A stretch of 64,000 nt of DNA, taken from contig NZ_NIDE01000003.1 of NCBI RefSeq assembly GCF_002197845.1, forward strand, positions 248,001 to 312,000. Reading direction: 5' to 3'. Within the stretch, counting starts at the first letter, position 1. Each line of letters begins with the position of its first letter. Of this stretch, positions 1-64,000 are shown piece by piece. Under the pieces are notes generated by a model. That model saw only the letters and a list, made by a program, of their open reading frames with translations, did not search any database and was not told where the DNA came from. This stretch comes from Fimbriiglobus ruber (GTDB taxonomy: Bacteria > Planctomycetota > Planctomycetia > Gemmatales > Gemmataceae). The position numbers and the translations under genes were made by a program.

Positions 1-66
1 CGGGCAACCGACGCAGTTATACTACACGTGTAACGGATTCACCTAAACTCGGAGGCCGTGTCGGCT

Positions 67-3000
67 ATGCCGGCCACTCCCACCCGCCCCCATTTCGGTA
101 TCGCGGCACGATTCTGCGCCCGCCGGGTGGTGGCGGGGGTGGGTTTGTTGATACTCGTGTGTGCGGTCATCCCCGCACGAGTTTCGGGCCAGCCGTCGAA
201 AACGGCCGATTCGCCCCGCGCCGGTGCGGTCAAATTGCCGGACGGAACGATCGTCTTTTTCACCAAGAATCCCGACGAGCCCAACCCGCCGGTCAACGGC
301 GTCCTACTCACCCCGCAAGAATACAAAACCCTGGTCGACCAAAGCGACCAGCTCAAAAAGCTCAAAGAGGCGCCCAAGCCCGTCTCCCCGAGCCGGTGTC
401 AGGTTCGCGGCCGCGTCGAGGCGCGGGGGGATCGGTCCGTCGCCATACTCGCGATCACGTACACAGTCCAAACGACGAGCCCGTGGAAGACGGTCGCCCT
501 GGGCGGGCAGCGGGCGTTTCCGACCACGGCACGGTTCGCGGACGGCAAACTGCCGATCCTGGCGACCGGCCCCGATGGCTTGACGGTCGGGATCGAGGCC
601 CCGGGGGTCCACACCCTCACGGTCGAATACGAGGCTCCGGTTCGCGCGCGGGTGGCCGCCGCCGGACCGAAGGGCGACCTCGGGTTCGACCTGGGATTGC
701 CGGGGGCGTCGATCACACTCTTCTCGTTCGACGTCCCCTCTGGTGTTAAGAAGGTGAACATCGGCGTCCGGGAATCGGGTGAAATCAAGTGGGCGACTGA
801 AGAACCCGCCGCACTGGCGAAGAAGGCAGACCAGCCCACCTACCCACTCGGAGGAACGGACCTCCTTGAATTGTCCTGGGACGCACCCTCAGTGGCGCCC
901 GGCGCGGTGGAGGCCGTGCTGACGGCGGACACGGACGTCGTCGTTCGGGTCAGCGAAGTGCAGATCGAAACCGTGGCGAGTTTCCGCCTCCGCGGCCCGG
1001 CCCGCGAATGTCTCCTCGCACTCCCACCCGGTGCGGACGTGTCGCCACCCGAGCGGGTAACCCCGACGCCGTTGGTTAAGCCCGCCAACCCGACGACCGG
1101 CCCCCCAGTGCCGGCGGTTCCGGAAGTACCACTCCCGTCGCCCACGTCCGCCGGCCCGCAACTGATTCGCCCGTCGGACCCGAACAAGCCGGTCTGGACG
1201 TTCCGGCCCCCGGAAGGTGCGGTCGGGGAGTGGCGGGTGACCGCGACCGTCGTTCACCCGCGGCCGAAGGCGAACGACGGGCGGTACAAGGGACCGTACG
1301 CGGTCGGGCCGTTCGCCGTCCTGACGGCCGCGCGGCAGACGGGGACGGTCAAGGTCGTTGCCCCGCCCGCCATCCGCGTTCGCTTCAAGCCCGTACACGG
1401 GGATTTGCGCCGGCCCGACGTGCCACTTGGTGAAGACGATCTGGTGGGGCTGTTCAAATTCACGACCGCGGGCACCCCGGGCGGGAAACAGTACCCGGCC
1501 CCGTTGCTCGAATTCGAGGCCGCCCCCGCCCGCGTCTTTCTCCAGGTCCAGCCGACGTACACCTTCCAATGGACCGAGGCCGGATGGAAACTCAGGGTCG
1601 ACGCGCGCGTGACTCCCGTGCGCAAAGATGTCGACGAGATCGCCATCGAAGTCCCGTCCGTGTGGCAGGTCGACGACGTGACCACGTCGACCACGAAGAA
1701 GCCCGAAGTTCGGGTCGATAAGGACACCGGCTCGCTCCGCAACCTGACGGTGCTGCTCGACAGCCCCGAGAAAGCCCCGTTCGACCTGACCCTGACCGCG
1801 ACCGCTCCCGTCCCCCCCGCGGGCCAGCTGGCCTCCTTCCCGGTCCCGCGGTTTGCCCCGGCGATCGAGCAAGGGGCGAAGGTCTCAGCCACGGTTCAGG
1901 ACGGGCTCGAAGTCCAGGGGACGGCGACATCCGCGACCGCGCCGGCCGGTGCGGCGGGGCAGGATCTGGCATCGATCCAGACGGGGCCGCGGGGGCCGGG
2001 AACCGCCGTCACGGCCGTCTCCGCACAGTTCGAGAAGGGCGTGTCGCGGGTCGACCTGATGTGGCACCCGCACCGCCCGGACCTCTCGGCGACCGCCACG
2101 GTCGAAATCGGCCTCCAGGAACACCAGGCCCGGGTGATCCACACGTTCAAGTTCCGCGCGACCGAGGGCGACGCCCGGCCGGTCACCTTCCACGGCCCCG
2201 CGGTCGGCCCCCGGACGACCGCGGGGCCGGTTCTGGAGCAGACCCCGACCGGCGGGTGGGTCTGCCGTCCGCCCGCGGGGACCGGCCCCGAGTTCACGGT
2301 CGTCGTGGAGTACGCGTTGGTACCGCCCACGCGGAAAGCGGACGCTCCCGCCCCGCCCGGGCCGGCGCGCCTTCCGCTCGACCTCCTCTGGCCCGACACG
2401 GCCACCCGGATCGAGACGAAAATCCGCGTCTGGGGCGCGGGCACGACCCGCCGGCTGCTGCGGGTCGAGGGACCGTGGCGGGAATCGCCGCCGGAACCCG
2501 ATCCGACCCGCGATTCCTTGCCCTGGCTCACGCTCGAAGGAACCGGAAAATCTCTCCCGCTCGCTCTGGTCATGTCCGACCCGGCCGACCTCGGGATACC
2601 GACCACGACGGTCGACCGGGCTCTCGTCCGGGTCGAAGAAAATGGCGTGTTTACCATCCGCGGGCGGTTCCGAATCGGCCGGTGGTCCCCGGCCGGCATC
2701 GACATCGACGTGCCGGCCGACGCGGTTCCGACCGTTCTGATCGACGGGAAAAAGGTCGACCCGGTGGCCCCACCCGCGGACGCGGCCGGCGATCTGCCGC
2801 CCGGGGCGCGACGGCTCCGGGTGCCGGTGCCCGAACCGCGTTCCGACCGAACCGGCCTCGTATTGGACGTTCAATATGGGGTTTCGCCGAGTCGGACCGG
2901 ACCGGGACCAGTGCGGTTTACTCCTCCGAGGATTGCGGGGGCGACGTTTCGCGCGCCGGTCCGCTGGCAGGTCGCGCTGTCGGCCGACGTCGTTCCCCTC

Positions 3001-3669
3001 GTGTTCGGCCGGGACGTCCAGGCCGACACGCGTTGGGCGTGGAGGAATTGGATGTTCGGGCCGACCGCCGGAACCACGACCGCGGAACTGGATACATGGT
3101 TCGCGGGCAGGACGGTAGCCGAGCCCGAATTCGACATGAGCGTTGTCGTCGGCTCGACGGGCGACGTCCTGACCGTCCGCCAGCCGATACCGGGTCCGCT
3201 CGACGTGGTCCGCCTCCCGCGGATCGGGTGGGTGGCGGGGTGTTCCCTGGTGGTGTTCGTGGCCGGGTGGTGTGTGTCGCGATTGCGGCCCGGGTTACTC
3301 GGCCCGGCGCTCGGCGCCGTCGGGGTGGCCGTCGCCCTGCTGGCGGTCGCGTGGCCCGACCCCGTGGCGCGGGCGGCCGCGGCGGCCGAACCCGGTTTAG
3401 TGGTTCTCGCGGCGTTCCTCTCCGCGTTCGCACTCGTGCAGTGGTATTACCGGTGGCGGGTCGTCCACCTCCCCGGGTTCACCCGCGAGCAGACCGGCGG
3501 TCCGCAGTCGGCGACCCAGGCCGCGACGGCCTCCGCCTCGCGCGGGTCCGCACAAGGAACTCGGTCCGCCCCCGGCGGGTCCGCCCCGGGCGGGTCCGCG
3601 GCGGTGGTGTTCGACGTGCCCGCGGGGTCTTCGTCCGGCATGCAATCGGGCGTCGCGTCCGGAGGGTGA
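67..3669 (+). CDS. giant secreted membrane-anchored protein, unit 1
   Basis: About 1200 residues, function not recognised. A hydrophobic signal/anchor segment lies near residues 25-42, followed by a very long Pro/Ala/Val-rich, probably beta-sandwich ectodomain (to about 1045), then three hydrophobic segments (about 1052-1130) and a Ser/Gly/Ala-rich tail. I chose ATG at 67 because GGAGG (51-55) sits 11 nt upstream; the GTG at 58 is only 2 nt from it. The stop overlaps the ribosome site of the next gene, so the two are probably translated together. The layout (signal, large ectodomain, terminal membrane cluster) suggests a cell-envelope protein; that is inference. No catalytic motif was seen. 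Confidence 0.75.
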   Translation: MPATPTRPHFGIAARFCARRVVAGVGLLILVCAVIPARVSGQPSKTADSPRAGAVKLPDGTIVFFTKNPDEPNPPVNGVLLTPQEYKTLVDQSDQLKKLKEAPKPVSPSRCQVRGRVEARGDRSVAILAITYTVQTTSPWKTVALGGQRAFPTTARFADGKLPILATGPDGLTVGIEAPGVHTLTVEYEAPVRARVAAAGPKGDLGFDLGLPGASITLFSFDVPSGVKKVNIGVRESGEIKWATEEPAALAKKADQPTYPLGGTDLLELSWDAPSVAPGAVEAVLTADTDVVVRVSEVQIETVASFRLRGPARECLLALPPGADVSPPERVTPTPLVKPANPTTGPPVPAVPEVPLPSPTSAGPQLIRPSDPNKPVWTFRPPEGAVGEWRVTATVVHPRPKANDGRYKGPYAVGPFAVLTAARQTGTVKVVAPPAIRVRFKPVHGDLRRPDVPLGEDDLVGLFKFTTAGTPGGKQYPAPLLEFEAAPARVFLQVQPTYTFQWTEAGWKLRVDARVTPVRKDVDEIAIEVPSVWQVDDVTTSTTKKPEVRVDKDTGSLRNLTVLLDSPEKAPFDLTLTATAPVPPAGQLASFPVPRFAPAIEQGAKVSATVQDGLEVQGTATSATAPAGAAGQDLASIQTGPRGPGTAVTAVSAQFEKGVSRVDLMWHPHRPDLSATATVEIGLQEHQARVIHTFKFRATEGDARPVTFHGPAVGPRTTAGPVLEQTPTGGWVCRPPAGTGPEFTVVVEYALVPPTRKADAPAPPGPARLPLDLLWPDTATRIETKIRVWGAGTTRRLLRVEGPWRESPPEPDPTRDSLPWLTLEGTGKSLPLALVMSDPADLGIPTTTVDRALVRVEENGVFTIRGRFRIGRWSPAGIDIDVPADAVPTVLIDGKKVDPVAPPADAAGDLPPGARRLRVPVPEPRSDRTGLVLDVQYGVSPSRTGPGPVRFTPPRIAGATFRAPVRWQVALSADVVPLVFGRDVQADTRWAWRNWMFGPTAGTTTAELDTWFAGRTVAEPEFDMSVVVGSTGDVLTVRQPIPGPLDVVRLPRIGWVAGCSLVVFVAGWCVSRLRPGLLGPALGAVGVAVALLAVAWPDPVARAAAAAEPGLVVLAAFLSAFALVQWYYRWRVVHLPGFTREQTGGPQSATQAATASASRGSAQGTRSAPGGSAPGGSAAVVFDVPAGSSSGMQSGVASGG

Positions 3670-3676
3670 CACGCCG

Positions 3677-6600
3677 ATGCCGCACCGCTCTCCACGAACA
3701 TCCTGGGCCGCCCTCCTCGCGGTAACAATCCTTGTCGGTACGGTCGTTGCGGGACTGCTGGCCGTCGGGCCAACGCTTTCACCTGTCTCGGCCGCGCCGC
3801 CCGGATCGGTCGCCGCGGTCGTCGGCGGCGCGGGCTTTGTCCCGCCGACTCCCCCGCCTTCGGCTCCGGCGCCACTTCCGCAAGCCGACCCGTTCCCGAT
3901 CCAGCGCGTGTTCGTCACCGGCGACCGGCTCGCTGCCACACTCAACGCGGTCGCCAGAGGCTCGCTGGTCGAGCTGCCGCGAGATGTTTTCGAGAATCGC
4001 GTGCGGGCCGCGGGTCGGGCCGTCGTGAGCCCGCCGCCGCGGTTGGCCGAAGCACGCTACCGCGCGGTCCGAACCGACGGGGGGTTGACCGGGACGGCGG
4101 AATGGAAAATCCACGGGACCGGCTTTCTCTCACTGGACCTCCTCGGGGTGGCGGTGTCTGACCCGCGGTGGGCGGACAAGACGCCCGCCGTCCTGACCCG
4201 GGGTGGGAGTACCGAGAAGCCGGGCGGCCCGGTGTTAGTCGTGCCCGGGCCTAGCGAAAGTACGTTGTCCTTCAACTGGTCGGCGCGGGGCACCGAGGCC
4301 CCCGCGACCGAGCAATTCGCGGTGGCCGTCCCGCCGGCTGTCGTCGCGTTCGTGGATGTCGACCTGCCGGCCGACCGCGCCCCGACCGTGGCTGCCGCCG
4401 ACCAGATGTTGACCGGCCCGTTCCCCGGGTCGGCCGCGGACCGGCGGGCTTGGCGGATCGCGTTCGGCGGCGGGTCGCGTGTCGAGTTGGCAGTCCGCCG
4501 GCCCGATCGGGCTCCGCCGGTCGCCCGCGCGGGGCGTACTTCGACTTACGACCTCGCCCCCGGCTTCGCGGCGTGTCGGTTCGAGTTCGAGACGGACCCG
4601 GTCCGCGGGCAACCGTCGACCGCGGTGTTTGAAGCCGACCCGGGTCTCAGAATCACCGGAGTCACCGCCCCGGGGCAACCGACGTGGCGCGTGGACGCCG
4701 GCAAATCCGGCAGCACGACCGTGCACGTGACCGGCATCGGTTCCGCCCCCGGCGCGAAGGTCACAGTATCCGGATACGCGCCTCTGCCGTCGTCCCCGGG
4801 CGGGTGGCATTGTCCGCGGTTGCGGTGGGCCGACGCGGTCCCGGGGCGCGACACCGTCGAGATCAAGATCGACCCCGAACTGCACTTCTTGGGACTCGAC
4901 CCGGGGGACTACCGTGTGACTAACGCGGGCGCGGACGCCGGCTATCGTGCCACCCTGGCGGGCACGTTTCCGAACGCGCCCGACGCCAGCCAGGACCGGA
5001 AAGCGCCCAGCGTCCGCGTGACCCCGGCCGGGGCCGAATTCTCGACGACCGAGGAGGTCGTGTGGACCATCGGCGACGACCGGACCGATCTGACGGCACG
5101 GTTCCGCATCCGCGTCGCGCGGGGCCCACTGGTCCAAATTCCGATGCAGCTTAGCCCCGGGTTTGTCGTGGATGCCGTCACCCTCGTCCCGGACGACCCG
5201 GGGGTGACGTGGTCCCCCGCCGGACAACCCGGGGCGATCCTGATCGAGCCGACGCACCCCGTTGCCGCCGGCCAAACGGTCGAGGTCGCCGTTGTCTGCC
5301 GCGGCCCCGCGACCGCCGCGCTACTTCCCGACGAGACCAGCCCGGCAGGGAAACGACACTTACTTCCTTTCTCCAAGGCCAGTGTTACTGGGGCGACCGA
5401 TCGGGACGGAAAGTGGATTTTGCGGGTCGCCCCGAGCCTCCGCGCCTGGCCGACACCCCCACCTCCGCCCGGCGATGCCGGCTTCGTTTACCCGTTTCGG
5501 ACGCGCCCGCCGGAGGGAACGGTCTTTTTGGAGCGGCGGCCACAACACGTCGTCGTTACGACCGCGGTCGTGGTGTCCGCGACCCCTCAAACGCTAACTG
5601 CGACTGCGACTCTGACCATTGGCTCGGGTGGGAACAACTCGAACGTGTTGACCCTGTTCGTGCCGGCGGTCGCGGGAGGAACGGATGGCGGCGCCTGGGA
5701 CATGCGGGCGACCGGTGGCGATCTCCAACCCGTGGCCGGCGGCGACTTCGTCCCGTGGGCGCCGGCCCTCGGTGCCACGACCGCGTGGGCGGCGGTGGCT
5801 GTCATCGGGCACGAGGCCGCCTTACCGGGGGCAATCTGGCGGCTGAAGCTTCCGTCGCCGCCCGCCGGCGAGGTTCGGGTCGAAGCCGTCGCCCACCAGG
5901 CGCTGCCGGCCGACGGGGTCGCCCCTCCGCCTCTCGCGCTGCCGGTCGTCGCCGGCTCTTCGCCCGCGATCCCGACGGTTTCCTTCGCGCCGTCGGCCGC
6001 CGCGTGGGTCGCCCGACGTCCCGCCCCGCCGGCCGTGGTGAAGTTGGCCCCACGCGGTTCCCCGACGGGTACCGCTCCCCAGCGTGGCCCCGGTGCCGGC
6101 AACACCGGATGGGCGTTTGCCGAACTCGGACTCGTCACGCGCGTCGAGTCCGGCGGCCGGGTATCGTGTACTTACTCGGGGCGCATTCTGGAAGCCGGCG
6201 GGCCATTGCTCGTCCTGGTTCTACCCGGCGGGAGTGAACTCCTGTCGGCCAGCATCGCGGGTCGGTACGTCGACCGCCCGTTCCCAGGTGAGGGGGTGAG
6301 GGGCGAACAAATTCTTTTGCCGGTACCGACATCGGTCACAATCGGCATCCCGTTTGAAGTTCACTACCGACTCCTGCCCGTGGCAAACTCTCCGTTCATT
6401 CCCGCGGCACTCGTCCGCAGTCCGGCTCCGGTGCCGGTTACTGACCCGGACGCCATTCGGGCGATCGCGACGACCCAGGAATCGAGGCCGACTTCTTTCA
6501 CCCCTTCGGGGGGCGGCGGTGAGGCCAAATCGGCATGGGAGCTGTCGCCCGAATTCTTGCGCTGGCCCGCACTCGATGCCCCCGCGGAACCGGTCGAAAG

Positions 6601-9538
6601 CGGACCGGCTATCTGGGTCGTTCGCGCGCCGGCGGTCGCGGCATTGGGGTACGTTTTGGCGGCCGTCGTGGCCGCCGGCGGCTTCTGGTCGTTGAGTCGT
6701 GGCCGCGGCGAAGGGTATCGGGCGTTACTCGTATCGTCTGCCCTTTTGGCCGCCTTGTTCGGCGCCGCCGCCAACTGGTTCCCGGACGGTTGGTTCGTCG
6801 TGACCGCGCCGCCGTTCGTAGCCTCATTACTCGTGCTCACGGCGTTCGCCGCACGGGCCGGCCGCGCACCCGCGCCAGCTGAACCACCTGGTCCGGCAGT
6901 TGTCCCGGCCCCCCGTTCGCGGCGCGGGCCGCTGCCGTCCACGACCGCACTCGGGCCGATCGTAGCGCTCCTGGCATTCGTTGCAGCATCTTCCCGTGCC
7001 CAGGCACCCGAGCCTGCCACGGTCTTCCTCGCGGCCGGTTCCGCGCCGGACCGGTTGACCGTTTACGCGCCCCCGCCGCTCCTCGACCGGCTCGACGACC
7101 TCGCCCGGGGGGCCGGGCCGGCGGTCGTCGTCACGGCCGTCGAGTACGACGGGGCCGCCGACGGAACCGCCCCGGCCGAGTTCACCGCGAAAATGTCGCT
7201 ACTATGCGACCGGGGCGGGGATCAGACGTTGACCGTTCCGCTGACCGGCGTGCGGCTCGTCGGCATGGACATCGACGGTCAACCCGCGTTCCCCGAGCCG
7301 GTCCGCGCCGAGGGGTATGCCGTCACCGTCCGCGGGACCGGCCGGCACGAGTTGACGGCCCGGTTCGCGGTCCCGCCGACGGCGTCGGGGGCCGACCGGG
7401 ACGTGCGCTTCAGCGGTCCCGACGTCTCGATCGCCCGGGTCCGATTCACCGCCCCGGCGCGAGCGCGTCAGGTCTCCGTGCCCACCCGCCGGGGGGCTCT
7501 GATCACGGAAAGAGGCGGCGACCGAACGCGGGTCGACGCCGACCACGGCGGCGGTCGCACGGTCACGATCCGGTGGCGCGAGGGAAGTAGCGACACCGGC
7601 GGCGCTACGGTGGCGGTTCGCGAAGCGTGCGTCTGGGATCTCACGGAGAACGGCGGGAGCGCGACCGCCGCCTTCCTATTCCGGGTCGAGAGTGGATCGG
7701 TCCAGCGACTGACCGTCGAATTCCCACCGGGGACAGAGGCGGGTACGCCGGTGGTCCGGTCGGCCGACGTGCGGGGCTCGATCCTCGGCGTGGCGGCACC
7801 CACCGCCCCCGGCTTGCGCGACCTCCGCGTCGGCCCGGGCGCGGACGGCTGGCAGCGGGTGGAGATCGTATTCCGCGAGCCGATCGACGGCCGCGTTCTC
7901 ATCGTGTTCCACCTGTTTCCGCAACACCCACTCGGCCCCCGACCCCTCGTTCGGTTCCCGCGGGCGGTCGGGGCGGTCCGAGAGAACACGCTGTTCGGGC
8001 TCCGATTGACCGGGGCCGCGGCCGACGACGTGGCCCGGGCCGGGGTCATCGATTACCCGGCCGAGGCGATGGCGAAGGACAAGGATTTCGCGGGCGTGCC
8101 CGAACTCGGACTCGACAAAGCAGCGCCGGACCGGGCGTTCCAGCAGGTCGCCGGACCGTCGCCCGAGGTGCGACCGGTCCTCCGCCCGGCGAACGCCACC
8201 GGCGGCGCCACCGCCCAGGTCACGTGGACCGTCGGCCCCCGCGCGGACGCCGAGGGGGCCATCCGGGTCGATGCCCCCGGCACGTCGGTCGTCGAGTTCG
8301 ACTTACCCGAGACGGTGAAATTGACCGACGTGTGGTGCCCGGACCTGTACGCCTGGAACCGGGCCGGCGCGCGAGTCCGCGTTTGGTTACGCAAGCCGAC
8401 CCGGGACGTAACCGTCCGGTGGACCGGGGTACTCGACGGGTACGCGAACCTCAACGCCAAACCCGACCCGGCGACCATCGACCTCCCGTTCCCGGTCGCC
8501 AGGTCCGCCCCCCAGTCGCCGATCGCCGTTCGGGTTCGCGCCGCGGACGGGTGGGCGGTCGTGCCGCAGTTGGTCCCCAAGGTCGATCCGAGAGGCGGAG
8601 GTGACTACACGGCCGATCCGACCGCCGCCGCCCCGCGGTTCACCGTCTACGCCCCGACGCCCGCGGACTGGGCGGCATTGGTCGAAACAATTGACCGGGG
8701 AGTGGGAGACACGGCGGCCTATCGGGCGACGATGGCCGTCCAGTACCGACCCGGCCGCCCGCATTCGCTGACCGTGCGCGTGACAGACGTATCGGCCGCC
8801 GCCGCCCCGGAATTACGCGGCCCGCCGGGAGTCGAGATCGGCCCGGTCGTCGCGACGGCGGACGTCGCCGTCTGGCGGGTGACGGTCCCGCCGACCGCGC
8901 CCGAGCCGGTGATTCTCTCGTTGACTGCCAGGGTGCCCGCGGCGTCTCGCCTGCCGGAGCCAACGGTTACGGTCGACGGCCCGCCCCTGACCTGGGCGGG
9001 GCGCTCGCTCATCGCGTCAGACCCGTCAGTGGGCGTGGTCGACGGGCCGCGGGGGTGGCGGACCGGGACGATCGCGGACATCGCCCACGCGGGCGGGGCC
9101 GTCGCGGCCGATTCAAAACGACCCGTGACCGTCTGGGTAGCCGACTGTCCGGACGGCCGGTGGGCGTTGGCGCCGATTCGGACCGAACGACCGCGCCGCG
9201 CGCCCGACGGGCGACCCGGCGCGCCGACGGAAACGGTCCCCGCGCCACAGACTGAAACACCCCCAACGCATGATGCGACCGATTCGTTTCTCGATACAGC
9301 CCGTGCGTGGGCCGCGGCGGCCGCGTGGGCCGGCGGGTTGTCGGTCGTGCTGGCGCTGGCGGTTTGGGGCCGTCGCGGACTCTGGCCCGAGCGACTGGCC
9401 GGGTGTGGAATCCTGGGCGCGATGGCGATCGGGTCGGCCACGCCGGCGGCCGCGGTGTTCTGGTGCGTGGCGGGCGCGGGCGTCTTGGCCCGACTCGCCC
9501 GGGTGGCGCGGCGGGTCGCCCGGGCCGTCACCCGGTGA
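3677..9538 (+). CDS. giant secreted membrane protein, two fused units
   Basis: 1953 residues, function unknown. Residues about 8-40 form a signal/anchor. A long Pro/Val-rich ectodomain runs to about 970 and is followed by three membrane segments (about 980-1070). A new signal-like hydrophobic stretch ending in SSRAQAPEP lies at about 1090-1113, then a second ectodomain (about 1115-1860) and two C-terminal membrane segments. The protein thus looks like two copies of the architecture of the upstream gene, joined. GGAGG (3661-3665) overlaps the upstream stop and is 11 nt from ATG 3677, so translational coupling is likely. Codon use and GC content match the neighbours. I cannot name a family. Confidence 0.75.
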   Translation: MPHRSPRTSWAALLAVTILVGTVVAGLLAVGPTLSPVSAAPPGSVAAVVGGAGFVPPTPPPSAPAPLPQADPFPIQRVFVTGDRLAATLNAVARGSLVELPRDVFENRVRAAGRAVVSPPPRLAEARYRAVRTDGGLTGTAEWKIHGTGFLSLDLLGVAVSDPRWADKTPAVLTRGGSTEKPGGPVLVVPGPSESTLSFNWSARGTEAPATEQFAVAVPPAVVAFVDVDLPADRAPTVAAADQMLTGPFPGSAADRRAWRIAFGGGSRVELAVRRPDRAPPVARAGRTSTYDLAPGFAACRFEFETDPVRGQPSTAVFEADPGLRITGVTAPGQPTWRVDAGKSGSTTVHVTGIGSAPGAKVTVSGYAPLPSSPGGWHCPRLRWADAVPGRDTVEIKIDPELHFLGLDPGDYRVTNAGADAGYRATLAGTFPNAPDASQDRKAPSVRVTPAGAEFSTTEEVVWTIGDDRTDLTARFRIRVARGPLVQIPMQLSPGFVVDAVTLVPDDPGVTWSPAGQPGAILIEPTHPVAAGQTVEVAVVCRGPATAALLPDETSPAGKRHLLPFSKASVTGATDRDGKWILRVAPSLRAWPTPPPPPGDAGFVYPFRTRPPEGTVFLERRPQHVVVTTAVVVSATPQTLTATATLTIGSGGNNSNVLTLFVPAVAGGTDGGAWDMRATGGDLQPVAGGDFVPWAPALGATTAWAAVAVIGHEAALPGAIWRLKLPSPPAGEVRVEAVAHQALPADGVAPPPLALPVVAGSSPAIPTVSFAPSAAAWVARRPAPPAVVKLAPRGSPTGTAPQRGPGAGNTGWAFAELGLVTRVESGGRVSCTYSGRILEAGGPLLVLVLPGGSELLSASIAGRYVDRPFPGEGVRGEQILLPVPTSVTIGIPFEVHYRLLPVANSPFIPAALVRSPAPVPVTDPDAIRAIATTQESRPTSFTPSGGGGEAKSAWELSPEFLRWPALDAPAEPVESGPAIWVVRAPAVAALGYVLAAVVAAGGFWSLSRGRGEGYRALLVSSALLAALFGAAANWFPDGWFVVTAPPFVASLLVLTAFAARAGRAPAPAEPPGPAVVPAPRSRRGPLPSTTALGPIVALLAFVAASSRAQAPEPATVFLAAGSAPDRLTVYAPPPLLDRLDDLARGAGPAVVVTAVEYDGAADGTAPAEFTAKMSLLCDRGGDQTLTVPLTGVRLVGMDIDGQPAFPEPVRAEGYAVTVRGTGRHELTARFAVPPTASGADRDVRFSGPDVSIARVRFTAPARARQVSVPTRRGALITERGGDRTRVDADHGGGRTVTIRWREGSSDTGGATVAVREACVWDLTENGGSATAAFLFRVESGSVQRLTVEFPPGTEAGTPVVRSADVRGSILGVAAPTAPGLRDLRVGPGADGWQRVEIVFREPIDGRVLIVFHLFPQHPLGPRPLVRFPRAVGAVRENTLFGLRLTGAAADDVARAGVIDYPAEAMAKDKDFAGVPELGLDKAAPDRAFQQVAGPSPEVRPVLRPANATGGATAQVTWTVGPRADAEGAIRVDAPGTSVVEFDLPETVKLTDVWCPDLYAWNRAGARVRVWLRKPTRDVTVRWTGVLDGYANLNAKPDPATIDLPFPVARSAPQSPIAVRVRAADGWAVVPQLVPKVDPRGGGDYTADPTAAAPRFTVYAPTPADWAALVETIDRGVGDTAAYRATMAVQYRPGRPHSLTVRVTDVSAAAAPELRGPPGVEIGPVVATADVAVWRVTVPPTAPEPVILSLTARVPAASRLPEPTVTVDGPPLTWAGRSLIASDPSVGVVDGPRGWRTGTIADIAHAGGAVAADSKRPVTVWVADCPDGRWALAPIRTERPRRAPDGRPGAPTETVPAPQTETPPTHDATDSFLDTARAWAAAAAWAGGLSVVLALAVWGRRGLWPERLAGCGILGAMAIGSATPAAAVFWCVAGAGVLARLARVARRVARAVTR

Positions 9539-9617
9539 GCGCGGGCGAAATCCGCCCGCCGGGTCGTAAAACAACTCTCGTTGTGACCCCACGCCGGTTG
9601 ACCAGAAAGGACTCCGC

Positions 9618-11774
9618 ATGAAGGCCCTAGTCCTGCTCGCCGTCGCCGCGGCGGCCGTGGCGTATTTCGCCGCCGAAACGGAAGCCGCCGAGCCGTCCAA
9701 GAAGCGCCCGATGGCGATCGACGACCTGTTCAAGTTCAAGCGCATCGCCGAACCCCAAGTCTCGCCGAACGGCAAACTCGTCGTCTACCAGGTGTCGACG
9801 GTCGACCTCGAAGCCAACAAATCGTCCACCGCACTCTGGCTCGCCGCCACCGACGGGACGGCCGAGCCGAAGCCGCTCACCAACCCGAACGGCAAGAGCG
9901 ACCGCCACCCGCGCTGGTCGCCGGACGGCAAAAAGATCCTGTTCGAATCCACCCGGTCCGGGTCGCAGCAGCTCTGGGTCATCGCGCTGGACGGCGGCGA
10001 GGCGGCCAAGATTACCGAGGTCAGCACGGGCGCGGGGACCGGCCTCTGGTCGCCGGACGGCACGCACGTCGCATTCGTGTCCGCGGTTTACCCCGAGTTC
10101 TCTGAACTCCCGTTCGCGGAAAGCGACAAGAAGAACAAAGAAAAGCTCGAAGCGGTCGAGAAAAGTCCGGTCAAGGCCCGCGTCTTCACGCGGCTCTTTT
10201 TCCGGCACTGGGATTCTTACGTCGAGGACAAGCGACAACACCTGTTCGTCTGCAAGGGGGACGGGGCGGACGTCCGCGACGTGACCCCCGGCGACCGTGA
10301 CGCGTACCCGACGAGCAGCACGTTCAGTGTCGGCGACGATTTCACCTTTACCCCGGACGGCAAACACCTGATCTTCACTGCCGTCCCGATGAAAGGTGAA
10401 GCCTGGAGTACGAACCACGACCTCTGCCGGGTGAGCATCGATAGCAAATCGACCGCTTGGGAGGCGTTGACCTCGGACAACAAAGCGGCGGATACGAGCC
10501 CGCGGTTCAGCCCGGACGGCAAGAAGCTGGCATGGCGGGTACAGAAGACGCCCGGGTACGAGGCGGATAAGTGGGACATTTTCGCCGTCGACGTCAAGGA
10601 AGACGGCACTTTTAGCGGGAAGCCGAAGAATTTGACCGCGTCTCGCGACGTCTCGGCTCACGAATTTGCGTGGCGTTCGGATTACACCGTCTTGCTTGTC
10701 GCGGACGATGGCGGGGCGACTTCCCTGTTTCTCGCCGATCACGTTGGGAATGTCGTTGACATTGTCCCACCTCGCCAGGGACAGATCACCGGGTTGAGCG
10801 GCAGTCGAGATGGAATCGTGTGGATGTATGCGCTCGCTCGGATGGACATGCCCGCGGAAGTCGCTGGCATCAAGTTCCAATACTCCAACGAGCAGGGAAA
10901 AGAATTGCTCCGCATCCTCCGTCTCGACGGCCTCAGCCCTCAAAATCACGCTCTCCTCGCCGAGTTGGACCGGCCGCGCCCTGAATCGGTCGAGGTGCCG
11001 GTCGAGGGCGGGGTGAAGATGCAGATGTGGATTCTCAAGCCGCCAGGCTTCGATCCTTCCAAAAAGTGGCCCGTTGCTTACCTGATCCACGGTGGTCCCC
11101 AAGGCGCATGGGGAGATGCCTGGTCGTTCCGCTGGAACCCGCAACTCTGGGCCGCCCAGGGGTATGTGGTCGTGCTGCCGAACCCGCGCGGGTCGACGGG
11201 GTTCGGTCAGAAGTATGTGGACGAAATCAGTGGTGACTGGGGCGGCAAATGCTACCGCGACCTCGTGGCCGGCGTCGAGTACGTGGAAAAACTCCCCTAC
11301 GTGGATCCCGAGCGGATCGGGTCGGCCGGCGGGAGCTTCGGCGGGTACATGCAGGACTGGTTCGCGGTCAGCGACATCGCCAAAAAGTTCAAATGCCTGA
11401 TTACGCACTGCTCGGTCTGGAATTTCGAAAGCATGTGGGGAACGACGGAAGAACTCTGGTTCGACGAGTTTGAACACGGCGGTCTGCCCTGGGAAGTGCC
11501 GGGCAAGTATCGCGAGTTCTCGCCGCACATCAAGGCCGCGAACCTCGCGAAGAACAAGACGCCGATGCTCATCATCCACAACGACTTGGACTTCCGCTGC
11601 CCGATCGGCCAGGGCCACGAGCTGTTCGCCGCCTTGCAGCGGCAGGGCGTGCCGTCCCGGTTCGTCAACTTCCCGGACGAGGGGCACTGGGTTCTCAAGC
11701 CGAAGAACAGCCAGTTCTGGCACAAGGAAGTATTCGCTTGGCTAACGAAATACGTTCCGCCGGGCGGGAAATAA
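9618..11774 (+). CDS. secreted S9-family prolyl oligopeptidase-like peptidase
   Basis: 718 residues. A signal peptide (residues 1-24, MKALVLLAVAAAAVAYFAA) predicts export. Residues about 30-430 contain repeated 'SPDGK' beta-propeller strands (PD40/WD40-like), for example at SPNGKLVVY and SPDGKKILF. Residues about 460-718 are an alpha/beta hydrolase domain with the nucleophile motif GGSFGGY (Ser573), the acid in HNDLDFRCP (Asp658) and His690 in DEGHW. This is the order and length expected for S9 family (S9C-like) peptidases that cleave oligopeptides. AGAAAGG (9603-9609) precedes the ATG. It follows the giant-protein pair on the same strand by 79 nt and may be cotranscribed with it. Substrate is not predictable. 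Confidence 0.93.
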   Translation: MKALVLLAVAAAAVAYFAAETEAAEPSKKRPMAIDDLFKFKRIAEPQVSPNGKLVVYQVSTVDLEANKSSTALWLAATDGTAEPKPLTNPNGKSDRHPRWSPDGKKILFESTRSGSQQLWVIALDGGEAAKITEVSTGAGTGLWSPDGTHVAFVSAVYPEFSELPFAESDKKNKEKLEAVEKSPVKARVFTRLFFRHWDSYVEDKRQHLFVCKGDGADVRDVTPGDRDAYPTSSTFSVGDDFTFTPDGKHLIFTAVPMKGEAWSTNHDLCRVSIDSKSTAWEALTSDNKAADTSPRFSPDGKKLAWRVQKTPGYEADKWDIFAVDVKEDGTFSGKPKNLTASRDVSAHEFAWRSDYTVLLVADDGGATSLFLADHVGNVVDIVPPRQGQITGLSGSRDGIVWMYALARMDMPAEVAGIKFQYSNEQGKELLRILRLDGLSPQNHALLAELDRPRPESVEVPVEGGVKMQMWILKPPGFDPSKKWPVAYLIHGGPQGAWGDAWSFRWNPQLWAAQGYVVVLPNPRGSTGFGQKYVDEISGDWGGKCYRDLVAGVEYVEKLPYVDPERIGSAGGSFGGYMQDWFAVSDIAKKFKCLITHCSVWNFESMWGTTEELWFDEFEHGGLPWEVPGKYREFSPHIKAANLAKNKTPMLIIHNDLDFRCPIGQGHELFAALQRQGVPSRFVNFPDEGHWVLKPKNSQFWHKEVFAWLTKYVPPGGK

Positions 11775-11822
11775 GATGAGAGCGACGGCGGGGGTGCCCG
11801 CCCCCCGGTCGTCGAGAGGGTT

Positions 11823-12992
11823 TTGCGCTTGGAACTACTCGGACTTGCCCTGATCCCGGTCCTCATCGCCGTGAACGGGTTCTTCGTGTCCGCCGAGTTC
11901 GCACTCGTCTCGGTCCGGCGGACGCGGGTCGAGGAACTCGTCAACCAGGGCTTACCGCGGGCGCGAGCCCTCATGGAAGCGATCGACCACCTGGACCGGA
12001 GCGTGGCCGCCGCCCAACTCGGGATCACGCTGGCCAGCCTGGCTCTCGGGTTGGCCAGCGAGCCGTCTCTAGCCTACATGATCGAGCCGCTGTTCGCCAA
12101 CGTGCCCGGCGAGTGGCAGGGGGCGGTCAAGCACTCGGTCTCCGTGGCCCTCACCCTCGCCATCATCACGTACCTACATGTCGTGTTCGGCGAGCAGATG
12201 CCGAAGATCGCCGCGCTCCAGGCGGCCGAACGGATCGCCCTCTGGGTCGCGGGGCCGACGAACACGTTCGCCAAGGCGACCGGCCCGCTCATCCGACTGA
12301 TGAATGGTACCAGTACCCTCTTCCTCCGGTGGGCTGGCTACCGGCCGATGACCCAGCACGAGGACGCCCACTCCGTGGACGAACTCCGCCTCCTCATCGA
12401 AGACACCGAAGAGGCGGGGCTGATCGACTCCGAGGCGGCCGGCTACGTGCGGAACGTCTTCTCGCTCTCGAATAAAAAAGTTCGCGACATCATGGTCCCC
12501 TGGGAAAAGGTGATGGCGCTCGAACTCACCACCCCGTCGGACCAGATCCTACAAGCGGTCCGAGACGGGGCGCACACCCGCATGCCGGTGTACCAAAGCG
12601 TGCCGAGCAACATCGTCGGGGTCGTGAACACGAAAGACCTCTTTTTCCTGTTCAGTCTCCGCGGGATTGTGAACCTCGACGACGCCCAATACCCGGCTCA
12701 GTTTTTGGACGCGGACGACGCCGTGTCGAACGCCCTCCGACTGTTCCGGAAGACCAAACATCCGATGGCGGTCGTCCGCGACGCGGACAAGGCCGTCATC
12801 GGTATTCTGACGCTCGAAGACGTGCTCGAAGAGATCGTCGGAGACATCGAAGACGAGCAGGACGACCCGAACCGCCGCCGGGCTCTATTGGCGAAAACCC
12901 GCCGGGGCTTCCCGGGGTGGCCGCCCCGCCCGGGGGGTCGTTTGGGCGACCGCGGATCGAACCCGAATCCCCGAACCGGCCCCCGCGGCTAA
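11823..12992 (+). CDS. DUF21 (CNNM)/CBS-domain membrane protein
   Basis: 389 residues, starting at TTG 11823 or TTG 11829; GAGAGGG at 11814-11820 favours the second. Residues 1-190 form the DUF21/CNNM transmembrane domain (VNGFFVSAEFALVSVRRTR is typical); residues about 218-345 are a pair of CBS domains (VRDIMVPW... GVVNTKDLF... GILTLEDVLEEIVGDI). Members of this family are linked to Mg2+/Co2+ transport or membrane stability (CorC/HlyC-type). The C-terminal CorC_HlyC domain seen in many relatives is absent: the protein ends in a Pro/Arg-rich tail soon after the second CBS. It lies 48 nt after the peptidase gene on the same strand. Confidence 0.88.
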   Translation: MRLELLGLALIPVLIAVNGFFVSAEFALVSVRRTRVEELVNQGLPRARALMEAIDHLDRSVAAAQLGITLASLALGLASEPSLAYMIEPLFANVPGEWQGAVKHSVSVALTLAIITYLHVVFGEQMPKIAALQAAERIALWVAGPTNTFAKATGPLIRLMNGTSTLFLRWAGYRPMTQHEDAHSVDELRLLIEDTEEAGLIDSEAAGYVRNVFSLSNKKVRDIMVPWEKVMALELTTPSDQILQAVRDGAHTRMPVYQSVPSNIVGVVNTKDLFFLFSLRGIVNLDDAQYPAQFLDADDAVSNALRLFRKTKHPMAVVRDADKAVIGILTLEDVLEEIVGDIEDEQDDPNRRRALLAKTRRGFPGWPPRPGGRLGDRGSNPNPRTGPRG

Positions 12993-13042
12993 GATACCCC
13001 GTGGCCCGACCCCCCGCGCCCCGACTCTACCCGAGCCGCGCC

Positions 13043-13831
13043 ATGAAGAATCAACGAAAGTATCTGTTCCCGAACGTGATCGAACTGAACCTCCAGGCCG
13101 GCCGGCCACTGGGGGTAAACATCTACCTCATTGACGGCGGCTCCGAATACGTTTTGCTCGACATCGGGCAGGATGACACACTCGACGAAGTGATCGACCT
13201 CATTCGGCAGCTCGACTTCCCGCTCTCGAAATGCAAGATGGTGATCGCCACGCACGCGGACGCCGACCACGTCCAGGCACTGGCCCAAGCCCGCGAGCGG
13301 TTGAAGACCAAAACAGCAGCCCACCCAAAGGCGGCTGCCCTGATCGAGTCTGGCGAGGTGGTCGAGACCTACGCCCAGATTACGGCCCAAAATTTCAGCA
13401 TTCCGATGCCGGTCTGCAAGATCGACGTTCGACTGAAGGACGGGGACGTGATTGAAGTCGGAAACCTGAAACTGACCGTATGGAGTACGCCCGGGCACAC
13501 GCCCGGGCAGCTGAGCTTTAAATTGCGGAACCTGCTCTTCAGCGGCGACAACATTTACAAGGACACGTGCGTCGGCGTGATCGATGCCCACCACGGGTCG
13601 AACATTCCGGACTACATCACGTCTCTGAAACGCATTCTTGCGGACGACGCCGAGTTCCTACTTCCGAGCCACGGCCCCGCGTTCCGCAAAGACCCGGCTG
13701 TCCTGCAACCGGCGATCGACCGCCTGACCAAGTACCAGTACATGGCCGATTTCGGCACCTGCGCCGTGAGTTGGCCGCTTCAAGAACAATGGGAGAAGGA
13801 CATCCTCGCCGGGAAAATGCCGGACCTGTAA
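13043..13831 (+). CDS. MBL-fold metallo-hydrolase
   Basis: 262 residues from ATG 13043; an in-frame extension upstream to 12917 overlaps the previous gene and looks non-coding. The metal-binding signature is THADADH (His71, Asp73, Asp75, His76), a variant of HxHxDH with Asp in place of the second His. Further ligands are His152 in TPGHTPGQ, Asp in FSGDNIY and His in SHGPAF. The core matches glyoxalase-II/MBL hydrolases of about 250 residues. No signal peptide, so cytoplasmic. Substrate is not deducible; the Asp in the second ligand position distinguishes it from canonical glyoxalase II. Confidence 0.88.
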   Translation: MKNQRKYLFPNVIELNLQAGRPLGVNIYLIDGGSEYVLLDIGQDDTLDEVIDLIRQLDFPLSKCKMVIATHADADHVQALAQARERLKTKTAAHPKAAALIESGEVVETYAQITAQNFSIPMPVCKIDVRLKDGDVIEVGNLKLTVWSTPGHTPGQLSFKLRNLLFSGDNIYKDTCVGVIDAHHGSNIPDYITSLKRILADDAEFLLPSHGPAFRKDPAVLQPAIDRLTKYQYMADFGTCAVSWPLQEQWEKDILAGKMPDL

Positions 13832-14029
13832 CCAAGATTTTTAGCCACAGTGAACACCGAGAAAAGACACCTACTTAGGCGTTCGGCAGATGATAGTTGG
13901 CCCACTCCAGACAACGAGCCGTGGCGCCTGGGAGTATTTTTGCATTTATTGCGCTGAAACCCCCGTTTTAGGACCGACGGGTCGCCACGACTCTCGGGCC
14001 GTGGCACCTGGGAGCATTTTTTGCATTTA

Positions 14030-14324
14030 TACTTCGCGCGGTTCGGAATGAGGTGTTTCTCCGTCCCGGCGAGTGGAGACGGGTGGGAGCGGCGACCTCA
14101 CCCCCGGCCCCTCTCCTCCGAGAGGAGAGGGGAGCACGAGCGGACGGCTCGCGGATGGAGAGTGGCGGTTCGGGAAACGGCGTCCCCAATGTCGGTGACG
14201 TTCGCCTCTTTGCTCCCCTCTCCTCTCGGAGGAGAGGGGCCGGGGGTGAGGTCGCACCTGCCGGGGACGCCGACCTCGCCCACACCCGGGCGGCGAAAGA
14301 CCCCATTCCGGACCGCGTAAAGTA
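14030..14324. mobile_element. MITE with ~30-bp imperfect terminal inverted repeats
   Basis: Left end starts TACTTCGCGCGG, right end finishes CCGCGTAAAGTA; the ends are imperfect inverted repeats for about 30 nt. A TA dinucleotide flanks both sides (14028-14029 and 14325-14326). The neighbouring unit at 13921-14000 carries the uninterrupted site (GCATTTATTGCGCTG), so the insertion point is directly visible. Length is 295 bp with no coding frame. TA duplication suggests mobilisation by an IS630/Tc1-type transposase (inference). Inside are two perfect 42-bp inverted arms (14094-14135 and 14212-14253). Confidence 0.78.
14094..14253. repeat. perfect 42-bp inverted repeat inside the MITE
   Basis: Arms 14094-14135 and 14212-14253 are exact reverse complements of 42 nt, separated by 76 nt. 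Each arm also holds a smaller palindrome (CCCCTCTCCT ... AGGAGAGGGG). The transcript of either strand could fold into a long stem. Confidence 0.9.
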
Positions 14325-14476
14325 TATTGCGCTGAACCCACGTTTTCGGACCGACGGGTTGCCACTGTTATCAAGGCGGCTGGGATGGGTAACGTGTTTG
14401 CTGCCGAACGCCTGATCTTGTCTTCTCTCGGTGTTCTCTGTGACCTCTGTGGCTAAAAATCTTCTGTTTCACAACA

Positions 14477-15181
14477 ATGACGCCTCGCGACCCCGCCACA
14501 CAGCAGTATTTGGAACTGGCCGAATTGGCCGGCGGGTTTATTCACGAAATCAAGAACCACATCAATACTCTGTCGCTCAATCTGCAGCTCCTGGCCGAAG
14601 ACTTTGAAAACCCGCAAACGCCACGCGAGCGTAAGGCCCTCGACCGCGTGACCAAGTTGTCCGGCGAGTGCCGGCGGCTCGTCGAGTTGTCGAACGACTT
14701 CCTCCGCTTCGCCCGGGTCGCCGATCTCCAGCGGACGCCGACTGTCTTGGCCGACGTCGTTACCCGCATGGTCGATTTCCTCGCCCCCACCGCCCGCATC
14801 CAGGGCGTCGAAATCGACTGGTACCCGACGGCTGACCTCCCCCTGGTCAGCCTCGACGCCGAGATGTTCGAAAAGGTGCTGCTCAACCTGATGCTAAACG
14901 CCGAAGACGCGATGCCGGACGGCGGCACTCTCACTCTCCAGCAGCGCGCGGAAGGCTCACAGGTCGTGTTAGATGTGATCGACACGGGAGCCGGTATGGA
15001 CGCGGCTCTGGCCGACCGGATCTTTCAGCCGTTCGTCACCACCAAACCGGGCGGGACCGGTTTGGGATTGGCGACGGCACAGAAAATCGTTCTTGCGCAC
15101 GGGGGCACCATTGAGGTGCAGAGTGAACCCGGCCGCGGGACCAAGTTCACGATCCGGTTGTCCGCAGTGCGGGCCGAGTAG
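14477..15181 (+). CDS. soluble sensor histidine kinase core
   Basis: 234 residues. HisKA dimerisation box near the N terminus with phospho-acceptor His23 in FIHEIKNH; HATPase_c domain with N box (LLNLMLNAEDAMPDGG, about 138), G1 box (DTGAGMD) and G2 box (GTGLGLATAQ). There is no sensor or transmembrane region, so it is a bare cytoplasmic kinase core that must receive its signal from a partner. No response regulator gene adjoins it. No ribosome-binding site is evident before ATG 14477. It sits between the repeat region and the AT-rich nuclease island. Confidence 0.92.
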   Translation: MTPRDPATQQYLELAELAGGFIHEIKNHINTLSLNLQLLAEDFENPQTPRERKALDRVTKLSGECRRLVELSNDFLRFARVADLQRTPTVLADVVTRMVDFLAPTARIQGVEIDWYPTADLPLVSLDAEMFEKVLLNLMLNAEDAMPDGGTLTLQQRAEGSQVVLDVIDTGAGMDAALADRIFQPFVTTKPGGTGLGLATAQKIVLAHGGTIEVQSEPGRGTKFTIRLSAVRAE

Positions 15182-15271
15182 TCGGGGGGCTAAAACGTCA
15201 CAGCGGAACGTCTTTACCTGAGGGACCACTTCTTTCGGTGAGAGCCGGCGCCGGTGCGCGATTCCGATCCC

Positions 15272-16423
15272 CTAGCACTCTGGGCGCCCCATCTTTCTCA
15301 ATTCTTGTTGAATTTTATAATAGACCGAGTCGCTTTTAGGGATGCGCTTCGTGGGGATAGTCAGCATCTCGCCTTTGTCATCATCTGCCACCGCATACAC
15401 CCTAACTTCAGACTCCATAAGGCATCTAAATATTGTTGGCAATGGCCACTCTGACATGGGAATATGCAACTTGAATTTCACCTCTTTGCGTTCTTCTTGA
15501 TCCCTCAGAATGGCCACATTTGAATTTCTGGCAACTTCCATAGTGACAAACTTAGAGCCTGTCTGGGAAGTACTATTTTGATGCAACTCTATATTTAAAT
15601 GGGGATAACACTTTTTGGGGTCCATGCGATTGAGGATCAATTGAATCGACCGCACTTTAACCATAGATTCACTAGAACTAGTATTTCGTTCGTAGTCCCG
15701 ACTTAGCCTGCGGGCGCGACCGAGCCACCCGAAGGTCCGCTCCACCACCCACCGCTTGGGCAACAGGACGAACCCCTTCGCCCCGTCCGGCCGGCGGACG
15801 ATGACGAGTTCCCATCTGAGTTCCGGATGACCGTCCTTCCACCCGTTCAGGGCATGGTTGTGGTACTTCCCGTCGGCCCATACGACCTTCAACCGCGGGT
15901 ACGCCTCACGGTCCAACGATTCGAGCACGGACGGGGCCGCGGCCGCATCGTCGACGTGCCCGGCGGTGACCGCCACGGTCATCAACAACCCGAGCGTGTC
16001 GACCACGATCGACCGCTTCCGGCCCTGGATTTTCTTGCCCGCGTCATACCCGTTCCCACCCGCATGCTCGGTCCCCTTGACCGACTGACTATCGATGCTC
16101 GCGGCGCTCGGGGTCGGCTCGTGACTCGGAGCATGGACCTCCCGATACCCCTCCCGGAGGACATCCAGGAGGTGTTGCCAGGTGCCGTCATCCCGCCACT
16201 GGGCGAAGTATTCGTACACCGTACTCTTGGCCGGGAAATCGTGCGGGAGCAGGGACCACTGGCACCCGGTCCGGTTCACGTACAGGATCGCGTTCATCAC
16301 CTCCCGGAGGTCGACCGACCGGGGCCGCCCTCCGAACCGGGCGGCGGGCAGAAGGGGCTCGATGGTCTCCCATTGGACATCGGTCAAATCCGTCAGATAC
16401 GGTTTACGAACGGGCGCGTCCAT
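15272..16423 (-). CDS. IS5-family transposase, 3' frameshifted into host gene
   Basis: The ATG at 16423 starts an IS5-type DDE transposase (DUF4096-like N terminus DLTDVQWETIEPLLP; catalytic region with IDSQSVKG, VWADGKY and VVERTFGWLGR). Copy B encodes 283 residues. Here one base is missing near 15600 (four C instead of five before the last codons), so the normal stop is skipped and the frame runs through the IS end into the 3' part of the interrupted nuclease gene, giving a 383-residue fused frame that ends at 15272. The catalytic core is complete, so activity may be retained. Confidence 0.85.
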   Translation of the reverse strand: MDAPVRKPYLTDLTDVQWETIEPLLPAARFGGRPRSVDLREVMNAILYVNRTGCQWSLLPHDFPAKSTVYEYFAQWRDDGTWQHLLDVLREGYREVHAPSHEPTPSAASIDSQSVKGTEHAGGNGYDAGKKIQGRKRSIVVDTLGLLMTVAVTAGHVDDAAAAPSVLESLDREAYPRLKVVWADGKYHNHALNGWKDGHPELRWELVIVRRPDGAKGFVLLPKRWVVERTFGWLGRARRLSRDYERNTSSSESMVKVRSIQLILNRMDPKKCYPHLNIELHQNSTSQTGSKFVTMEVARNSNVAILRDQEERKEVKFKLHIPMSEWPLPTIFRCLMESEVRVYAVADDDKGEMLTIPTKRIPKSDSVYYKIQQELRKMGRPEC

Positions 16424-16505
16424 GACCTCGCTCCTGAATGATGAAGGAGCGACTAACTTAAAGGAATCTCACGACTTACAGCAAGGGCACTTTTCGGACA
16501 GCCTC
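15555..16505 (-). mobile_element. IS5-family element (IS1031 type), copy A
   Basis: 951 bp, ends GAGCCTGTCTGG and ...CCGAAAAG-type on the other side (GGACAGCCTC at 16496-16505 in plus orientation). Flanked by a TTA duplication (15552-15554, 16506-16508), matching the TNA target of the IS1031 subgroup. Inserted in the nuclease gene with its transposase on the minus strand. Same length as copy B, but the encoded proteins differ at many positions, so the two copies are diverged relatives and not a recent duplication. Confidence 0.9.
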
Positions 16506-17020
16506 TTAGCAATTACTTGCGATTCGTCCTGTATAGAAGCATGTATATTCCAAGTCTGCGCGGATTTTGTGCCGTTGTTCTTCGCGGAAAACTCGATAGA
16601 AAGGTGGGCTATATAGTCATTCTGACGCATAGGGTGAACCGATAGTGCTCGCATGCCCATTGACAGAGCCTTGATTTCCAAATTCGTTGTTTTAGGAACC
16701 GGGATTCGCTCTATGAAATCGGTTAGAATCTGCTGAAGGTGGCCCGCCATTTGTCTTATCAGTCTTGAGTCTTCTTCTTTGAAATAGTTATTGCGTATAT
16801 GACGATTTTTTTCGAACATAAGAAGTTCTTCAAATTTACTTGCTCCCCATATTGGTCTAATATCAATGCCGCATTCAGCTTGGTTTTTCTTAAATGTAGA
16901 AAACCACGCCGCCTCTTCTACTGACATATCAATAGGCAGGCAAAGCGTCCAGCTTTTTGCCGTATATATCGTAGCTGATTTTACACTTGTGAAAGAGTCT
17001 CTGATCTGATTTTTCTGTGA

Positions 17021-17971
17021 GAGGCTGTCCGAAAAGTGACCTTGCTGTAAGTTGTGCGTCTCTTTTAAGTTAGTCGCTCCTTCATACTCGAGGAGCGAAG
17101 TCATGGACGTGACCGTTCGCAAACCGTATCCGACCGATTTGACCGACCTCCAATGGGAGATCATCCAGGTCGTCCTGCCGGCCGCCCGACCCGGAGGACG
17201 CCCCCGGTCGGTGGACCTCCGGGAGGTGCTGAACGCGATCGTGTACGTGAACCGGTCGGGGTGTCAGTGGTCGATGCTCCCGCACGACTTCCCGGCCAAG
17301 AGTACGGTGTACGAGTACTTCTCCCAGTGGCGGGACGACGGTACCTGGCAAGAACTCCTGGATGTCCTCCGGGAGGGGTATCGGGAAGTCCACGCCCCGA
17401 GCCACGAGCGGACCCCGAGCGCCGCGAGCATCGACAGCCAGTCGGTCAAGGGGACCGAACACGCGGGCGGGAACGGGTACGACGCGGGCAAGAAAATCCA
17501 GGGCCGGAAGCGGTCGATCGTGGTCGATACGCTGGGCCTGTTGATGGTCGTGGCGGTGACCGCCGGGCACGTCGACGACGCGGCCGCGGCCCCGACCGTA
17601 CTCGAATCGTTGGACCGGGAGGCGTACCCGCGGTTGAAGGTCGTGTGGGCCGACGGGAAGTATCACAACCATACCCTGAACGGGTGGAAGGACGGCCACC
17701 CGGAACTCGGATGGGAACTCGTCATCGTCCGCCGACCGGACGGGGTGAAGGGGTTCACCCTGTTACCCAAGCGGTGGGTCGTCGAGCGGACGTTCGGGTG
17801 GCTCGGGCGGGCCCGGCGGTTGAGTCGTAATTATGAGCGACTGAATAGTTCCAGCGAATCCATGATCCGTGTGCGGTCAATCCAGCTGATCCTCAATCGC
17901 ATGGATCCACAAGAGCGTTATCCCCCGTTTAAATATAGAGTTGCATCAAAATAGTCTTCCCAGACAGGCTC
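17021..17971 (+). mobile_element. IS5-family element (IS1031 type), copy B
   Basis: 951 bp. Left end GAGGCTGTCCGAAAAG, right end ...CCCAGACAGGCTC; imperfect inverted ends. A TGA duplication flanks it (17018-17020 and 17972-17974), a TNA target as for copy A. It interrupts the nuclease gene after the codon for Ser76. Orientation is opposite to copy A. Confidence 0.92.
17103..17954 (+). CDS. IS5-family transposase
   Basis: 283 residues from ATG 17103 (the frame is open upstream to 17052, but GAGGAG at 17090-17095 favours this ATG). Contains the IS5 DDE core: acidic residues in IDSQSVKG, VWADGKY and VVERTFGWLGRARRL. It catalyses movement of the surrounding 951-bp element and ends 17 nt inside the right terminus. 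Intact compared with copy A, which has lost one base near the C-terminal end. Confidence 0.93.
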   Translation: MDVTVRKPYPTDLTDLQWEIIQVVLPAARPGGRPRSVDLREVLNAIVYVNRSGCQWSMLPHDFPAKSTVYEYFSQWRDDGTWQELLDVLREGYREVHAPSHERTPSAASIDSQSVKGTEHAGGNGYDAGKKIQGRKRSIVVDTLGLLMVVAVTAGHVDDAAAAPTVLESLDREAYPRLKVVWADGKYHNHTLNGWKDGHPELGWELVIVRRPDGVKGFTLLPKRWVVERTFGWLGRARRLSRNYERLNSSSESMIRVRSIQLILNRMDPQERYPPFKYRVASK

Positions 17972-18134
17972 TGAGTCATCTATACCGTTAGCAAAATATT
18001 TAACCTGATAAATGTCGATCTTATCGTGTTCGCCAATTGTTCCGCCATATGCGTCTATTCCACTATCTCCGCGATGCACACGAACTTTCTGTATGCCATC
18101 AATTTCCGAACCGATCAAATGATTTGCCATTTCT

Positions 18135-18374
18135 TCAAATTTGTCTCGGGCACCGATGATGCCATAATAAATTTCCAGATGCCTTATATTTATTGGCATT
18201 TTTATATCCCCATGTGTCAACTATCTCATTTTTTCTTCGGGCTCTTCCGCGGGGCCGGGGCGCGGGTTCCGGTTCGGGCTCTCCTTCATCCGCCCCGATC
18301 ACGGCTTCGCACTTCGCGAAATCCCAGCAGGACAATCCGAGCGCGGCCGCGAGTTTCACGCTCGTCGGCCGCAA
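18135..18374 (-). CDS. short hypothetical protein, possibly a remnant
   Basis: 79 codons. The first half (MRPTSVKLAAALGLSCWDF...) is GC-rich like the neighbours and could be a small helix-turn-helix-type segment, followed by an acidic Glu-Pro run and a basic stretch (PRGRARRK). The last third lies in AT-rich DNA and overlaps the start of the nuclease gene in another frame, so the present C terminus probably reflects the edge of the transferred island. Could be a truncated host gene or chance frame; no family recognised. Confidence 0.3.
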   Translation of the reverse strand: MRPTSVKLAAALGLSCWDFAKCEAVIGADEGEPEPEPAPRPRGRARRKNEIVDTWGYKNANKYKASGNLLWHHRCPRQI

Positions 18375-18390
18375 ATATCACCCTACCACA

Positions 18391-20952
18391 TCACCGCCCC
18401 CGTCGCACGACCATACTTTCGCCGCGAAATGGCTCCGCTACCAGCCCCGATGGATGGCTGCGAAGGATGATCGCCCCGGACGTATGCGTGTCCCAGATCG
18501 GCCTGTCCGGGCCCCCTTCCGTCGGCTTGACTGTGTTCCCCTGCGGGATGCCGCGGCTGACCACGACGAGGTGCGGTCGGCTCCAATCCAACAGGCGTCG
18601 CGGGAGCGCCGCCCGGCTGCCGTGGTGCGGAGCCATGAGCACGTCGGCTTGCCGTGGGGTTTGTGCCAGCAACCCGCTCGCGCCCGCCTTCTCCAGGTCG
18701 CCGGTCAGCAGGATCGAGTGCCCCTCATGGCGAATCAGGAGTACCAGGCTACGCTCGTTCTCCGAACCCACAGGCCCGACGGGAGGCGGGTGAAGAGTCT
18801 CGATCTCGACGCCGGGTGCTGTGAATCGGTCGCCGACCGCGGCCAGACGCGTGACCAAATGGTGCTTGCGAAACACCTCCAGAGCGGCGGCCACTTCCGC
18901 CGTTGGCTTGTCGACGAACGACGGCGTCAGGGTCACTTGGCCGATCGGGAAGCGGCGGGCCAACTCACCGACGCCGTTGAAGTGATCGGTGTCGGCGTGG
19001 GAAATAAACAACTCGTCAACACGGCGGACGCCACGGAACCAGAGATAGGGTGCGACCACGCGGCGGACCACGCCCGGGCCCGAGGTCGTGCCCACGTCAT
19101 AGATCAGGCAGCGGCCGTCCGGGGTCTCGATCACCAAGCACCCGCCCTTGCCGACGGCCAGGAAGGTGACGCGCAGTTCGTCCGTGGGGCCGCTTCGGAA
19201 TGACGGCGCCGCCACGCCGACCAGCACCCACGCTGCCAACGCGCACACCGTGCGGAACCGCCACGCCGGGCCGAGTAACACCACCGCCGCGACACCCGCG
19301 TAGAACCCGACCAGCCACCACATCGAGACGCCCGGGACGTAATTCGCCCCCGCCGGCAAGTCGTCCGCGAATTGAACGACCCACGTACACGCCGCCAGTG
19401 AATACTGGGTGGCGACCGCGAACGGGACGGCGACCCAGCCGAGCGACGAGAAGAGCATGAGGAGGAACCCAGCCAGCAGGGCAACCGTCGTGAGGATGAC
19501 AACCACCGGGCCGATGACGATGCCGACCGGCGAAACGACGTTCTGATCCGCGATCAGTAGCGGCGCGTTGACTGCGCTCAGGACCACCGTGATAGCGTAA
19601 GCGGCGAAGATTGCCCGGCCGACCGCCCGCACAGCCTTGACCCACAGTGGCCGTGACGCGTCGATGAGTTGTTCGAGTGGAGAAAGCGGCGCGGGCTGGA
19701 GCCATCTTCCAACGCCCCAGATCAACACGAACACCGAGAGGAAAGACAAGCGCGACCCGAGCGAGAACGGGTCGGTCGGGTTGAGTGCGACGACCACGAG
19801 CCAGCCGAGGGCGAATGCGTTCGCCGGCCCTGCCGGACGCCGCAGAACGATGCCGCCGCAGACGGCCGCGACCATCGCGGCGGACCGGACGCCCGACGGC
19901 CGTAAGCCCGTCAGGATCGTGTACCCGACGATGACGACCAGCACGACCCACGCCCCGCGATCCCGGCGGACGCCGGCCGCGCGGAGGATCACCCAGATGA
20001 ACCCGGCGAGGACGGCGAGGTGCTGGCCCGAAATCGCCAGCGCGTGGACGACGCCGGTCCGGACGTAGGCGTCCCACTCCTCCCGCTCCATGGCCGACCC
20101 GTCGCCCAGGAGCAGGGCGATCGCGACTGTCGCCTCGTGGTGGGGGAGCGCGTCGGTCAGGGCGGTCGTCGCGCGGCGGCGCAAGACGGAGAGCCAGCCG
20201 GCGGCCGAGCCGTCGCCCGTCCCGGTACGCACTACACCGGCGGTCGTGTCACTGACGCGGATCTCAGCCCTGGTGCGTTGGTCGAGAAGGTAGTCGGCGT
20301 AGTCGCGTTCGCCGGGGTTCGAGGGGCCATTCGGCCGGGTGAGCATCCCGACGAGTTCGACCGCGTCGCCCGCACGGAGCCCGACGAGCGGCGGCTGACC
20401 CTTGGCTCCGGCCTCGCGTTCAACCGTGAGACGAGCCAGCCCGGACGCCGGCACCCAGCCGCCGTCCCGCGCGCCGAGGCCGGTCACGCGTAATTCGACG
20501 GCGTCCCGGTCGGGCCGCCGGATCGGTTCGAGCGCATCGGTTTTCGGTGCGAGCCGTGTGATCGGGTCTTCGGTCAACACGCCGCGGACGCGCACCAGGG
20601 ATGGCTCGGGTGTGGCGAATTCGCCGATATCGTCGGCGTCGAACGAGTGCCGGTGGGCGTGGTGGTAGGCAGCCCCCAACCCGGCGAACGCGGCCCACAA
20701 GAGCACGATCGCGAGCATCGGCCGCACGCGGTTGAGACATGCCCACCCGACCACACCACCGCACGCGACCGCCAGCCCCCATTCGATCGTGACGCCGAAA
20801 TACCGGTCTGCCATCAGGCCGATCGTCACCGCGATGGCCACCGGCACCAACGGAGCCCGCGCGAACTCTTGCCAGGCTGGCGAGGCCGGGCGGCGCGGCG
20901 GGGCATCAGCATCGTCTGCAGGGGTTGGCGGTGAGGGCGGGGTGGTACTCAC
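18391..20952 (-). CDS. comEC: ComEC/Rec2-family DNA uptake channel
   Basis: 853 residues, GTG start at 20952. The N-terminal part has membrane segments and an OB-like region (VRVRGVLTEDPITRL). The central competence domain (residues about 270-560) has many helices and the typical VVHALAISGQHLAVLAGF motif. The C-terminal third is an MBL-fold domain with SHADTDH (about residue 652) and HHGSRAALP. ComEC moves single-stranded DNA through the inner membrane during natural transformation; the MBL domain is thought to act as a nuclease in some homologues. Full length for the family. It follows tyrS on the same strand after a hairpin. Other competence genes are not in the window. Confidence 0.93.
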   Translation of the reverse strand: MSTTPPSPPTPADDADAPPRRPASPAWQEFARAPLVPVAIAVTIGLMADRYFGVTIEWGLAVACGGVVGWACLNRVRPMLAIVLLWAAFAGLGAAYHHAHRHSFDADDIGEFATPEPSLVRVRGVLTEDPITRLAPKTDALEPIRRPDRDAVELRVTGLGARDGGWVPASGLARLTVEREAGAKGQPPLVGLRAGDAVELVGMLTRPNGPSNPGERDYADYLLDQRTRAEIRVSDTTAGVVRTGTGDGSAAGWLSVLRRRATTALTDALPHHEATVAIALLLGDGSAMEREEWDAYVRTGVVHALAISGQHLAVLAGFIWVILRAAGVRRDRGAWVVLVVIVGYTILTGLRPSGVRSAAMVAAVCGGIVLRRPAGPANAFALGWLVVVALNPTDPFSLGSRLSFLSVFVLIWGVGRWLQPAPLSPLEQLIDASRPLWVKAVRAVGRAIFAAYAITVVLSAVNAPLLIADQNVVSPVGIVIGPVVVILTTVALLAGFLLMLFSSLGWVAVPFAVATQYSLAACTWVVQFADDLPAGANYVPGVSMWWLVGFYAGVAAVVLLGPAWRFRTVCALAAWVLVGVAAPSFRSGPTDELRVTFLAVGKGGCLVIETPDGRCLIYDVGTTSGPGVVRRVVAPYLWFRGVRRVDELFISHADTDHFNGVGELARRFPIGQVTLTPSFVDKPTAEVAAALEVFRKHHLVTRLAAVGDRFTAPGVEIETLHPPPVGPVGSENERSLVLLIRHEGHSILLTGDLEKAGASGLLAQTPRQADVLMAPHHGSRAALPRRLLDWSRPHLVVVSRGIPQGNTVKPTEGGPDRPIWDTHTSGAIILRSHPSGLVAEPFRGESMVVRRGR

Positions 20953-20993
20953 ACGGAGGCACCCGAACGTCTGGAGATGTGGGGAGCATTATC

Positions 20994-21031
20994 ATCTTGT
21001 TGTTGCGATTGACAAATCGCAACAACAAGAT
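20994..21031. terminator. 17-bp perfect hairpin between tyrS and comEC
   Basis: Arms ATCTTGTTGTTGCGATT and its exact reverse complement, with a 4-nt loop (GACA). It lies 14 nt downstream of the tyrS stop and 42 nt before the comEC start, both on the minus strand. No T-run follows, so it may end or attenuate transcription between the genes, or protect the tyrS mRNA 3' end. Confidence 0.6.
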
Positions 21032-21044
21032 TCATATTCTTGAA

Positions 21045-22277
21045 TCACGACCCGACGCGGACCCGCACGATCTTGCGGCCGAGTCGGAGTACCAACCCGT
21101 CCGTGACAGGAACAATGGCCTTCCAATCCACCGGTTTGGCGCGGTCGGGACCGTAGTTAAACGCCCCTTCTTCAACCTTTTTCCGCGCCTCGCTGTTGCT
21201 TTTGGCGAACCCGGCGAGAACGACCAATTTCACTGCCCCAACCCCGCCGTCGGCCAGCTCAGCCGCCGGGATTTTCACCTCATCGATCTGGTCAGGGTCT
21301 ATCTTCCTCGATTGATCGTCAAAACTCACCCGCGCCGCGGCAGCCACGTCGGCACCGTGGTAGAACGTCACGATGTCGGACGCGAGCAATTTCTTGGCCT
21401 CTCCGGGGTGGCCGGCCAGGATCTGGTCGATCTCCTCGGTCTTGCGATCCGTAAGCAGGGTGAACCACTCGCGCATCAGCTCGTCCGGAATCCGCATCGT
21501 CTTGCCGAACTGATCCTTCACTGCCTCATTCAGCCCGATGTAGTTCCCGGCCGTCTTGCCCATCTTCTTTTCGCCGTCGGTGCCGCGGAGGATCGGCATC
21601 GTCATGCAGATCTGCGGCGCTTGCCCTGCTGTCCGCTGGAGGTCGCGGCCGACCATCAGGTTGAAGAGCTGCTCGGTCCCGCCGAGTTCCACGTCGGCGT
21701 GGATTTCGACGCTGTCGTGCCCCTGCATGAGCGGGTAGAGGCATTCGTGCAGGTAGATCGGCGTGCCGGACTTCACGCGCTTGCTGAAGTCGTCTCGCTC
21801 CAGCATCCGCTGCACGGTCATCTGTCCGAGCAGGCGGAGCATCTTGGTAAAACCGAACTCGTCGAACCACTCGCCGTTCTGCCGAACTTCCGCCCGGGAG
21901 ACGTCTACTACTTTGGCGATTTGCGTCAGGTACGTTTTCGCGTTCGCGTTGATCTGCTCGGTATCTAAACCTTTGCGCGAGTCGTCGCGGCCGGACGGGT
22001 CGCCCACGGCGGCCGTCGCGGTGCCGATGATGAGGACGGCCGTGTGCCCGAGTTCCTGGAACTGCCGGAGTTTCCGCAGCGGGACGGTGTGCCCCAAATG
22101 CACGTCGAACCCGGTCGGGTCGATCCCGTACTTCACCCGAAGCGGCTTCCCGGTTTGTTGGCTCTTTTCCAGTTTTTTGCGCAGCTCCACGACCGTCTCC
22201 GCCTGGGCGGTTCCGCGCAGGATAACGGCGAGCTGGTCTTCAACAGGAGGGAAAGCCGACATCGAAAACCCTTTCAC
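21045..22277 (-). CDS. tyrS: tyrosyl-tRNA synthetase
   Basis: 410 residues; charges tRNA-Tyr with tyrosine in the cytoplasm. Class I signature HLGH at residues 60-63 within GIDPTGFDVHLGHTVPLRK; the KMSKS loop is KMGKT at about 239-243, a Gly for Ser variant found in this subfamily. The C-terminal S4-like RNA-binding part (about 340-410) has ...LAGFAKSNSEARKKVEEGAF. Sequence style matches the TyrZ-like bacterial branch. Met1 or Met6 may be the true start. It is preceded by a long palindrome and followed by a hairpin, so probably a single transcription unit or the first gene before comEC. Confidence 0.96.
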   Translation of the reverse strand: MKGFSMSAFPPVEDQLAVILRGTAQAETVVELRKKLEKSQQTGKPLRVKYGIDPTGFDVHLGHTVPLRKLRQFQELGHTAVLIIGTATAAVGDPSGRDDSRKGLDTEQINANAKTYLTQIAKVVDVSRAEVRQNGEWFDEFGFTKMLRLLGQMTVQRMLERDDFSKRVKSGTPIYLHECLYPLMQGHDSVEIHADVELGGTEQLFNLMVGRDLQRTAGQAPQICMTMPILRGTDGEKKMGKTAGNYIGLNEAVKDQFGKTMRIPDELMREWFTLLTDRKTEEIDQILAGHPGEAKKLLASDIVTFYHGADVAAAARVSFDDQSRKIDPDQIDEVKIPAAELADGGVGAVKLVVLAGFAKSNSEARKKVEEGAFNYGPDRAKPVDWKAIVPVTDGLVLRLGRKIVRVRVGS

Positions 22278-22290
22278 CGCAGAGAATACG

Positions 22291-22494
22291 ATTTCACCGC
22301 AGAGAGCACGAGAGGGCGCGGAGAAAATCAGGACAACTTAATTAATGAATGTCACGATCCCAGATCAATAATTGATTCAGGAATCACAGTAGCATGATGC
22401 CAGGTCGAATTCGCCAATCACCTCAAACACCGAACACGAATTCATAACAATTTTTTGTCTTCTCCGCGCCCTCTCGTGCTCTCTGCGGTGAAAT
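22291..22494. repeat. intergenic palindrome, 35-bp perfect arms
   Basis: Arms 22291-22325 and 22460-22494 are exact reverse complements (35 nt), separated by 134 AT-rich nt. A partial extra arm (TTTCACCGCAGAGAATACG) lies at 22272-22290. It fills the gap between yraN and tyrS, and is a relative of the TTAGCCACAGAGG-type palindromes at 13834-14463 and 50441-50571. Confidence 0.88.
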
Positions 22495-22507
22495 CGGTTT
22501 TTATGTT

Positions 22508-23035
22508 TTACGAGAACATCTGAAACTTGCCGACCGCTTCAAAAGCATGAGGGATGTGCAAGACCGTGGGTTCGCGGGCGGCGTCGGGCCAGGCGATCGC
22601 GAGAACGTCGAACCGCACGTTGGAGCCGAGGAGGCGGTGCCGGGCGAGGAACCGAAGCGTGGCGTCGGTCAGCTTTCGTTGCTTGGCGAGGTTCACGGAT
22701 TCGGCCGGAAGCTGCGGGTCCGGCGTCGAAGTCGAACGGACCTCGACGACGACGATCGTGTCGCCGTCCAGGGCCACCAGGTCGAGTTCGCCCAGCGCGT
22801 CCGCGACGTTGGCCGCGAGGATGCGGTAGCCGTGTTTGCGGAGATACCTGGCCGCCGCCCGTTCCGACCGCTGGCCGAACCACCGCCGCCAAAACGACCA
22901 GCGCCCGAACACGACCGGCTGATCCGGCGGCGTCCGGGCGCTGCTGTTCGCTCGTTGGCGGGCGTCCGCCACGGCGTTACTTCTTCGCGGCTTCGGCTTT
23001 GGCCTTCCGCTTCGCGGCCCGCTTGCTTTCACCAC
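22508..23035 (-). CDS. yraN: YraN/UPF0102-family nuclease-like protein
   Basis: Up to 175 residues. The family core is present: [21 protein letters not shown], then [19 protein letters not shown], the D...EV(K/R) pattern of a PD-(D/E)XK fold, and [15 protein letters not shown]. The ATG at 23035 overlaps the end of rplS by 59 nt; a GTG at 22972, just 4 nt after the rplS stop, would give 154 residues and fits the conserved core better. Function in the family is uncertain (predicted endonuclease). It is likely the last gene of the rpsP-trmD-rplS transcript. Confidence 0.85.
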
Positions 23036-23471
23036 CGGTTTCCGCGGCCTTGTGGGCGGCGGCGGCGGCTTCGGCCGCGGCTGCGACGGCCGCCTTGGCG
23101 GCGGAGTCGATCTTGATCTGCCGCTTGACGTCGCTCTTGATCTTGGTCGCCTTGCCGACGCGATCGCGGAGATAGAACAGCTTGGCCCGGCGGACCTTGC
23201 CGGCCTTCTTCACTTCGATCTTGGCGATCCGCGGGGAGTGGATCGGGAAGATCCGCTCGACCCCTTCGCCCTGAACGAGCCGGCGCATCGTCACCATTTC
23301 GCGGATGCCGTAGCCGCTCCGCGCGATGACATCGCCTTCGAACATCTGCACCCGCTCCTTCTGGCCGTCCAGGAGCTTTTGGTGGATGATGATCGCGTCC
23401 CCGACCTCGAACTCGGGAATGTCCGACCGCACGTGCGTTGCTTCGACCGAATCGATGAATTTATTTTGCAT
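22977..23471 (-). CDS. rplS: 50S ribosomal protein L19
   Basis: 164 residues from ATG 23471, with AAAGGA 9 nt upstream; the frame is open further upstream without a better start. Residues 1-115 are typical L19 ([73 protein letters not shown]). It sits at the 30S-50S interface of the ribosome. An Ala/Lys-rich tail of about 45 residues follows, longer than in the usual 115-120 residue protein. Downstream of trmD as in most bacteria. Confidence 0.95.
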
Positions 23472-23589
23472 GACCGCTGTCCTTTCCCGGCCGGCCGTGC
23501 CCGCCGAAAATATCTTTGTCGCGGGCCGGAGTTTCGCCAACCCACATTCTTATCGAACCCGGGCCAGCCTGAAAGCGTTCCCGCGTGAT

Positions 23590-24318
23590 TTAATGGTCGC
23601 CAGAGGTATCTGGATGATACCTCGCACTCCGAGCTTTTGATTGATCTTCTCGCCATTCGGCGATGGCCCGGTGGTTTCCGCCGAGCAATACTTCCGGAAC
23701 CTCAAGCCCGCGAAACACCCGCGGGCGGGTGAACTGCGGGTATTCGATCCGACCCGGCTCGCTGTGGCTCTCGTCCACCGCACTGGTTTCATCCCCGAGT
23801 ACGCCGGGGATGAGCCGGATTACCGTGTCGATGACGATCATCGCGGGCACTTCGCCGCCGTTGCAAACAAAGTCGCCGACAGAAATCTCGATCGGGTCGA
23901 GCGTCTGCCGGATGCGGTCGTCGAAGCCTTCGTACCGCCCGCAGAGCAACAACAGCCGGTCGTGCATGGCCAGTTCCGCAACGACTGATTGCGTCAGCCG
24001 TCGACCCGCGGGGGTCAGCATCACTACCCGGCCCGGCAACTCCACCCGAGATCGCACCGCCTCGACACAATCGATCACCGGCTCGGGCATCAGCACCATG
24101 CCGGGACCGCCGCCGAACGGCCGGTCGTCAACCTTCTGGTGCTTGTCCTTCGACCAGTCGCGGATGTTCCAGAGGTGAATCTGCACTAAACCCGCCTGGA
24201 TGGCAAGTTTGAGCAGACTCTGGGTCGCGTACCCCTGGAAGATGTCCGGGAAAAGCGTCAGGACATCGAACCGAATGGTCCGGGCGGGCGGGCCGTCCGG
24301 GACCGTGTCGCCGGACAT
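23590..24318 (-). CDS. trmD: tRNA (guanine37-N1)-methyltransferase
   Basis: 242 residues; methylates G37 next to the anticodon of some tRNAs using S-adenosylmethionine, preventing frameshifting. SPOUT knot motifs present: FGGGPGMVLMPEPV, LLLCGRYEGFDDRI and SVGDFVCNGGEVPAM...RLIPGVLG, and the C-terminal GLEVPEVLLGGNH. It starts 27 nt after rpsP and precedes rplS by about 118 nt. The rimM gene that often lies between rpsP and trmD is absent. Confidence 0.96.
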   Translation of the reverse strand: MSGDTVPDGPPARTIRFDVLTLFPDIFQGYATQSLLKLAIQAGLVQIHLWNIRDWSKDKHQKVDDRPFGGGPGMVLMPEPVIDCVEAVRSRVELPGRVVMLTPAGRRLTQSVVAELAMHDRLLLLCGRYEGFDDRIRQTLDPIEISVGDFVCNGGEVPAMIVIDTVIRLIPGVLGDETSAVDESHSEPGRIEYPQFTRPRVFRGLEVPEVLLGGNHRAIAEWREDQSKARSARYHPDTSGDH

Positions 24319-24345
24319 GGAATCACTCCGTCGCCGGGACCAAAC

Positions 24346-24711
24346 TTAGGCCGTCGGTTGGGCCACGGGAGCCTTGGCCGCTTCGTCGTGGGCCGCCTTG
24401 GCTTGAGCCGCTTCGGCCGCCTTCACGGCCTTCTCGGCCTGTTCTTTCGCTTCGATCTCTTCAAACTTCTTCATGAATTTCGTGAAGAACACCTGGCACT
24501 GGTCGGAGGGCTTGGCGCCCACACTCATCCAGTATTTGATCCGCGAAGGGATCAGCTTGACCCGCGATTCCTTGTCATTCATGTGCGGGTCGTAGCTGCC
24601 CAACTCCTCGATCACCTTGCCGTCCCGCGGTTGGCGGTGGTCGATGGCGACGATACGGAAGTAATGCCGGTGGGTCCGGCCCATCTTTTTCATTCGGATA
24701 CGAACAGCCAC
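24346..24711 (-). CDS. rpsP: 30S ribosomal protein S16
   Basis: 121 residues from GTG 24711, with GAGGAG about 6 nt upstream. The S16 core (AVRIRMKKMGRTHRHYFRIVAIDHRQPRDGKVIEELGSYDP split over residues 2-45, then IKYWMSVGAKPSDQ) is standard; residues about 85-121 form an Ala/Lys/Glu-rich extension. A structural protein of the small ribosomal subunit and first gene of the rpsP-trmD-rplS-yraN cluster. Confidence 0.95.
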   Translation of the reverse strand: MAVRIRMKKMGRTHRHYFRIVAIDHRQPRDGKVIEELGSYDPHMNDKESRVKLIPSRIKYWMSVGAKPSDQCQVFFTKFMKKFEEIEAKEQAEKAVKAAEAAQAKAAHDEAAKAPVAQPTA

Positions 24712-25026
24712 GCCCGGCTCCTCTGCGCACGAATCTCTTACAAGACTAATTAAAGTAGCAGTGTATGAACAAAACGGCTACGGCGATCAGTCAGATTTTC
24801 CCCCGCTGAACCTCCAGTTTTATCCAGTCGTCCCACAACTGGCACGGGCACGTTCAAAATCCGAGACAGCTGGCGTGCGGAACGGTGCTTCGACGCCGGG
24901 CGAGCTCGTTCCACAGGTCCGGCGACGATCCGGGGCAATCGCAAATCTTGTTGCACACGCACGGTCGCGGACCGGACCGCGACATTCGTCGTTGCGACAT
25001 CGTCAGCGTGTCACTACGATCCCCGC
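24712..25026. other. divergent intergenic region, rpsP / TMEM175-like gene
   Basis: 315 nt between two divergent genes, so it should hold promoters for both. The stretch next to rpsP (about 24735-24790) is AT-rich, as expected for a promoter, but I could not place convincing -35/-10 boxes. No RNA gene or clear hairpin was seen. Short frames across it look like chance. Confidence 0.5.
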
Positions 25027-25611
25027 ATGGGAAAAAACCGACTCGAAGCGTTCAGCGACGGCGTGATCGCGATCATTATCACGATCATGGTTCTGGAAAT
25101 GAAGGCTCCCTCGACCGCGGACCTCGACGCGCTCGAACCTTTGTTGCCCGCGTTCTTGAGCTACGTTCTGAGCTTTATTTACGTCGGGATTTACTGGAAC
25201 AACCACCACCACGTTTTTCACGCGGTTCAGCGGGTCAGTGGGACCACGCTCTGGGCCAATCTCCACCTCCTGTTCTGGCTCTCGCTCATCCCGTTCGTGA
25301 CGCGGTGGGTGGGCGAGAGCCATTTCGCCACGATCCCGGTCGTGGCTTACGGGTTAGTCCTACTGCTGTGTGCGATCGCGTGGGAAATCGAGCGTCGCGT
25401 CTTGCTCAGGTGCCACGACACGGATTCGCCCCTCACCAAAGCGATGAGTGACAACCGCAAGGAATGGGTGTCCGCCGGCCTTTACGCCCTGGCTCTGGGT
25501 CTGGCTTTCGTTCACACCTGGATCGCCTTCGCCCTCTACTGTGTGGTCGCACTCATCTGGGTCATCCCGGACCGGCGGATCGAGCGGGAAATCGGCAGCG
25601 CGAAGGAATGA
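25027..25611 (+). CDS. TMEM175/DUF1211-family potassium channel-like protein
   Basis: 194 residues with about six hydrophobic segments. The family hallmark (R-x3-FSDGVIAI) is present at residues 5-16 (RLEAFSDGVIAI), where the Phe/Ser/Asp positions line the pore in characterised bacterial TMEM175 channels. IYWNNHHHVFHAVQRV and ANLHLLFWLSLIPF are also typical. Predicted inner-membrane K+-permeable channel. Single gene, divergent from the ribosomal cluster. Confidence 0.9.
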   Translation: MGKNRLEAFSDGVIAIIITIMVLEMKAPSTADLDALEPLLPAFLSYVLSFIYVGIYWNNHHHVFHAVQRVSGTTLWANLHLLFWLSLIPFVTRWVGESHFATIPVVAYGLVLLLCAIAWEIERRVLLRCHDTDSPLTKAMSDNRKEWVSAGLYALALGLAFVHTWIAFALYCVVALIWVIPDRRIEREIGSAKE

Positions 25612-26087
25612 CACGTTCGGACAGGAAACACATTGGCCACTGAGGTCGGACGGGTCTGCCAGACCCGAGCGGTCCCGATAAGCGGATCCCCCCGAACAGA
25701 GTGGGCCTCCCCTTCGACCTCAGACTAACCCCGTACACCGGGGGAGGGGAACCGTGTCCAACCGCCAGTCGTGATGCGAGGGACTACCGGGCCACGAAAC
25801 CTGAGCCCGAGGGTTTTTTTGCGCTTTTCGCACCTTGCAGCGCGTTTTCTAACAGTGGACGGACAACGATATCACTGCCGGGAAAAATGTCGGCGCCGTG
25901 GACTGCGTTCCGTCGACAGGCATCGACTTGTACGCGCGGGCCGGGCCGGTTGTTGCGCGGTCGTGCGCTCGGATCCACCGAGAGATTTGTTCCCGCGAAT
26001 CAGGCCCGAGGAACGTTCCCGACAGGTCTTCAACTGCCTGAATCGGGATGTTTCCGTCGAGCGGTCCCAAGTTTAACAACGCACTTC
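25612..26087. other. intergenic region with weak terminator-like hairpin
   Basis: 476 nt between convergent genes. A short stem (AAACC at 25797-25801 with GGTTT at 25812-25816) followed by seven T (25814-25820) could terminate the TMEM175-like gene, but the stem is weak. Nothing else is recognisable; long plus-strand frames here are the opposite-strand shadow of the kinase gene. Confidence 0.4.
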
Positions 26088-28757
26088 TTATTCCGGCTGA
26101 ACCCCGTATGCGGCGAGCTTGCTACCGGCTGGGGCGCGGAGGAACGTGGCGTCGTCCGCCGGGTTCGGCGGCGGGAGCGGCGGGTCGGCCACCTCGGCGG
26201 CGTTGATGTTCACCTTGCCTTCTTTCGTCTCCTTGTCCCGCGCGTTGTCGCTCGCCTTCAAGGACGGGAGGTTCGGCCCCGGCGTGGTGACGATTTCCTT
26301 GGTGCCGGCGAAATAGTTCCGGATGAGCGTGACCTGCTGCTTCGGGCTCGCCAGGGGGTGGTCGGACGACAGGCCGGCGTTCGCGATCGTGTGGAACGTG
26401 TTGTTCGCGATGACCAGATCGTAAGGGGCGTCCGCGGCCAGCCGGCCGGTGAGCCAGACGCCGTTGTCGAAGTTGAACACGCGGTTGTTCCGCAACTCGA
26501 AATCGCGGACCGACCCGTCGACCTTGATGCCCGCCTGCCCCGGGCCTTCAAAACGACAATTCTTGACGGCCACGTACTGGTTCCCGGCGGTCAGCGAGAG
26601 ACCGGCTTCGGTCTTTTGGTCGGCGACCACCCGGCAGCGGGTCAGCTGGATCGGGCGTTCCGCCGCCCCGGCCGCGTTCTGGAGTTGGAAGCCCGCCCCG
26701 CGAGGGTTTTTGACGGTGACGTTCTCGATGACCAGCCCGGGACAGCTCGCCCGGATCACGACGCCGTGGTCGATCGTGCCGTTGAGGTCCAACACCAAGC
26801 CGGAAACGCGGACGCCGTCGACGTAAGTGATCTCCAGGGCCGCCACCGCCCGGGACGTGCCACCCTTCGGCGCCCACACGACCGACTTGGCCGCGTTGCC
26901 GGCTTCGATCTTGATGCCCCGTTTCTTCTTGTCGGACCCGGCGTCGGCCAGCCGGAACGGGGGCTCTTCGATGCGGTCATCGAGGATCAGGACGGTATCA
27001 TTCGGCCCGGCCTGGTCCAGCGCCCCGCGAAGGGTGTTGAGCGTCCGGTCGGCGTCCGGTCCCGACGCTTTGGCCGAGACGTACCACGTCCGCGGCTCGC
27101 CCGGACCTGACGGCTTGGGCGTCGTTTTCGAGAACACGAACCAAACGGCCACGCCCACGACGGAAAGGGCGACGAACGCGGCGGCCACCCCGATGGCGGC
27201 GAACAGCAGAAGCTTCTTCTTGCTCTTGTCCCCGGTCGCTTTCCCGGTCTGGCGGTCGTTCCGCCGCGCCCCACTTTTCTTGCCGCTGTCGCCCACCCGC
27301 GAGCGGTCGGTATCGATCTGGGCGTTCGTTTGGGTGTCGGACGCCAACCCTTCCCAAAACGCGTCGACCGCCGGGGCGGTGGGCTGTGCGGCCGCAACAG
27401 GGGTCGCGGCCACCGGCGTCGCCTGCGCCATGGGCGCGGGTGTGACGACAATGGTCGGTTGGCCGGTTGCGGGCACGGCCGTGGCCACGCGGGTCGCGGC
27501 GCCGCTCGCGGGAGTGCCGGCGACCGTCGCGCCGCCATCTGCCCGCGCCGTCAAGGGACCGCCGGCGGCTCGGGTCGCGTCGGACCGCGGAATCGCGGTG
27601 AACGCCGAGCCGGTCATCGTACTCGGCGCCGGCCCGTACACCTTCGACGTGATCGTGCCGCCGGTCCCCGGACCCATGGCCGCCGGGGAGAGACGCGGCA
27701 TCTCGCGCTCGTCCGGCGGCGGGATCGGAACTTGAACCCACGGGACGAGGGCGGCCAGGACGTCGGCCGGCGTCTGAAAGCGGTTGTCCGCCTCCTTCGC
27801 CATCAGTTTCGTCACGATGTCCGAAATCTCTTGCGGGATCTCGGGCCGGAGCGAGCGGACCGAGACCGGTTCGCGGGTCTGGTGCCACAGCAATTTCTGG
27901 GCGACCGTGCCGTCCGGGAACGGGGGTTGGCCGGTGAGCAGGAAGTAAAACGTCCCGCCGAGCGAATACAGGTCAGCTCGGATGTCGACCGTGTGGCTCT
28001 CGATCGCCTGTTCGGGGGCCAGATAGTCGGCCGTCCCGAGGATGTTCTCGTCGTACTTCCGGGTGATCTGGTCGTCTTCGTCGCGGAAGAACCGGGCGAG
28101 CCCGAGGTCGAGGATCTTAACCACCCCGGACCGGTCGATCAGGATGTTGCCCGGTTTGATGTCCCGGTGGACGAGGCCCATTTCGTGGGCGTGCTGGAGC
28201 CCGATCGCGGAGCCGTAGATGTAGTGGGCCGCGCGGGTGGGCGGGAGCGGGCCGGACTTCTTGATGAGGTCCTGCAGACTGGCCCCGTCGACGTACTCCA
28301 TGACGAGGAAGTGAATGTTGTCGTCCTGGTCGATGTCGTACGCCCGGACGAGGTTCGGGTGGTCGACGGCCGCGATGGCGCGGGCCTCGCGGTAGAACCG
28401 CTCGCGGGCCGCGTCGTCCGCCCCCTTGGCGGCCGGCAGGACTTTCACCGCTACCCGGCGGCGCATGAGCTTGTGTTCGCAGAGGAACACCTGCCCCATA
28501 CCCCCGCTGCCGATCCGCTCCAGAACCTTGTATTTCCCGATCGAGAACCGCTTCCACTTGCCGGCAAGAATCTGCTCGGCCTGAAAGTGCGTGATGATCC
28601 CGTCCCGGATGAGAAACCCGGCGACCTTGGTCGGGTCGGTCGGGAAGTCCGCCGCACCGCGCATACGCGACAAGTAGGCCGTCAACTTCGTGTCGTCGGC
28701 GACCCCGCTCTTTTTCACCAGGTCCAGGAATTCTTCCGCTGTTTCGGGAGCGGGCAT
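26088..28757 (-). CDS. membrane Ser/Thr protein kinase with beta-helix sensor
   Basis: 889 residues from ATG 28757 (GGAG 7 nt upstream). Residues 1-72 form an N-terminal module shared with the kinase at 29814. The kinase domain (about 75-345) has GSGGMGQV, catalytic Lys105 (VAVKVL), HRDIKPGN (Asp199), DLGLARF (Asp217, Leu replaces Phe of DFG) and GTADYLAPEQ. A Thr/Ala/Pro-rich linker leads to one membrane helix (about 514-543). The outer C-terminal part (about 555-889) has right-handed beta-helix repeats (GIKIEAGNAAKSV, GVVIRASCPGLVIENVTVKN). Such receptors phosphorylate cytoplasmic targets in response to envelope signals; ligand unknown. Confidence 0.9.
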   Translation of the reverse strand: MPAPETAEEFLDLVKKSGVADDTKLTAYLSRMRGAADFPTDPTKVAGFLIRDGIITHFQAEQILAGKWKRFSIGKYKVLERIGSGGMGQVFLCEHKLMRRRVAVKVLPAAKGADDAARERFYREARAIAAVDHPNLVRAYDIDQDDNIHFLVMEYVDGASLQDLIKKSGPLPPTRAAHYIYGSAIGLQHAHEMGLVHRDIKPGNILIDRSGVVKILDLGLARFFRDEDDQITRKYDENILGTADYLAPEQAIESHTVDIRADLYSLGGTFYFLLTGQPPFPDGTVAQKLLWHQTREPVSVRSLRPEIPQEISDIVTKLMAKEADNRFQTPADVLAALVPWVQVPIPPPDEREMPRLSPAAMGPGTGGTITSKVYGPAPSTMTGSAFTAIPRSDATRAAGGPLTARADGGATVAGTPASGAATRVATAVPATGQPTIVVTPAPMAQATPVAATPVAAAQPTAPAVDAFWEGLASDTQTNAQIDTDRSRVGDSGKKSGARRNDRQTGKATGDKSKKKLLLFAAIGVAAAFVALSVVGVAVWFVFSKTTPKPSGPGEPRTWYVSAKASGPDADRTLNTLRGALDQAGPNDTVLILDDRIEEPPFRLADAGSDKKKRGIKIEAGNAAKSVVWAPKGGTSRAVAALEITYVDGVRVSGLVLDLNGTIDHGVVIRASCPGLVIENVTVKNPRGAGFQLQNAAGAAERPIQLTRCRVVADQKTEAGLSLTAGNQYVAVKNCRFEGPGQAGIKVDGSVRDFELRNNRVFNFDNGVWLTGRLAADAPYDLVIANNTFHTIANAGLSSDHPLASPKQQVTLIRNYFAGTKEIVTTPGPNLPSLKASDNARDKETKEGKVNINAAEVADPPLPPPNPADDATFLRAPAGSKLAAYGVQPE

Positions 28758-29224
28758 CGAAGATCTCCGTGATATCGGGCCCGACAGACGAAAGCGAGCC
28801 GGCACGGGTATCGGCGTTAACCGAACTATAGGCCACACCGGGCGGATCGCGGGATTTTACCGACGTTCCCCAACCGATGCACGGCTTCTTTTCCCCACAT
28901 TGACGATAATCGACCGGGTCGCGGTGGGGTGCAACGGATGTTCCGATCGGAGCGGCCGCCGATTTTAGGGATAATACGACAAAAAACCGGAACCGTCGAA
29001 TACTCGTGCAAAGAACACGCCGCCTCGTTTCGGACCACAACTTCCCGCAATAAATGAGCAACGAAGGTCGTAAAAAATGAGAACCATCGTTCTTACCACT
29101 TCGCAACCCGAGACGTTCAAACACTTTCAGCGTGCATTATATCGAGAGTTTTCGATCAGTGGGGGATGAAGATTCCCCGCGGCCGTGTTCCGTTCTCACA
29201 ATCACATTCTCCCCGACCAGAGCT

Positions 29225-29376
29225 GCGAAAGCCCCAGGCGAGCTGGAGTTCGAGGGCTCGCTTGCGATTTCCGCGCCACCCGACGACCCGTTCAAGTCGG
29301 TCGAGAAATAGGGCGCCAAGCCGTACGTCATCCCCAAGGCGAAGGACGTCGTCGCGCTGCCGGCCGTGGTAGAGTA
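29225..29376 (+). pseudogene. decayed C-terminal coding remnant
   Basis: In the 1-kb gap between the two kinase genes, one frame reads like the end of a protein (ELEFEGSLAISAPPDDPFK), meets an in-frame TAG at about 29309, then continues (GAKPYVIPKAKDVVALPA) to a second TAG near 29374. The pattern suggests a decayed gene end; no start is seen. The rest of 28839-29774 holds no gene I can support. Confidence 0.4.
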
Positions 29377-29813
29377 GTGAGCCGGGCGGCACTTCGTGCA
29401 TGCCGAGTGAGTGTTGAAGTAATGGAGTAGTGGAGTCCGGCGGGCGCGGGGACTGTCGTTCCCGCTCGCCCAAAACAGTTGTGCAAATCTTGGAGACGAG
29501 AAACGTCTCATTCCGGAGCCCCGGAGTGACGATCGTAGAGGTCATGAGGGCTGATCGGTTGATCCGGAACCGAATCCCGTCCCCGCGAATTTTGAAAGTC
29601 GGTTTCCAATAGTCGATGTGGGGAAATGCGGTATGTTAATCTCTAGCAATCTTTCCCGATCTAACGACGCGGTCAGCCGGTACTCGTCCCCGTCCGGTGT
29701 GGTCGCGTGAGTCGGCCGGCAACCTCTTCCGCCCCTGAGAACGAGTCTTCCGTTCCTCCGGCCCGGCCGTCTGTGTGTTCATCAGACATCACAGTCGCAG
29801 CGCGGATACCCCT

Positions 29814-31859
29814 ATGGCTGCCGCCCCATCGACGACAACGGACCTGTTGGACCTGATCCGCCGGAGCGGCCTACTGACGCCGGAAGCGTTGGATACCGTT
29901 CTGAAACAGCGATCGAGCCCGCCGAGTAGCCCTTCCTCGTTAGCGTCCTACCTCGTCAAGACCGGCTCGCTCACGTCATTTCAAGCCAAAATGCTCCTGT
30001 CCGGTAAGCACCGCGGGTTCCGGCTCGGGGCCTACATCCTCCGCGACCAGATCGGGCAAGGCGGCATGGGGGCGGTCTACCTGGCCGAACACGAAACCCT
30101 CCGCCGGCGGGTCGCGATCAAGGTGCTGTCGACCGGCGGCACCGCCGCCGTCGATCGCCTGTTGCGCGAGGCCCGCTCGGCGGCCGCCCTCGACCACCCG
30201 AACATCGTTCACCTTTACGACATCGCCAGCCAGGGACCGACCCACTACCTGGTCATGGAATACGTCGACGGCCAAACGCTCGACAAACTCGTCGCGGACG
30301 ACGGGCCGCTGCCTTGTTCCAAGGCCGTCGAATACGCGGCCCAGACCGCGGCCGGGCTCCAACACGCCTTCGAGAAAGGGTTCGTCCACCGGGACATCAA
30401 GCCCGCGAACCTGATGCTCGCCCGCGACGGGACCGTCAAAATTCTCGACATGGGCTTGGCCCGATCGCCCGCGTCGGGGGAGGCGGGAGCCGAGGGGCCG
30501 GACCACGGCACGCCCGTCGGCACCGCCGACTATATCTCCCCCGAACAGGCCATGAGCGCGCCCGACCAGGACATCCGGGCGGACATCTACAGCCTCGGCG
30601 CGACCTTCTTCACCCTCGTCGTCGGCCGCCCGCCGTTCGACGGCAACACGACGCAGAAGCTTCTCCAACATCAAATCAAGACACCCCCGTCACTGAGCGC
30701 GCTCGATCCCTCGTTCCCGAAGGGCCTCGCGGCGGTCGTGGCCCGGATGTTGGCGAAGCGGCCGGACGACCGGTACGCGACGCCGGCCGAGGTGGTCACC
30801 GCGCTGGCCCCGTGGATGCAGAACAGCACACGGGTCGTCATCGCGCTTTCCCATACCGACCTGGCCCAGAAGCCGGAATTTCAGGACACGCTGGCCGAGG
30901 TCGTCGGCGCCGGCGCGAAGCGTTCACCCGACGCGCCAGCCGAGGTCGTCCGCGAGCAACACCGGCCGCGACGACGCCTGGCGGCCGTCGGATTAGCGGC
31001 GTTCGCTCTCATCGCGAGCGTGGGCGTCATCGCCGCGCTGGGCGGGTTTACCGCGTCCCCGCCCGCGTCGGTGGCCGCGGCGTCGAACCTACCTGCCGCC
31101 GATCCAAAGACCGCGGCTGACAAAGACGCGGCCGCCCAACCGACAAAGCCGCGGGACGAATCGGTCTTCGCCCCGGCCACGTTGTTGAGTGAAAGAATCG
31201 CCGGCAAGTCGACCCAGCAGGACGCTGCCGTATCGCTGACCGCGGGCCCATCGCGCGCCGCCACCGCTCCCCCGGTCAAACTGGCCGCGGACGGCAACGT
31301 CCTGTTCACCCTCGACCTCGGACCGATTCCCGAGTTCGACGTGGTGATCGAGAACGGGAAGCCGACGCCTCCCGACCTGAAACTGCCGTTCGGGATGGGG
31401 GCCTGGGTGTGGAAGAAGGGGGCAGTCGGTGCCTTCCGGTGTATGACGATCGAAGGCGCGAAAGCGATCGGCGTGACGAACCTGAACGACGCCGGGAGCG
31501 CCCAATATTCGGTCGAACTGGAAACGGCGCTGCGACTCAAGATCGAACCGGAGAAACAATACCGGGTCACGGTCGGGTATCTCACCGCGAACGAGGCCAA
31601 GGGCTTCGTCGAGGTCATGAACAAGGAATACAAGAAGGTCGGTCGAGCCGAGGTGGTCGCCAAGCAGGGATGGCAAGTCGCGGAAGTCCTCTTCACCCGC
31701 CCGGCCGACAGCCACGTCCGGCTCGTCGTCGAAAATACCGCGGTCGGCGAAGGAAACACGTTGTTCGTCAAGTCCGTCGATATTTCCCCGCCGAGTAGCG
31801 CCTCTCCAATGCTTCGCGCGGCCCGCCACGGTCAGCCCGGAGGCGCGTTAGTTTTTTGA
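29814..31859 (+). CDS. membrane Ser/Thr protein kinase
   Basis: 681 residues from ATG 29814; a GTG at 29775 is also possible. The N-terminal module (residues 10-72: LLDLIRRSG...LASYLVKTG...FQAKMLLSGKHRGF) matches that of the kinase at 26088-28757. The kinase domain has GQGGMGAV, Lys103 (VAIKVL), HRDIKPAN (Asp194) and DMGLARS (Met replaces Phe of DFG), then SPEQ and a typical C-lobe. One membrane helix lies at about 388-412. The outer C-terminal part (about 470-681) has no recognised family but ends in a beta-rich domain with VVIENGKPTPPDLKLPFG. Divergent from the other kinase gene. Confidence 0.9.
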   Translation: MAAAPSTTTDLLDLIRRSGLLTPEALDTVLKQRSSPPSSPSSLASYLVKTGSLTSFQAKMLLSGKHRGFRLGAYILRDQIGQGGMGAVYLAEHETLRRRVAIKVLSTGGTAAVDRLLREARSAAALDHPNIVHLYDIASQGPTHYLVMEYVDGQTLDKLVADDGPLPCSKAVEYAAQTAAGLQHAFEKGFVHRDIKPANLMLARDGTVKILDMGLARSPASGEAGAEGPDHGTPVGTADYISPEQAMSAPDQDIRADIYSLGATFFTLVVGRPPFDGNTTQKLLQHQIKTPPSLSALDPSFPKGLAAVVARMLAKRPDDRYATPAEVVTALAPWMQNSTRVVIALSHTDLAQKPEFQDTLAEVVGAGAKRSPDAPAEVVREQHRPRRRLAAVGLAAFALIASVGVIAALGGFTASPPASVAAASNLPAADPKTAADKDAAAQPTKPRDESVFAPATLLSERIAGKSTQQDAAVSLTAGPSRAATAPPVKLAADGNVLFTLDLGPIPEFDVVIENGKPTPPDLKLPFGMGAWVWKKGAVGAFRCMTIEGAKAIGVTNLNDAGSAQYSVELETALRLKIEPEKQYRVTVGYLTANEAKGFVEVMNKEYKKVGRAEVVAKQGWQVAEVLFTRPADSHVRLVVENTAVGEGNTLFVKSVDISPPSSASPMLRAARHGQPGGALVF

Positions 31860-31950
31860 GTCGATGCTGCGGCTCCAACGTCTCCATTTTTTCGTCGTCG
31901 GCTGGCGGCGGAACGGCGTTAATAAGGGGGAAGACCCGAACGAGCCTCTC

Positions 31951-32535
31951 ATGCCAGACCCAGGACCGCCCCCCGACCCCGATACCGACCTGATCCGGCG
32001 GTGGCAGGGCGGGGACCGGGCCGCGTTTGAAGGGCTCGTCCGCGCGTGGCAGGGGCCGGTCGCCCGGTTCCTCGCGCGGCTCACCGGGTCCGCGGACCAG
32101 GCCCGCGATTTGACCCAGGACGTGTTCCTCCGCGTCTACCTCTCCGCGGGCAAATACCGGGACGACGGCCGGTTCTCGGCGTGGCTCTTCCGCGTCGCCG
32201 TGAACCTCGCACGGGACGCCGCACGGCGGACGTCCCGCCGCCCGGTGGCCGCCCTGCCCGAGACCGAACCGCCCTCCCCGGGGCCGTCGGCTGACGGGCA
32301 GTTCGAAGACCGCGAGCGAGCCGCGGGCGTCGCCGCCGCGCTGGCCGAGCTGTCGCCCCCGCTCCGCGAGGTCGTTCTCTTGCGGCACTACGAAGACATG
32401 AGTTTCGAGGAGATGGCCCGGCTCCTCGGCACACCGGCCAGCACGCTCAAATCCCGGTTCACGGTCGCCCTCCGACAACTCCAGGAACGGCTCACCGCGA
32501 ACGGGTTCGCCCCCGAGGACTGTCATGATCTGTGA
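31951..32535 (+). CDS. ECF-type RNA polymerase sigma factor
   Basis: 194 residues from ATG 31951; the frame is open to 31864 upstream without a better start. Region 2 (DLIRRWQGGDRAAFEGLVRAW...QDVFLRVYLSAG) and region 4 (LSPPLREVVLLRHYEDMSFEEMARLLGTPASTLKSRF, a helix-turn-helix) match ECF sigma-70 proteins, which direct RNA polymerase to stress or envelope genes. The stop overlaps the anti-sigma gene by 11 nt, indicating an operon and translational coupling. Confidence 0.93.
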   Translation: MPDPGPPPDPDTDLIRRWQGGDRAAFEGLVRAWQGPVARFLARLTGSADQARDLTQDVFLRVYLSAGKYRDDGRFSAWLFRVAVNLARDAARRTSRRPVAALPETEPPSPGPSADGQFEDRERAAGVAAALAELSPPLREVVLLRHYEDMSFEEMARLLGTPASTLKSRFTVALRQLQERLTANGFAPEDCHDL

Positions 32536-33211
32536 CGACGTGCGGGGGCACCTCCCGCTTTACCTCACGGCCGACCTGCCGCCGCCCACCGCGGCGGCCG
32601 TCCGCGACCACCTGGCCGGTTGCGGCGCGTGCCGGGCCGACCACGCCGACCTACTGGCCGTTCGCAGTCTTCTCGATGCGGCGCCTTTGCCTGTTGTCCC
32701 GCCGGTCGACCTGGGCGCGGTGTACCAGGCGGCGCTCGCGCGGCACGCACAGTCCGCCCGGCTCGGGCGGCGCGGGGCGTGTGCCGCGGCCGCCCTGGCC
32801 GCCGGGATCGCGTTCCTGGCGCTGGTGCCGCGGGTCGAGATCACCTTGGGAGCGAGCGAGTTCGCCGTCCGCTGGGGTCTTCCGGCTCCCGTTGTGCCGC
32901 AACCCGTTGCACCGATTCCGCCTCCACCCGCACCGCCGGCCGGACCCGGCCCGAGTGAGTACGCGAACCTCGTCCGGCAGCAGGCCGAGACGGAGGCCCG
33001 ACTCCACGACTTGAAAGACCTTCTCCTGACGCTCGCCGCCGACGTGGACGAGCGGGACCAGAAGCAGAAAGACAGGATTGCCGTCGTCTTGCAACAACTC
33101 CGCGGGCTCGACGCCTCGACGCGCGAGCAATTCCGCGAGACCGAGAAAACCAACTCGGCACTGTACACCGCCGTTTTCGATAAACCCCGGACGGAAGGAG
33201 CGAGACCGTGA
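32525..33211 (+). CDS. zinc-finger anti-sigma factor
   Basis: 228 residues. N-terminal ZAS-type motif H-x3-C-x2-C (His29, Cys33, Cys36 in VRDHLAGCGACRAD) binds zinc and the sigma factor. A membrane helix follows (ACAAAALAAGIAFLALVP, about 80-98), then a Pro-rich linker and a periplasmic coiled-coil-like region (ANLVRQQAETEARLHDLKD). It overlaps the sigma gene by 11 nt and the next gene by 4 nt (GTGA). Expected to hold the sigma factor until an envelope signal triggers release. Confidence 0.88.
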   Translation: MICDDVRGHLPLYLTADLPPPTAAAVRDHLAGCGACRADHADLLAVRSLLDAAPLPVVPPVDLGAVYQAALARHAQSARLGRRGACAAAALAAGIAFLALVPRVEITLGASEFAVRWGLPAPVVPQPVAPIPPPPAPPAGPGPSEYANLVRQQAETEARLHDLKDLLLTLAADVDERDQKQKDRIAVVLQQLRGLDASTREQFRETEKTNSALYTAVFDKPRTEGARP

Positions 33212-34704
33212 ACCGTATCGCTATTGTCGTAGCCGCTTTTCTCATCGCGTTGACCCCGGCCGCCTTCGGCCAAACCCCGAACGTGACGGCAGAAGTATCC
33301 AATCTCACCAAGGCAGTGGATCAAGCGGCGACGGCTCAGGCACAAAAGCAGAAAGAAGGCGAGCGGACCGAAGACATTGAAATCCTGCGGCGCATCCTCA
33401 ATAAAACTCTCGGGGCACCGGACGGAACCGCGGTCATTTACTGGCCGATCCAAAATTCCCTTTTGAACGAAGCGTATGACCGCGCTCCCGGGAATCGCCC
33501 GCCGGGCGACGCGAACGCCAAAGGCACGACCGCGCTTCTTCGTCCCGAGACCGGAGCGTACAACCCGCTCTTTCCCAACAGCAACACCATCGCCACTTTC
33601 ACTTACAACAACGCTTCGACGCCAGCCCGCGCCGGTGGAGACCCGATCGACGGAATCTACCTGGCCGGGCACGGGGTGGTCTTCACACTCCGCATCCCGG
33701 CGTCGGCCGGGGTCACGCTCCACGAGCCGGTCAAGGTCGTCGGTCTGAGCGAGGTGTGCGCGAAGTGCCACGGCGAAAAATCGCAAGCCGATATTGAAAA
33801 GACGATGGCACCGCCGCCGCCGCCGACCGAGTGGGAACAAACCCGCGGTCAACTCCGAGCGCCCACGTCGACACCCCCGTCCACCCCGCCCGCGGCCAAG
33901 CCCGTTCTGATATGCAAGCCGGGTGAACTGGCTTACGCCGTCATCGAGAAACTGACCGCGAACGCGCGGCACATTCGCCACTTGCCGGTCGGCGAGAACA
34001 TAACCTTTGTGGTCACCTACGAAGGACACAGTGCGGCGGTCAGAGACTCGGCCGCCAAGGGACCGATGATCTGGGACGCCAATACGGGCAGGCCATTACA
34101 GGCGGCAGGCGGCCCCCAGACGGCGGGCGGCTTCGGGGCGTCGAACGGCGATTGGTACGGCGTACCGGTCTTACCGAGCGGAACCTGGCTTAACGGGAAT
34201 CCCCCGGCGTCGGGTGGCAGGCCGGGGTTCTCGCCCGAAGAAGTCAACCTCCTCACCCTGGGCGACCTGCACCTGAAACAGAACAAACCCAAAGAGGCGG
34301 CGGAAGCCTACGAACGCGCTCTGTCGCGGTATAAGGCACCCGTGTTCCGCATGTCCGCGCCGCCGCGGATGACCCCGGCACAAGTCAGTGAATTGATCGG
34401 CGAACACCAACAGAACGTGCGCGGCATCTACCGACAACTCGCGCTAGCGTGGCTCACGGTCGGAGATTTGGACAGATCCCAGGCCGCCCTCGATCAATCG
34501 CGGAAGTTCCGGATCGAACTGGCGGACAAGGCCGATCCCGCCGCGGCGGCCGCCGTTCTCGTCCCGGCCAAGCTGATCATCTCCGTCGCCAAGGCCGATC
34601 TCGACAAGGCCGGCGGCGACCCGTCCGCGTTCCGGAAAGCGGTCAAGATCGAGACGATCGGCTTTCCCCCGCCGGACGTGAAAAAAGCCGCACCCGGTCC
34701 GTGA
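33208..34704 (+). CDS. secreted protein with one CxxCH heme-type motif
   Basis: 498 residues, GTG start overlapping the anti-sigma stop (GTGA). Signal peptide at 1-22 (MNRIAIVVAAFLIALTPAA). A single CAKCH at Cys184-Cys187-His188 could attach a c-type heme. The preceding region resembles a mono-heme cytochrome-like fold but no further family was recognised. A TPR-like segment (LTLGDLHLKQNKPKEAAEAYERAL, about 345-370) and a second helical pair follow. Third gene of the sigma/anti-sigma operon, so it may be a target or partner of that signalling pair. Confidence 0.82.
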   Translation: MNRIAIVVAAFLIALTPAAFGQTPNVTAEVSNLTKAVDQAATAQAQKQKEGERTEDIEILRRILNKTLGAPDGTAVIYWPIQNSLLNEAYDRAPGNRPPGDANAKGTTALLRPETGAYNPLFPNSNTIATFTYNNASTPARAGGDPIDGIYLAGHGVVFTLRIPASAGVTLHEPVKVVGLSEVCAKCHGEKSQADIEKTMAPPPPPTEWEQTRGQLRAPTSTPPSTPPAAKPVLICKPGELAYAVIEKLTANARHIRHLPVGENITFVVTYEGHSAAVRDSAAKGPMIWDANTGRPLQAAGGPQTAGGFGASNGDWYGVPVLPSGTWLNGNPPASGGRPGFSPEEVNLLTLGDLHLKQNKPKEAAEAYERALSRYKAPVFRMSAPPRMTPAQVSELIGEHQQNVRGIYRQLALAWLTVGDLDRSQAALDQSRKFRIELADKADPAAAAAVLVPAKLIISVAKADLDKAGGDPSAFRKAVKIETIGFPPPDVKKAAPGP

Positions 34705-34751
34705 AATCACTCGTGGCGGAATCGATCGAGCAAACAAACACAGAGCCCATG

Positions 34752-34780
34752 GAGAGCGGCAGTTGTCATCTGCCGCCCTC
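34752..34780 (+). terminator. rho-independent-type hairpin
   Basis: GCGGCAG (34756-34762) pairs with CTGCCGC (34770-34776) around a 7-nt loop, with flanking GAG/CTC pairs. It is followed by a short TTCTTT run. It lies 50 nt after the CxxCH protein gene and in front of the convergent gene at 34916. Confidence 0.55.
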
Positions 34781-34915
34781 CGCGGGCTTCTTTGACTGAC
34801 CCAGTAACGATCGGGTCACACGCGATTGTTTATTTTTCTCTTTTCAGAAGATGAGGGCCTTCGTCGGACGTGAGTGGCGTGGTTTTCACCGCGACTTCGA
34901 GCACGACTTTTTCTG

Positions 34916-36325
34916 TCATTTCCTTGTCCCACGACCACCCGGGGCCGTTAACAAAGGCTTTGTGCCCAAACCCCCATATCCCCGGTAATCGCCCTTGCCA
35001 CGGGCCAAGTGGATCGCGACCGTCCCGGGCGTAGTTCCCGGTTGCATCGAGTCGTAAATGCCCAGGTGGTGGCCTTCGTACACGGACTGATTCGTCCCGT
35101 TCCACCCGTACCCGTCTTGTTCGGAAACCTGTCCCAAGCGGTCTTTCGTCATTTCGATGATGACGAACCTCTTTTTCGTCGCCTCCGTCAGTTTCAGAAA
35201 GCGAATATCTGCCGGCACCTTCGCGAGAGGGATGGCGAACTGGTCCCGGCCGCTCTTCGTATCGGTGTTCCAGATAGTCGCGTCGTCCGATCGGAAGATC
35301 ACTTTCCATGAGCCGGTCGGGCCGGTCGGGCCGCTCGCGGGCCGCGAACCCCTCAGTTCGATCGCCTTGGCCATTTCCTTCTGTCGCTTTTCCGCCCGCA
35401 CGATGTCCAGGCCGGTCAATTCGGACCCACACTGCTTGTACCAGTAGCAGGCCCGCAGCCGGAGTTCGAGGCGCTCGGCCCCGTCGAACGTCTCGCCGAT
35501 ATCCCACCAGCGGTTGGCGACCTCGGCCCGGGAGGTCGATGCGTCCGGGCTGGCCAGATCCCGGGTAGCCGCTTCCTTCAGTTTCGCGTCGTCGCTATTG
35601 GCCAGGAGCGGTAACCCGGCGTCCCAGTCGCCCTTGAGCAGGCAGAGGAACTTCCCGAGCCGGCCGGCCGCGGCGGAGTCGTTCGGGTTCGCCTTGAGCG
35701 CCGCCCGGTCGGCGGCGGCCGCCTCGGCCACCTTCCCGATCGCGGCCACGTCCTTGACGCGGGCCGCGACCACGCCGGCGAGGTTCGACCCGGTGGCCCG
35801 CGACGCCGCACCCGCCGCGACCTTCAGCATTCGATCCGCGGCCGGGTACGCGTCCGCGCGAACGGCTTCGTCCGCCGCGGCGAGGGCGGCCTCGGCCAGC
35901 GTTCGCGCCGGGCTGGTTCGGGCCGTACCCAGTGCTTCCAGGGCGGCCAGTTTGTTTTCGACCGGATTGACATCGAAAGCCTTGGTGGTCGCGTCCGCGG
36001 CGGTCATCGTCAAGGGCACGTCTCCGCCGCGGGCGGCCAGGTTGCGGGCCTCGCGATAAAGGACGAACTTCGCCGCCGGGTCGTCGTTCGTCTCGTCGCC
36101 GAATTTGAGCAACTTCTTGGCGAGGTCGACCTGATCTGCAGCTTTCTTCTTCGCGAAGTCCGCTTTGAAGACATTGCGAACGACCTTCTCGGCCTCCGCC
36201 ACAACGGGGTCGGTCGGGACCGGGAGGCGGTCGCCGGTCACCGGTGGTGTGCCTTGTGGGGCGGCGGTCAATCCTGACAGCACGACGAAAATAAACGCGA
36301 GGGCGATGAATGAACATCGTTTCAT
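34916..36325 (-). CDS. secreted hypothetical protein
   Basis: 469 residues from ATG 36325 (open upstream to 36379, but the signal peptide begins here: MKRCSFIALAFIFVVLSGL). Residues about 40-300 are helix-rich, with Ala-rich repeated helices (AADEAVRADAYPAADRMLK); about 350-460 look like a beta domain (WKVIFRSDDATIWNTDTK ... GHHLGIYDSM). Function unknown; secretion and context with DUF1501 suggest an envelope role. No catalytic motif identified. Confidence 0.75.
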   Translation of the reverse strand: MKRCSFIALAFIFVVLSGLTAAPQGTPPVTGDRLPVPTDPVVAEAEKVVRNVFKADFAKKKAADQVDLAKKLLKFGDETNDDPAAKFVLYREARNLAARGGDVPLTMTAADATTKAFDVNPVENKLAALEALGTARTSPARTLAEAALAAADEAVRADAYPAADRMLKVAAGAASRATGSNLAGVVAARVKDVAAIGKVAEAAAADRAALKANPNDSAAAGRLGKFLCLLKGDWDAGLPLLANSDDAKLKEAATRDLASPDASTSRAEVANRWWDIGETFDGAERLELRLRACYWYKQCGSELTGLDIVRAEKRQKEMAKAIELRGSRPASGPTGPTGSWKVIFRSDDATIWNTDTKSGRDQFAIPLAKVPADIRFLKLTEATKKRFVIIEMTKDRLGQVSEQDGYGWNGTNQSVYEGHHLGIYDSMQPGTTPGTVAIHLARGKGDYRGYGGLGTKPLLTAPGGRGTRK

Positions 36326-36410
36326 GAGTGCAGCTCGCCGGGGACCAAATTGGAGCCTACCTAACCGCGAAGTTAACATACGCCCCTCGGTCTTATCCGC
36401 CCCCGCGGGA

Positions 36411-37841
36411 TCACATCACCGGCATCGGTTCACCCAGGTAGACATGGTGCGGGCGGCCCTCGGCGTCCTGCCAGGCGCCCGTCGGCGGGATGCCGAGGGC
36501 GGAATAGATGGTCGCCGCGAAATTCTCCGGGCTCTGCGGGTCGGTCGAAGGGTAGGCTCCGTTCTTGTCCGTCGACCCCACCACCCGGCCGCCGCGAACC
36601 CCACCGCCGGCGAGGAACACGCTCTGGGCGGCGCCCCAGTGATCCCGACCCGGCCCCTTGTAAAACTGCGACAGCGTACTCAGCCGTGGCGTCCGCCCGA
36701 ACTCCCCGGCCATCACGATTAGCGTCGAATCGAGCAGACCGCGGTCGCCGAGGTCGTCCAGCAGCGCGGTTACCGCCCGGTCGGTCGGGGGAAGGAGTTT
36801 GTCTTTCAGGTTCGGGAACATGTTCCCGTGCGTGTCCCACGTCTCGTTGTTGCCGAGGTTCACCTGGACGAGGTTCACCCCCGCTTCCGTCAGCCGGGCC
36901 GCCATGAGCAACGACCAGCCGAAGGCGTTCCGCCCGTAACGGTCGAGATCCTTCGGGGCGACCTGGGACAGGTCGAACGCCCGCCGCACCCGGGCGTCCG
37001 TCAGGAGCGAGACGGCGTCCCGCCGCGCGCGGTCGAACGCCCCGGTACACGCGGCCGTATCGAGTGCTTTTCGTTTCGCGTCGATCCCGCTGAGGACCGC
37101 CATTCGCCCGTTGAATCGGGTCGGGTCAACGCCCGCCGGCAGGCTCAGGTCGGGGGCGAGGAAGACTTTCCGCGTGGGCGTGTAAGTTCGCCCCTGGTGG
37201 TCGAACTCGTACCCGGGGTAGGCCCCGTAAGCCCGCGGCTCGAACGGCGACGCCTCAATGAACCACGGGTCGCGTTGCCGGCCCATGACGCCGGCGAATT
37301 GCCCCGGGACGACCCGCCCGGAGTTGTGGACGATCTTGTCGGGCAGCACGACGGCCGGGGGCAGGTTGTTGCGCGGGGCGGTCAGCGCCCCGGCGATCGC
37401 CGCCAGGCACGGGTGGTCGCTCGGCCGCGGGGCGGCGGGGCTAAATCCCGGCGGGGCGTCACTCCGCCCGGTGAGCATGATGTGGTGGCCGAGCGAGTGG
37501 TCGTTTGACTTGTGCGTGAGCGACCGGACGACCGCCCAGCGGTCGGACCGGGCGGCCAGATGCGGCAGGTGTTCGCAAATGCGAACGCCGGGGGTGCGCG
37601 TCGGAATACTAGCGAACTCGCCGCGGATCGCGCCCGGCGCGTCCGGCTTCGGGTCGAAGCTCTCGTGCTGAGACAACCCACCTGAAAGGAAAATGTAAAT
37701 CACCGACCGTGCGGGGTGGCGGCCGGAACCCGCGGCCCGCAGCTGGGTGAGGTCTCCGAGGCCCAAGCCGAGTAGGCCAACGGCCCCTGCTTGGATGGCA
37801 GTTCGACGGGGCACCAACGGGTGCGTCAAGGCAGGCGGCAT
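36411..37841 (-). CDS. DUF1501 family protein, Tat-exported
   Basis: 476 residues. An N-terminal twin-arginine signal (PRRTAIQAGAVGLLGLGLG, residues about 11-29) predicts export in folded form. The body matches the DUF1501 family of planctomycete sulfatase-like proteins (SVIYIFLSGGLSQHESFDPKPDAPGAIRGEF split; AVVRSLTHKSNDHSLGHHIMLTG; GEFGRTPRL). In planctomycetes such genes often pair with DUF1549/DUF1553 genes, which are not adjacent here. The ISKra4 element lies 91 nt upstream of the start and may affect its promoter. Confidence 0.92.
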   Translation of the reverse strand: MPPALTHPLVPRRTAIQAGAVGLLGLGLGDLTQLRAAGSGRHPARSVIYIFLSGGLSQHESFDPKPDAPGAIRGEFASIPTRTPGVRICEHLPHLAARSDRWAVVRSLTHKSNDHSLGHHIMLTGRSDAPPGFSPAAPRPSDHPCLAAIAGALTAPRNNLPPAVVLPDKIVHNSGRVVPGQFAGVMGRQRDPWFIEASPFEPRAYGAYPGYEFDHQGRTYTPTRKVFLAPDLSLPAGVDPTRFNGRMAVLSGIDAKRKALDTAACTGAFDRARRDAVSLLTDARVRRAFDLSQVAPKDLDRYGRNAFGWSLLMAARLTEAGVNLVQVNLGNNETWDTHGNMFPNLKDKLLPPTDRAVTALLDDLGDRGLLDSTLIVMAGEFGRTPRLSTLSQFYKGPGRDHWGAAQSVFLAGGGVRGGRVVGSTDKNGAYPSTDPQSPENFAATIYSALGIPPTGAWQDAEGRPHHVYLGEPMPVM

Positions 37842-37932
37842 GAGATCGCCCTCGGGGCGTATTCGGCAGGATCTCGACTATCGCCGATCTGCGAGAGCAA
37901 TGCAACCGGATTGTCGGCCCACGACGGGGTGA

Positions 37933-39450
37933 GGGGGTGTTCCAAGTTAGTGGGTGCAAAATGGGCGGGAGTCGGGTACGTTCGGGGAAGCGGTCCGAAC
38001 TCGTGACCGGGCCGGACATTTCGACCAGGATGGGCACCATGTCTCCGACTCCCGACCGCCACGCCCGTATCAAAGCTCTTCTGACCCAACTCCGCCCGGC
38101 GGCCGAGGACGCCCTCCGACGGATGGCCGAGCAGTTGGTCGATCGCCCGGACACCGAACTGTTCGGGGACATCGAGTATCGGCTCCGGGACGCCGCCCAT
38201 GACCTGGCCACGACGGCCCACCAGACCGGGCTCGAGGCCCGGAAAAAAGGGGGTACCAGGGGTCGAGCATCGTGTGCCCGGAGTGCCGGGCGGACGCCCG
38301 GTTCCACGCCTGGCGGTCCCGCCGGATCGTGACCTTGACCGGGGATGTCGACGTGTCCCGAGCGTACTACCACTGCCGGGCGTGTCAGACCGGGACGTGT
38401 CCGGCCGACGCCACCCTGGGGTTGCAAGCCGACGCCCTCAGCCCGGGGTTCCGGCCGTTGGTCACCTTGGCCGGAGTGCTGGCCTCGTTCGCCGACGGGG
38501 CCGACGACTTGCTCCGCCGATTCGCCGGTCGGCGGGTGTCGGCCGGGACCGTCTGGCGGGCGACCGAGCGGGCCGGCCAGGAGTGGATCGCCCGGACCCG
38601 GGCGGGGAGCGTGGTGGTCCCGTCCCCGCCCCAACCGGCCTGGGATTTCACCGCCCCGGACCAGACGACGACGATCGGGTATCTCGGGTTGGATGCGTTC
38701 CGCGTCCCGATCCAACACCCGGACGGAACGCAGGCGGACAGCCGGATGCTGTACATCGGGCTGGTGTACACGCCGGACAAGACGGGGACCGAGTACGTGA
38801 CGGATTGGAACCTCGACCAGGTGTGTGCGGGGTTGCGTCAGCGGGCCATTGCCCGCGGGTTCGGCCGCGTCGACCGGGTGATCGCGGTGTCGGACGCCGG
38901 GAACGGGTTGGAAGCCGGATTACGGCGGCATTTCGACGACGGGTTGTTGTGCATCCTGGACTGGTATCACGCGGTCGAACACCTCCACACGTATGCCCGG
39001 GCGGTGTGGGCCGACGAGGCCACGCGGGAGTCGTGGGTGGACCGGGCCAAGGGCACGTTGTACGACCGCGGTGGGGCCGGGTTCGTGGCGTGGATTCGGG
39101 ACCAGCCGTTGCCGTCGGGGGACGCGGCCGACGAGGCCCGGCGATTACTCCTCGGGTACTTCGACGGAACCCTTCACCGGACCGATTACCCGGCGTACCG
39201 TGCGGCCGGGTACGACCTCGGGAGTGGACCGACGAAAGCCGGGTGTAAAGTCGTCGGAGCCCGGTTGAAGGGAGCCGGGATGCGGTGGACGGTGAACGGG
39301 GCCGCGGCCGTCGCCGCGTTGCGGGCCATCTACCAAAGTGGCCCCGCGTTCTGGGACGGGTTCTGGGCCACCCACCCGAGGACACGACCGGCGGCAACCC
39401 CCAAAACGTTGGCCGCGTAAAAACCTACCGACAAACTTTGAACACACCCA
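37933..39450 (+). mobile_element. ISKra4-family insertion sequence
   Basis: 1518 bp. Imperfect terminal inverted repeats (left GGGTGTTCCAAGTTAG near 37935, right the inverse GACAAACTTTGAACACAC near 39430-39447). An 8-bp direct duplication CGGGGTGA flanks it (37925-37932 and 39451-39458). It encodes two overlapping frames. It sits just upstream of the DUF1501 gene. Confidence 0.85.
38039..39420 (+). CDS. ISKra4-type transposase made by a -1 frameshift
   Basis: Frame 1 starts at ATG 38039 (MSPTPDRHARIKALL) and ends at 38332; frame 2 (38272-39420, 382 codons, GTG start optional) carries the zinc-ribbon-like CPECRADARF...CRACQTGTC, the DDE-type catalytic region (IGYLGLDAF; VIAVSDAGNGLE; ILDWYHAVEHLH) and C-terminal YDLGSGPTKAGCKVVGARLKG. 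Between them A6G5 at 38243-38253 is a typical slippery run; a -1 slip there joins ...LEARK to ...GYQGSSIVCPEC, giving one full-length transposase, as known for some members of this family. The joining codon is inferred. Confidence 0.8.
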
Positions 39451-39458
39451 CGGGGTGA

Positions 39459-39568
39459 TGCTGGTGCGATTCCCGAAGCTGCGCCTGGACGCGGCGCATC
39501 CGGCCGTGCGAAAGTGCGAGAGCCTGACGTTCCGGGGTTTCGAGCGCCTGCCGGTCCGGTTCGATTGA
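39459..39568 (+). pseudogene. possible C-terminal gene fragment next to ISKra4
   Basis: A short frame (MLVRFPKLRLDAAHP...RGFERLPVRFD) starts just after the ISKra4 target duplication and ends with TGA at about 39568. It has no matching 5' half on the other side of the element and could be a decayed gene end. No family recognised; chance is possible. Confidence 0.25.
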
Positions 39569-39731
39569 CCCACCCGGACGGAGTTGCCGTTACTTCCACC
39601 GAGCGACCGGCCGGATACTCAGACGTGACGGAGACCCGCCGGGCGACTGTTCCCTGGCGGGTCTCACGCGAGTTCACCACGAGCTGTCGAAAACGCCGCC
39701 GTCATTGGGGTTGATGGCGTAATTCCAATTC

Positions 39732-41011
39732 CAGTAGTTCAAAATCCCCGTGAGTGAAACCCTTTATTCTTTAAACAGTTATGTTCGCGTATCAGAAAGC
39801 GTTTCGTTGTCGTTATTTCCTTGAGCAAGTACGGCCAACATCCACCTGAACTGGAATCGTTTCGATGCCGCTTGCACTCGCGGGTGCCTGTCCTCCCCGA
39901 ACCAGAGCGCCTGAAACCACACCCAAAGGTTTCGCAGCAACAGGGCCAGACCCACGAAGAACGATCGCAGGATCGGGTTCCGGGTACTGGTCCGGATTCG
40001 CGCCTGACCGAGTTGCCGATAGCTGCTTTCGATCCCGAACCGTGTGCGATACGCGTCACGCACGTCCCTCGGTGCACCCGACACACGCCAGCTGGCGAAT
40101 ACCAACGTCTTGGCCCGCCGCTTGTTCGTCCGGTGGTGGCGGTAGCTCTTGTAACTCACACAGACCCTCACGGTCACCTCCTCACCCTTGTGACGGTGCG
40201 TGTGACGATACCAGCCGGCGGGCTTGCGCCGGAACATCCGCCATCCCGTGGACTTCTTCCCGCGACGCGGCTTCCGCCCGCGCATCACCACGGGCATCAG
40301 GAAGGGACAGTTGCGCTCCTGGAGAAACTGCATCACGGCGACGCTGAAAAACCCCCGATCCAGAAGCAGTTTGCGAATCCTCACGCCGCTGTTCCCGACC
40401 TCGGTCAGGAGTCGTTGCAGAACCTCGACCGTCGAGTCTTCCGCCCGGACCCACGTGTACGCCAGGGTATACCTGTGCCCATGATGAATCAGACAGGCGG
40501 TGGCGTAGGTAAAAAACGTGGTCGTCCCCGAGCGTGGCTTGTTGCCCCGGACGTGATTCTTGGGACCGTGTCCGTGATACGGAATTTCGTGGTAATCGAT
40601 CGCCAGATCCCGAGACCGGCGGCGCGTGTTCGGCGGCAGCGGTTCGCGCAAGGCGTGGTTCAGCTTGGCTTCGAGCGGCTTGCGCTGTTTGGGCAGACGC
40701 GACTTCAATTCGCTGCGCGCCGTCTGATCGGAGATCGTACCCAGACGAAGGCAGGCCCCGAACAACGAGATGATGTTGGCCGCAGCCGTCAACACGACCT
40801 GGAGCAGAACCGGCGCAGAACATTTGCGCGAACTCGATGGTCTGAAGATCGGAGAGATCAGTTCCGCAGCCCGATCTTGAATTTGCCGGGAACACAGTTT
40901 AGGCTTCTTGGCAGAACGCATGTTTCGCCACTCCATGGCTAGGTCGTGCTAACCCACTATGGAGCCGAAACATGCGTTTTTTTCAAGACCACCTCCAATT
41001 TTGAACTACTG
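39732..41011 (-). mobile_element. ISH3-like insertion sequence
   Basis: 1280 bp with terminal inverted repeats CAGTAGTTCAAAAT (39732) and its complement ending at 41011, flanked by a 5-bp AATTC duplication (39727-39731 and 41012-41016). Inserted in the 3' end of the DUF1559 gene, both on the minus strand. The target size and transposase fit the ISH3 family. Confidence 0.85.
39779..40936 (-). CDS. ISH3-like DDE transposase
   Basis: 385 residues. Catalytic-type segments: DLAIDYHEIPYHG (first Asp), KLLLDRGFFSVAVMQF (second Asp) and FGIESSYRQLGQARIRTSTRNP (Glu), ordered as in the IS4/ISH3 superfamily of DDE transposases; the C-terminal RSFFVGLALLLRNLWV helix is also typical. Met1 or Met6 (MRSAKKPK) could start it. 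It should mobilise the 1280-bp element it occupies. No frameshift or internal stop is seen. Confidence 0.88.
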   Translation of the reverse strand: MEWRNMRSAKKPKLCSRQIQDRAAELISPIFRPSSSRKCSAPVLLQVVLTAAANIISLFGACLRLGTISDQTARSELKSRLPKQRKPLEAKLNHALREPLPPNTRRRSRDLAIDYHEIPYHGHGPKNHVRGNKPRSGTTTFFTYATACLIHHGHRYTLAYTWVRAEDSTVEVLQRLLTEVGNSGVRIRKLLLDRGFFSVAVMQFLQERNCPFLMPVVMRGRKPRRGKKSTGWRMFRRKPAGWYRHTHRHKGEEVTVRVCVSYKSYRHHRTNKRRAKTLVFASWRVSGAPRDVRDAYRTRFGIESSYRQLGQARIRTSTRNPILRSFFVGLALLLRNLWVWFQALWFGEDRHPRVQAASKRFQFRWMLAVLAQGNNDNETLSDTRT

Positions 41012-42027
41012 AATTCGTCTGGCTGACGCTCGTACTGACCGAGCGGACACTGCCGTCCATCATGGCCGCGTTGACGATCCCGGTGTGGACACTCGAAAAC
41101 GTCGTCGTGCTGATCTGTTGGGGGTTGCCGCTCTGCGGCAGCGGGTAGTTCTGCCCGTAGAGCGACTGGCCCGGGCAATACGCCGGGTCCGGGCTGTACG
41201 GGCCATAAGTCGTCCCGCCGCCCAGGCCGGCCGACCCGACCGCCGGCCACGCCCAGGTGTTGTAAGCCTCGGCCCCGCTGAACCCGCCGGCCGTGAACGA
41301 CGCCGGGTAGCCCCCGATCTGCTCGCCCAACCCGAGGGTGTTTGACGACCCGTCCGGAATGTTGGCGATCGTATACGCGGGAGGTTTGCCGAGGCCGAGT
41401 AAGGCCTGTCCGCTGCCGAACAGCACGAGGTTGTACGAGTAACAAGAGAGCCCCCACTGACCGCCGAACGGCCCCCGACCGCCAGGCCGTTGGTCTGCGT
41501 CGGGTCGGACGGGCAGGAGAACGTCTTGAGCGCGAGGTTCACGGCCCCGCCGCCGGTCGTCGCCGCGGCACCCCCGTAGCCCGCGTCCGTTCGGTCCGCC
41601 GTGTAGAGCGTGTAGACCGCCCCTTGTTCGAGGTACGGAAGAATCGCGTAGTGGGCCGATCCCTCGGCCGCCCGCCCGGTCGTCGTGTTCACGATCTGGT
41701 AAAAGTTGCACGGCGGCAGTCGGTCGCTATTGGTCCCGGCGTAGTTGTGGACGCCGAGGATGATCTGCTTGAACTTGTTCTGACAACTCATTCGGGCGGC
41801 CGCCTCGCGAACTTTCTGCACGGCCGGCAACAACAATCCGATCAGGATCGCGATGATCGCGATCACGACGAGCAGTTCAATGAGGGTAAACCCTCGGCGC
41901 CAATTCCGTTGGGGTGGCATGAGCTTTCGACCTCCGTTGAGTGGGAGAAACTTGAGAGTCAACACGCGGACGAGACCGCGGCCGCCGGTCCGGGCGGTGG
42001 TCGCTGGGAGTTCACGGGGGTACTTGA

Positions 42028-42354
42028 CTAACGCTTCACAGAGGGACGATCGGGGACCGCAAAGACGTCGTCGAATTCGGCCCCGGTGCGGTCGCGCAGG
42101 AGTCGTTCCGCACGGGCGGCCAGGATGAGGTGTTGCCACGCCGCCCGGCGGTTCTGACGGGCCAGGCACCGGATGCTGGTCCGCGTTCGGCGGTCGAAGG
42201 GGAAGCGGGAGAGCAACACCTCCGCCCGGTCGGCCACTTCGGCGTGGTCGAACGCGACCTTCCGGGCGCGACGGGCGAACCAATCCACGAAATCGCGCAG
42301 GACGGTGGCCTCGCCGGGGTAAGGAATCTCGTCGTGGGTGGGTGCGGCGGTCAT
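42028..42354 (-). CDS. small hypothetical protein
   Basis: 108 residues, rich in Arg/Ala with amphipathic helices ([25 protein letters not shown]). Function unknown. It lies 126 nt downstream of the sensor kinase on the same strand and may be the last gene of that operon. Intact frame with good codon use; soluble by appearance. Confidence 0.55.
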
Positions 42355-42480
42355 GAGCGACCTCTGCGAGCGGGCAACAGCACGCGGAACAGGAAACGAC
42401 GAACCGTCGCTCGCGGTGCAAACCGCGGACTACCGGCCGACGATCGACGGAATGATCCGGACCCGAGAATCGAGCCCGGA

Positions 42481-44349
42481 TTACGTGACAGGAAGCGTAA
42501 AAGCGAAGCGCGTGCCGACCCCGCCATCGCCCGACTCACAGGCGATCGAGCCGCCGTGTGCCCGGACGATCTCGCGGCACAAATACAGCCCGATGCCCTT
42601 GCCCCGCACCGTGTTGCGGTCGCCGTCGGCGGTCGTCTCGACGCGGAAGAATTTCTCGAACACCCGCTCGCGGAACTCGGTCGGGATGCCGAGCCCCTGG
42701 TCCGTCACGGCGATTCGCGGGGCGGGCGGACCGGCCCCCCCGGCGTTTTGCCCGGACACCACCCGCACCGTCACGACCCCGCCGGCCGGGGAATACTTGA
42801 GAGCGTTGGTCAGCAGGTTGGTGAACACGACACCCAACCGAACCGCGTCCCCCCGGACGAGACACGGCACGTCGCCCGGTAGGAAGCCGAGGGTGATTCC
42901 GGCGTCGTCGAACCGCGGGCGGAGGCCGCGAACCGCCGCGCCCGCGACGGCGTGGAGATCGACGACCGCGAGGTTCAGCCGCAGCTGCCCGGCTTCGATT
43001 CGGGTCACGTCCAGAAACTCATCGATCGTGCCGCCGAGTTCCTCGCACCCGCCGACGGCGGCGACCACCATTTCCCGCTGCCGGTCCGTCAGGTTGGCCG
43101 CGGTTTCGCCAAGGAGGAGGAGGTTCATTCGCAGGGCCGTCAGCGGCGTCTTCAACTCGTGAGAGGCGACGCCGATCAACTCGGACCGGAGGTGGTCGAG
43201 CCGGGCGAACTCGGTGACGTCGCTCAGGACCACGACCGCCCCCGTCCGGTTCCGCTCGAACCCGGGAACCGGGACGGCCGTCAGAAGATAGTCGCGCGGC
43301 CCGGCGTCCGCCATGACCCTGAGCGCCCGCCCGAATTCGGTGCGTGGGGGAAGACTGGGTTTTCCTACCAGGGCGGCCTCAATGTCGCCCCGGTGTTCGT
43401 CGCACAGGGGCAGGTCGCGGACGCGGGTTGCCCCGGTAGCCCCCAGTGCGGCGAACACCGCGCGGGCCGGAGGGTTGGTCGTGGCGATCGACCCGTCCGG
43501 GTCGATCACGATCACGGCGTCCGGCAGGGCGTTCAGGGTAGCTTCGAGCGTGGTCTTCGCGGCCACCAGTTCGCCGAGGCTGGAACTCCGGTACTCAACA
43601 AGTGCCTCGGACATGCGGTTGAACCCGGTCGCGAGGACGCCCAGTTCGTCGGCCGACGGCGCCGGCAGGCGGCGCGCGTAGTCGCCCCGGCGGACCGCCT
43701 CCAGCGACTCGCCCAGCGCCCGGACCGGGCCCACGACCGACCGAGCCAGCCAGGCGGCCACGACGGCGGCCAGGACGACCGCGGCCGCCGCCACCCCGAG
43801 GACGACCCGGGTCGCCCGCCCGGCCTCGTCCCGCGCCCGGACCCCCGCCGAGCGCATCGAGCGAAAGTGGTCCTCCCGCACCTGTCCGCAGGCTCCCACG
43901 GCCCGCCGCAACCGCGGGTTCACGTCCCGGTGGTACTGTTCGTGTGCAGCGACCCGGTCGGCCGACTCGACCAGTGTCGTCCCGGCCAGCCGGTACTCGG
44001 CCACCCGCTCCCCCAAACCGGCCGCGACCGCCGCCAGCCCTTCCTCCCCTAACCGGCTCGCCAGTCGGTCGTAGCAATCGTCCCCGCGGCGGCGCGCGGC
44101 TCCCAGGTCGCGTTCGGCCCGGGGGCGGTCGCCGCTGAGAGCGACCAATAGGGCGTCGTCCTCGCGCTCCAGTGCCTCGGCCAATTCGGCGCTCAGGTCG
44201 ATGACCTCCTGGTTGTCTTGGAGCGTTTCGCCCACGACGCTGCTCAGCCGGGCGAACGTGACCGCGCTCCACAAACTGCTGACGACGGTAGCGGCGACGA
44301 CCACGCACCCGGCGAGGACGAAACGCGTTCGCAGGCGGTGAATCCGCAT
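42481..44349 (-). CDS. membrane sensor histidine kinase (HAMP-PAS)
   Basis: 622 residues from ATG 44349; the frame extends to 44640 but there overlaps the regulator gene. Two membrane helices (about 10-32 and 168-190) flank a helical periplasmic sensor region. Next come HAMP ([19 protein letters not shown]), a PAS-like domain (about 265-380), HisKA with acceptor His about 396 in [17 protein letters not shown] and HATPase_c (N box [53 protein letters not shown]). Starts 15 nt after the sigma-54 regulator gene, so the two form an operon. Confidence 0.93.
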
Positions 44350-44363
44350 CGGTCCGACTCCGT

Positions 44364-45710
44364 TCAGGCCAGGCCGAAGCGCTTTCGTTTCCGCTGGAGG
44401 GTCGTCACGTCGATCCCGAGGGTGCGGGCGGCCGCCTCGAACGACGGGGCCCGGGCGACCACCCGCGCGATGTGTTCCCGCTCGACGTAATCCAACGAGA
44501 CGTCGTCGCCCAGGGTCGTCCCGCCGGCCGCGGCCGGGCCGGGCGCGAGGCCCAGGTCGACGGCCTGGAGTACGGCCGCCGGGGCCAGAATCACCGCCCG
44601 CTCGATCGCGTTCCGCAGTTGCCGCAGGTTCCCGGGCCACGGGTGGTCGGCGATCACCTGCTCACAGGCCGGCGAGAAGGAGAGGCCGGCCCGCCCCTGG
44701 CGGCGGCCGAAGAACGTGAGGTAGTGGCGGGCCAAAGGGAGCAAATCGTCCCGGCGGTCTCGCAACGGCGGGAGGACCAAGGTGATGACGTTCAACCGGA
44801 ATAGCAGGTCTTCCCGGAACCGGCCGGCCGCGACCTCGGCTTCCAGCGGGCGGTTCGTGGCGGCGATCAGCCGGACGTCAGATTTTCGCTCAAGAGCCTC
44901 CCCGACCCGTTCGTACTGGCGGTCGTTGAGAAACCGCAGGAGCCGTGCCTGCGCGTCGGCCGACAGGTCACCGACTTCGTCCAGGAACAGGGTGCCGCCT
45001 TCGGCCTGCTCGACCTTGCCGACGGCGTCGGCCACGGCCCCGGTGAACGACCCCTTCCGGTGTCCGAACAGGGCACTGCTCATTAACTCGTTGGACAGCA
45101 TCGGGCAGTGAACGGTCACGAACGGCCCGTCCGGCCGGCGGCTGTGCCCCCGAATCCACCGGGCGAGGACCGTCTTTCCCGTCCCGCTCTCCCCGCGCAG
45201 CAGGACCACCGCGTCGGACGCGGCCGCGCGGGCGGCCGTCTGGAGGAACGCGGTAAAGCCCGGGCTCCGCGTCTCGAACGTATTTTCGCTCTCGGTCTCG
45301 TCGAGTCGGTCGCGGAGTTCGGTGATCTGACGCTGGAGGACGTTCGCCGTCACGACGCGCCGGGCGGCCGCCCGCACCTGATCCGGCGTGAACGGTTTCG
45401 GGAGGTAATCCACCGCACCCAACTTCATCGCCTCGACGGCCGATTCGTAGCTGGCGAAGGCGGTGACGACGATGACCCCGGTACCGGGTTGCCGGCGGAG
45501 AATCTCCGGGAGCAAGGTTAAGCCGGATTCGGCCTGGAGCCACAGGTCGAGAAAGACGACATCGAACCGTCCGCGGTCCAGGGCGTCGACGGCCCCGGCC
45601 GCCGTCCCGACACCGAGAACGCGCGCCCCGTCGATCTCCAGGCAGAGGCGCAGCGATTGCCGGACGCCGGGGTCGTCATCAATGATCAGGACCGACCACG
45701 CGGCGTCCAT
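44364..45710 (-). CDS. NtrC-type sigma-54-dependent response regulator
   Basis: 448 residues. Receiver domain (1-120) with acidic pocket DDD (11-13) and phospho-acceptor Asp55 (VVFLDLWL). AAA+ domain (about 145-380): Walker A GESGTGKT (173-180), Walker B in GGTLFLDEVGDLSADAQ, and the loop that contacts sigma-54, here GSFTGA (about 218-223) in place of GAFTGA. The C-terminal Fis-type helix-turn-helix (about 405-445) ends FEAAARTLGIDVTTLQRKRKRFG. Activates sigma-54 promoters when phosphorylated by the kinase encoded next to it. Upstream 360 nt contain a repeat. Confidence 0.95.
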   Translation of the reverse strand: MDAAWSVLIIDDDPGVRQSLRLCLEIDGARVLGVGTAAGAVDALDRGRFDVVFLDLWLQAESGLTLLPEILRRQPGTGVIVVTAFASYESAVEAMKLGAVDYLPKPFTPDQVRAAARRVVTANVLQRQITELRDRLDETESENTFETRSPGFTAFLQTAARAAASDAVVLLRGESGTGKTVLARWIRGHSRRPDGPFVTVHCPMLSNELMSSALFGHRKGSFTGAVADAVGKVEQAEGGTLFLDEVGDLSADAQARLLRFLNDRQYERVGEALERKSDVRLIAATNRPLEAEVAAGRFREDLLFRLNVITLVLPPLRDRRDDLLPLARHYLTFFGRRQGRAGLSFSPACEQVIADHPWPGNLRQLRNAIERAVILAPAAVLQAVDLGLAPGPAAAGGTTLGDDVSLDYVEREHIARVVARAPSFEAAARTLGIDVTTLQRKRKRFGLA

Positions 45711-45802
45711 CGAACGGACCTGCTCCCCGGAAAGAATTCAAACAGTGCTTTGCGGCGTGAGTCAGTATAGCCCGGTCGGAATGAATGGGGCGAGTTCGCG
45801 CG

Positions 45803-45899
45803 GCCGCGCAGTTCGGGCTAAATCCGGTTCCGGCTCCGGGCTAGCATGGCGGCCGCGGCGCCAGGAGCGCGCGCCGCGAGCCCTGCATTCCCGCGCACG
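45803..45899. repeat. ~97-bp direct repeat, copy 1
   Basis: About 90% identical to 46928-47025 by eye (shared blocks GCGCAGTTCGGG, CCGGCTCCGGGCTAGC, ATGGCGGCCGCGGCGC). It keeps the reading frame of the other copy's first 18 codons (MAAAAPGARAASPAFPRT) but runs into a stop soon after. The two copies flank the gene at 46079-46729. The rest of the 45711-46078 gap shows nothing else. Confidence 0.8.
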
Positions 45900-46078
45900 A
45901 GATCACTTCCGTCACAGAGTCGTTCGAGGTCGTGATCGAGCGAGATGTGCCGGGCGTGTGGCGGGAACAAGTCGATTTTGGCCGATTTCCAGACTTACAG
46001 AACGTGAGGGCGCCGGTTCCGCTCAGTGCCAATGCCCTTCGATCAATCCTGTCCACTACGTCAGATCCGCTCGGCCGA

Positions 46079-46729
46079 TCACGACTTCTCGAGCAGTAGG
46101 TCAACGACCCAGCATCCCCGGAAATGCGGCCCGTCGCCCCGACAGTGGGCGAGGATTTCTAGGTTGTCACAGTCGGCTTCTTCGAGTGCGTCCGCCAGGA
46201 TGGGGAGGCGATCGAACGCCCGATCCTGGTAAATGCCAAAAGCGAGTGATTGAACGGTCGGCGTTAGCCACCACGAGCCTGGGCGGACGGGTCGAAACGG
46301 GTTGCCGAAGATGTCACGAAGGATTTCTGCCTGCTGTTTTTTGACGACATGCCGGAACGTCCGCGGGAGGGCACGTCGTCCCGAATCCCTGGTTTCCTTG
46401 ACCCAGAGGGTCAGTGCCAAGTGTTCTGCCGTAGTAAGCACGGTTGAACGAAACTCGTTGCCAATCACTTCATCTTCGAACCCGCTCGAGTACGGTCGTT
46501 TGATCCGCAACTCTTCACGAATACGATCCACTTCGTCTTCTGCGATCGCGCCATCAGCAATTCGTTCGCCCATCTCGATTGCGGAACGGGTTAACGGCGA
46601 CTTTGTCAAATCCCAGAATCGACGCCCCAAAGCACAAAAGAAGAGTCGAAGTTTACGGCGATCGCGACCGCGAAGAAAATTCAGCAGGGTTTCGGTGTCG
46701 TCGCAAGCCAACCACTCGGCTTCGGTCAT
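46079..46729 (-). CDS. lineage-specific MTEAEW-type protein
   Basis: 216 residues from ATG 46729 (AGGA 7 nt upstream); the longer frame to 46921 is not needed. The N terminus MTEAEWLACDD...LLNFLRGRDRRKLRLFFCALGRRFW resembles a family I recall as greatly expanded in Gemmata-like planctomycetes (recollection, not searched). Function unknown; probably soluble and helical, ending in ...LPILADALEEADCDNLEILAH. The gene lies between two ~97-bp direct repeats, as if captured or inserted as a cassette. Confidence 0.75.
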   Translation of the reverse strand: MTEAEWLACDDTETLLNFLRGRDRRKLRLFFCALGRRFWDLTKSPLTRSAIEMGERIADGAIAEDEVDRIREELRIKRPYSSGFEDEVIGNEFRSTVLTTAEHLALTLWVKETRDSGRRALPRTFRHVVKKQQAEILRDIFGNPFRPVRPGSWWLTPTVQSLAFGIYQDRAFDRLPILADALEEADCDNLEILAHCRGDGPHFRGCWVVDLLLEKS

Positions 46730-46927
46730 AACTCGTTCCTGTGGTTGGCTATTTGGAACACTCGTTGTCCTGGCAAAGCGAAGTCTTCGTCGGGCGGAAA
46801 CGGCCCTACGGCACGCGGTTCCGGACCGACGGCCGATCGCACCGTCTCTGCCCCCGAATCTGGGACACGCCATTTCTTGAGAAGTTCGCGGTATCGAGCG
46901 TTTGATGTCATTTCGCGCCATGAAGCC

Positions 46928-47025
46928 GGCCGCGCAGTTCGGGTTGCATCCGATTCCGGCTCCGGGCTAGCATGGCGGCCGCGGCGCAAGGATCGCGCGC
47001 CGCGAGCCCCGCATTCCCGCGCACG
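46928..47025. repeat. ~97-bp direct repeat, copy 2
   Basis: Partner of 45803-45899. It covers about 44 nt before and the first 18 codons of the gene starting at 46972. Either that gene's 5' end was duplicated or both copies are one dispersed repeat and the real start lies downstream. Confidence 0.8.
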
Positions 47026-47925
47026 GACGCCGTTGTGGCCGACAAACATACGCACATGATCGTCGCCGCCCTCACCCGGGCCGCGGCCGACCCGACCGGA
47101 AGCCCGCTTTACGCCGGCAAGGGCGAGGTCGGGCTCTTCCCGCCCGCCGCGGCGGCCAAACCGGCCGTCAAGCGGGCGTTCGACGACGGGTTGATCGCGG
47201 TCGTCCGCACCGAAGTTAAAGGGAAGCAGACCCGCGAGTTCTGCGCGGCGACGGACAAGGGGCTGCAATTCCTGCTCGACCAGGCCAGCCCGAAACAGAT
47301 CCTCGAAGACTTCATCCGCATTCTCGAAGAACGCGCGGTCCAGGTGACCGACCTGCTCGGCGTGGCCCGCCGCATGGCCGACGAATTGACCGGCCTGCGG
47401 GCGGCCGTTTCGGCCGTCCTCCCCCAAGTCCGCGCGACGAAGGTGTCGCTCCCTGTTTCGCCCGCGTCGACCGTCGCCTTGCCCGACACCCGGGGCTTGC
47501 CCCACGACCCGCTCCCGCCGCGGACGCCCGAACCGACATTCCCGATTTCCCCCGCTACCGGTGCCCACGCCATGAACGGCGCAGCCACGCTCGACGCTCC
47601 CGCATACGCGCCCGCCGTCATCCGCAGGGCGACCGCCGAGACGGAGGCAGACGAACTCGCCGGTGCGATCCTCGCCCGGCTCTCCGACTGGGCCGCGTCC
47701 GCCGGGGCTGCCCAGGACTGCCCCCTCCCCGAGCTTTACCGCAGTCTCACGTGCCGCGAGGCGCCGCCGACCATCGGCGCGTTCCACGACAGCCTTCGTC
47801 GACTGCACGACGAATACCGGATCTACCTGCACCCGTGGACCGGCCCGCTGTACGCCCTGCCCGAACCGACCTACGCACTACTCGCCGGGCACAACATCGC
47901 TTACTACGCGTCCGCACGAAGTTAA
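46972..47925 (+). CDS. hypothetical protein, partner of the ATPase at 48020
   Basis: 317 residues from ATG 46972, which lies within a repeat; ATG 47056 (MIVAALTRAA, 289 residues) may be the true start. The first ~80 residues read like a winged-helix or PadR-like DNA-binding fold (AVKRAFDDGLIAVVRTEVKGKQTREFC ... ATDKGLQFLLDQ), then a helical, possibly coiled-coil part (ILEDFIRILEERAVQVTDLLGVARRM) and a C-terminal domain (ELAGAILARLSDWAAS...LPELYRSLTCREAPPTIGAFHDSLRRLHDEYRIYLHPW). It precedes the ATPase by 94 nt on the same strand. No family was recognised; DNA binding is inference. Confidence 0.7.
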   Translation: MAAAAQGSRAASPAFPRTDAVVADKHTHMIVAALTRAAADPTGSPLYAGKGEVGLFPPAAAAKPAVKRAFDDGLIAVVRTEVKGKQTREFCAATDKGLQFLLDQASPKQILEDFIRILEERAVQVTDLLGVARRMADELTGLRAAVSAVLPQVRATKVSLPVSPASTVALPDTRGLPHDPLPPRTPEPTFPISPATGAHAMNGAATLDAPAYAPAVIRRATAETEADELAGAILARLSDWAASAGAAQDCPLPELYRSLTCREAPPTIGAFHDSLRRLHDEYRIYLHPWTGPLYALPEPTYALLAGHNIAYYASARS

Positions 47926-47995
47926 AAATGATCAGTGGTAAAGCAAAAAACGGATGCCGGAACTGACATCGAAATTTGCCAACTATCATTTTTAA
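47922..47995. promoter_or_regulatory. AT-rich inverted repeat between the two partner genes
   Basis: TTAAAAATGAT (47922-47932) and its exact complement ATCATTTTTAA (47985-47995), 11-bp arms with a 52-nt loop. It overlaps the stop of the upstream gene and precedes the ATPase start by 24 nt. Could be a regulator operator or an mRNA structure. Confidence 0.45.
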
Positions 47996-48019
47996 GTCTG
48001 GATTTCCAGGGAGGGGATC

Positions 48020-50437
48020 ATGACCACCGCGATTAACGACGGGCTCCTGGCGGGTACTGTCCGGGATTCGCTCAAGCGGGCGGGGAATCCGTTCCGCAAC
48101 TACTTCGCCCGCAACCCGGACGACGAGGTTTGCGCGCGGTACCACGTGCCCGAGCTGTTCGCGGCCGAACGCGACCTGCTGCACGCCATCATCGACCTGT
48201 ACCGCTACGATCCGATGACCCACTCGGAAGTCGTCCCGATCCTCGGTAACAAGGGGGCGGGCAAAACGCACTTGCTCCACTCGATCAAACACGGCACCGG
48301 CGGCCAGTGGCAACTGCTCGTCACCCCGGGCGTGTACCAGAAAGACACCGACTTCCTCGAATACCTGCTCTTCCAGATCATCGACACGCTCTTGGGCGGC
48401 GGCAAGCAGAAGGGCTCGCGGCCGCTCGACTACGTCGGCGACCTGCTCGTCCGCCGGCAACTCGCGGTCGCGCTCCACGACCTGTCGGCCGACGACAAGG
48501 TTGAGCTGTTCCCGCCGCCGGGGTTCGGCCGGTGGGCCCGGCGGCTCGGGTTGGGGACCACGCAGGCCGGCGAGCGGGCCGAGTGGCTGGCCGAAAACCT
48601 GTCGGCGAACGGCACCTTCGGCCGCGTCCCGATGCCGCTCGACCACGTCCTCCGCGAAGCCGGGCTGCCGCCCGAACGGGCGTGCGAACTGCTGGCCGCC
48701 CACGCCCAGAAGACCGAGCCGCACAACGCGGCCGGGCTCATGCGCCGACAGATCTACCAGGGCTTCGCCCGCGCCGTCCTGCTCAAGAACGAGGGCGACC
48801 TGGCGAACTTCCTGACCTACGGGTTCGCGGAACTCGACTTCCAGGTCCGCCCGGCCCGCCAGGATCTGGTCCTCGCGCTGCTCAAGGTGCTGACCGACGT
48901 CTTCCGCGGGCTCAAGATCCCGGTCGTCGTTGCTTTCGACCAACTCGAAGACCTGCTCCTCGCCCGGCGGAGCGACGACGCGCACAAGATCGCGGAGGCG
49001 TTCTTCGCCGGGATCGTCCAGGGCATGCACCAGATCGACGGGCTCTGCTTCCTGGTCTTCGCCGAACGGGGCCTTTGGAACCGCTTCGTCCCGTCACTCG
49101 ACGGGTACATTCAGGACCGGTTGAACAACCCGGTCCACGTACCGCGGCTCGGGACGGTCAAGGCGATCCGCCTGGAAGCCCCGGCGCCCGACCTCGTCCG
49201 CCGGGTCGTCGAAGCCCGCCTGCGGCCGGTGCTGGACGAAGTCGCGGGCGACACGCCGCTCGACGATATTTTCCCGTTCGCCGACGATCAGGTCATGCGG
49301 ATCGCGAAGACCGAGCCGACCCTGCGGGACATGCTCCAGCAGTTCCGCCACCTGTTCGATCACCTCGTTTACGACGAGGCCCCGCGGCCCGCGGCTCCGG
49401 GCGTCGCAAACCGGCTGGTCGAACTCGGCGAGCCGGCGTTCACCGCTCCCGTTGCCCCGGCGAACACGTTCCCGGATGCGTTTACGCCGAACGATAAACA
49501 GAACCGGATTAACTCGCTGCTCGGCAAGGAACACGAAGCCCAGGTCCGGTTCAAGTCGGTAACAGTGGTCGAACACCCGGCTAACGAAGTACCGGCCCCG
49601 ACCCCGCCGGCGATCCCCACGCCTACCGCGCAGGCCCTCCCCCAAGTCGTTCAGCGCCCCGCGGCCCCCGCGCCCGCTCCGCAACCGCAACCCCAGCCGG
49701 AATCGGCGGCCGCGGGGGTGCCGCCCGCCAGTTCCTTTCCGCCCGTGGCCGAACTCCGGGCGCCCGCCCCTGTGGTGACGACCGCGCCGCCGGCGGCCGG
49801 GTCGGTGCTGTCCTTCGACGCCCTCGCCGACCTGTGGGACCAGGAATTCCGGTCCGCCAGGCGAAAGATCGAGCCGGACGGGGCTCTCACGGGTGCCACC
49901 CGCGAACTCCAGGCCGCCCTCGGCACGTTCCTCACGACGTGTCACGAACACGGCGTCAAAGTCGGCCCGTGGCGGCTCCAGCACGTCGTCCCCGAATGGC
50001 CGTTCGGCGACCACCCGACGTATGGCGCGGTCGCCCTCGCCCACTGGGCCTGCAAGGACGGCCAACCGTGGCGGGTCGCGGTCGGGCTGTTCCTGGCCCG
50101 CGGGGCGGGCAAGCCGAAAGACCTGGAAGTGAAACTCGCGGTGATGGACATCGCCCCGCAGGTGGTCGACCACCTCATCCTGCTCCGCCCGGAAGACGAC
50201 CTGATCATGACGGGCAAGAGCAAGACCCTGTGGCAGGACGCCGAGCGCCGCGGTCAGCACGCGCGGCTGGAAGCCGTCGCCCTCGATGGGTACGCCCAAC
50301 TGTACAGTTTCCCGCGGTGGCTGGCGGCCGTCCGCGAGTCGTTGCCCGAGGGCGCCCCGCTGCCGAACCTGGCCGACCTGATCCAGGAAAAGGCTGAAAA
50401 GTTGCTCGAACAGGTCTGCCTGCCGATTCAGGGATAA
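48020..50437 (+). CDS. large P-loop ATPase with unassigned C-terminal domain
   Basis: 805 residues, strong ribosome site GGGAGGGG 4-10 nt before the ATG. Residues about 25-455 form an ORC/TniB-like or STAND-like AAA module: FRNYFARNPDDEV...FAAERDLLHAIIDLY, Walker A GNKGAGKT (76-83), Walker B VVVAFDQLEDLL (Asp307) and a C-lid with PTLRDMLQQFRHLFDH. A Pro/Ala-rich linker (about 455-590) leads to a 210-residue C-terminal domain (FDALADLWDQEFRSAR...VVPEWPFGDHPTYGAV...LEVKLAVMDIAPQVVDHL...LLRPEDDLIM) that I could not assign. Followed by a 53-bp perfect palindrome. Paired with the gene at 46972. Confidence 0.82.
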   Translation: MTTAINDGLLAGTVRDSLKRAGNPFRNYFARNPDDEVCARYHVPELFAAERDLLHAIIDLYRYDPMTHSEVVPILGNKGAGKTHLLHSIKHGTGGQWQLLVTPGVYQKDTDFLEYLLFQIIDTLLGGGKQKGSRPLDYVGDLLVRRQLAVALHDLSADDKVELFPPPGFGRWARRLGLGTTQAGERAEWLAENLSANGTFGRVPMPLDHVLREAGLPPERACELLAAHAQKTEPHNAAGLMRRQIYQGFARAVLLKNEGDLANFLTYGFAELDFQVRPARQDLVLALLKVLTDVFRGLKIPVVVAFDQLEDLLLARRSDDAHKIAEAFFAGIVQGMHQIDGLCFLVFAERGLWNRFVPSLDGYIQDRLNNPVHVPRLGTVKAIRLEAPAPDLVRRVVEARLRPVLDEVAGDTPLDDIFPFADDQVMRIAKTEPTLRDMLQQFRHLFDHLVYDEAPRPAAPGVANRLVELGEPAFTAPVAPANTFPDAFTPNDKQNRINSLLGKEHEAQVRFKSVTVVEHPANEVPAPTPPAIPTPTAQALPQVVQRPAAPAPAPQPQPQPESAAAGVPPASSFPPVAELRAPAPVVTTAPPAAGSVLSFDALADLWDQEFRSARRKIEPDGALTGATRELQAALGTFLTTCHEHGVKVGPWRLQHVVPEWPFGDHPTYGAVALAHWACKDGQPWRVAVGLFLARGAGKPKDLEVKLAVMDIAPQVVDHLILLRPEDDLIMTGKSKTLWQDAERRGQHARLEAVALDGYAQLYSFPRWLAAVRESLPEGAPLPNLADLIQEKAEKLLEQVCLPIQG

Positions 50438-50440
50438 ATT

Positions 50441-50571
50441 CAGAAAAGAGATTAGCCACAGAGGTCACAGAGGCCACAGAGAGAATACAGAGAATCATTC
50501 CAAGGCAACCCGTTCGTTTCTCTGTATTCTCTCTGTGGCCTCTGTGACCTCTGTGGCTAATCTCTTTTCTG
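50441..50571. repeat. 53-bp perfect intergenic palindrome
   Basis: Arms 50441-50493 and 50519-50571 are exact reverse complements of 53 nt with a 25-nt loop. The arms carry nested repeats (TTAGCCACAGAGGTCACAGAG). It begins 4 nt after the ATPase stop and ends 8 nt before folC. It can act as a strong bidirectional terminator; same class as the arms at 13834-14463. Confidence 0.92.
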
Positions 50572-50578
50572 ATTCCGG

Positions 50579-51955
50579 ATGCTTGTTGGTTCCGAGATGA
50601 CTTACGACGAGGCGATTGCCTTCTGGTACGAGCGGATCAATTTCGAGGTCCGCTCGGCGGGTCCGGGGGACTTGAAGCTCGAGCGCATGCGGGCCCTGCT
50701 TCGGCTCGTCGGCGACCCGCACGAGCGGTTCCGCGTCGTCCACGTGACCGGGACCAAGGGGAAGGGCTCGACCTGTGCGATGGTCGCCACGTCGCTCCGG
50801 GCGGCCGGGTATCGGGTCGGCTTGTTCACGTCCCCGCACCTCGTCCACGTCGAGGAGCGGATGCGGGTTAACGACACCCCGATCACCCGCGACGAACTCG
50901 CCGCCCGAATGGCCCAGATCGCGCCGGCGGTCCGCGCCCTCGAAGCCGGCCCGTGGCCGCCGCCGACGTTTTTCGAGATCAGCACTGCCCTCGGGTTTCT
51001 GCACTTCGTCAGCCGCCGGGTCGATTTCGCGGTGGTCGAGGTCGGCCTCGGTGGGCGGTTCGATTCCACGAACGTCTGCCATCCGCTTGTGTCCGTCATC
51101 ACCTCGATCGGCTTCGACCACACGGCACAACTCGGCTCCACCCTCGAAGCGATCGCGTACCAGAAAGCCGGCATCATCAAACGCCGGGTTCCGGTCGTGG
51201 TCGGCGTCACGCAACCCGGGCCGCGCGCCGTCATCGAGCATGTGGCCGACGAAACTGGCAGTCGTATGGTGCAGTTGGGCCGCGATTTCCAATACGAGTA
51301 CAAACCGGGACCAGTCATCGATGGGCAAGAGCCACGAGGGCTGGGGGCTGTTCGCGTTTCCCAGGAGGGCCGTGATGGTCCGACTTACGAACTCGGTCTG
51401 TTGGGCGAACACCAGGCCGCCAACGCGGCTGTTGCCGTCGCCACGCTCGAAGAACTCCGCCGGGAGGGCGTGCCGATTCCCGATACCGCCATCGCCCGCG
51501 GCCTGCGTGACGTGAAGTGGCCGGCACGGATCGAATTGGTCTGTGCGCGGCCGGTCGTAATCCTCGACTCGGCCCACAACGTCCCCTCGGCCGAAGCGCT
51601 GGTCGCCACACTTAGACAGTCGGTGCCCGTCCCGGGCCGCAAGGTGGTCGTGTTCGCGGTCTCGTCGGACAAGCAGTTCGCGGACATCCTGCGCCTTCTC
51701 GGCGGCTATTTCGACCACTTTTACCTGACGCGGTACGGCAACAACCCGCGGTGCGTCGCGCCGGAGCAGCTCGTCTCCACCCTGCAAGCCGTCGCGCCGG
51801 GGCGGTCCGCCAGTGTACATCCGACGGCCCACGAAGCCTGGCACGCGGCTCGAAGTGCCGCGGGGCCGGACGACCTGGTCTGTGTGACCGGCTCGGTCTT
51901 CCTCGCCGGGGAGTTGCAAGACGCCGTGCGGGAAAGCCAGCCGGCCGGGCGGTAA
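50579..51955 (+). CDS. folC: bifunctional folylpolyglutamate/dihydrofolate synthase
   Basis: 458 residues from ATG 50579; ATG 50597 (MTYDEAIAFWYE) is equally possible. Adds glutamate to folates (and, in many bacteria, makes dihydrofolate). The Mur-ligase P-loop GTKGKGST lies at about 58-65, followed by FTSPHLVHVEERMRVN, VEVGLGGRFDSTN, QKAGIIK (lysine likely for the activating carbamate) and ARPVVILDSAHNVPSAEAL of the C-terminal domain. Cytoplasmic. The start lies right behind a 53-bp palindrome, so it probably has its own promoter inside or just before that repeat. Confidence 0.95.
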   Translation: MLVGSEMTYDEAIAFWYERINFEVRSAGPGDLKLERMRALLRLVGDPHERFRVVHVTGTKGKGSTCAMVATSLRAAGYRVGLFTSPHLVHVEERMRVNDTPITRDELAARMAQIAPAVRALEAGPWPPPTFFEISTALGFLHFVSRRVDFAVVEVGLGGRFDSTNVCHPLVSVITSIGFDHTAQLGSTLEAIAYQKAGIIKRRVPVVVGVTQPGPRAVIEHVADETGSRMVQLGRDFQYEYKPGPVIDGQEPRGLGAVRVSQEGRDGPTYELGLLGEHQAANAAVAVATLEELRREGVPIPDTAIARGLRDVKWPARIELVCARPVVILDSAHNVPSAEALVATLRQSVPVPGRKVVVFAVSSDKQFADILRLLGGYFDHFYLTRYGNNPRCVAPEQLVSTLQAVAPGRSASVHPTAHEAWHAARSAAGPDDLVCVTGSVFLAGELQDAVRESQPAGR

Positions 51956-51963
51956 CGTGGCAA

Positions 51964-53580
51964 CTACCCGGCGGGCAGAGGCTTTCGACGCAGGATGAGC
52001 ATGTCGCCGGTGCCGTTAACGAGGTCATACCGGTCACGGACGAACTGACGCAGACGGATGTACGACGGGGTGTCGGTTAACGTGGCCCCGCCCCACTGGG
52101 GGGCGAGTACGCGGAGGAAGTCGTCGGTCGCGCCCGGCCCGAGTAAGACGTTGTCCGTGATGATCCACTGGGGCGGGTTGCGGAGTACGTCGTCGGCCCA
52201 CGCGGCGAACAACTCCGGGCGGATCTCGACCAGATTCCAGGGGATAATGTGGGGGCTCGGGGCCGGCCTCGGGGCCTGCCAGTAAATCTCCGTATCCCGT
52301 CCCCAAACGCAGACCAGAACCGGTTCGTCCGCCGGGATCATGGCGTCGATGAAATAAGTCATGTGCCAGATCGGGGTCCGGAAGCTGTCGGTCGTCTTCA
52401 TGTCGTACGCCCGGTACACCGAGTAACGGGCGATCCAATGAGTCGTCAAGGTGGCGGCGACGAACGCGCCGATCAGGACCCGACAAAACCCGCGGACGGA
52501 AAGGGCCGGCGGAACGGCGGCCCACCCGAGGCTGCCGAGTACGGCCAGCGGGCCGAGGAGGAACGAATAATAGGGGCCGAAGTGCCGCCCGCCGGGGAAC
52601 GTTCCGGCTTGCGCGGCGACCAGCCACAGGCCTGCGACGACGGCCCACACGCGGACCTCGCGGGAGACGCGGCGCCACCCGCCGACGAGGCCGGCCAGGG
52701 ACCCGCAGACGGCGAACGCCGGGAACGCCCCGCCGGCGGTGACGAGCCGGTACCACTCGGCACACCAGCGGTCGAAATGGGTCGCGAGCGGCACCCGGTC
52801 GAGCGCCCCGTACCGGCGGTTCGCGGCCAGTGCCCCGACGAACCCGTCCCAGTATCCGCCCCGGACGGCGTGGGCGACGACCGGCACCCAGACCCCGGCG
52901 ACACCGACGAAGAACAGGAGGAGGCCCGTACGCGCGAACCGCGGGCCGTGTTTCCGAGCCCCCAGGAACAGGAACGGCAGCCACGCGATCAGGTAGACCG
53001 CGGCGGGCGGGAAGCACCCCACCAGGACGCCGTACGCGACACCGGCGGCCGCCGTATAAGCCCGCGACCCCCGGGCGGCCGCGAGCCCGAGCCACGCGGT
53101 CGCGAGTACCGCCGTCGGGAGCGCGAAGGCGTCGTACAGGTGCTGGTACCCGAACATCCCGGTCCAGGCCACGTAGAAGAGTCCGGCGAACGAGCCGGCG
53201 ACCGGTTGGGAAACGGCGAGCAAGGCGCGGCGGAGTTCGGCGGCGGCGGCCGCCGCCAGAACGGCGCCGGCGACGTACACGTCGACCCGCGGGTCCCCGA
53301 AATCGATCGCGCGAAAGATCCAAAAAACCACCGGCGGTTTCGAGTCGTACCAGACGACGTACGGCTTCGCCCCGGCCGCCCACTCTCTCGCGTAGCGGAC
53401 GAAGAGACAGTTGTCGCTCGTCATTGCGTCTTCGAGGACGTACGTGTGTGTCGCGAGTGCGAACGCGAGGAACCCGGCGAACCAGAGCCATGGGCCCGCG
53501 CCCCCGTCAGTTCGTGCGGGCGGTCCGCCGGGTCGGGAGCCTGCGGCGATCGGATCAGGGCTTTCCGACATCAGGGTCAT
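51964..53580 (-). CDS. GT-C fold membrane glycosyltransferase-like protein
   Basis: 538 residues with about 10-12 membrane helices. The N-terminal part has a first-loop acidic motif (HTYVLEDAMTSDNCLFVRYAREWAAG, then YVVWYDSKPPVVFW), matching GT39/ArnT-like lipid-linked-sugar transferases. The C-terminal third is a soluble domain (PADEPVLVCVWGRDTEIYWQAPRPAP). Likely adds sugars from a lipid carrier on the outer face of the membrane; the acceptor is unknown. Convergent with folC (8-nt gap) and divergent from the CPBP protease gene. Confidence 0.85.
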   Translation of the reverse strand: MTLMSESPDPIAAGSRPGGPPARTDGGAGPWLWFAGFLAFALATHTYVLEDAMTSDNCLFVRYAREWAAGAKPYVVWYDSKPPVVFWIFRAIDFGDPRVDVYVAGAVLAAAAAAELRRALLAVSQPVAGSFAGLFYVAWTGMFGYQHLYDAFALPTAVLATAWLGLAAARGSRAYTAAAGVAYGVLVGCFPPAAVYLIAWLPFLFLGARKHGPRFARTGLLLFFVGVAGVWVPVVAHAVRGGYWDGFVGALAANRRYGALDRVPLATHFDRWCAEWYRLVTAGGAFPAFAVCGSLAGLVGGWRRVSREVRVWAVVAGLWLVAAQAGTFPGGRHFGPYYSFLLGPLAVLGSLGWAAVPPALSVRGFCRVLIGAFVAATLTTHWIARYSVYRAYDMKTTDSFRTPIWHMTYFIDAMIPADEPVLVCVWGRDTEIYWQAPRPAPSPHIIPWNLVEIRPELFAAWADDVLRNPPQWIITDNVLLGPGATDDFLRVLAPQWGGATLTDTPSYIRLRQFVRDRYDLVNGTGDMLILRRKPLPAG

Positions 53581-53744
53581 GTCCTTTCCGGAACGGGCGA
53601 CACACCGGGAATTTTATGACCTGACGGTCGGCGGGGAGAACCGGGCACGCGCCGCGCGACCGCTCCCCCACAGCCTCTCTACAATGACGGAACCGCGCCC
53701 GAGCGTCGGGACCCGGACCGTGTAGAGTTCTGGTCGGAGTTTTC

Positions 53745-54857
53745 GTGCCCTACGACGTGTTAACCCAGGTCCGAGACATGGCTGCGGCCGCCGGCCTGGT
53801 CGCGGCCTGCGCGGCCCCAGCGACGGCCGCCGTTTGGGCGCTCGTCGCGCGGCCGCTCGGCTCGCCGGTGTTTGTCGCGCGACCGCGGATTCCGGCCGCG
53901 TGGAGCTTTTTTGACGTCCTCTTTTTGTTCGTCCTGTACACGGCATTCGTCGCGCTGGCCGTGGCGGCGATCTCCGCGACGGGGGCACTGCGGCACGTTT
54001 ACGGCCCCGATTTCCCGGCCGTGGGCGATGTCAGAGTGCCCGATCCCGATTCCGCGGGTGCCGTCGGCAGCGGGGCGGGTAGCGAGGCTATTCAGTCGCG
54101 GGCCCGCAGCGTGCGACAACTGTACGGGATGTGGGGGACCACGGCGGCCGTCCCGCTGCTCTTGCTCGCCGGCCTCGGCATTCACACTCTAATCCGCGGT
54201 GAGCCGGTGCGATGGTCGCCGCGGAACGTACCGGGCAACGTCGTCTTCGGCGCGGTCGTGTGGGCGGTCGCCACCCCGGTCGTGTACGCGGTCCACTTCG
54301 CGGCGATCGCCCTCGTCAACGCGACCGGCGGGGCGGTGGACGAACACCCGCTCGCGCTACTCGGCCCGGGTGCCGACTTGTTCGACCAGTTGTTCTTCGC
54401 CTTCGCCGTGTGCGTGATGACGCCGCTCGTCGAGGAATTTCTCTTCCGCGGGTTACTCGTCCGGTGGGCGGAGGGCGAGAGGTACGGGTCGTGGGTGCTG
54501 ATGGCCGGGGCGATGGGGTTGGCGGCCCTCCCCGGCGGCGGCCGCGAACAAATGCTCACCGCCACCGGATTCGTGGCGGTGCTGGCGGTCGGGCTGGCGG
54601 CGTTCCAATGGTCGGGGGCGGACCGGCGGTGGTTCCCACTGTCGGCCCTCAACACTGGGGCCGCGGTTTACGCGAGCGCGGCCGCGTTCGCGGCGGCCCA
54701 TTCCGGCGTGTGGCCGTCGCCGGTGCCGCTGTTCGTTCTCGGGCTCGCGCTCGGCGTCGTGGCCGCCCGGACGGGTGGCATCAGCGGATGTGTGGTCGCA
54801 CACGGGCTATTTAATGCGGTCTCGTTCGTCTACCTGCTACGCGGCGGGGTTGCGTGA
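53745..54857 (+). CDS. CPBP-family intramembrane metalloprotease
   Basis: 370 residues, GTG start. About eight membrane helices. The family motifs are present: EEFLFRG (Glu-Glu-x3-Arg, residues about 226-232 in TPLVEEFLFRGLLVRW), a following HS/His helix (AAAFAAAHSGVWPS) and GISGCVVAHGLFNA near the C terminus with the second His/Asn pair. This is the Abi/CAAX-type protease fold; substrates unknown. The final 21 nt overlap the convergent glycosyltransferase gene. Confidence 0.9.
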   Translation: MPYDVLTQVRDMAAAAGLVAACAAPATAAVWALVARPLGSPVFVARPRIPAAWSFFDVLFLFVLYTAFVALAVAAISATGALRHVYGPDFPAVGDVRVPDPDSAGAVGSGAGSEAIQSRARSVRQLYGMWGTTAAVPLLLLAGLGIHTLIRGEPVRWSPRNVPGNVVFGAVVWAVATPVVYAVHFAAIALVNATGGAVDEHPLALLGPGADLFDQLFFAFAVCVMTPLVEEFLFRGLLVRWAEGERYGSWVLMAGAMGLAALPGGGREQMLTATGFVAVLAVGLAAFQWSGADRRWFPLSALNTGAAVYASAAAFAAAHSGVWPSPVPLFVLGLALGVVAARTGGISGCVVAHGLFNAVSFVYLLRGGVA

Positions 54858-56072
54858 TCCCGAAGACCGAGGCGTCACTCCGAGAACTGCGACTTGAGAC
54901 TGAGCCGGCCGCGGGGGCGGTTGTAACACTTTCTTGTACACGTCGACCGTCTCCCGGGCCGCACGTTCCCAGGTAAATGAACGGGCGCGGGCAGCACCTC
55001 CGCTTGAAGAAAGAGCGGACCGGTAATCGTTGTCGGTGGCCAGTCGCATCATCGCGTCTCTCCACCCCTGCACGTCGTCGGGGTTGATGAAAGCCGCGCA
55101 CGGGCCGCACACCTCGCGGACGGCGGCCGCCGTGGACGCGAGGACCGCGCCGCCGCACGCGAGCATTTCGACCAGCGGCAGGCCGAATCCCTCGTAGTGC
55201 GACGGGTAAACCAGCCCTGTGGCTCCGCAGTATACGGCCGGGAGGTCGGCGTCGGCGACATACCCAACGTGGCGGACGCCCGCCGCGCGGCCGGTCGTGT
55301 GAAAGAACTCCCGCTCGGCCTCCGCCTGCCACCCCCACGGGCCGGCCAACACCAGCGGGCACGCGGCCCGAACAGCACTCGGGAGATCAGCGAACGCCCG
55401 CATCGCCGTGCCGAGGTTCTTCCGCGGCTCGATCGTGCCGACACAGAGGAAGTATCGATCCGGGAGTCCGAGCCCGGCTTTAACTGCCGCCACGTCGCTC
55501 TCGGGCAGTGGCCGGAACGCCCGACTCACGCCGTTGTAAACCGTAGTCACGCGGGACGGCGGCAGGTTCATCTCGTCGATCATCTCGTTCCGCACGGTTT
55601 CGGACACGGTAATGACGTGCGCCGCCCGTTGGATGCCGTCGATGAAGTGCTGGGTGTGCATCTTGACCCGGTCCGCCGGGTGCCATTCCGGGAACCGCAA
55701 GACGGACAGGTCGTGGACCGTGACGACGGTCGGCAGCCGGGACGGGAATGGGATGAAGTTCGGCTCGTGGTACAAGTCGAATCGACCGGAATACGAATAG
55801 GCGCCGAAGTGAACACGGCTCGCCCACCTGGCCACACTCTTGGCCATTGAGGTAGCCCATGCTTTAATCGGTCGCGGGCGCGGAGCGCCGGCGGACGGGG
55901 GGGCGGGGGGCCGGGCGAACCGGCGGGCCAGGTCCGCGACCCGTTCGCCGGGGTAGAGATCGAACGTGTCGTCCGGGAACTCGGCGGCCAGGGCGGCCGC
56001 CAGGTTGGCGACGTGGTGCCCGACCCCGGTTTTCGGCTTCAGCGCGGCCAACCCGTTGACGACGACGCGCAT
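54837..56072 (-). CDS. GT4-family glycosyltransferase
   Basis: 411 residues from ATG 56072; a longer in-frame open stretch upstream is not needed. GT-B fold: N-terminal Rossmann part RVVVNGLAALKPKTGVGHH, then the HEPNFIPFPSRLP loop, the C-terminal domain with FLCVGTIEPRKNLGTAMRAF and the EX7E-like stretch in YPSHYEGFGLPLVEMLACG. Transfers a sugar from a nucleotide-sugar donor. Last gene of the four-gene glycan operon; overlaps the CPBP gene by 21 nt (convergent). Confidence 0.92.
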   Translation of the reverse strand: MRVVVNGLAALKPKTGVGHHVANLAAALAAEFPDDTFDLYPGERVADLARRFARPPAPPSAGAPRPRPIKAWATSMAKSVARWASRVHFGAYSYSGRFDLYHEPNFIPFPSRLPTVVTVHDLSVLRFPEWHPADRVKMHTQHFIDGIQRAAHVITVSETVRNEMIDEMNLPPSRVTTVYNGVSRAFRPLPESDVAAVKAGLGLPDRYFLCVGTIEPRKNLGTAMRAFADLPSAVRAACPLVLAGPWGWQAEAEREFFHTTGRAAGVRHVGYVADADLPAVYCGATGLVYPSHYEGFGLPLVEMLACGGAVLASTAAAVREVCGPCAAFINPDDVQGWRDAMMRLATDNDYRSALSSSGGAARARSFTWERAARETVDVYKKVLQPPPRPAQSQVAVLGVTPRSSGSRNPAA

Positions 56073-56125
56073 AAATCGGTGTCCCGAGTTCCTGAGCCTG
56101 AAACGGTTGCCTTCGGCCCGCGGAT

Positions 56126-57103
56126 TTAGTGTCCGGCCCGGGCGCGCGGAGGGCGAACTCCCCGGTCGTACCGCTCGATGAGGACGGCCGGTGCGTACCA
56201 CAAATACGAGGCGGCGGCCCCGGCCACGGCGCGGGCAATCGGCCACCGCCCCCCGCGCCCGATCAAAGCCCGCACGACCGCCTGCACCACTTTGGCGAAC
56301 AAAACGAGTCCCGCCGAGGTCGCGAGAAACGGGTCGCCGTTGCGCAGGCTCGTCAGGGCGCGGTTCCGTTCGACGCAAAACGCGAACAGCGGCGATTCGT
56401 CCCCGGCCGCGGCACCGTGAACGTGTCGGACGAGTGCGCGGGGGGCGTAGTCCGGTCCGCGGCCGGCGCGGCGGGCACGCCACCCGGCGTCCAGATCTTC
56501 ATAGTAAACGAAATACCGGGGGTTGAAGAGCGGTTCGCCCGCCACCGGGGCCGGTAGAAGAACGGCCCCGCCACACCCCGCGAAGACCGGCCCGGCGGCC
56601 TCGAACTGTCCCGCGTCCGGTTGCCGAAACCCGCGGTCCGCCCCCCGTCCGTCTCGCAGCAAGAACAATCCGGTACTGTTAATGATCGTCGGGTCGTGGG
56701 CGAAGACCATCTTCGCGGCCGCCATGCCGTCCGGATTTTCGCCGGCGGCGCGGATCAATTCTTCGAGAAAATACGGGTCCGGGATCGTGTCGTTGTTCAG
56801 CAGGACGAGGGTCCGGCCGTGCGCGAACCGCGCGGCCACGTTGTTCCCCTCGGCGAACCCCGTGTTGCGGCCCAGCGCGACACGTCGCACCCACGGGAAC
56901 GACTTTCGGACGAGGTCGACCGACCCGTCCGCCGAGGCGTTGTCGACGAGAATAACTTCGTACTGGTAGCGCGGGAGCGTTTGTCGTTCGAGCGCGGTCA
57001 GGCACGCGGGGAGGTGCCGCTCGCCGTTGAAATTGACGACCAACACACTGACCAAAAGGGGGGCCACCGCGCGTTCCGTGAGAGGGAAATCCGTCAACAA
57101 CAT
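56126..57103 (-). CDS. GT2-family glycosyltransferase
   Basis: 325 residues. GT-A fold: VSVLVVNFNGERHLPACLTAL, then VILVDNASADGSVDLVRK, GFAEGNNVAARFA and a DxD-like LLNNDTIPDP. A C-terminal hydrophobic segment (about 275-315) suggests membrane association. The rhamnosyltransferase-like pattern is typical of O-antigen/capsule genes. 25 nt after the ABC ATPase gene on the same strand. Confidence 0.93.
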   Translation of the reverse strand: MLLTDFPLTERAVAPLLVSVLVVNFNGERHLPACLTALERQTLPRYQYEVILVDNASADGSVDLVRKSFPWVRRVALGRNTGFAEGNNVAARFAHGRTLVLLNNDTIPDPYFLEELIRAAGENPDGMAAAKMVFAHDPTIINSTGLFLLRDGRGADRGFRQPDAGQFEAAGPVFAGCGGAVLLPAPVAGEPLFNPRYFVYYEDLDAGWRARRAGRGPDYAPRALVRHVHGAAAGDESPLFAFCVERNRALTSLRNGDPFLATSAGLVLFAKVVQAVVRALIGRGGRWPIARAVAGAAASYLWYAPAVLIERYDRGVRPPRARAGH

Positions 57104-57128
57104 CCACGGGTGGCGCCCACGCGACCTG

Positions 57129-57962
57129 TCACGCCGCGGCCCGGATCTCGGTCGTGGCGCGGGCGGCGGGTTCGTCCTCGTCGGTGTCGCTGAGGTCGCC
57201 GCCGACGGGGTGCGCGGCGCCCGACGGGCCGACGCTCCGCTTGTACTTGGCGACCACCTCGCGCGGCTCGCCGTCGGCCATCAGCGCGCCGTGCTGGAGC
57301 CAGATCGCCCGGTTGCAGATTTGCTCCAGGGTGCCGATATCGTGCGTCACGAGTACCATCAGGCGGGCGGCCGCCATGAGTTCCCGCATCCGCTCCCGGG
57401 CCTTGACCTGGAACGCGAGATCCCCGGCCCCGAGCACTTCGTCGACGAGCAGCACCTCGGGCGACACCGCCGTCGAGATCGAGAAGGCGAGCCGGACCAG
57501 CATCCCGCTGGAATAGTACCGGACCGGGACGTCGAGGAAGGCCCCGAGTTCGGAGAACGCGGCGATTCCGTCGATCTTCTTTTCGAGCGACTTGGGCGTT
57601 TCCCCGAGGAGGTAGCCGCGGTACCGGATGTTTTCCCACCCGTTCGCGTCCATCTCGAACCCGAGCGCGATATCGAACAGCGAACAGATCCGCCCCTCGA
57701 CGACCCGCGTCCCCTTGGTGGGGGGGTAAACGCCGGCCAGCAGTTTGAGCAGCGTACTCTTCCCGGCCCCGTTGTGCCCGACCACCCCGATCCGGTCGCC
57801 GTCGTGAGCCGTCAGGTTGAGGTGGTTGAGCGCGTGGATGGGGATTCGGGGGTTCCGCGATTCGCGGAACAGTCCCTTGACCAGATATTCCTTGAGCGGC
57901 ACCTTTCGCTGCTGGCGGATGGTGAACGTCAGGCTCACGTCGTTGAGTTCGATCTTGGCCAT
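57129..57962 (-). CDS. ABC transporter ATP-binding subunit for glycan export
   Basis: 277 residues. Walker A GHNGAGKST (about 80-88), signature YSSGMLVRLAF, Walker B EVLLVDEVLGAGD and switch His in THDIGTLEQ. Similar to TagH/Wzt ATPases that power export of lipid-linked polysaccharide. The C-terminal carbohydrate-binding domain of long Wzt proteins is absent, so it is the short type. 74 nt after the permease gene. Confidence 0.93.
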   Translation of the reverse strand: MAKIELNDVSLTFTIRQQRKVPLKEYLVKGLFRESRNPRIPIHALNHLNLTAHDGDRIGVVGHNGAGKSTLLKLLAGVYPPTKGTRVVEGRICSLFDIALGFEMDANGWENIRYRGYLLGETPKSLEKKIDGIAAFSELGAFLDVPVRYYSSGMLVRLAFSISTAVSPEVLLVDEVLGAGDLAFQVKARERMRELMAAARLMVLVTHDIGTLEQICNRAIWLQHGALMADGEPREVVAKYKRSVGPSGAAHPVGGDLSDTDEDEPAARATTEIRAAA

Positions 57963-58036
57963 CGGCGTGCAAAAAGCCTTGGGTGTTCGGTGCGGGTGGG
58001 GTGGGCCGGCGGGTGATTCCGCCGCGCCGGGTCACG

Positions 58037-58822
58037 TCACAGCTCGAAAATGATCTTTTTCTGGAGCCACGCGATCATGCACGCCCCCAGGCCGGCAACG
58101 ACGACCCCGAGTGTGATCCCTTGCCCGTACAGTGCCAGGGACGGAGCCTCGCCGGAGAGGAGGGGAGCCCGGATGAGTTCCAGGTAAATGTGGACGGGGT
58201 TGTACTGCTCGAACTCCTGCAACCAGGGCGGGAGACCTTTGAACGGCAGCATGATCGGGGTCACGAAGAAGAAAAATTGTGCGGCGACCTCGATCAGGTG
58301 CTTCATGTCGTGGAAGTACGGGGTGATGAACGCCATGACGGTGGCCGCCCCCCAACAGAACAGGAACACGAACGGGAGGGTCGGGAGTACGAACCGTAGG
58401 CCGAGGAACGAGTTCGCCGTGCCGGTCAGAAACGCCGTCAGGACGACGACGACGGTGAGGGTGATCAGAAAGTGAACGCCCGTGCCGAGAACGGTCCGAA
58501 GCGTGTAAATCCCGTACGGGAGTGGGCACTGGCGGATGTACGCCTCGTTAGAGATCAGTGACGTACACCCGCCGACCACCGACCCGCGGATGAAGTCCCA
58601 CACGCACAAGCCGCAAAGGAGGTAGGCCCCGTATTCGAGGTACTTGTTCGCCATCATGACGTGGCCGAAGCCGACGACCAGCACCACGCTCATCAGGACC
58701 GGGTGCATGACCGACCACCCGATGCCGAGGACGGACCGCCGGTATCGGGAGCGCAGGTCCATCTTGACCAGCGACAGCCAAAAGTGACGGAACAGCCAAA
58801 CCGCTTTCAGGTGCTGAAGCAT
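58037..58822 (-). CDS. ABC transporter permease for glycan export
   Basis: 261 residues from ATG 58822. Six-segment ABC2-type membrane protein (about residues 36-250; VLGIGWSVMHPVLMSVVLVVGFGHVM; LPFVFLFCWGAATVMAF), as in TagG/Wzm, which form the channel for polysaccharide export. Works with the ATPase encoded next to it. First gene of the operon, divergent from the methyltransferase gene. Confidence 0.93.
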   Translation of the reverse strand: MLQHLKAVWLFRHFWLSLVKMDLRSRYRRSVLGIGWSVMHPVLMSVVLVVGFGHVMMANKYLEYGAYLLCGLCVWDFIRGSVVGGCTSLISNEAYIRQCPLPYGIYTLRTVLGTGVHFLITLTVVVVLTAFLTGTANSFLGLRFVLPTLPFVFLFCWGAATVMAFITPYFHDMKHLIEVAAQFFFFVTPIMLPFKGLPPWLQEFEQYNPVHIYLELIRAPLLSGEAPSLALYGQGITLGVVVAGLGACMIAWLQKKIIFEL

Positions 58823-59210
58823 CTCGCGTCTCGTACCAAAAGACAACCGCCGAAAACCATGTTTGGGTGGCGAACCGTACCCAGATTCGGTTCCCAATTC
58901 CAGACCAACTTATCGGCCCGCGACCCGGACCCAGAATAACGACTCGCTCCGTTCGTGGCGAATCGCTCGCCCCGATTCGACAGTCCTCCAGGCGTGCCGC
59001 ACTCCTGGGCAATTTACGCTCCCAAATCGCCTAATCAGCCCCGCCCACCACAATTGTTGATTTGTCCGGCTTGCGCCACTCGACCGATCTTCTCTCCGAA
59101 TGCAGGAAAAAAGGGATAATCCCGATCTTGCGCTTGCGCCAGCTGTGCGATATGGATAGATTCTATCGATTACTGCGATTCTTCCAGCTGACGTGAAGAG
59201 GGCGGGCCAG
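58823..59210. other. divergent intergenic region, glycan operon / methyltransferase
   Basis: 388 nt between divergent genes. The right half (about 59080-59190) is AT-richer and probably holds promoters, but no clear boxes, hairpins or RNA genes were recognised. Confidence 0.5.
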
Positions 59211-60071
59211 ATGCCGTGGGACGAATTGTGGACCGGCGATTGCATTAAACTCCTGGACAAGTTACCGGCCGGGACGGCCGATCTCGTCTTCGCCGACCCC
59301 CCGTTCAACATCGGTTACGAATACGACGTGTACGACGACCGGCGGGCCAAAAGCGAATACCTCGCCTGGACGGACAAGTGGCTCGCGGCCGCGAAGCGGG
59401 TCCTCAAGCCGTCCGGGGCGATGTTCGTGGCCATCGGGGACGAGTACGCCGCCGAGATGAAAGTCCGGCTCGACCAGCTCGGCCTGGCGATGCGGAACTG
59501 GATCGTCTGGCACTACACCTTCGGGGTCAACTGCACCAAAAAATTTAACCGCAGCCACGCGCACATCTTCTATTACGTGGCCGACCCGAAGGCGTACACC
59601 TTCAACCCGGACGGCATTCGCGTCCCCTCGGCCCGCATGACGACCTACGCCGACCGCCGGGCCAACCCGGTCGGCAAGCTCCCGGACGATACGTGGGTAC
59701 TCCGCCCGCAAGAGACCGACGACCACTTCCAGGCGTCCGCTGACACGTGGTCCGTGTCGCGCATCTGCGGGACGTTTAAAGAGCGGACCGAACACCCCTG
59801 CCAGATGCCCGAGGCGGTCCTCGAACGGATCATTCGCGCGGCGACGAGCCCCGGCGACCTCGTTCTCGACCCGTTCGCCGGGAGCGGGACGACGCTCGCC
59901 GCCGCGAAGAAACTCCGCCGCCGCTACCTCGGCATGGAACTGTCCGAGACGTACGCCGAGGCGGTCCGCGCGCGTCTGGCGGCCGTCCGCCCCGAGCCAT
60001 TGACCCCGGTCAGTGTCCCGCGCCAACCGGGAGTCCGCCGCACGCGAGCTGCCGGGCTCAAGCCGCGGTAA
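59211..60071 (+). CDS. orphan beta-class DNA methyltransferase
   Basis: 286 residues from ATG 59211 (GAAGAGG 8 nt before; a GTG at 59193 is an alternative). Motif IV DPPF (residues 29-32) comes first and motif I DPFAGSGTT (about 219-227) last, the beta-class order of amino-methyltransferases; the DPPF form is typical of N6-adenine enzymes. The target-recognition region lies between (YTFGVNCTKKFNRSHAH...). Methylates a short DNA motif using S-adenosylmethionine. No restriction gene is adjacent, so it may be an orphan (regulatory or protective) enzyme. Confidence 0.93.
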   Translation: MPWDELWTGDCIKLLDKLPAGTADLVFADPPFNIGYEYDVYDDRRAKSEYLAWTDKWLAAAKRVLKPSGAMFVAIGDEYAAEMKVRLDQLGLAMRNWIVWHYTFGVNCTKKFNRSHAHIFYYVADPKAYTFNPDGIRVPSARMTTYADRRANPVGKLPDDTWVLRPQETDDHFQASADTWSVSRICGTFKERTEHPCQMPEAVLERIIRAATSPGDLVLDPFAGSGTTLAAAKKLRRRYLGMELSETYAEAVRARLAAVRPEPLTPVSVPRQPGVRRTRAAGLKPR

Positions 60072-60191
60072 CGAATCAGGCTCCGATTGTTACGAATTAT
60101 TCATTTCTGAAACAAAACCGACGCTCGGCGCGGGTCTCCGACCCCGCCGATCCTCCCGATTGCAGTTCTTTTCTCTGATCCGACACTCGCC

Positions 60192-60345
60192 ACCGGCGCT
60201 CGGCGCGGGTCTCCGACCCCGCCGTTCTTCGGACCGCAGGTCTCCCACGCCAGCCTGGCGCAGGCGGCGGTGTCCGAGGGGGCGAGCGTCGGGAGACCTG
60301 CGGTCCGAAGAACGGCGGGGTCGGAGACCCGCGCCGAGCGCCGGT
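60192..60345. repeat. 55-bp perfect intergenic palindrome
   Basis: Arms 60192-60246 and 60291-60345 are exact reverse complements of 55 nt with a 44-nt loop. A partial direct copy (about 60119-60150: GCTCGGCGCGGGTCTCCGAC) lies just upstream. Different repeat family from the TTAGCCACAG palindromes. Confidence 0.9.
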
Positions 60346-60424
60346 ACGGGAAGCTATTGCGACGGGATGGTTACGCCCTGCCGCCTCATGAGTCTTATTC
60401 ATTTCTGGAACAAAACTACCGACC

Positions 60425-61970
60425 TGTTGAAACACATTAGAAATGTCCGGCCTTAACTCGTTAGAAATGTCCTCCTTGTTCATGCCAAGGAGGACGTATG
60501 TCTACCGAGCTACAAGATTGGGGCATTCTAGCCATGAGTCAGCGCGAGCGTGACGTTTTGGCGATTCTGAAGGCGGTGGTATCGGGAGATCGGACGGTTA
60601 CGGAAGCCGCTGGTTTGTTGAAGTTGAGCGCGCGTCAGGTCCGGCGACTGAAGGGCAAACTGAAGACCCAGGGTGACAGCGCCCTGGTGCATGGCCTTCG
60701 AGGTCAGCCGTCGAATCGCTGCCTGGAAGCCAAGCTGCGAACGCAGGTGCTGGCGGCGTACCGCCAGCGTTACCGCGACTTCGGCCCCACCTTCGCGTGC
60801 GAGAAGTTGGCGGAAGAAGGGTTGAAGGTGGGCGTCGAAACGCTGCGTCGCTGGTTGCTGGCCGAGGGCTTGTGGGAACGCCAACGTCGCCGTGACCCGC
60901 ATCGCAGTCGTCGGCCGCGACGGGCTTGTTTGGGCGAGTTGGTGCAGATGGACGCCTCGGTGCATGAGTGGCTGGAGGGTCGCGGCGAGACGATCGTTCT
61001 GATCACCATGATCGATGACGCCACCAGCCGCGTCGAAGCGAAGTTTTACCGGCATGGGAGCGTGGAATCGCACCTGGATTTGTTGGGGATCTGGCTGCGG
61101 AAATACGGCCGACCGCTGGCGGTTTACACGGATCGACACAGCATCTTCGAGCCGCACGAGAAGGGACGTCCGCTCGCCGATCCCGACGCGCAAACGCAGT
61201 TTGGCCGAGCGCTCGGCGAACTGGCCATAGAGTTGATTCGGGCGCACAGTCCCCAGGCGAAGGGACGTGTCGAGCGTTCGTTTGGCACGGCTCAGGATCG
61301 GTGGGTCAAGGAACTGCGGTTGGCCAAGGTCACGACCTGCGAGGACGCCAACGCGTTGTTGGCGAAACTCCTTCCCGACCACAACAAGCGGTTCGCCAAG
61401 CCGGCGCGTCAGCCAAACGATGCCCATCGACCGTTGGGTCGAGATCACAAGCTGGCGTCGATCCTGTCGATTCAGAGCGAGCGGGTGGTGAGCAACGACT
61501 ACGTGGTGCGTTTCGCGAATACGTTCTACCAATTGTTGCCGCCAGCGTACCCGGGAGAGCGTGGCGGCCGGGTGGTGATTGAGCAGAGACTGGATGGGAC
61601 GCTGCACATTCGGTTCGGGAAGCGTCATTTGCCGTACCAGGAGATCACCGTGGGGGGCAGCCTTGGGGGCTCTGCCCCCAAACCCCCGGAGTTTAGCGCA
61701 TCAGCGGCCGATGCCAGTGCGGAGACGACGGGACGGGAGCCGGTCAAGGACTCCCGTCCCGCGGGCATGCAGCCGACTGCCGGACGCTCGGGTCGCACTC
61801 CTGCGGAGCCCTATCCTTCCGGCGGCGAGGAGGTAGATAACCCGAAGCGATCGTACCGTCCAGCTCCAAATCATCCTTGGCGAAAACGTCTATGATGAGT
61901 GGAAATATGTCCCGGGGGGAGGACATTTCTATTGGGGCCAAACCCCGGACATTTCTAATGGGGCGTGACA
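60425..61970 (+). mobile_element. IS1202-type insertion sequence
   Basis: 1546 bp, ends starting TGTTGAAACACATTAGAAATG-type and its inverse (right end complements TGTCACGCCCCATTAGAAAT). Each end carries two TTAGAAATGTCC-like motifs (right inner copy is TAGAAATGTCC after an A), suggestive of paired transposase sites. A 17-bp direct duplication GAACAAAACTACCGACC flanks it (60408-60424 and 61971-61987), the length reported for the ISTde1 subgroup of the IS1202 family. Confidence 0.85.
60498..61895 (+). CDS. IS1202/ISNCY-type transposase
   Basis: 465 residues from ATG 60498 (ATG 60534 is alternative: MSQRERDVLAILK). N-terminal helix-turn-helix (EAAGLLKLSARQVRRLK ... GLRGQPSNR), then a DDE/rve core with LVQMDASVHEWLEG, VYTDRHSIFEP and the region ...HSPQAKGRVERSFGT. 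The order and these motifs are typical of the ISNCY/IS1202 group. The C-terminal tail (after HLPYQEI) is a long Ser/Pro-rich stretch with a GC palindrome (GGGGGCTCTGCCCCC), perhaps from a small repeat inserted in the 3' end. Confidence 0.9.
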   Translation: MSTELQDWGILAMSQRERDVLAILKAVVSGDRTVTEAAGLLKLSARQVRRLKGKLKTQGDSALVHGLRGQPSNRCLEAKLRTQVLAAYRQRYRDFGPTFACEKLAEEGLKVGVETLRRWLLAEGLWERQRRRDPHRSRRPRRACLGELVQMDASVHEWLEGRGETIVLITMIDDATSRVEAKFYRHGSVESHLDLLGIWLRKYGRPLAVYTDRHSIFEPHEKGRPLADPDAQTQFGRALGELAIELIRAHSPQAKGRVERSFGTAQDRWVKELRLAKVTTCEDANALLAKLLPDHNKRFAKPARQPNDAHRPLGRDHKLASILSIQSERVVSNDYVVRFANTFYQLLPPAYPGERGGRVVIEQRLDGTLHIRFGKRHLPYQEITVGGSLGGSAPKPPEFSASAADASAETTGREPVKDSRPAGMQPTAGRSGRTPAEPYPSGGEEVDNPKRSYRPAPNHPWRKRL

Positions 61971-62096
61971 GAACAAAACTACCGACCTCGACCAGGCCCG
62001 GAGCATCGGTCAAACTGGCAGTCGCAGTAATCGAGACGCCTGCGCGCCAGACCGAACGGTAATTTTCCGGGTTTCGCGCGCCACGGAGGGTCGGAC

Positions 62097-62294
62097 GTGT
62101 TGTGTCATCGCTGCTACGGTACCCGATCTATCGTCGTGAACGGCCAGCGCGTGCCGTGCCCCGAGTGCGGGGCGATGGGCGAGGTCCATTGCTGCGACGG
62201 GCTACAGTCTCAACCCGACCCCGACCCCGAACTCACATCCCACCCGCAACCGTGTGCCACTCGCACGGGAGACCGGCCACCGAGCCGATTTTGA
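62097..62294 (+). CDS. small zinc-ribbon protein
   Basis: 65 residues from GTG 62097 (GGAGG about 8 nt upstream). Two CxxC-type pairs (CHRC and CPEC) with HCCDGL after them form a zinc-ribbon-like fold; the tail is Pro-rich. Such short CxxC proteins often act as zinc-binding accessory factors; function unknown. It lies 80 nt before the sulfatase gene. Confidence 0.7.
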
Positions 62295-62373
62295 GCGCTT
62301 TCCCAATCCCTATGGCGGCAATCCGGCTCGTGACCTCTGGAATCGCATCAGCCGGTGGATTACTTTCGGGAGC

Positions 62374-63828
62374 ATGAACACGCTCCACATTCTCCGGCCG
62401 ATTTTGGCCGTCGCCTTCGCACTCTTTCTGACCGCGCCGATCCTCGGGGCGGGCGCGCCGGAAACAAACACCTTGCCGAACATCGTCGTGATCTTCACCG
62501 ACGATCAGGGGTACGGCGACGTGGGCTGTTACGGGGCGAAGGGGTTCGCCACGCCGAACCTCGACAAGATGGCGAAGGACGGCATCCGCTTCACGGACTT
62601 CTACGTTTCCCAGCCGGTCTGCTCGGCGAGCCGGTCGTCGCTATTGACCGGGTGCTACGCGAACCGCATCGGCATCCACGGCGCCCTCGGGCCGAACGCC
62701 CGGCACGGGATCAGTGCCAACGAAACGACCCTCGCCGAAGTACTGAAGAGCAAAAAGTACGCGACGGCCGCCATTGGGAAGTGGCACCTGGGCCACCACC
62801 CGCAGTTCCTGCCGACCCGTCACGGCTTCGACTCGTATTTCGGCCTCCCATACTCCAACGACATGTGGCCGTATCACCCGACCAACAAAGCGTACCCGCC
62901 GCTGCCGCTGATCGAAAACGAAACGCCTGCCATTACGAACGTCACCGCGGCGGATCAGGCCCAGCTGACCACGCAGTACACCGAGAAAGCGGTCTCGTTT
63001 ATCCGGAAGAACAAGGACCACCCATTCTTCCTGTACGTCGCCCACTCGATGCCGCACGTGCCGCTGTACGTCAGCGACAAGTTTAAGGGGAAATCGGAAA
63101 ACGGTTTATTCGGCGACGTGATCATGGAGATCGACTGGTCGGTGGGCGAGATCCTGAAAGCCCTCGACGACGCCAAGGTGACCGACAACACGCTGGTGAT
63201 CTTTTCGTGCGACAATGGTCCGTGGCTGAGCTACGGCAACCACTGCGGAACGGCCGGTCCGTTGCGCGAGGGCAAGGGGACGGTCTGGGAAGGCGGGGTG
63301 AGGGAGCCGTTCATCGCCCGGTGGCCCGGGAAGATTCCGCCCGGCAGCGTCTGCCACGAGCCGGCGATGACCATCGACGTTCTCCCGACGGTCGCGAAGA
63401 TCGTCGGCGCGAAGCTCCCGGATCACAAGATCGACGGCCTGGACATCGGCCCGTTGCTAACGGCCGTGCCCGGGGCGAAGTGTCCGCACGAGGCGTTCTA
63501 CTTCTACTACGGCACCAACGAACTCCGGGCGGTCCGCAGCGGCGATTGGAAAGTGATGTTGCCGCAAAACTACCAGACATTGAAGGGCCGGGAGCCGGGC
63601 AAAGACGGGAAACCTGGCGCCTACCAACAGGTGAAGATCGTCGAGCCCGAACTGTACAACCTGAAAGCAGACATGGGTGAAACGAAGAACGTAGCGGCGG
63701 CCCACCCGGATGTGCTGAAGAAGATGCTCGCTTACGCGGAGCAGGCCCGCGAAGACATGGGCGACGCGCTCACCCGCCGCAAGGGCAAGAACAGTCGCGA
63801 GCCGGGGCGGTTGCCGGAGAAGAAGTAG
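62374..63828 (+). CDS. secreted type I sulfatase
   Basis: 484 residues from ATG 62374, where the signal peptide begins (residues 1-24, ...[13 protein letters not shown]); the longer frame to 62254 is not needed. Sulfatase core: [18 protein letters not shown] (metal-binding Asp pair), the modification site CSASR (Cys83, converted to formylglycine) and [17 protein letters not shown]-type regions [15 protein letters not shown] follow. Removes sulfate from polysaccharides or other esters in the periplasm or outside the cell. Planctomycetes carry many such genes; substrate unknown. Preceded by the zinc-ribbon gene. Confidence 0.94.
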
Positions 63829-63839
63829 CCGTACCGAAA

Positions 63840-64000
63840 TGTTGCTCTGGGCTGAAAACCAAGCGTCCCAGGGCGTTGCCCTGGGCTGAGAACCACCAGT
63901 CCTTCGGACTGAAAACCAATGGGTGGGTCTGCCGGCAGCCGGGGGATGCCTCGGTCTGCGGCTCGTCGCCCTTCTTCACCCCAACGGGGTGACGGTTCTC
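63840..64000. repeat. intergenic repeat region at window end
   Basis: Short imperfect units (CTGGGCTGAAAACCA at 63847, CTGGGCTGAGAACCA at 63882, CGGACTGAAAACCA at 63914) repeat downstream of the sulfatase. No gene is recognised before the window ends. Confidence 0.55.

Follow-up and report, generated by a model that had tools for sequence, protein, structure and literature searches.

Is the pair formed by a winged-helix (WH) type protein and a large P-loop ATPase in the genome of Fimbriiglobus ruber a mobile system, or does it belong to the core gene set of its host lineage? A preliminary description of the window (the whole 64-kb stretch of DNA analyzed here) had presented the two genes as a candidate undescribed system and speculated on a role in defense, partition or transposition. 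Both open reading frames were found as described, on the same strand and separated by a gap of 94 nt:

46972 to 47925, forward strand: WH gene, called with 317 aa and located ahead of its partner, the ATPase gene, at all loci
48020 to 50437, forward strand: AAA+ ATPase gene, 805 aa (open reading frame and structure model m9572e27731ef)

These are no chance open reading frames, since both are under strong purifying selection, with dN/dS values of 0.05-0.13 for the ATPase and 0.08-0.30 for the WH gene, the WH protein evolving faster than the ATPase. The combination of a WH-type protein with an Orc/TniB/BrxC-class ATPase is conserved as a two-gene system. Homologues that never occur side by side had been named as evidence against such a system; the survey of neighborhoods showed the pair to be adjacent at every locus inspected, with the WH gene immediately 5' of the ATPase gene in 28 out of 28 distinct loci and in the nine regions checked. 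No third gene is kept beside the core pair in about 37 loci examined: neither HerA, a nuclease or a membrane partner nor a transposase, partition or effector partner is conserved there. In the window, the adjoining genes are folC and those of a two-component regulator and kinase.

The ATPase and its domain organization can be summarized as follows:

48077 to 49384, forward strand: Orc/Cdc6-class AAA+ domain, residues 20-455 (structure alignment and motifs)
49385 to 49801, forward strand: disordered Pro/Ala-rich linker, residues 456-594 (pLDDT mostly under 45)
49805 to 50341, forward strand: restriction-endonuclease-like domain, predicted to be inactive, residues 596-774 (model m35b6c4ff8fb8)
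50372 to 50419, forward strand: conserved C-terminal helix, residues 785-800, LPNLADLIQEKAEKLLEQVC region (alignment and model)

The protein is an Orc/Cdc6-class AAA+ ATPase with intact active-site residues. The Walker A motif (GNKGAGKT, residues 76-83) and the Walker B motif (VVVAFD, ending with D307) had been assigned correctly, and neither D307 nor any Walker A residue varies among 29 homologues. A large helical insertion lies between the P-loop and Walker B. By motif position, R367 is a putative arginine finger and R436 a putative sensor 2 residue; both are retained, along with Walker A and D307, in the core sequences and in those of all accessory paralogues. VIA-align of the ATPase model gave Orc/Cdc6 as best match (Z-score 13.8, 4.0 Å over 240 residues), followed by TnsC (12.5), RdrA (11.6) and BrxC (11.5), while Foldseek alone returned no E-value under 0.001 for the full ATPase. 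Profile searches yielded sub-threshold matches to DUF6079 in two of the 29 homologues (best E-value 0.12) and to nSTAND_NTPase5 (0.17), the latter being the one hit that bears on STAND NTPases. The chain has no winged helix C-terminal to the AAA+ domain; a linker of variable length among the homologues is followed by the restriction-endonuclease-like domain, and the WH-type domains are carried by the separate protein.

The 210-residue C-terminal region, which the preliminary description could not place, now has an assignment based on a structure model, Foldseek and VIA-align. It models as a PD-(D/E)XK restriction endonuclease (REase) fold without catalytic residues, an assignment with moderate support. 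The model shows the order helix-helix-three strands-helix-strand-helix-strand-helix, with EcoT38I as best Foldseek match (E-value 4.9e-4) and Avs4, BspD6I, FokI and MspJI among the best VIA-align matches, although the best Z-score (6.1) is modest and the model confidence (pLDDT 70) middling. In none of 28 sequences does strand 2 or strand 3 contain an acidic residue.

The upstream protein is winged-helix-like, with two predicted domains of this type:

47035 to 47286, forward strand: N-terminal winged-helix-like domain, residues 22-105 (sequence pattern, alignment A2)
47644 to 47919, forward strand: C-terminal winged-helix-like domain, residues 225-316 (alignments A2 and A7)

The first domain ends with a wing motif (..GK..RE..A.TDKG...L), and the second is the best-conserved part of the protein (DC.LPEL...FHD.LR.L....L...TGPLY.LPEP..AL..GH...YY). 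Profile searches gave sub-threshold matches only, to PadR and MarR regulators. The first 21 codons of the gene as called lie mostly inside a duplicated repeat. Homologues start at (V/M)ADK, corresponding to residue 22-23 of the called protein, and the true start is therefore probably the GTG at 47035, giving a protein of 296 aa.

The ATPase is present in 64 of the 66 good Gemmataceae genomes and in six of seven genomes of the sister family, and was not found in the remaining 382 Planctomycetota genomes sampled. The core pair occurs as one copy per genome across the order Gemmatales. Two good genomes, both of one genus, are without the ATPase, which is thus not strictly essential unless these genomes are incomplete. 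Its domains are 76-81% identical to those of relatives, compared to 63-72% for FolC and 65-72% for TrpS. In the tree, the core copies form a single clade (support 100/99) with the sister family basal and the copies of the genus-mates adjoining that of the window, a topology that matches the expectation of vertical descent. No relative was found in viral contigs, searched with three ATPases and one alignment of HerA-fused proteins, or in plasmids, searched with two ATPases. A patchy distribution and fast evolution are typical of systems directed against mobile elements. Because of its near-universal distribution and constant pairing, the pair is an order-restricted core pair and not a mobile defense island, and the suggestion that the window copy acts in transposition or mobile defense is not supported, given its slow evolution, the lack of a conserved partner at the loci examined and the lack of a match in the viral contigs and plasmids searched.

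Relatives of a different kind exist as well. Accessory paralogues are patchy, several of them being located near integrase or primase genes, and they add a third gene encoding a two-helix membrane protein. This membrane partner is missing from 91 of 95 genomes, including that of F. ruber, where a search for one encoded away from the core pair was also negative. A profile comparison matched HerA-fused relatives (L179, L180 and L181) to the core ATPase (probability 99.2, E-value 2e-19); these relatives have an adjacent WH-type gene, in which the C-terminal WH pattern can be recognized by eye. The paralogues and the HerA-fused relatives place the ancestry of the pair in conflict-type modules.

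Neither protein has a match above cut-off in Pfam, NCBIfam, PADLOC or PHROGs, and a sequence search against the PDB gave no informative match. The term ‘undescribed’ has to be qualified, as the domain combination belongs to a known class: Orc/Cdc6, inactive REase and wHTH form the core of the predicted ‘HerA/FtsK capture’ counter-invader systems (Rakesh, Aravind and Krishnan, 2024; PMC10853773). The pair shares with them the Orc/Cdc6 ATPase, the inactive REase downstream, a fold with moderate support, and, judged from sequence pattern, the wHTH protein in the operon. It differs in that the core locus lacks HerA/FtsK and an active nuclease, that the core ATPase has no wHTH after the inactive REase in the same chain, and that the pair is non-mobile, order-wide and slow-evolving, whereas those systems are mobile and patchy. 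The literature found describes no HerA-less core version. Like BrxC and PglY of BREX and the DUF6079 ATPases (PMC12839542), the core ATPase has an Orc/Cdc6-class AAA+ fold, and a putative DNA-binding wHTH protein would likewise be part of the system; in contrast to BREX, no PglZ, BrxX, BrxB or BrxL is found beside the pair and the C-terminal domains are different. RdrA of RADAR has a similar AAA+ core with large helical additions but a different C terminus, and no RdrB deaminase partner was seen at the core pair. Archaeal and eukaryotic Orc1/Cdc6, the top structural match, shares the candidate arginine finger and sensor 2 arginine but carries a C-terminal WH in the ATPase chain. DnaA-type matches are present in all 26 genomes searched, and a replacement of the initiator by the core pair was therefore rejected.

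We consider it roughly an even chance (probability about 0.5) that the pair represents a housekeeping-type branch, passed on by vertical descent, of the mobile counter-invader module of Orc/Cdc6, inactive REase and wHTH. A domesticated, ATP-driven, DNA-bound complex is the best reading, with a constitutive immune sensor as its main rival. In such a complex, the two-winged-helix protein would bind DNA and dock the ATPase there, ATP binding may build an Orc/BrxC-like ring or filament, recognition of nucleic acid, nucleotide or protein could fall to the inactive REase domain, and ATP hydrolysis would reset the assembly. Since no nuclease or translocase is encoded alongside, the complex would probably load or remove some other chromosomal factor, or control genes or replication, rather than act by cleavage. 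Against this reading, every known relative of this domain set has been proposed as defense, two good genomes are without the ATPase, the gene neighborhoods point to no particular cellular process, the REase fold has modest scores and the WH assignment comes from sequence pattern. More tentatively, a single domestication at the root of the Gemmatales may have turned the module into a core machine associated with the chromosome, possibly tied to the unusual chromosome or cell organization of the order, while its mobile sisters, which have the membrane partner, would still function in conflict.

Somewhat unlikely, in our view, is a constitutive core immunity, in which the pair would serve as a permanent sensor of invaders: foreign DNA would be found by the WH protein, the ATPase would oligomerize and an unlinked effector would be triggered, the core copies differing from the accessory ones only in having their effector elsewhere. 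The predicted counter-invader role of the domain set (PMC10853773), the presence of BrxC, RdrA and the Avs4 nuclease domain among the closest solved folds, the faster change of the WH protein and the membrane protein of the accessory paralogues, a common type of effector, are all consistent with this. Typical defense genes, however, are not near-universal, single-copy and slower than housekeeping enzymes, and the rarity of the membrane partner and the lack of a PADLOC match also count against it. An ATP-dependent transcription regulator, with the WH protein as promoter-binding factor and the ATPase as its modulator, would agree with the two winged-helix-like domains and with an unpaired WH paralogue that adjoins trpS in several genomes; it is quite improbable, as a modulator would require neither the size nor the very high conservation of this ATPase, whose fold comes closest to those of initiators and DNA loaders. 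A TniB/TnsC-like transposition or Par-like partition complex, suggested by the shared AAA+ class of TnsC, is strongly disfavored by vertical, single-copy inheritance, by the negative viral and plasmid searches and by the absence of a conserved adjacent transposase, target selector (TniQ, TnsD) or ParB/parS in about 37 loci.

The same domain set is near-universal in one order and more conserved than FolC and TrpS, alongside patchy copies with a membrane partner. If the domesticated complex is the right reading, the core pair provides a testable case of a defense-type ATPase recruited to core machinery, and this in bacteria whose cell biology is unusual. The assignments also give a name to an ATPase and to its 210-residue C-terminal domain, both left blank in current family libraries.

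Three repeat structures had been described as dividing or delimiting the unit. All are real but are not conserved parts of it. The first lies between the genes:

47922 to 47995, no strand: AT-rich inverted repeat with 11-nt arms (47922-47932 and 47985-47995)

Relatives do not share its sequence, and on this comparison it was rejected as a conserved signal. Several relatives have palindromes of other sequence at the same spot; intergenic palindromes with arms of at least 15 nt are somewhat enriched there, occurring in 6 of 18 such gaps and in 10 of 101 control gaps, an observation made post hoc. The terminal palindrome (50440-50572), described as 53 bp, consists of two perfect 55-nt arms and a 23-nt loop. 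Its 25-base core motif has 73 matches in the genome (up to two mismatches), mostly as facing pairs, with none for the reversed control, and the palindrome was rejected as a part of the system, being a dispersed repeat. The repeat at the start is direct and 99 bp long (45801-45899 and 46927-47025, 93% identical), with only these two copies in the genome, and an open reading frame on the opposite strand (46079-46921) is located between them.

Both open reading frames of the preliminary description are present in the window, on the same strand and 94 nt apart. The features of the locus are as follows:

46972-47925, + strand: WH gene, encoding the winged-helix protein, 317 residues as called
48020-50437, + strand: ATPase gene, encoding the AAA+ ATPase, 805 residues
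45801-45899 and 46927-47025: direct repeat of 99 bp (93%), with two copies only in the genome
50440-50572: terminal palindrome, a perfect inverted repeat of the CACAGAGGTCACAGAGG element with two 55-nt arms

The true start of the WH gene is probably the GTG at 47035, since the homologues begin at (V/M)ADK; the 21 extra codons of the called frame fall mostly inside the 99-bp direct repeat. In alignments of the WH protein, a winged-helix-like pattern at the N terminus and a strongly conserved WH-like part at the C terminus enclose a variable middle. Libraries and the PDB returned sub-threshold matches only, including PadR and MarR regulators. The winged-helix assignment is a putative one, made from sequence pattern. 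A solo WH paralogue without an ATPase adjoins trpS (genome:contig handle G000:C17, 982058-982786; region L151, 7972-8796), as is also seen in several other Gemmataceae genomes (L153, L154, L155, L198).

In the AlphaFold2 model of the ATPase, the AAA+ part (residues about 20-455) is predicted with confidence and has a large helical insertion between the P-loop and Walker B; a disordered linker connects it to the C-terminal domain. Searching with Foldseek alone produced no strong match for this model. VIA-align 2 ranked Orc/Cdc6 on top (Z 13.8, 240 residues), ahead of TnsC (12.5) and RdrA (11.6); BrxC of BREX, which belongs to the same ATPase class (2026 BREX survey, PMC12839542), has a lower fold score than Orc/Cdc6 (11.5 versus 13.8). 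Across 29 homologues there is no variation in the Walker A residues or in the Walker B aspartate. The ATPase is expected to be active, because both the core copies (the order-wide Gemmatales pair, including the window copy) and the accessory copies (divergent paralogues in some Gemmataceae) retain Walker A and D307 as well as R367 (putative arginine finger) and R436 (putative sensor-2).

Predicted alone, with middling confidence (mean pLDDT 70, pTM 0.73), the C-terminal domain consists of two helices, three antiparallel strands, helix, strand, helix, strand and helix, a modeled layout that is the PD-(D/E)XK restriction-endonuclease (REase) plan. Its top Foldseek match is EcoT38I (E 4.9e-4, probability 1.00), and the best VIA-align rows include the Avs4 nuclease domain, BspD6I, EcoT38I, FokI and MspJI; RPB5, a related fold, is also among these rows, all of which have modest scores (Z 5-6). 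Acidic residues in strands 2 and 3 were found in none of the 28 sequences; the (D/E)xK motif is therefore missing and cleavage is not expected.

The ATPase is present in 86 of 95 Gemmataceae genomes (64 of the 66 with a completeness of at least 90%) and, in an order-level search, in six out of seven genomes of the sister family. Sampling 393 genomes across Planctomycetota yielded 11 true matches, every one in Gemmataceae, and just two marginal P-loop matches outside this family, with the same outcome for the WH protein; the viral contigs and plasmids searched gave zero matches. The preliminary description proposed a survey of side-by-side occurrence, and the WH gene indeed lies immediately 5' of the ATPase gene in each of the 28 loci retrieved from GTDB contigs (gap -4 to 215 nt), as it does in the nine additional regions checked. 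The large gaps printed for loci L165 and L167 are an artifact of matching the C-terminal domain only. Other neighbors vary; a minority of loci have folC 3' of the pair.

Relatives are 76-81% identical to the window copy in the AAA+ and C-terminal domains of the ATPase and 50-60% in the WH protein; the values are 63-72% for FolC from the same loci and 65-72% for TrpS. The ATPase has pairwise dN/dS values of 0.05-0.13, the WH protein values of 0.08-0.30. A 45-sequence tree unites the core copies in a single clade (support 100/99), with the sister family at its base and the window copy beside its genus-mates. Long branches flagged by the tool outside this clade make the order of the outer groups unsure and leave the unity of the core clade unaffected. 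Together, tree, identity and dN/dS look like vertical inheritance of a housekeeping-type gene, a pattern unlike that of a mobile defense island. The earlier reading as a two-gene, DNA-linked ATPase system was correct; the idea of mobility was wrong.

The profile of core and accessory ATPases also picks up proteins of 1050-1070 aa in other Planctomycetota, which join the AAA+ module, an REase-like region and a HerA ATPase in one chain, with a WH-type gene beside each:

L179, 2212-5391: HerA-fused relative
L180, 6471-9680: HerA-fused relative
L181, 6575-9727: HerA-fused relative

The profile-profile alignment (probability 99.2, E 2e-19) spans the AAA+ part and extends into the beginning of the domain that follows. 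Mobile neighborhoods of precisely this kind, with Orc/CDC6 ATPase, inactive REase (iREase), HerA/FtsK, active REase and wHTH, are described by Rakesh, Aravind and Krishnan (2024, PMC10853773), with interception of invading DNA as their proposed role.

In a few genomes of the Gemmataceae there is a second, diverged version of the pair; several of these versions are located close to genes of integrase or primase type (L152, L157, L195). In most accessory loci read, the gene 3' of the ATPase encodes a protein of 197-255 residues for which between one and three membrane segments are predicted (L152, L156, L158, L195, L196, L197; the WH gene was not called in L196). L185 represents a third type, in which the partner is 414 residues long and has a predicted segment close to the C-terminus. 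A membrane-protein profile built from three sequences was positive in four of 95 genomes, all with the accessory pair, and gave no match in the window's genome; the core pair thus functions without this protein. The accessory cassettes (WH protein, Orc/Cdc6-iREase ATPase and small membrane protein), patchy in their distribution, are candidates for an uncharacterized defense system.

The core version is not described in the papers found. A domesticated chromosomal role is favored (probability about 0.5), because the pair is encoded without a nuclease, translocase or membrane effector and inheritance is housekeeping-like. The less likely reading is a constitutive immune sensor whose effector is unlinked. 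The WH protein would most likely supply DNA binding and dock the ATPase, ATP would drive assembly and release, and the dead REase domain would recognize nucleic acid, nucleotide or protein. A replacement of DnaA by this system was rejected, DnaA being present. Most of 26 Gemmataceae genomes have two DnaA-type matches, in open frames of about 480-640 aa and about 330-380 aa.

The repeats had been regarded as parts of the unit, which is not the case: the palindrome is dispersed, and the inter-gene repeat is unrelated or missing in relatives. The core motif of the terminal palindrome has about 73 matches genome-wide, mostly as facing pairs. The copies of the 99-bp direct repeat flank an opposite-strand ORF (46079-46921), an arrangement that resembles a local insertion or duplication 5' of the WH gene. 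The AT-rich inverted repeat between both genes was confirmed in the window; at this gap, relatives have palindromes of unrelated sequence (long ones in L063, L066, L069, L076, L083 and L090) or none. Palindromes with arms of at least 15 nt occur in 6 of 18 WH-ATPase gaps versus 10 of 101 control gaps.
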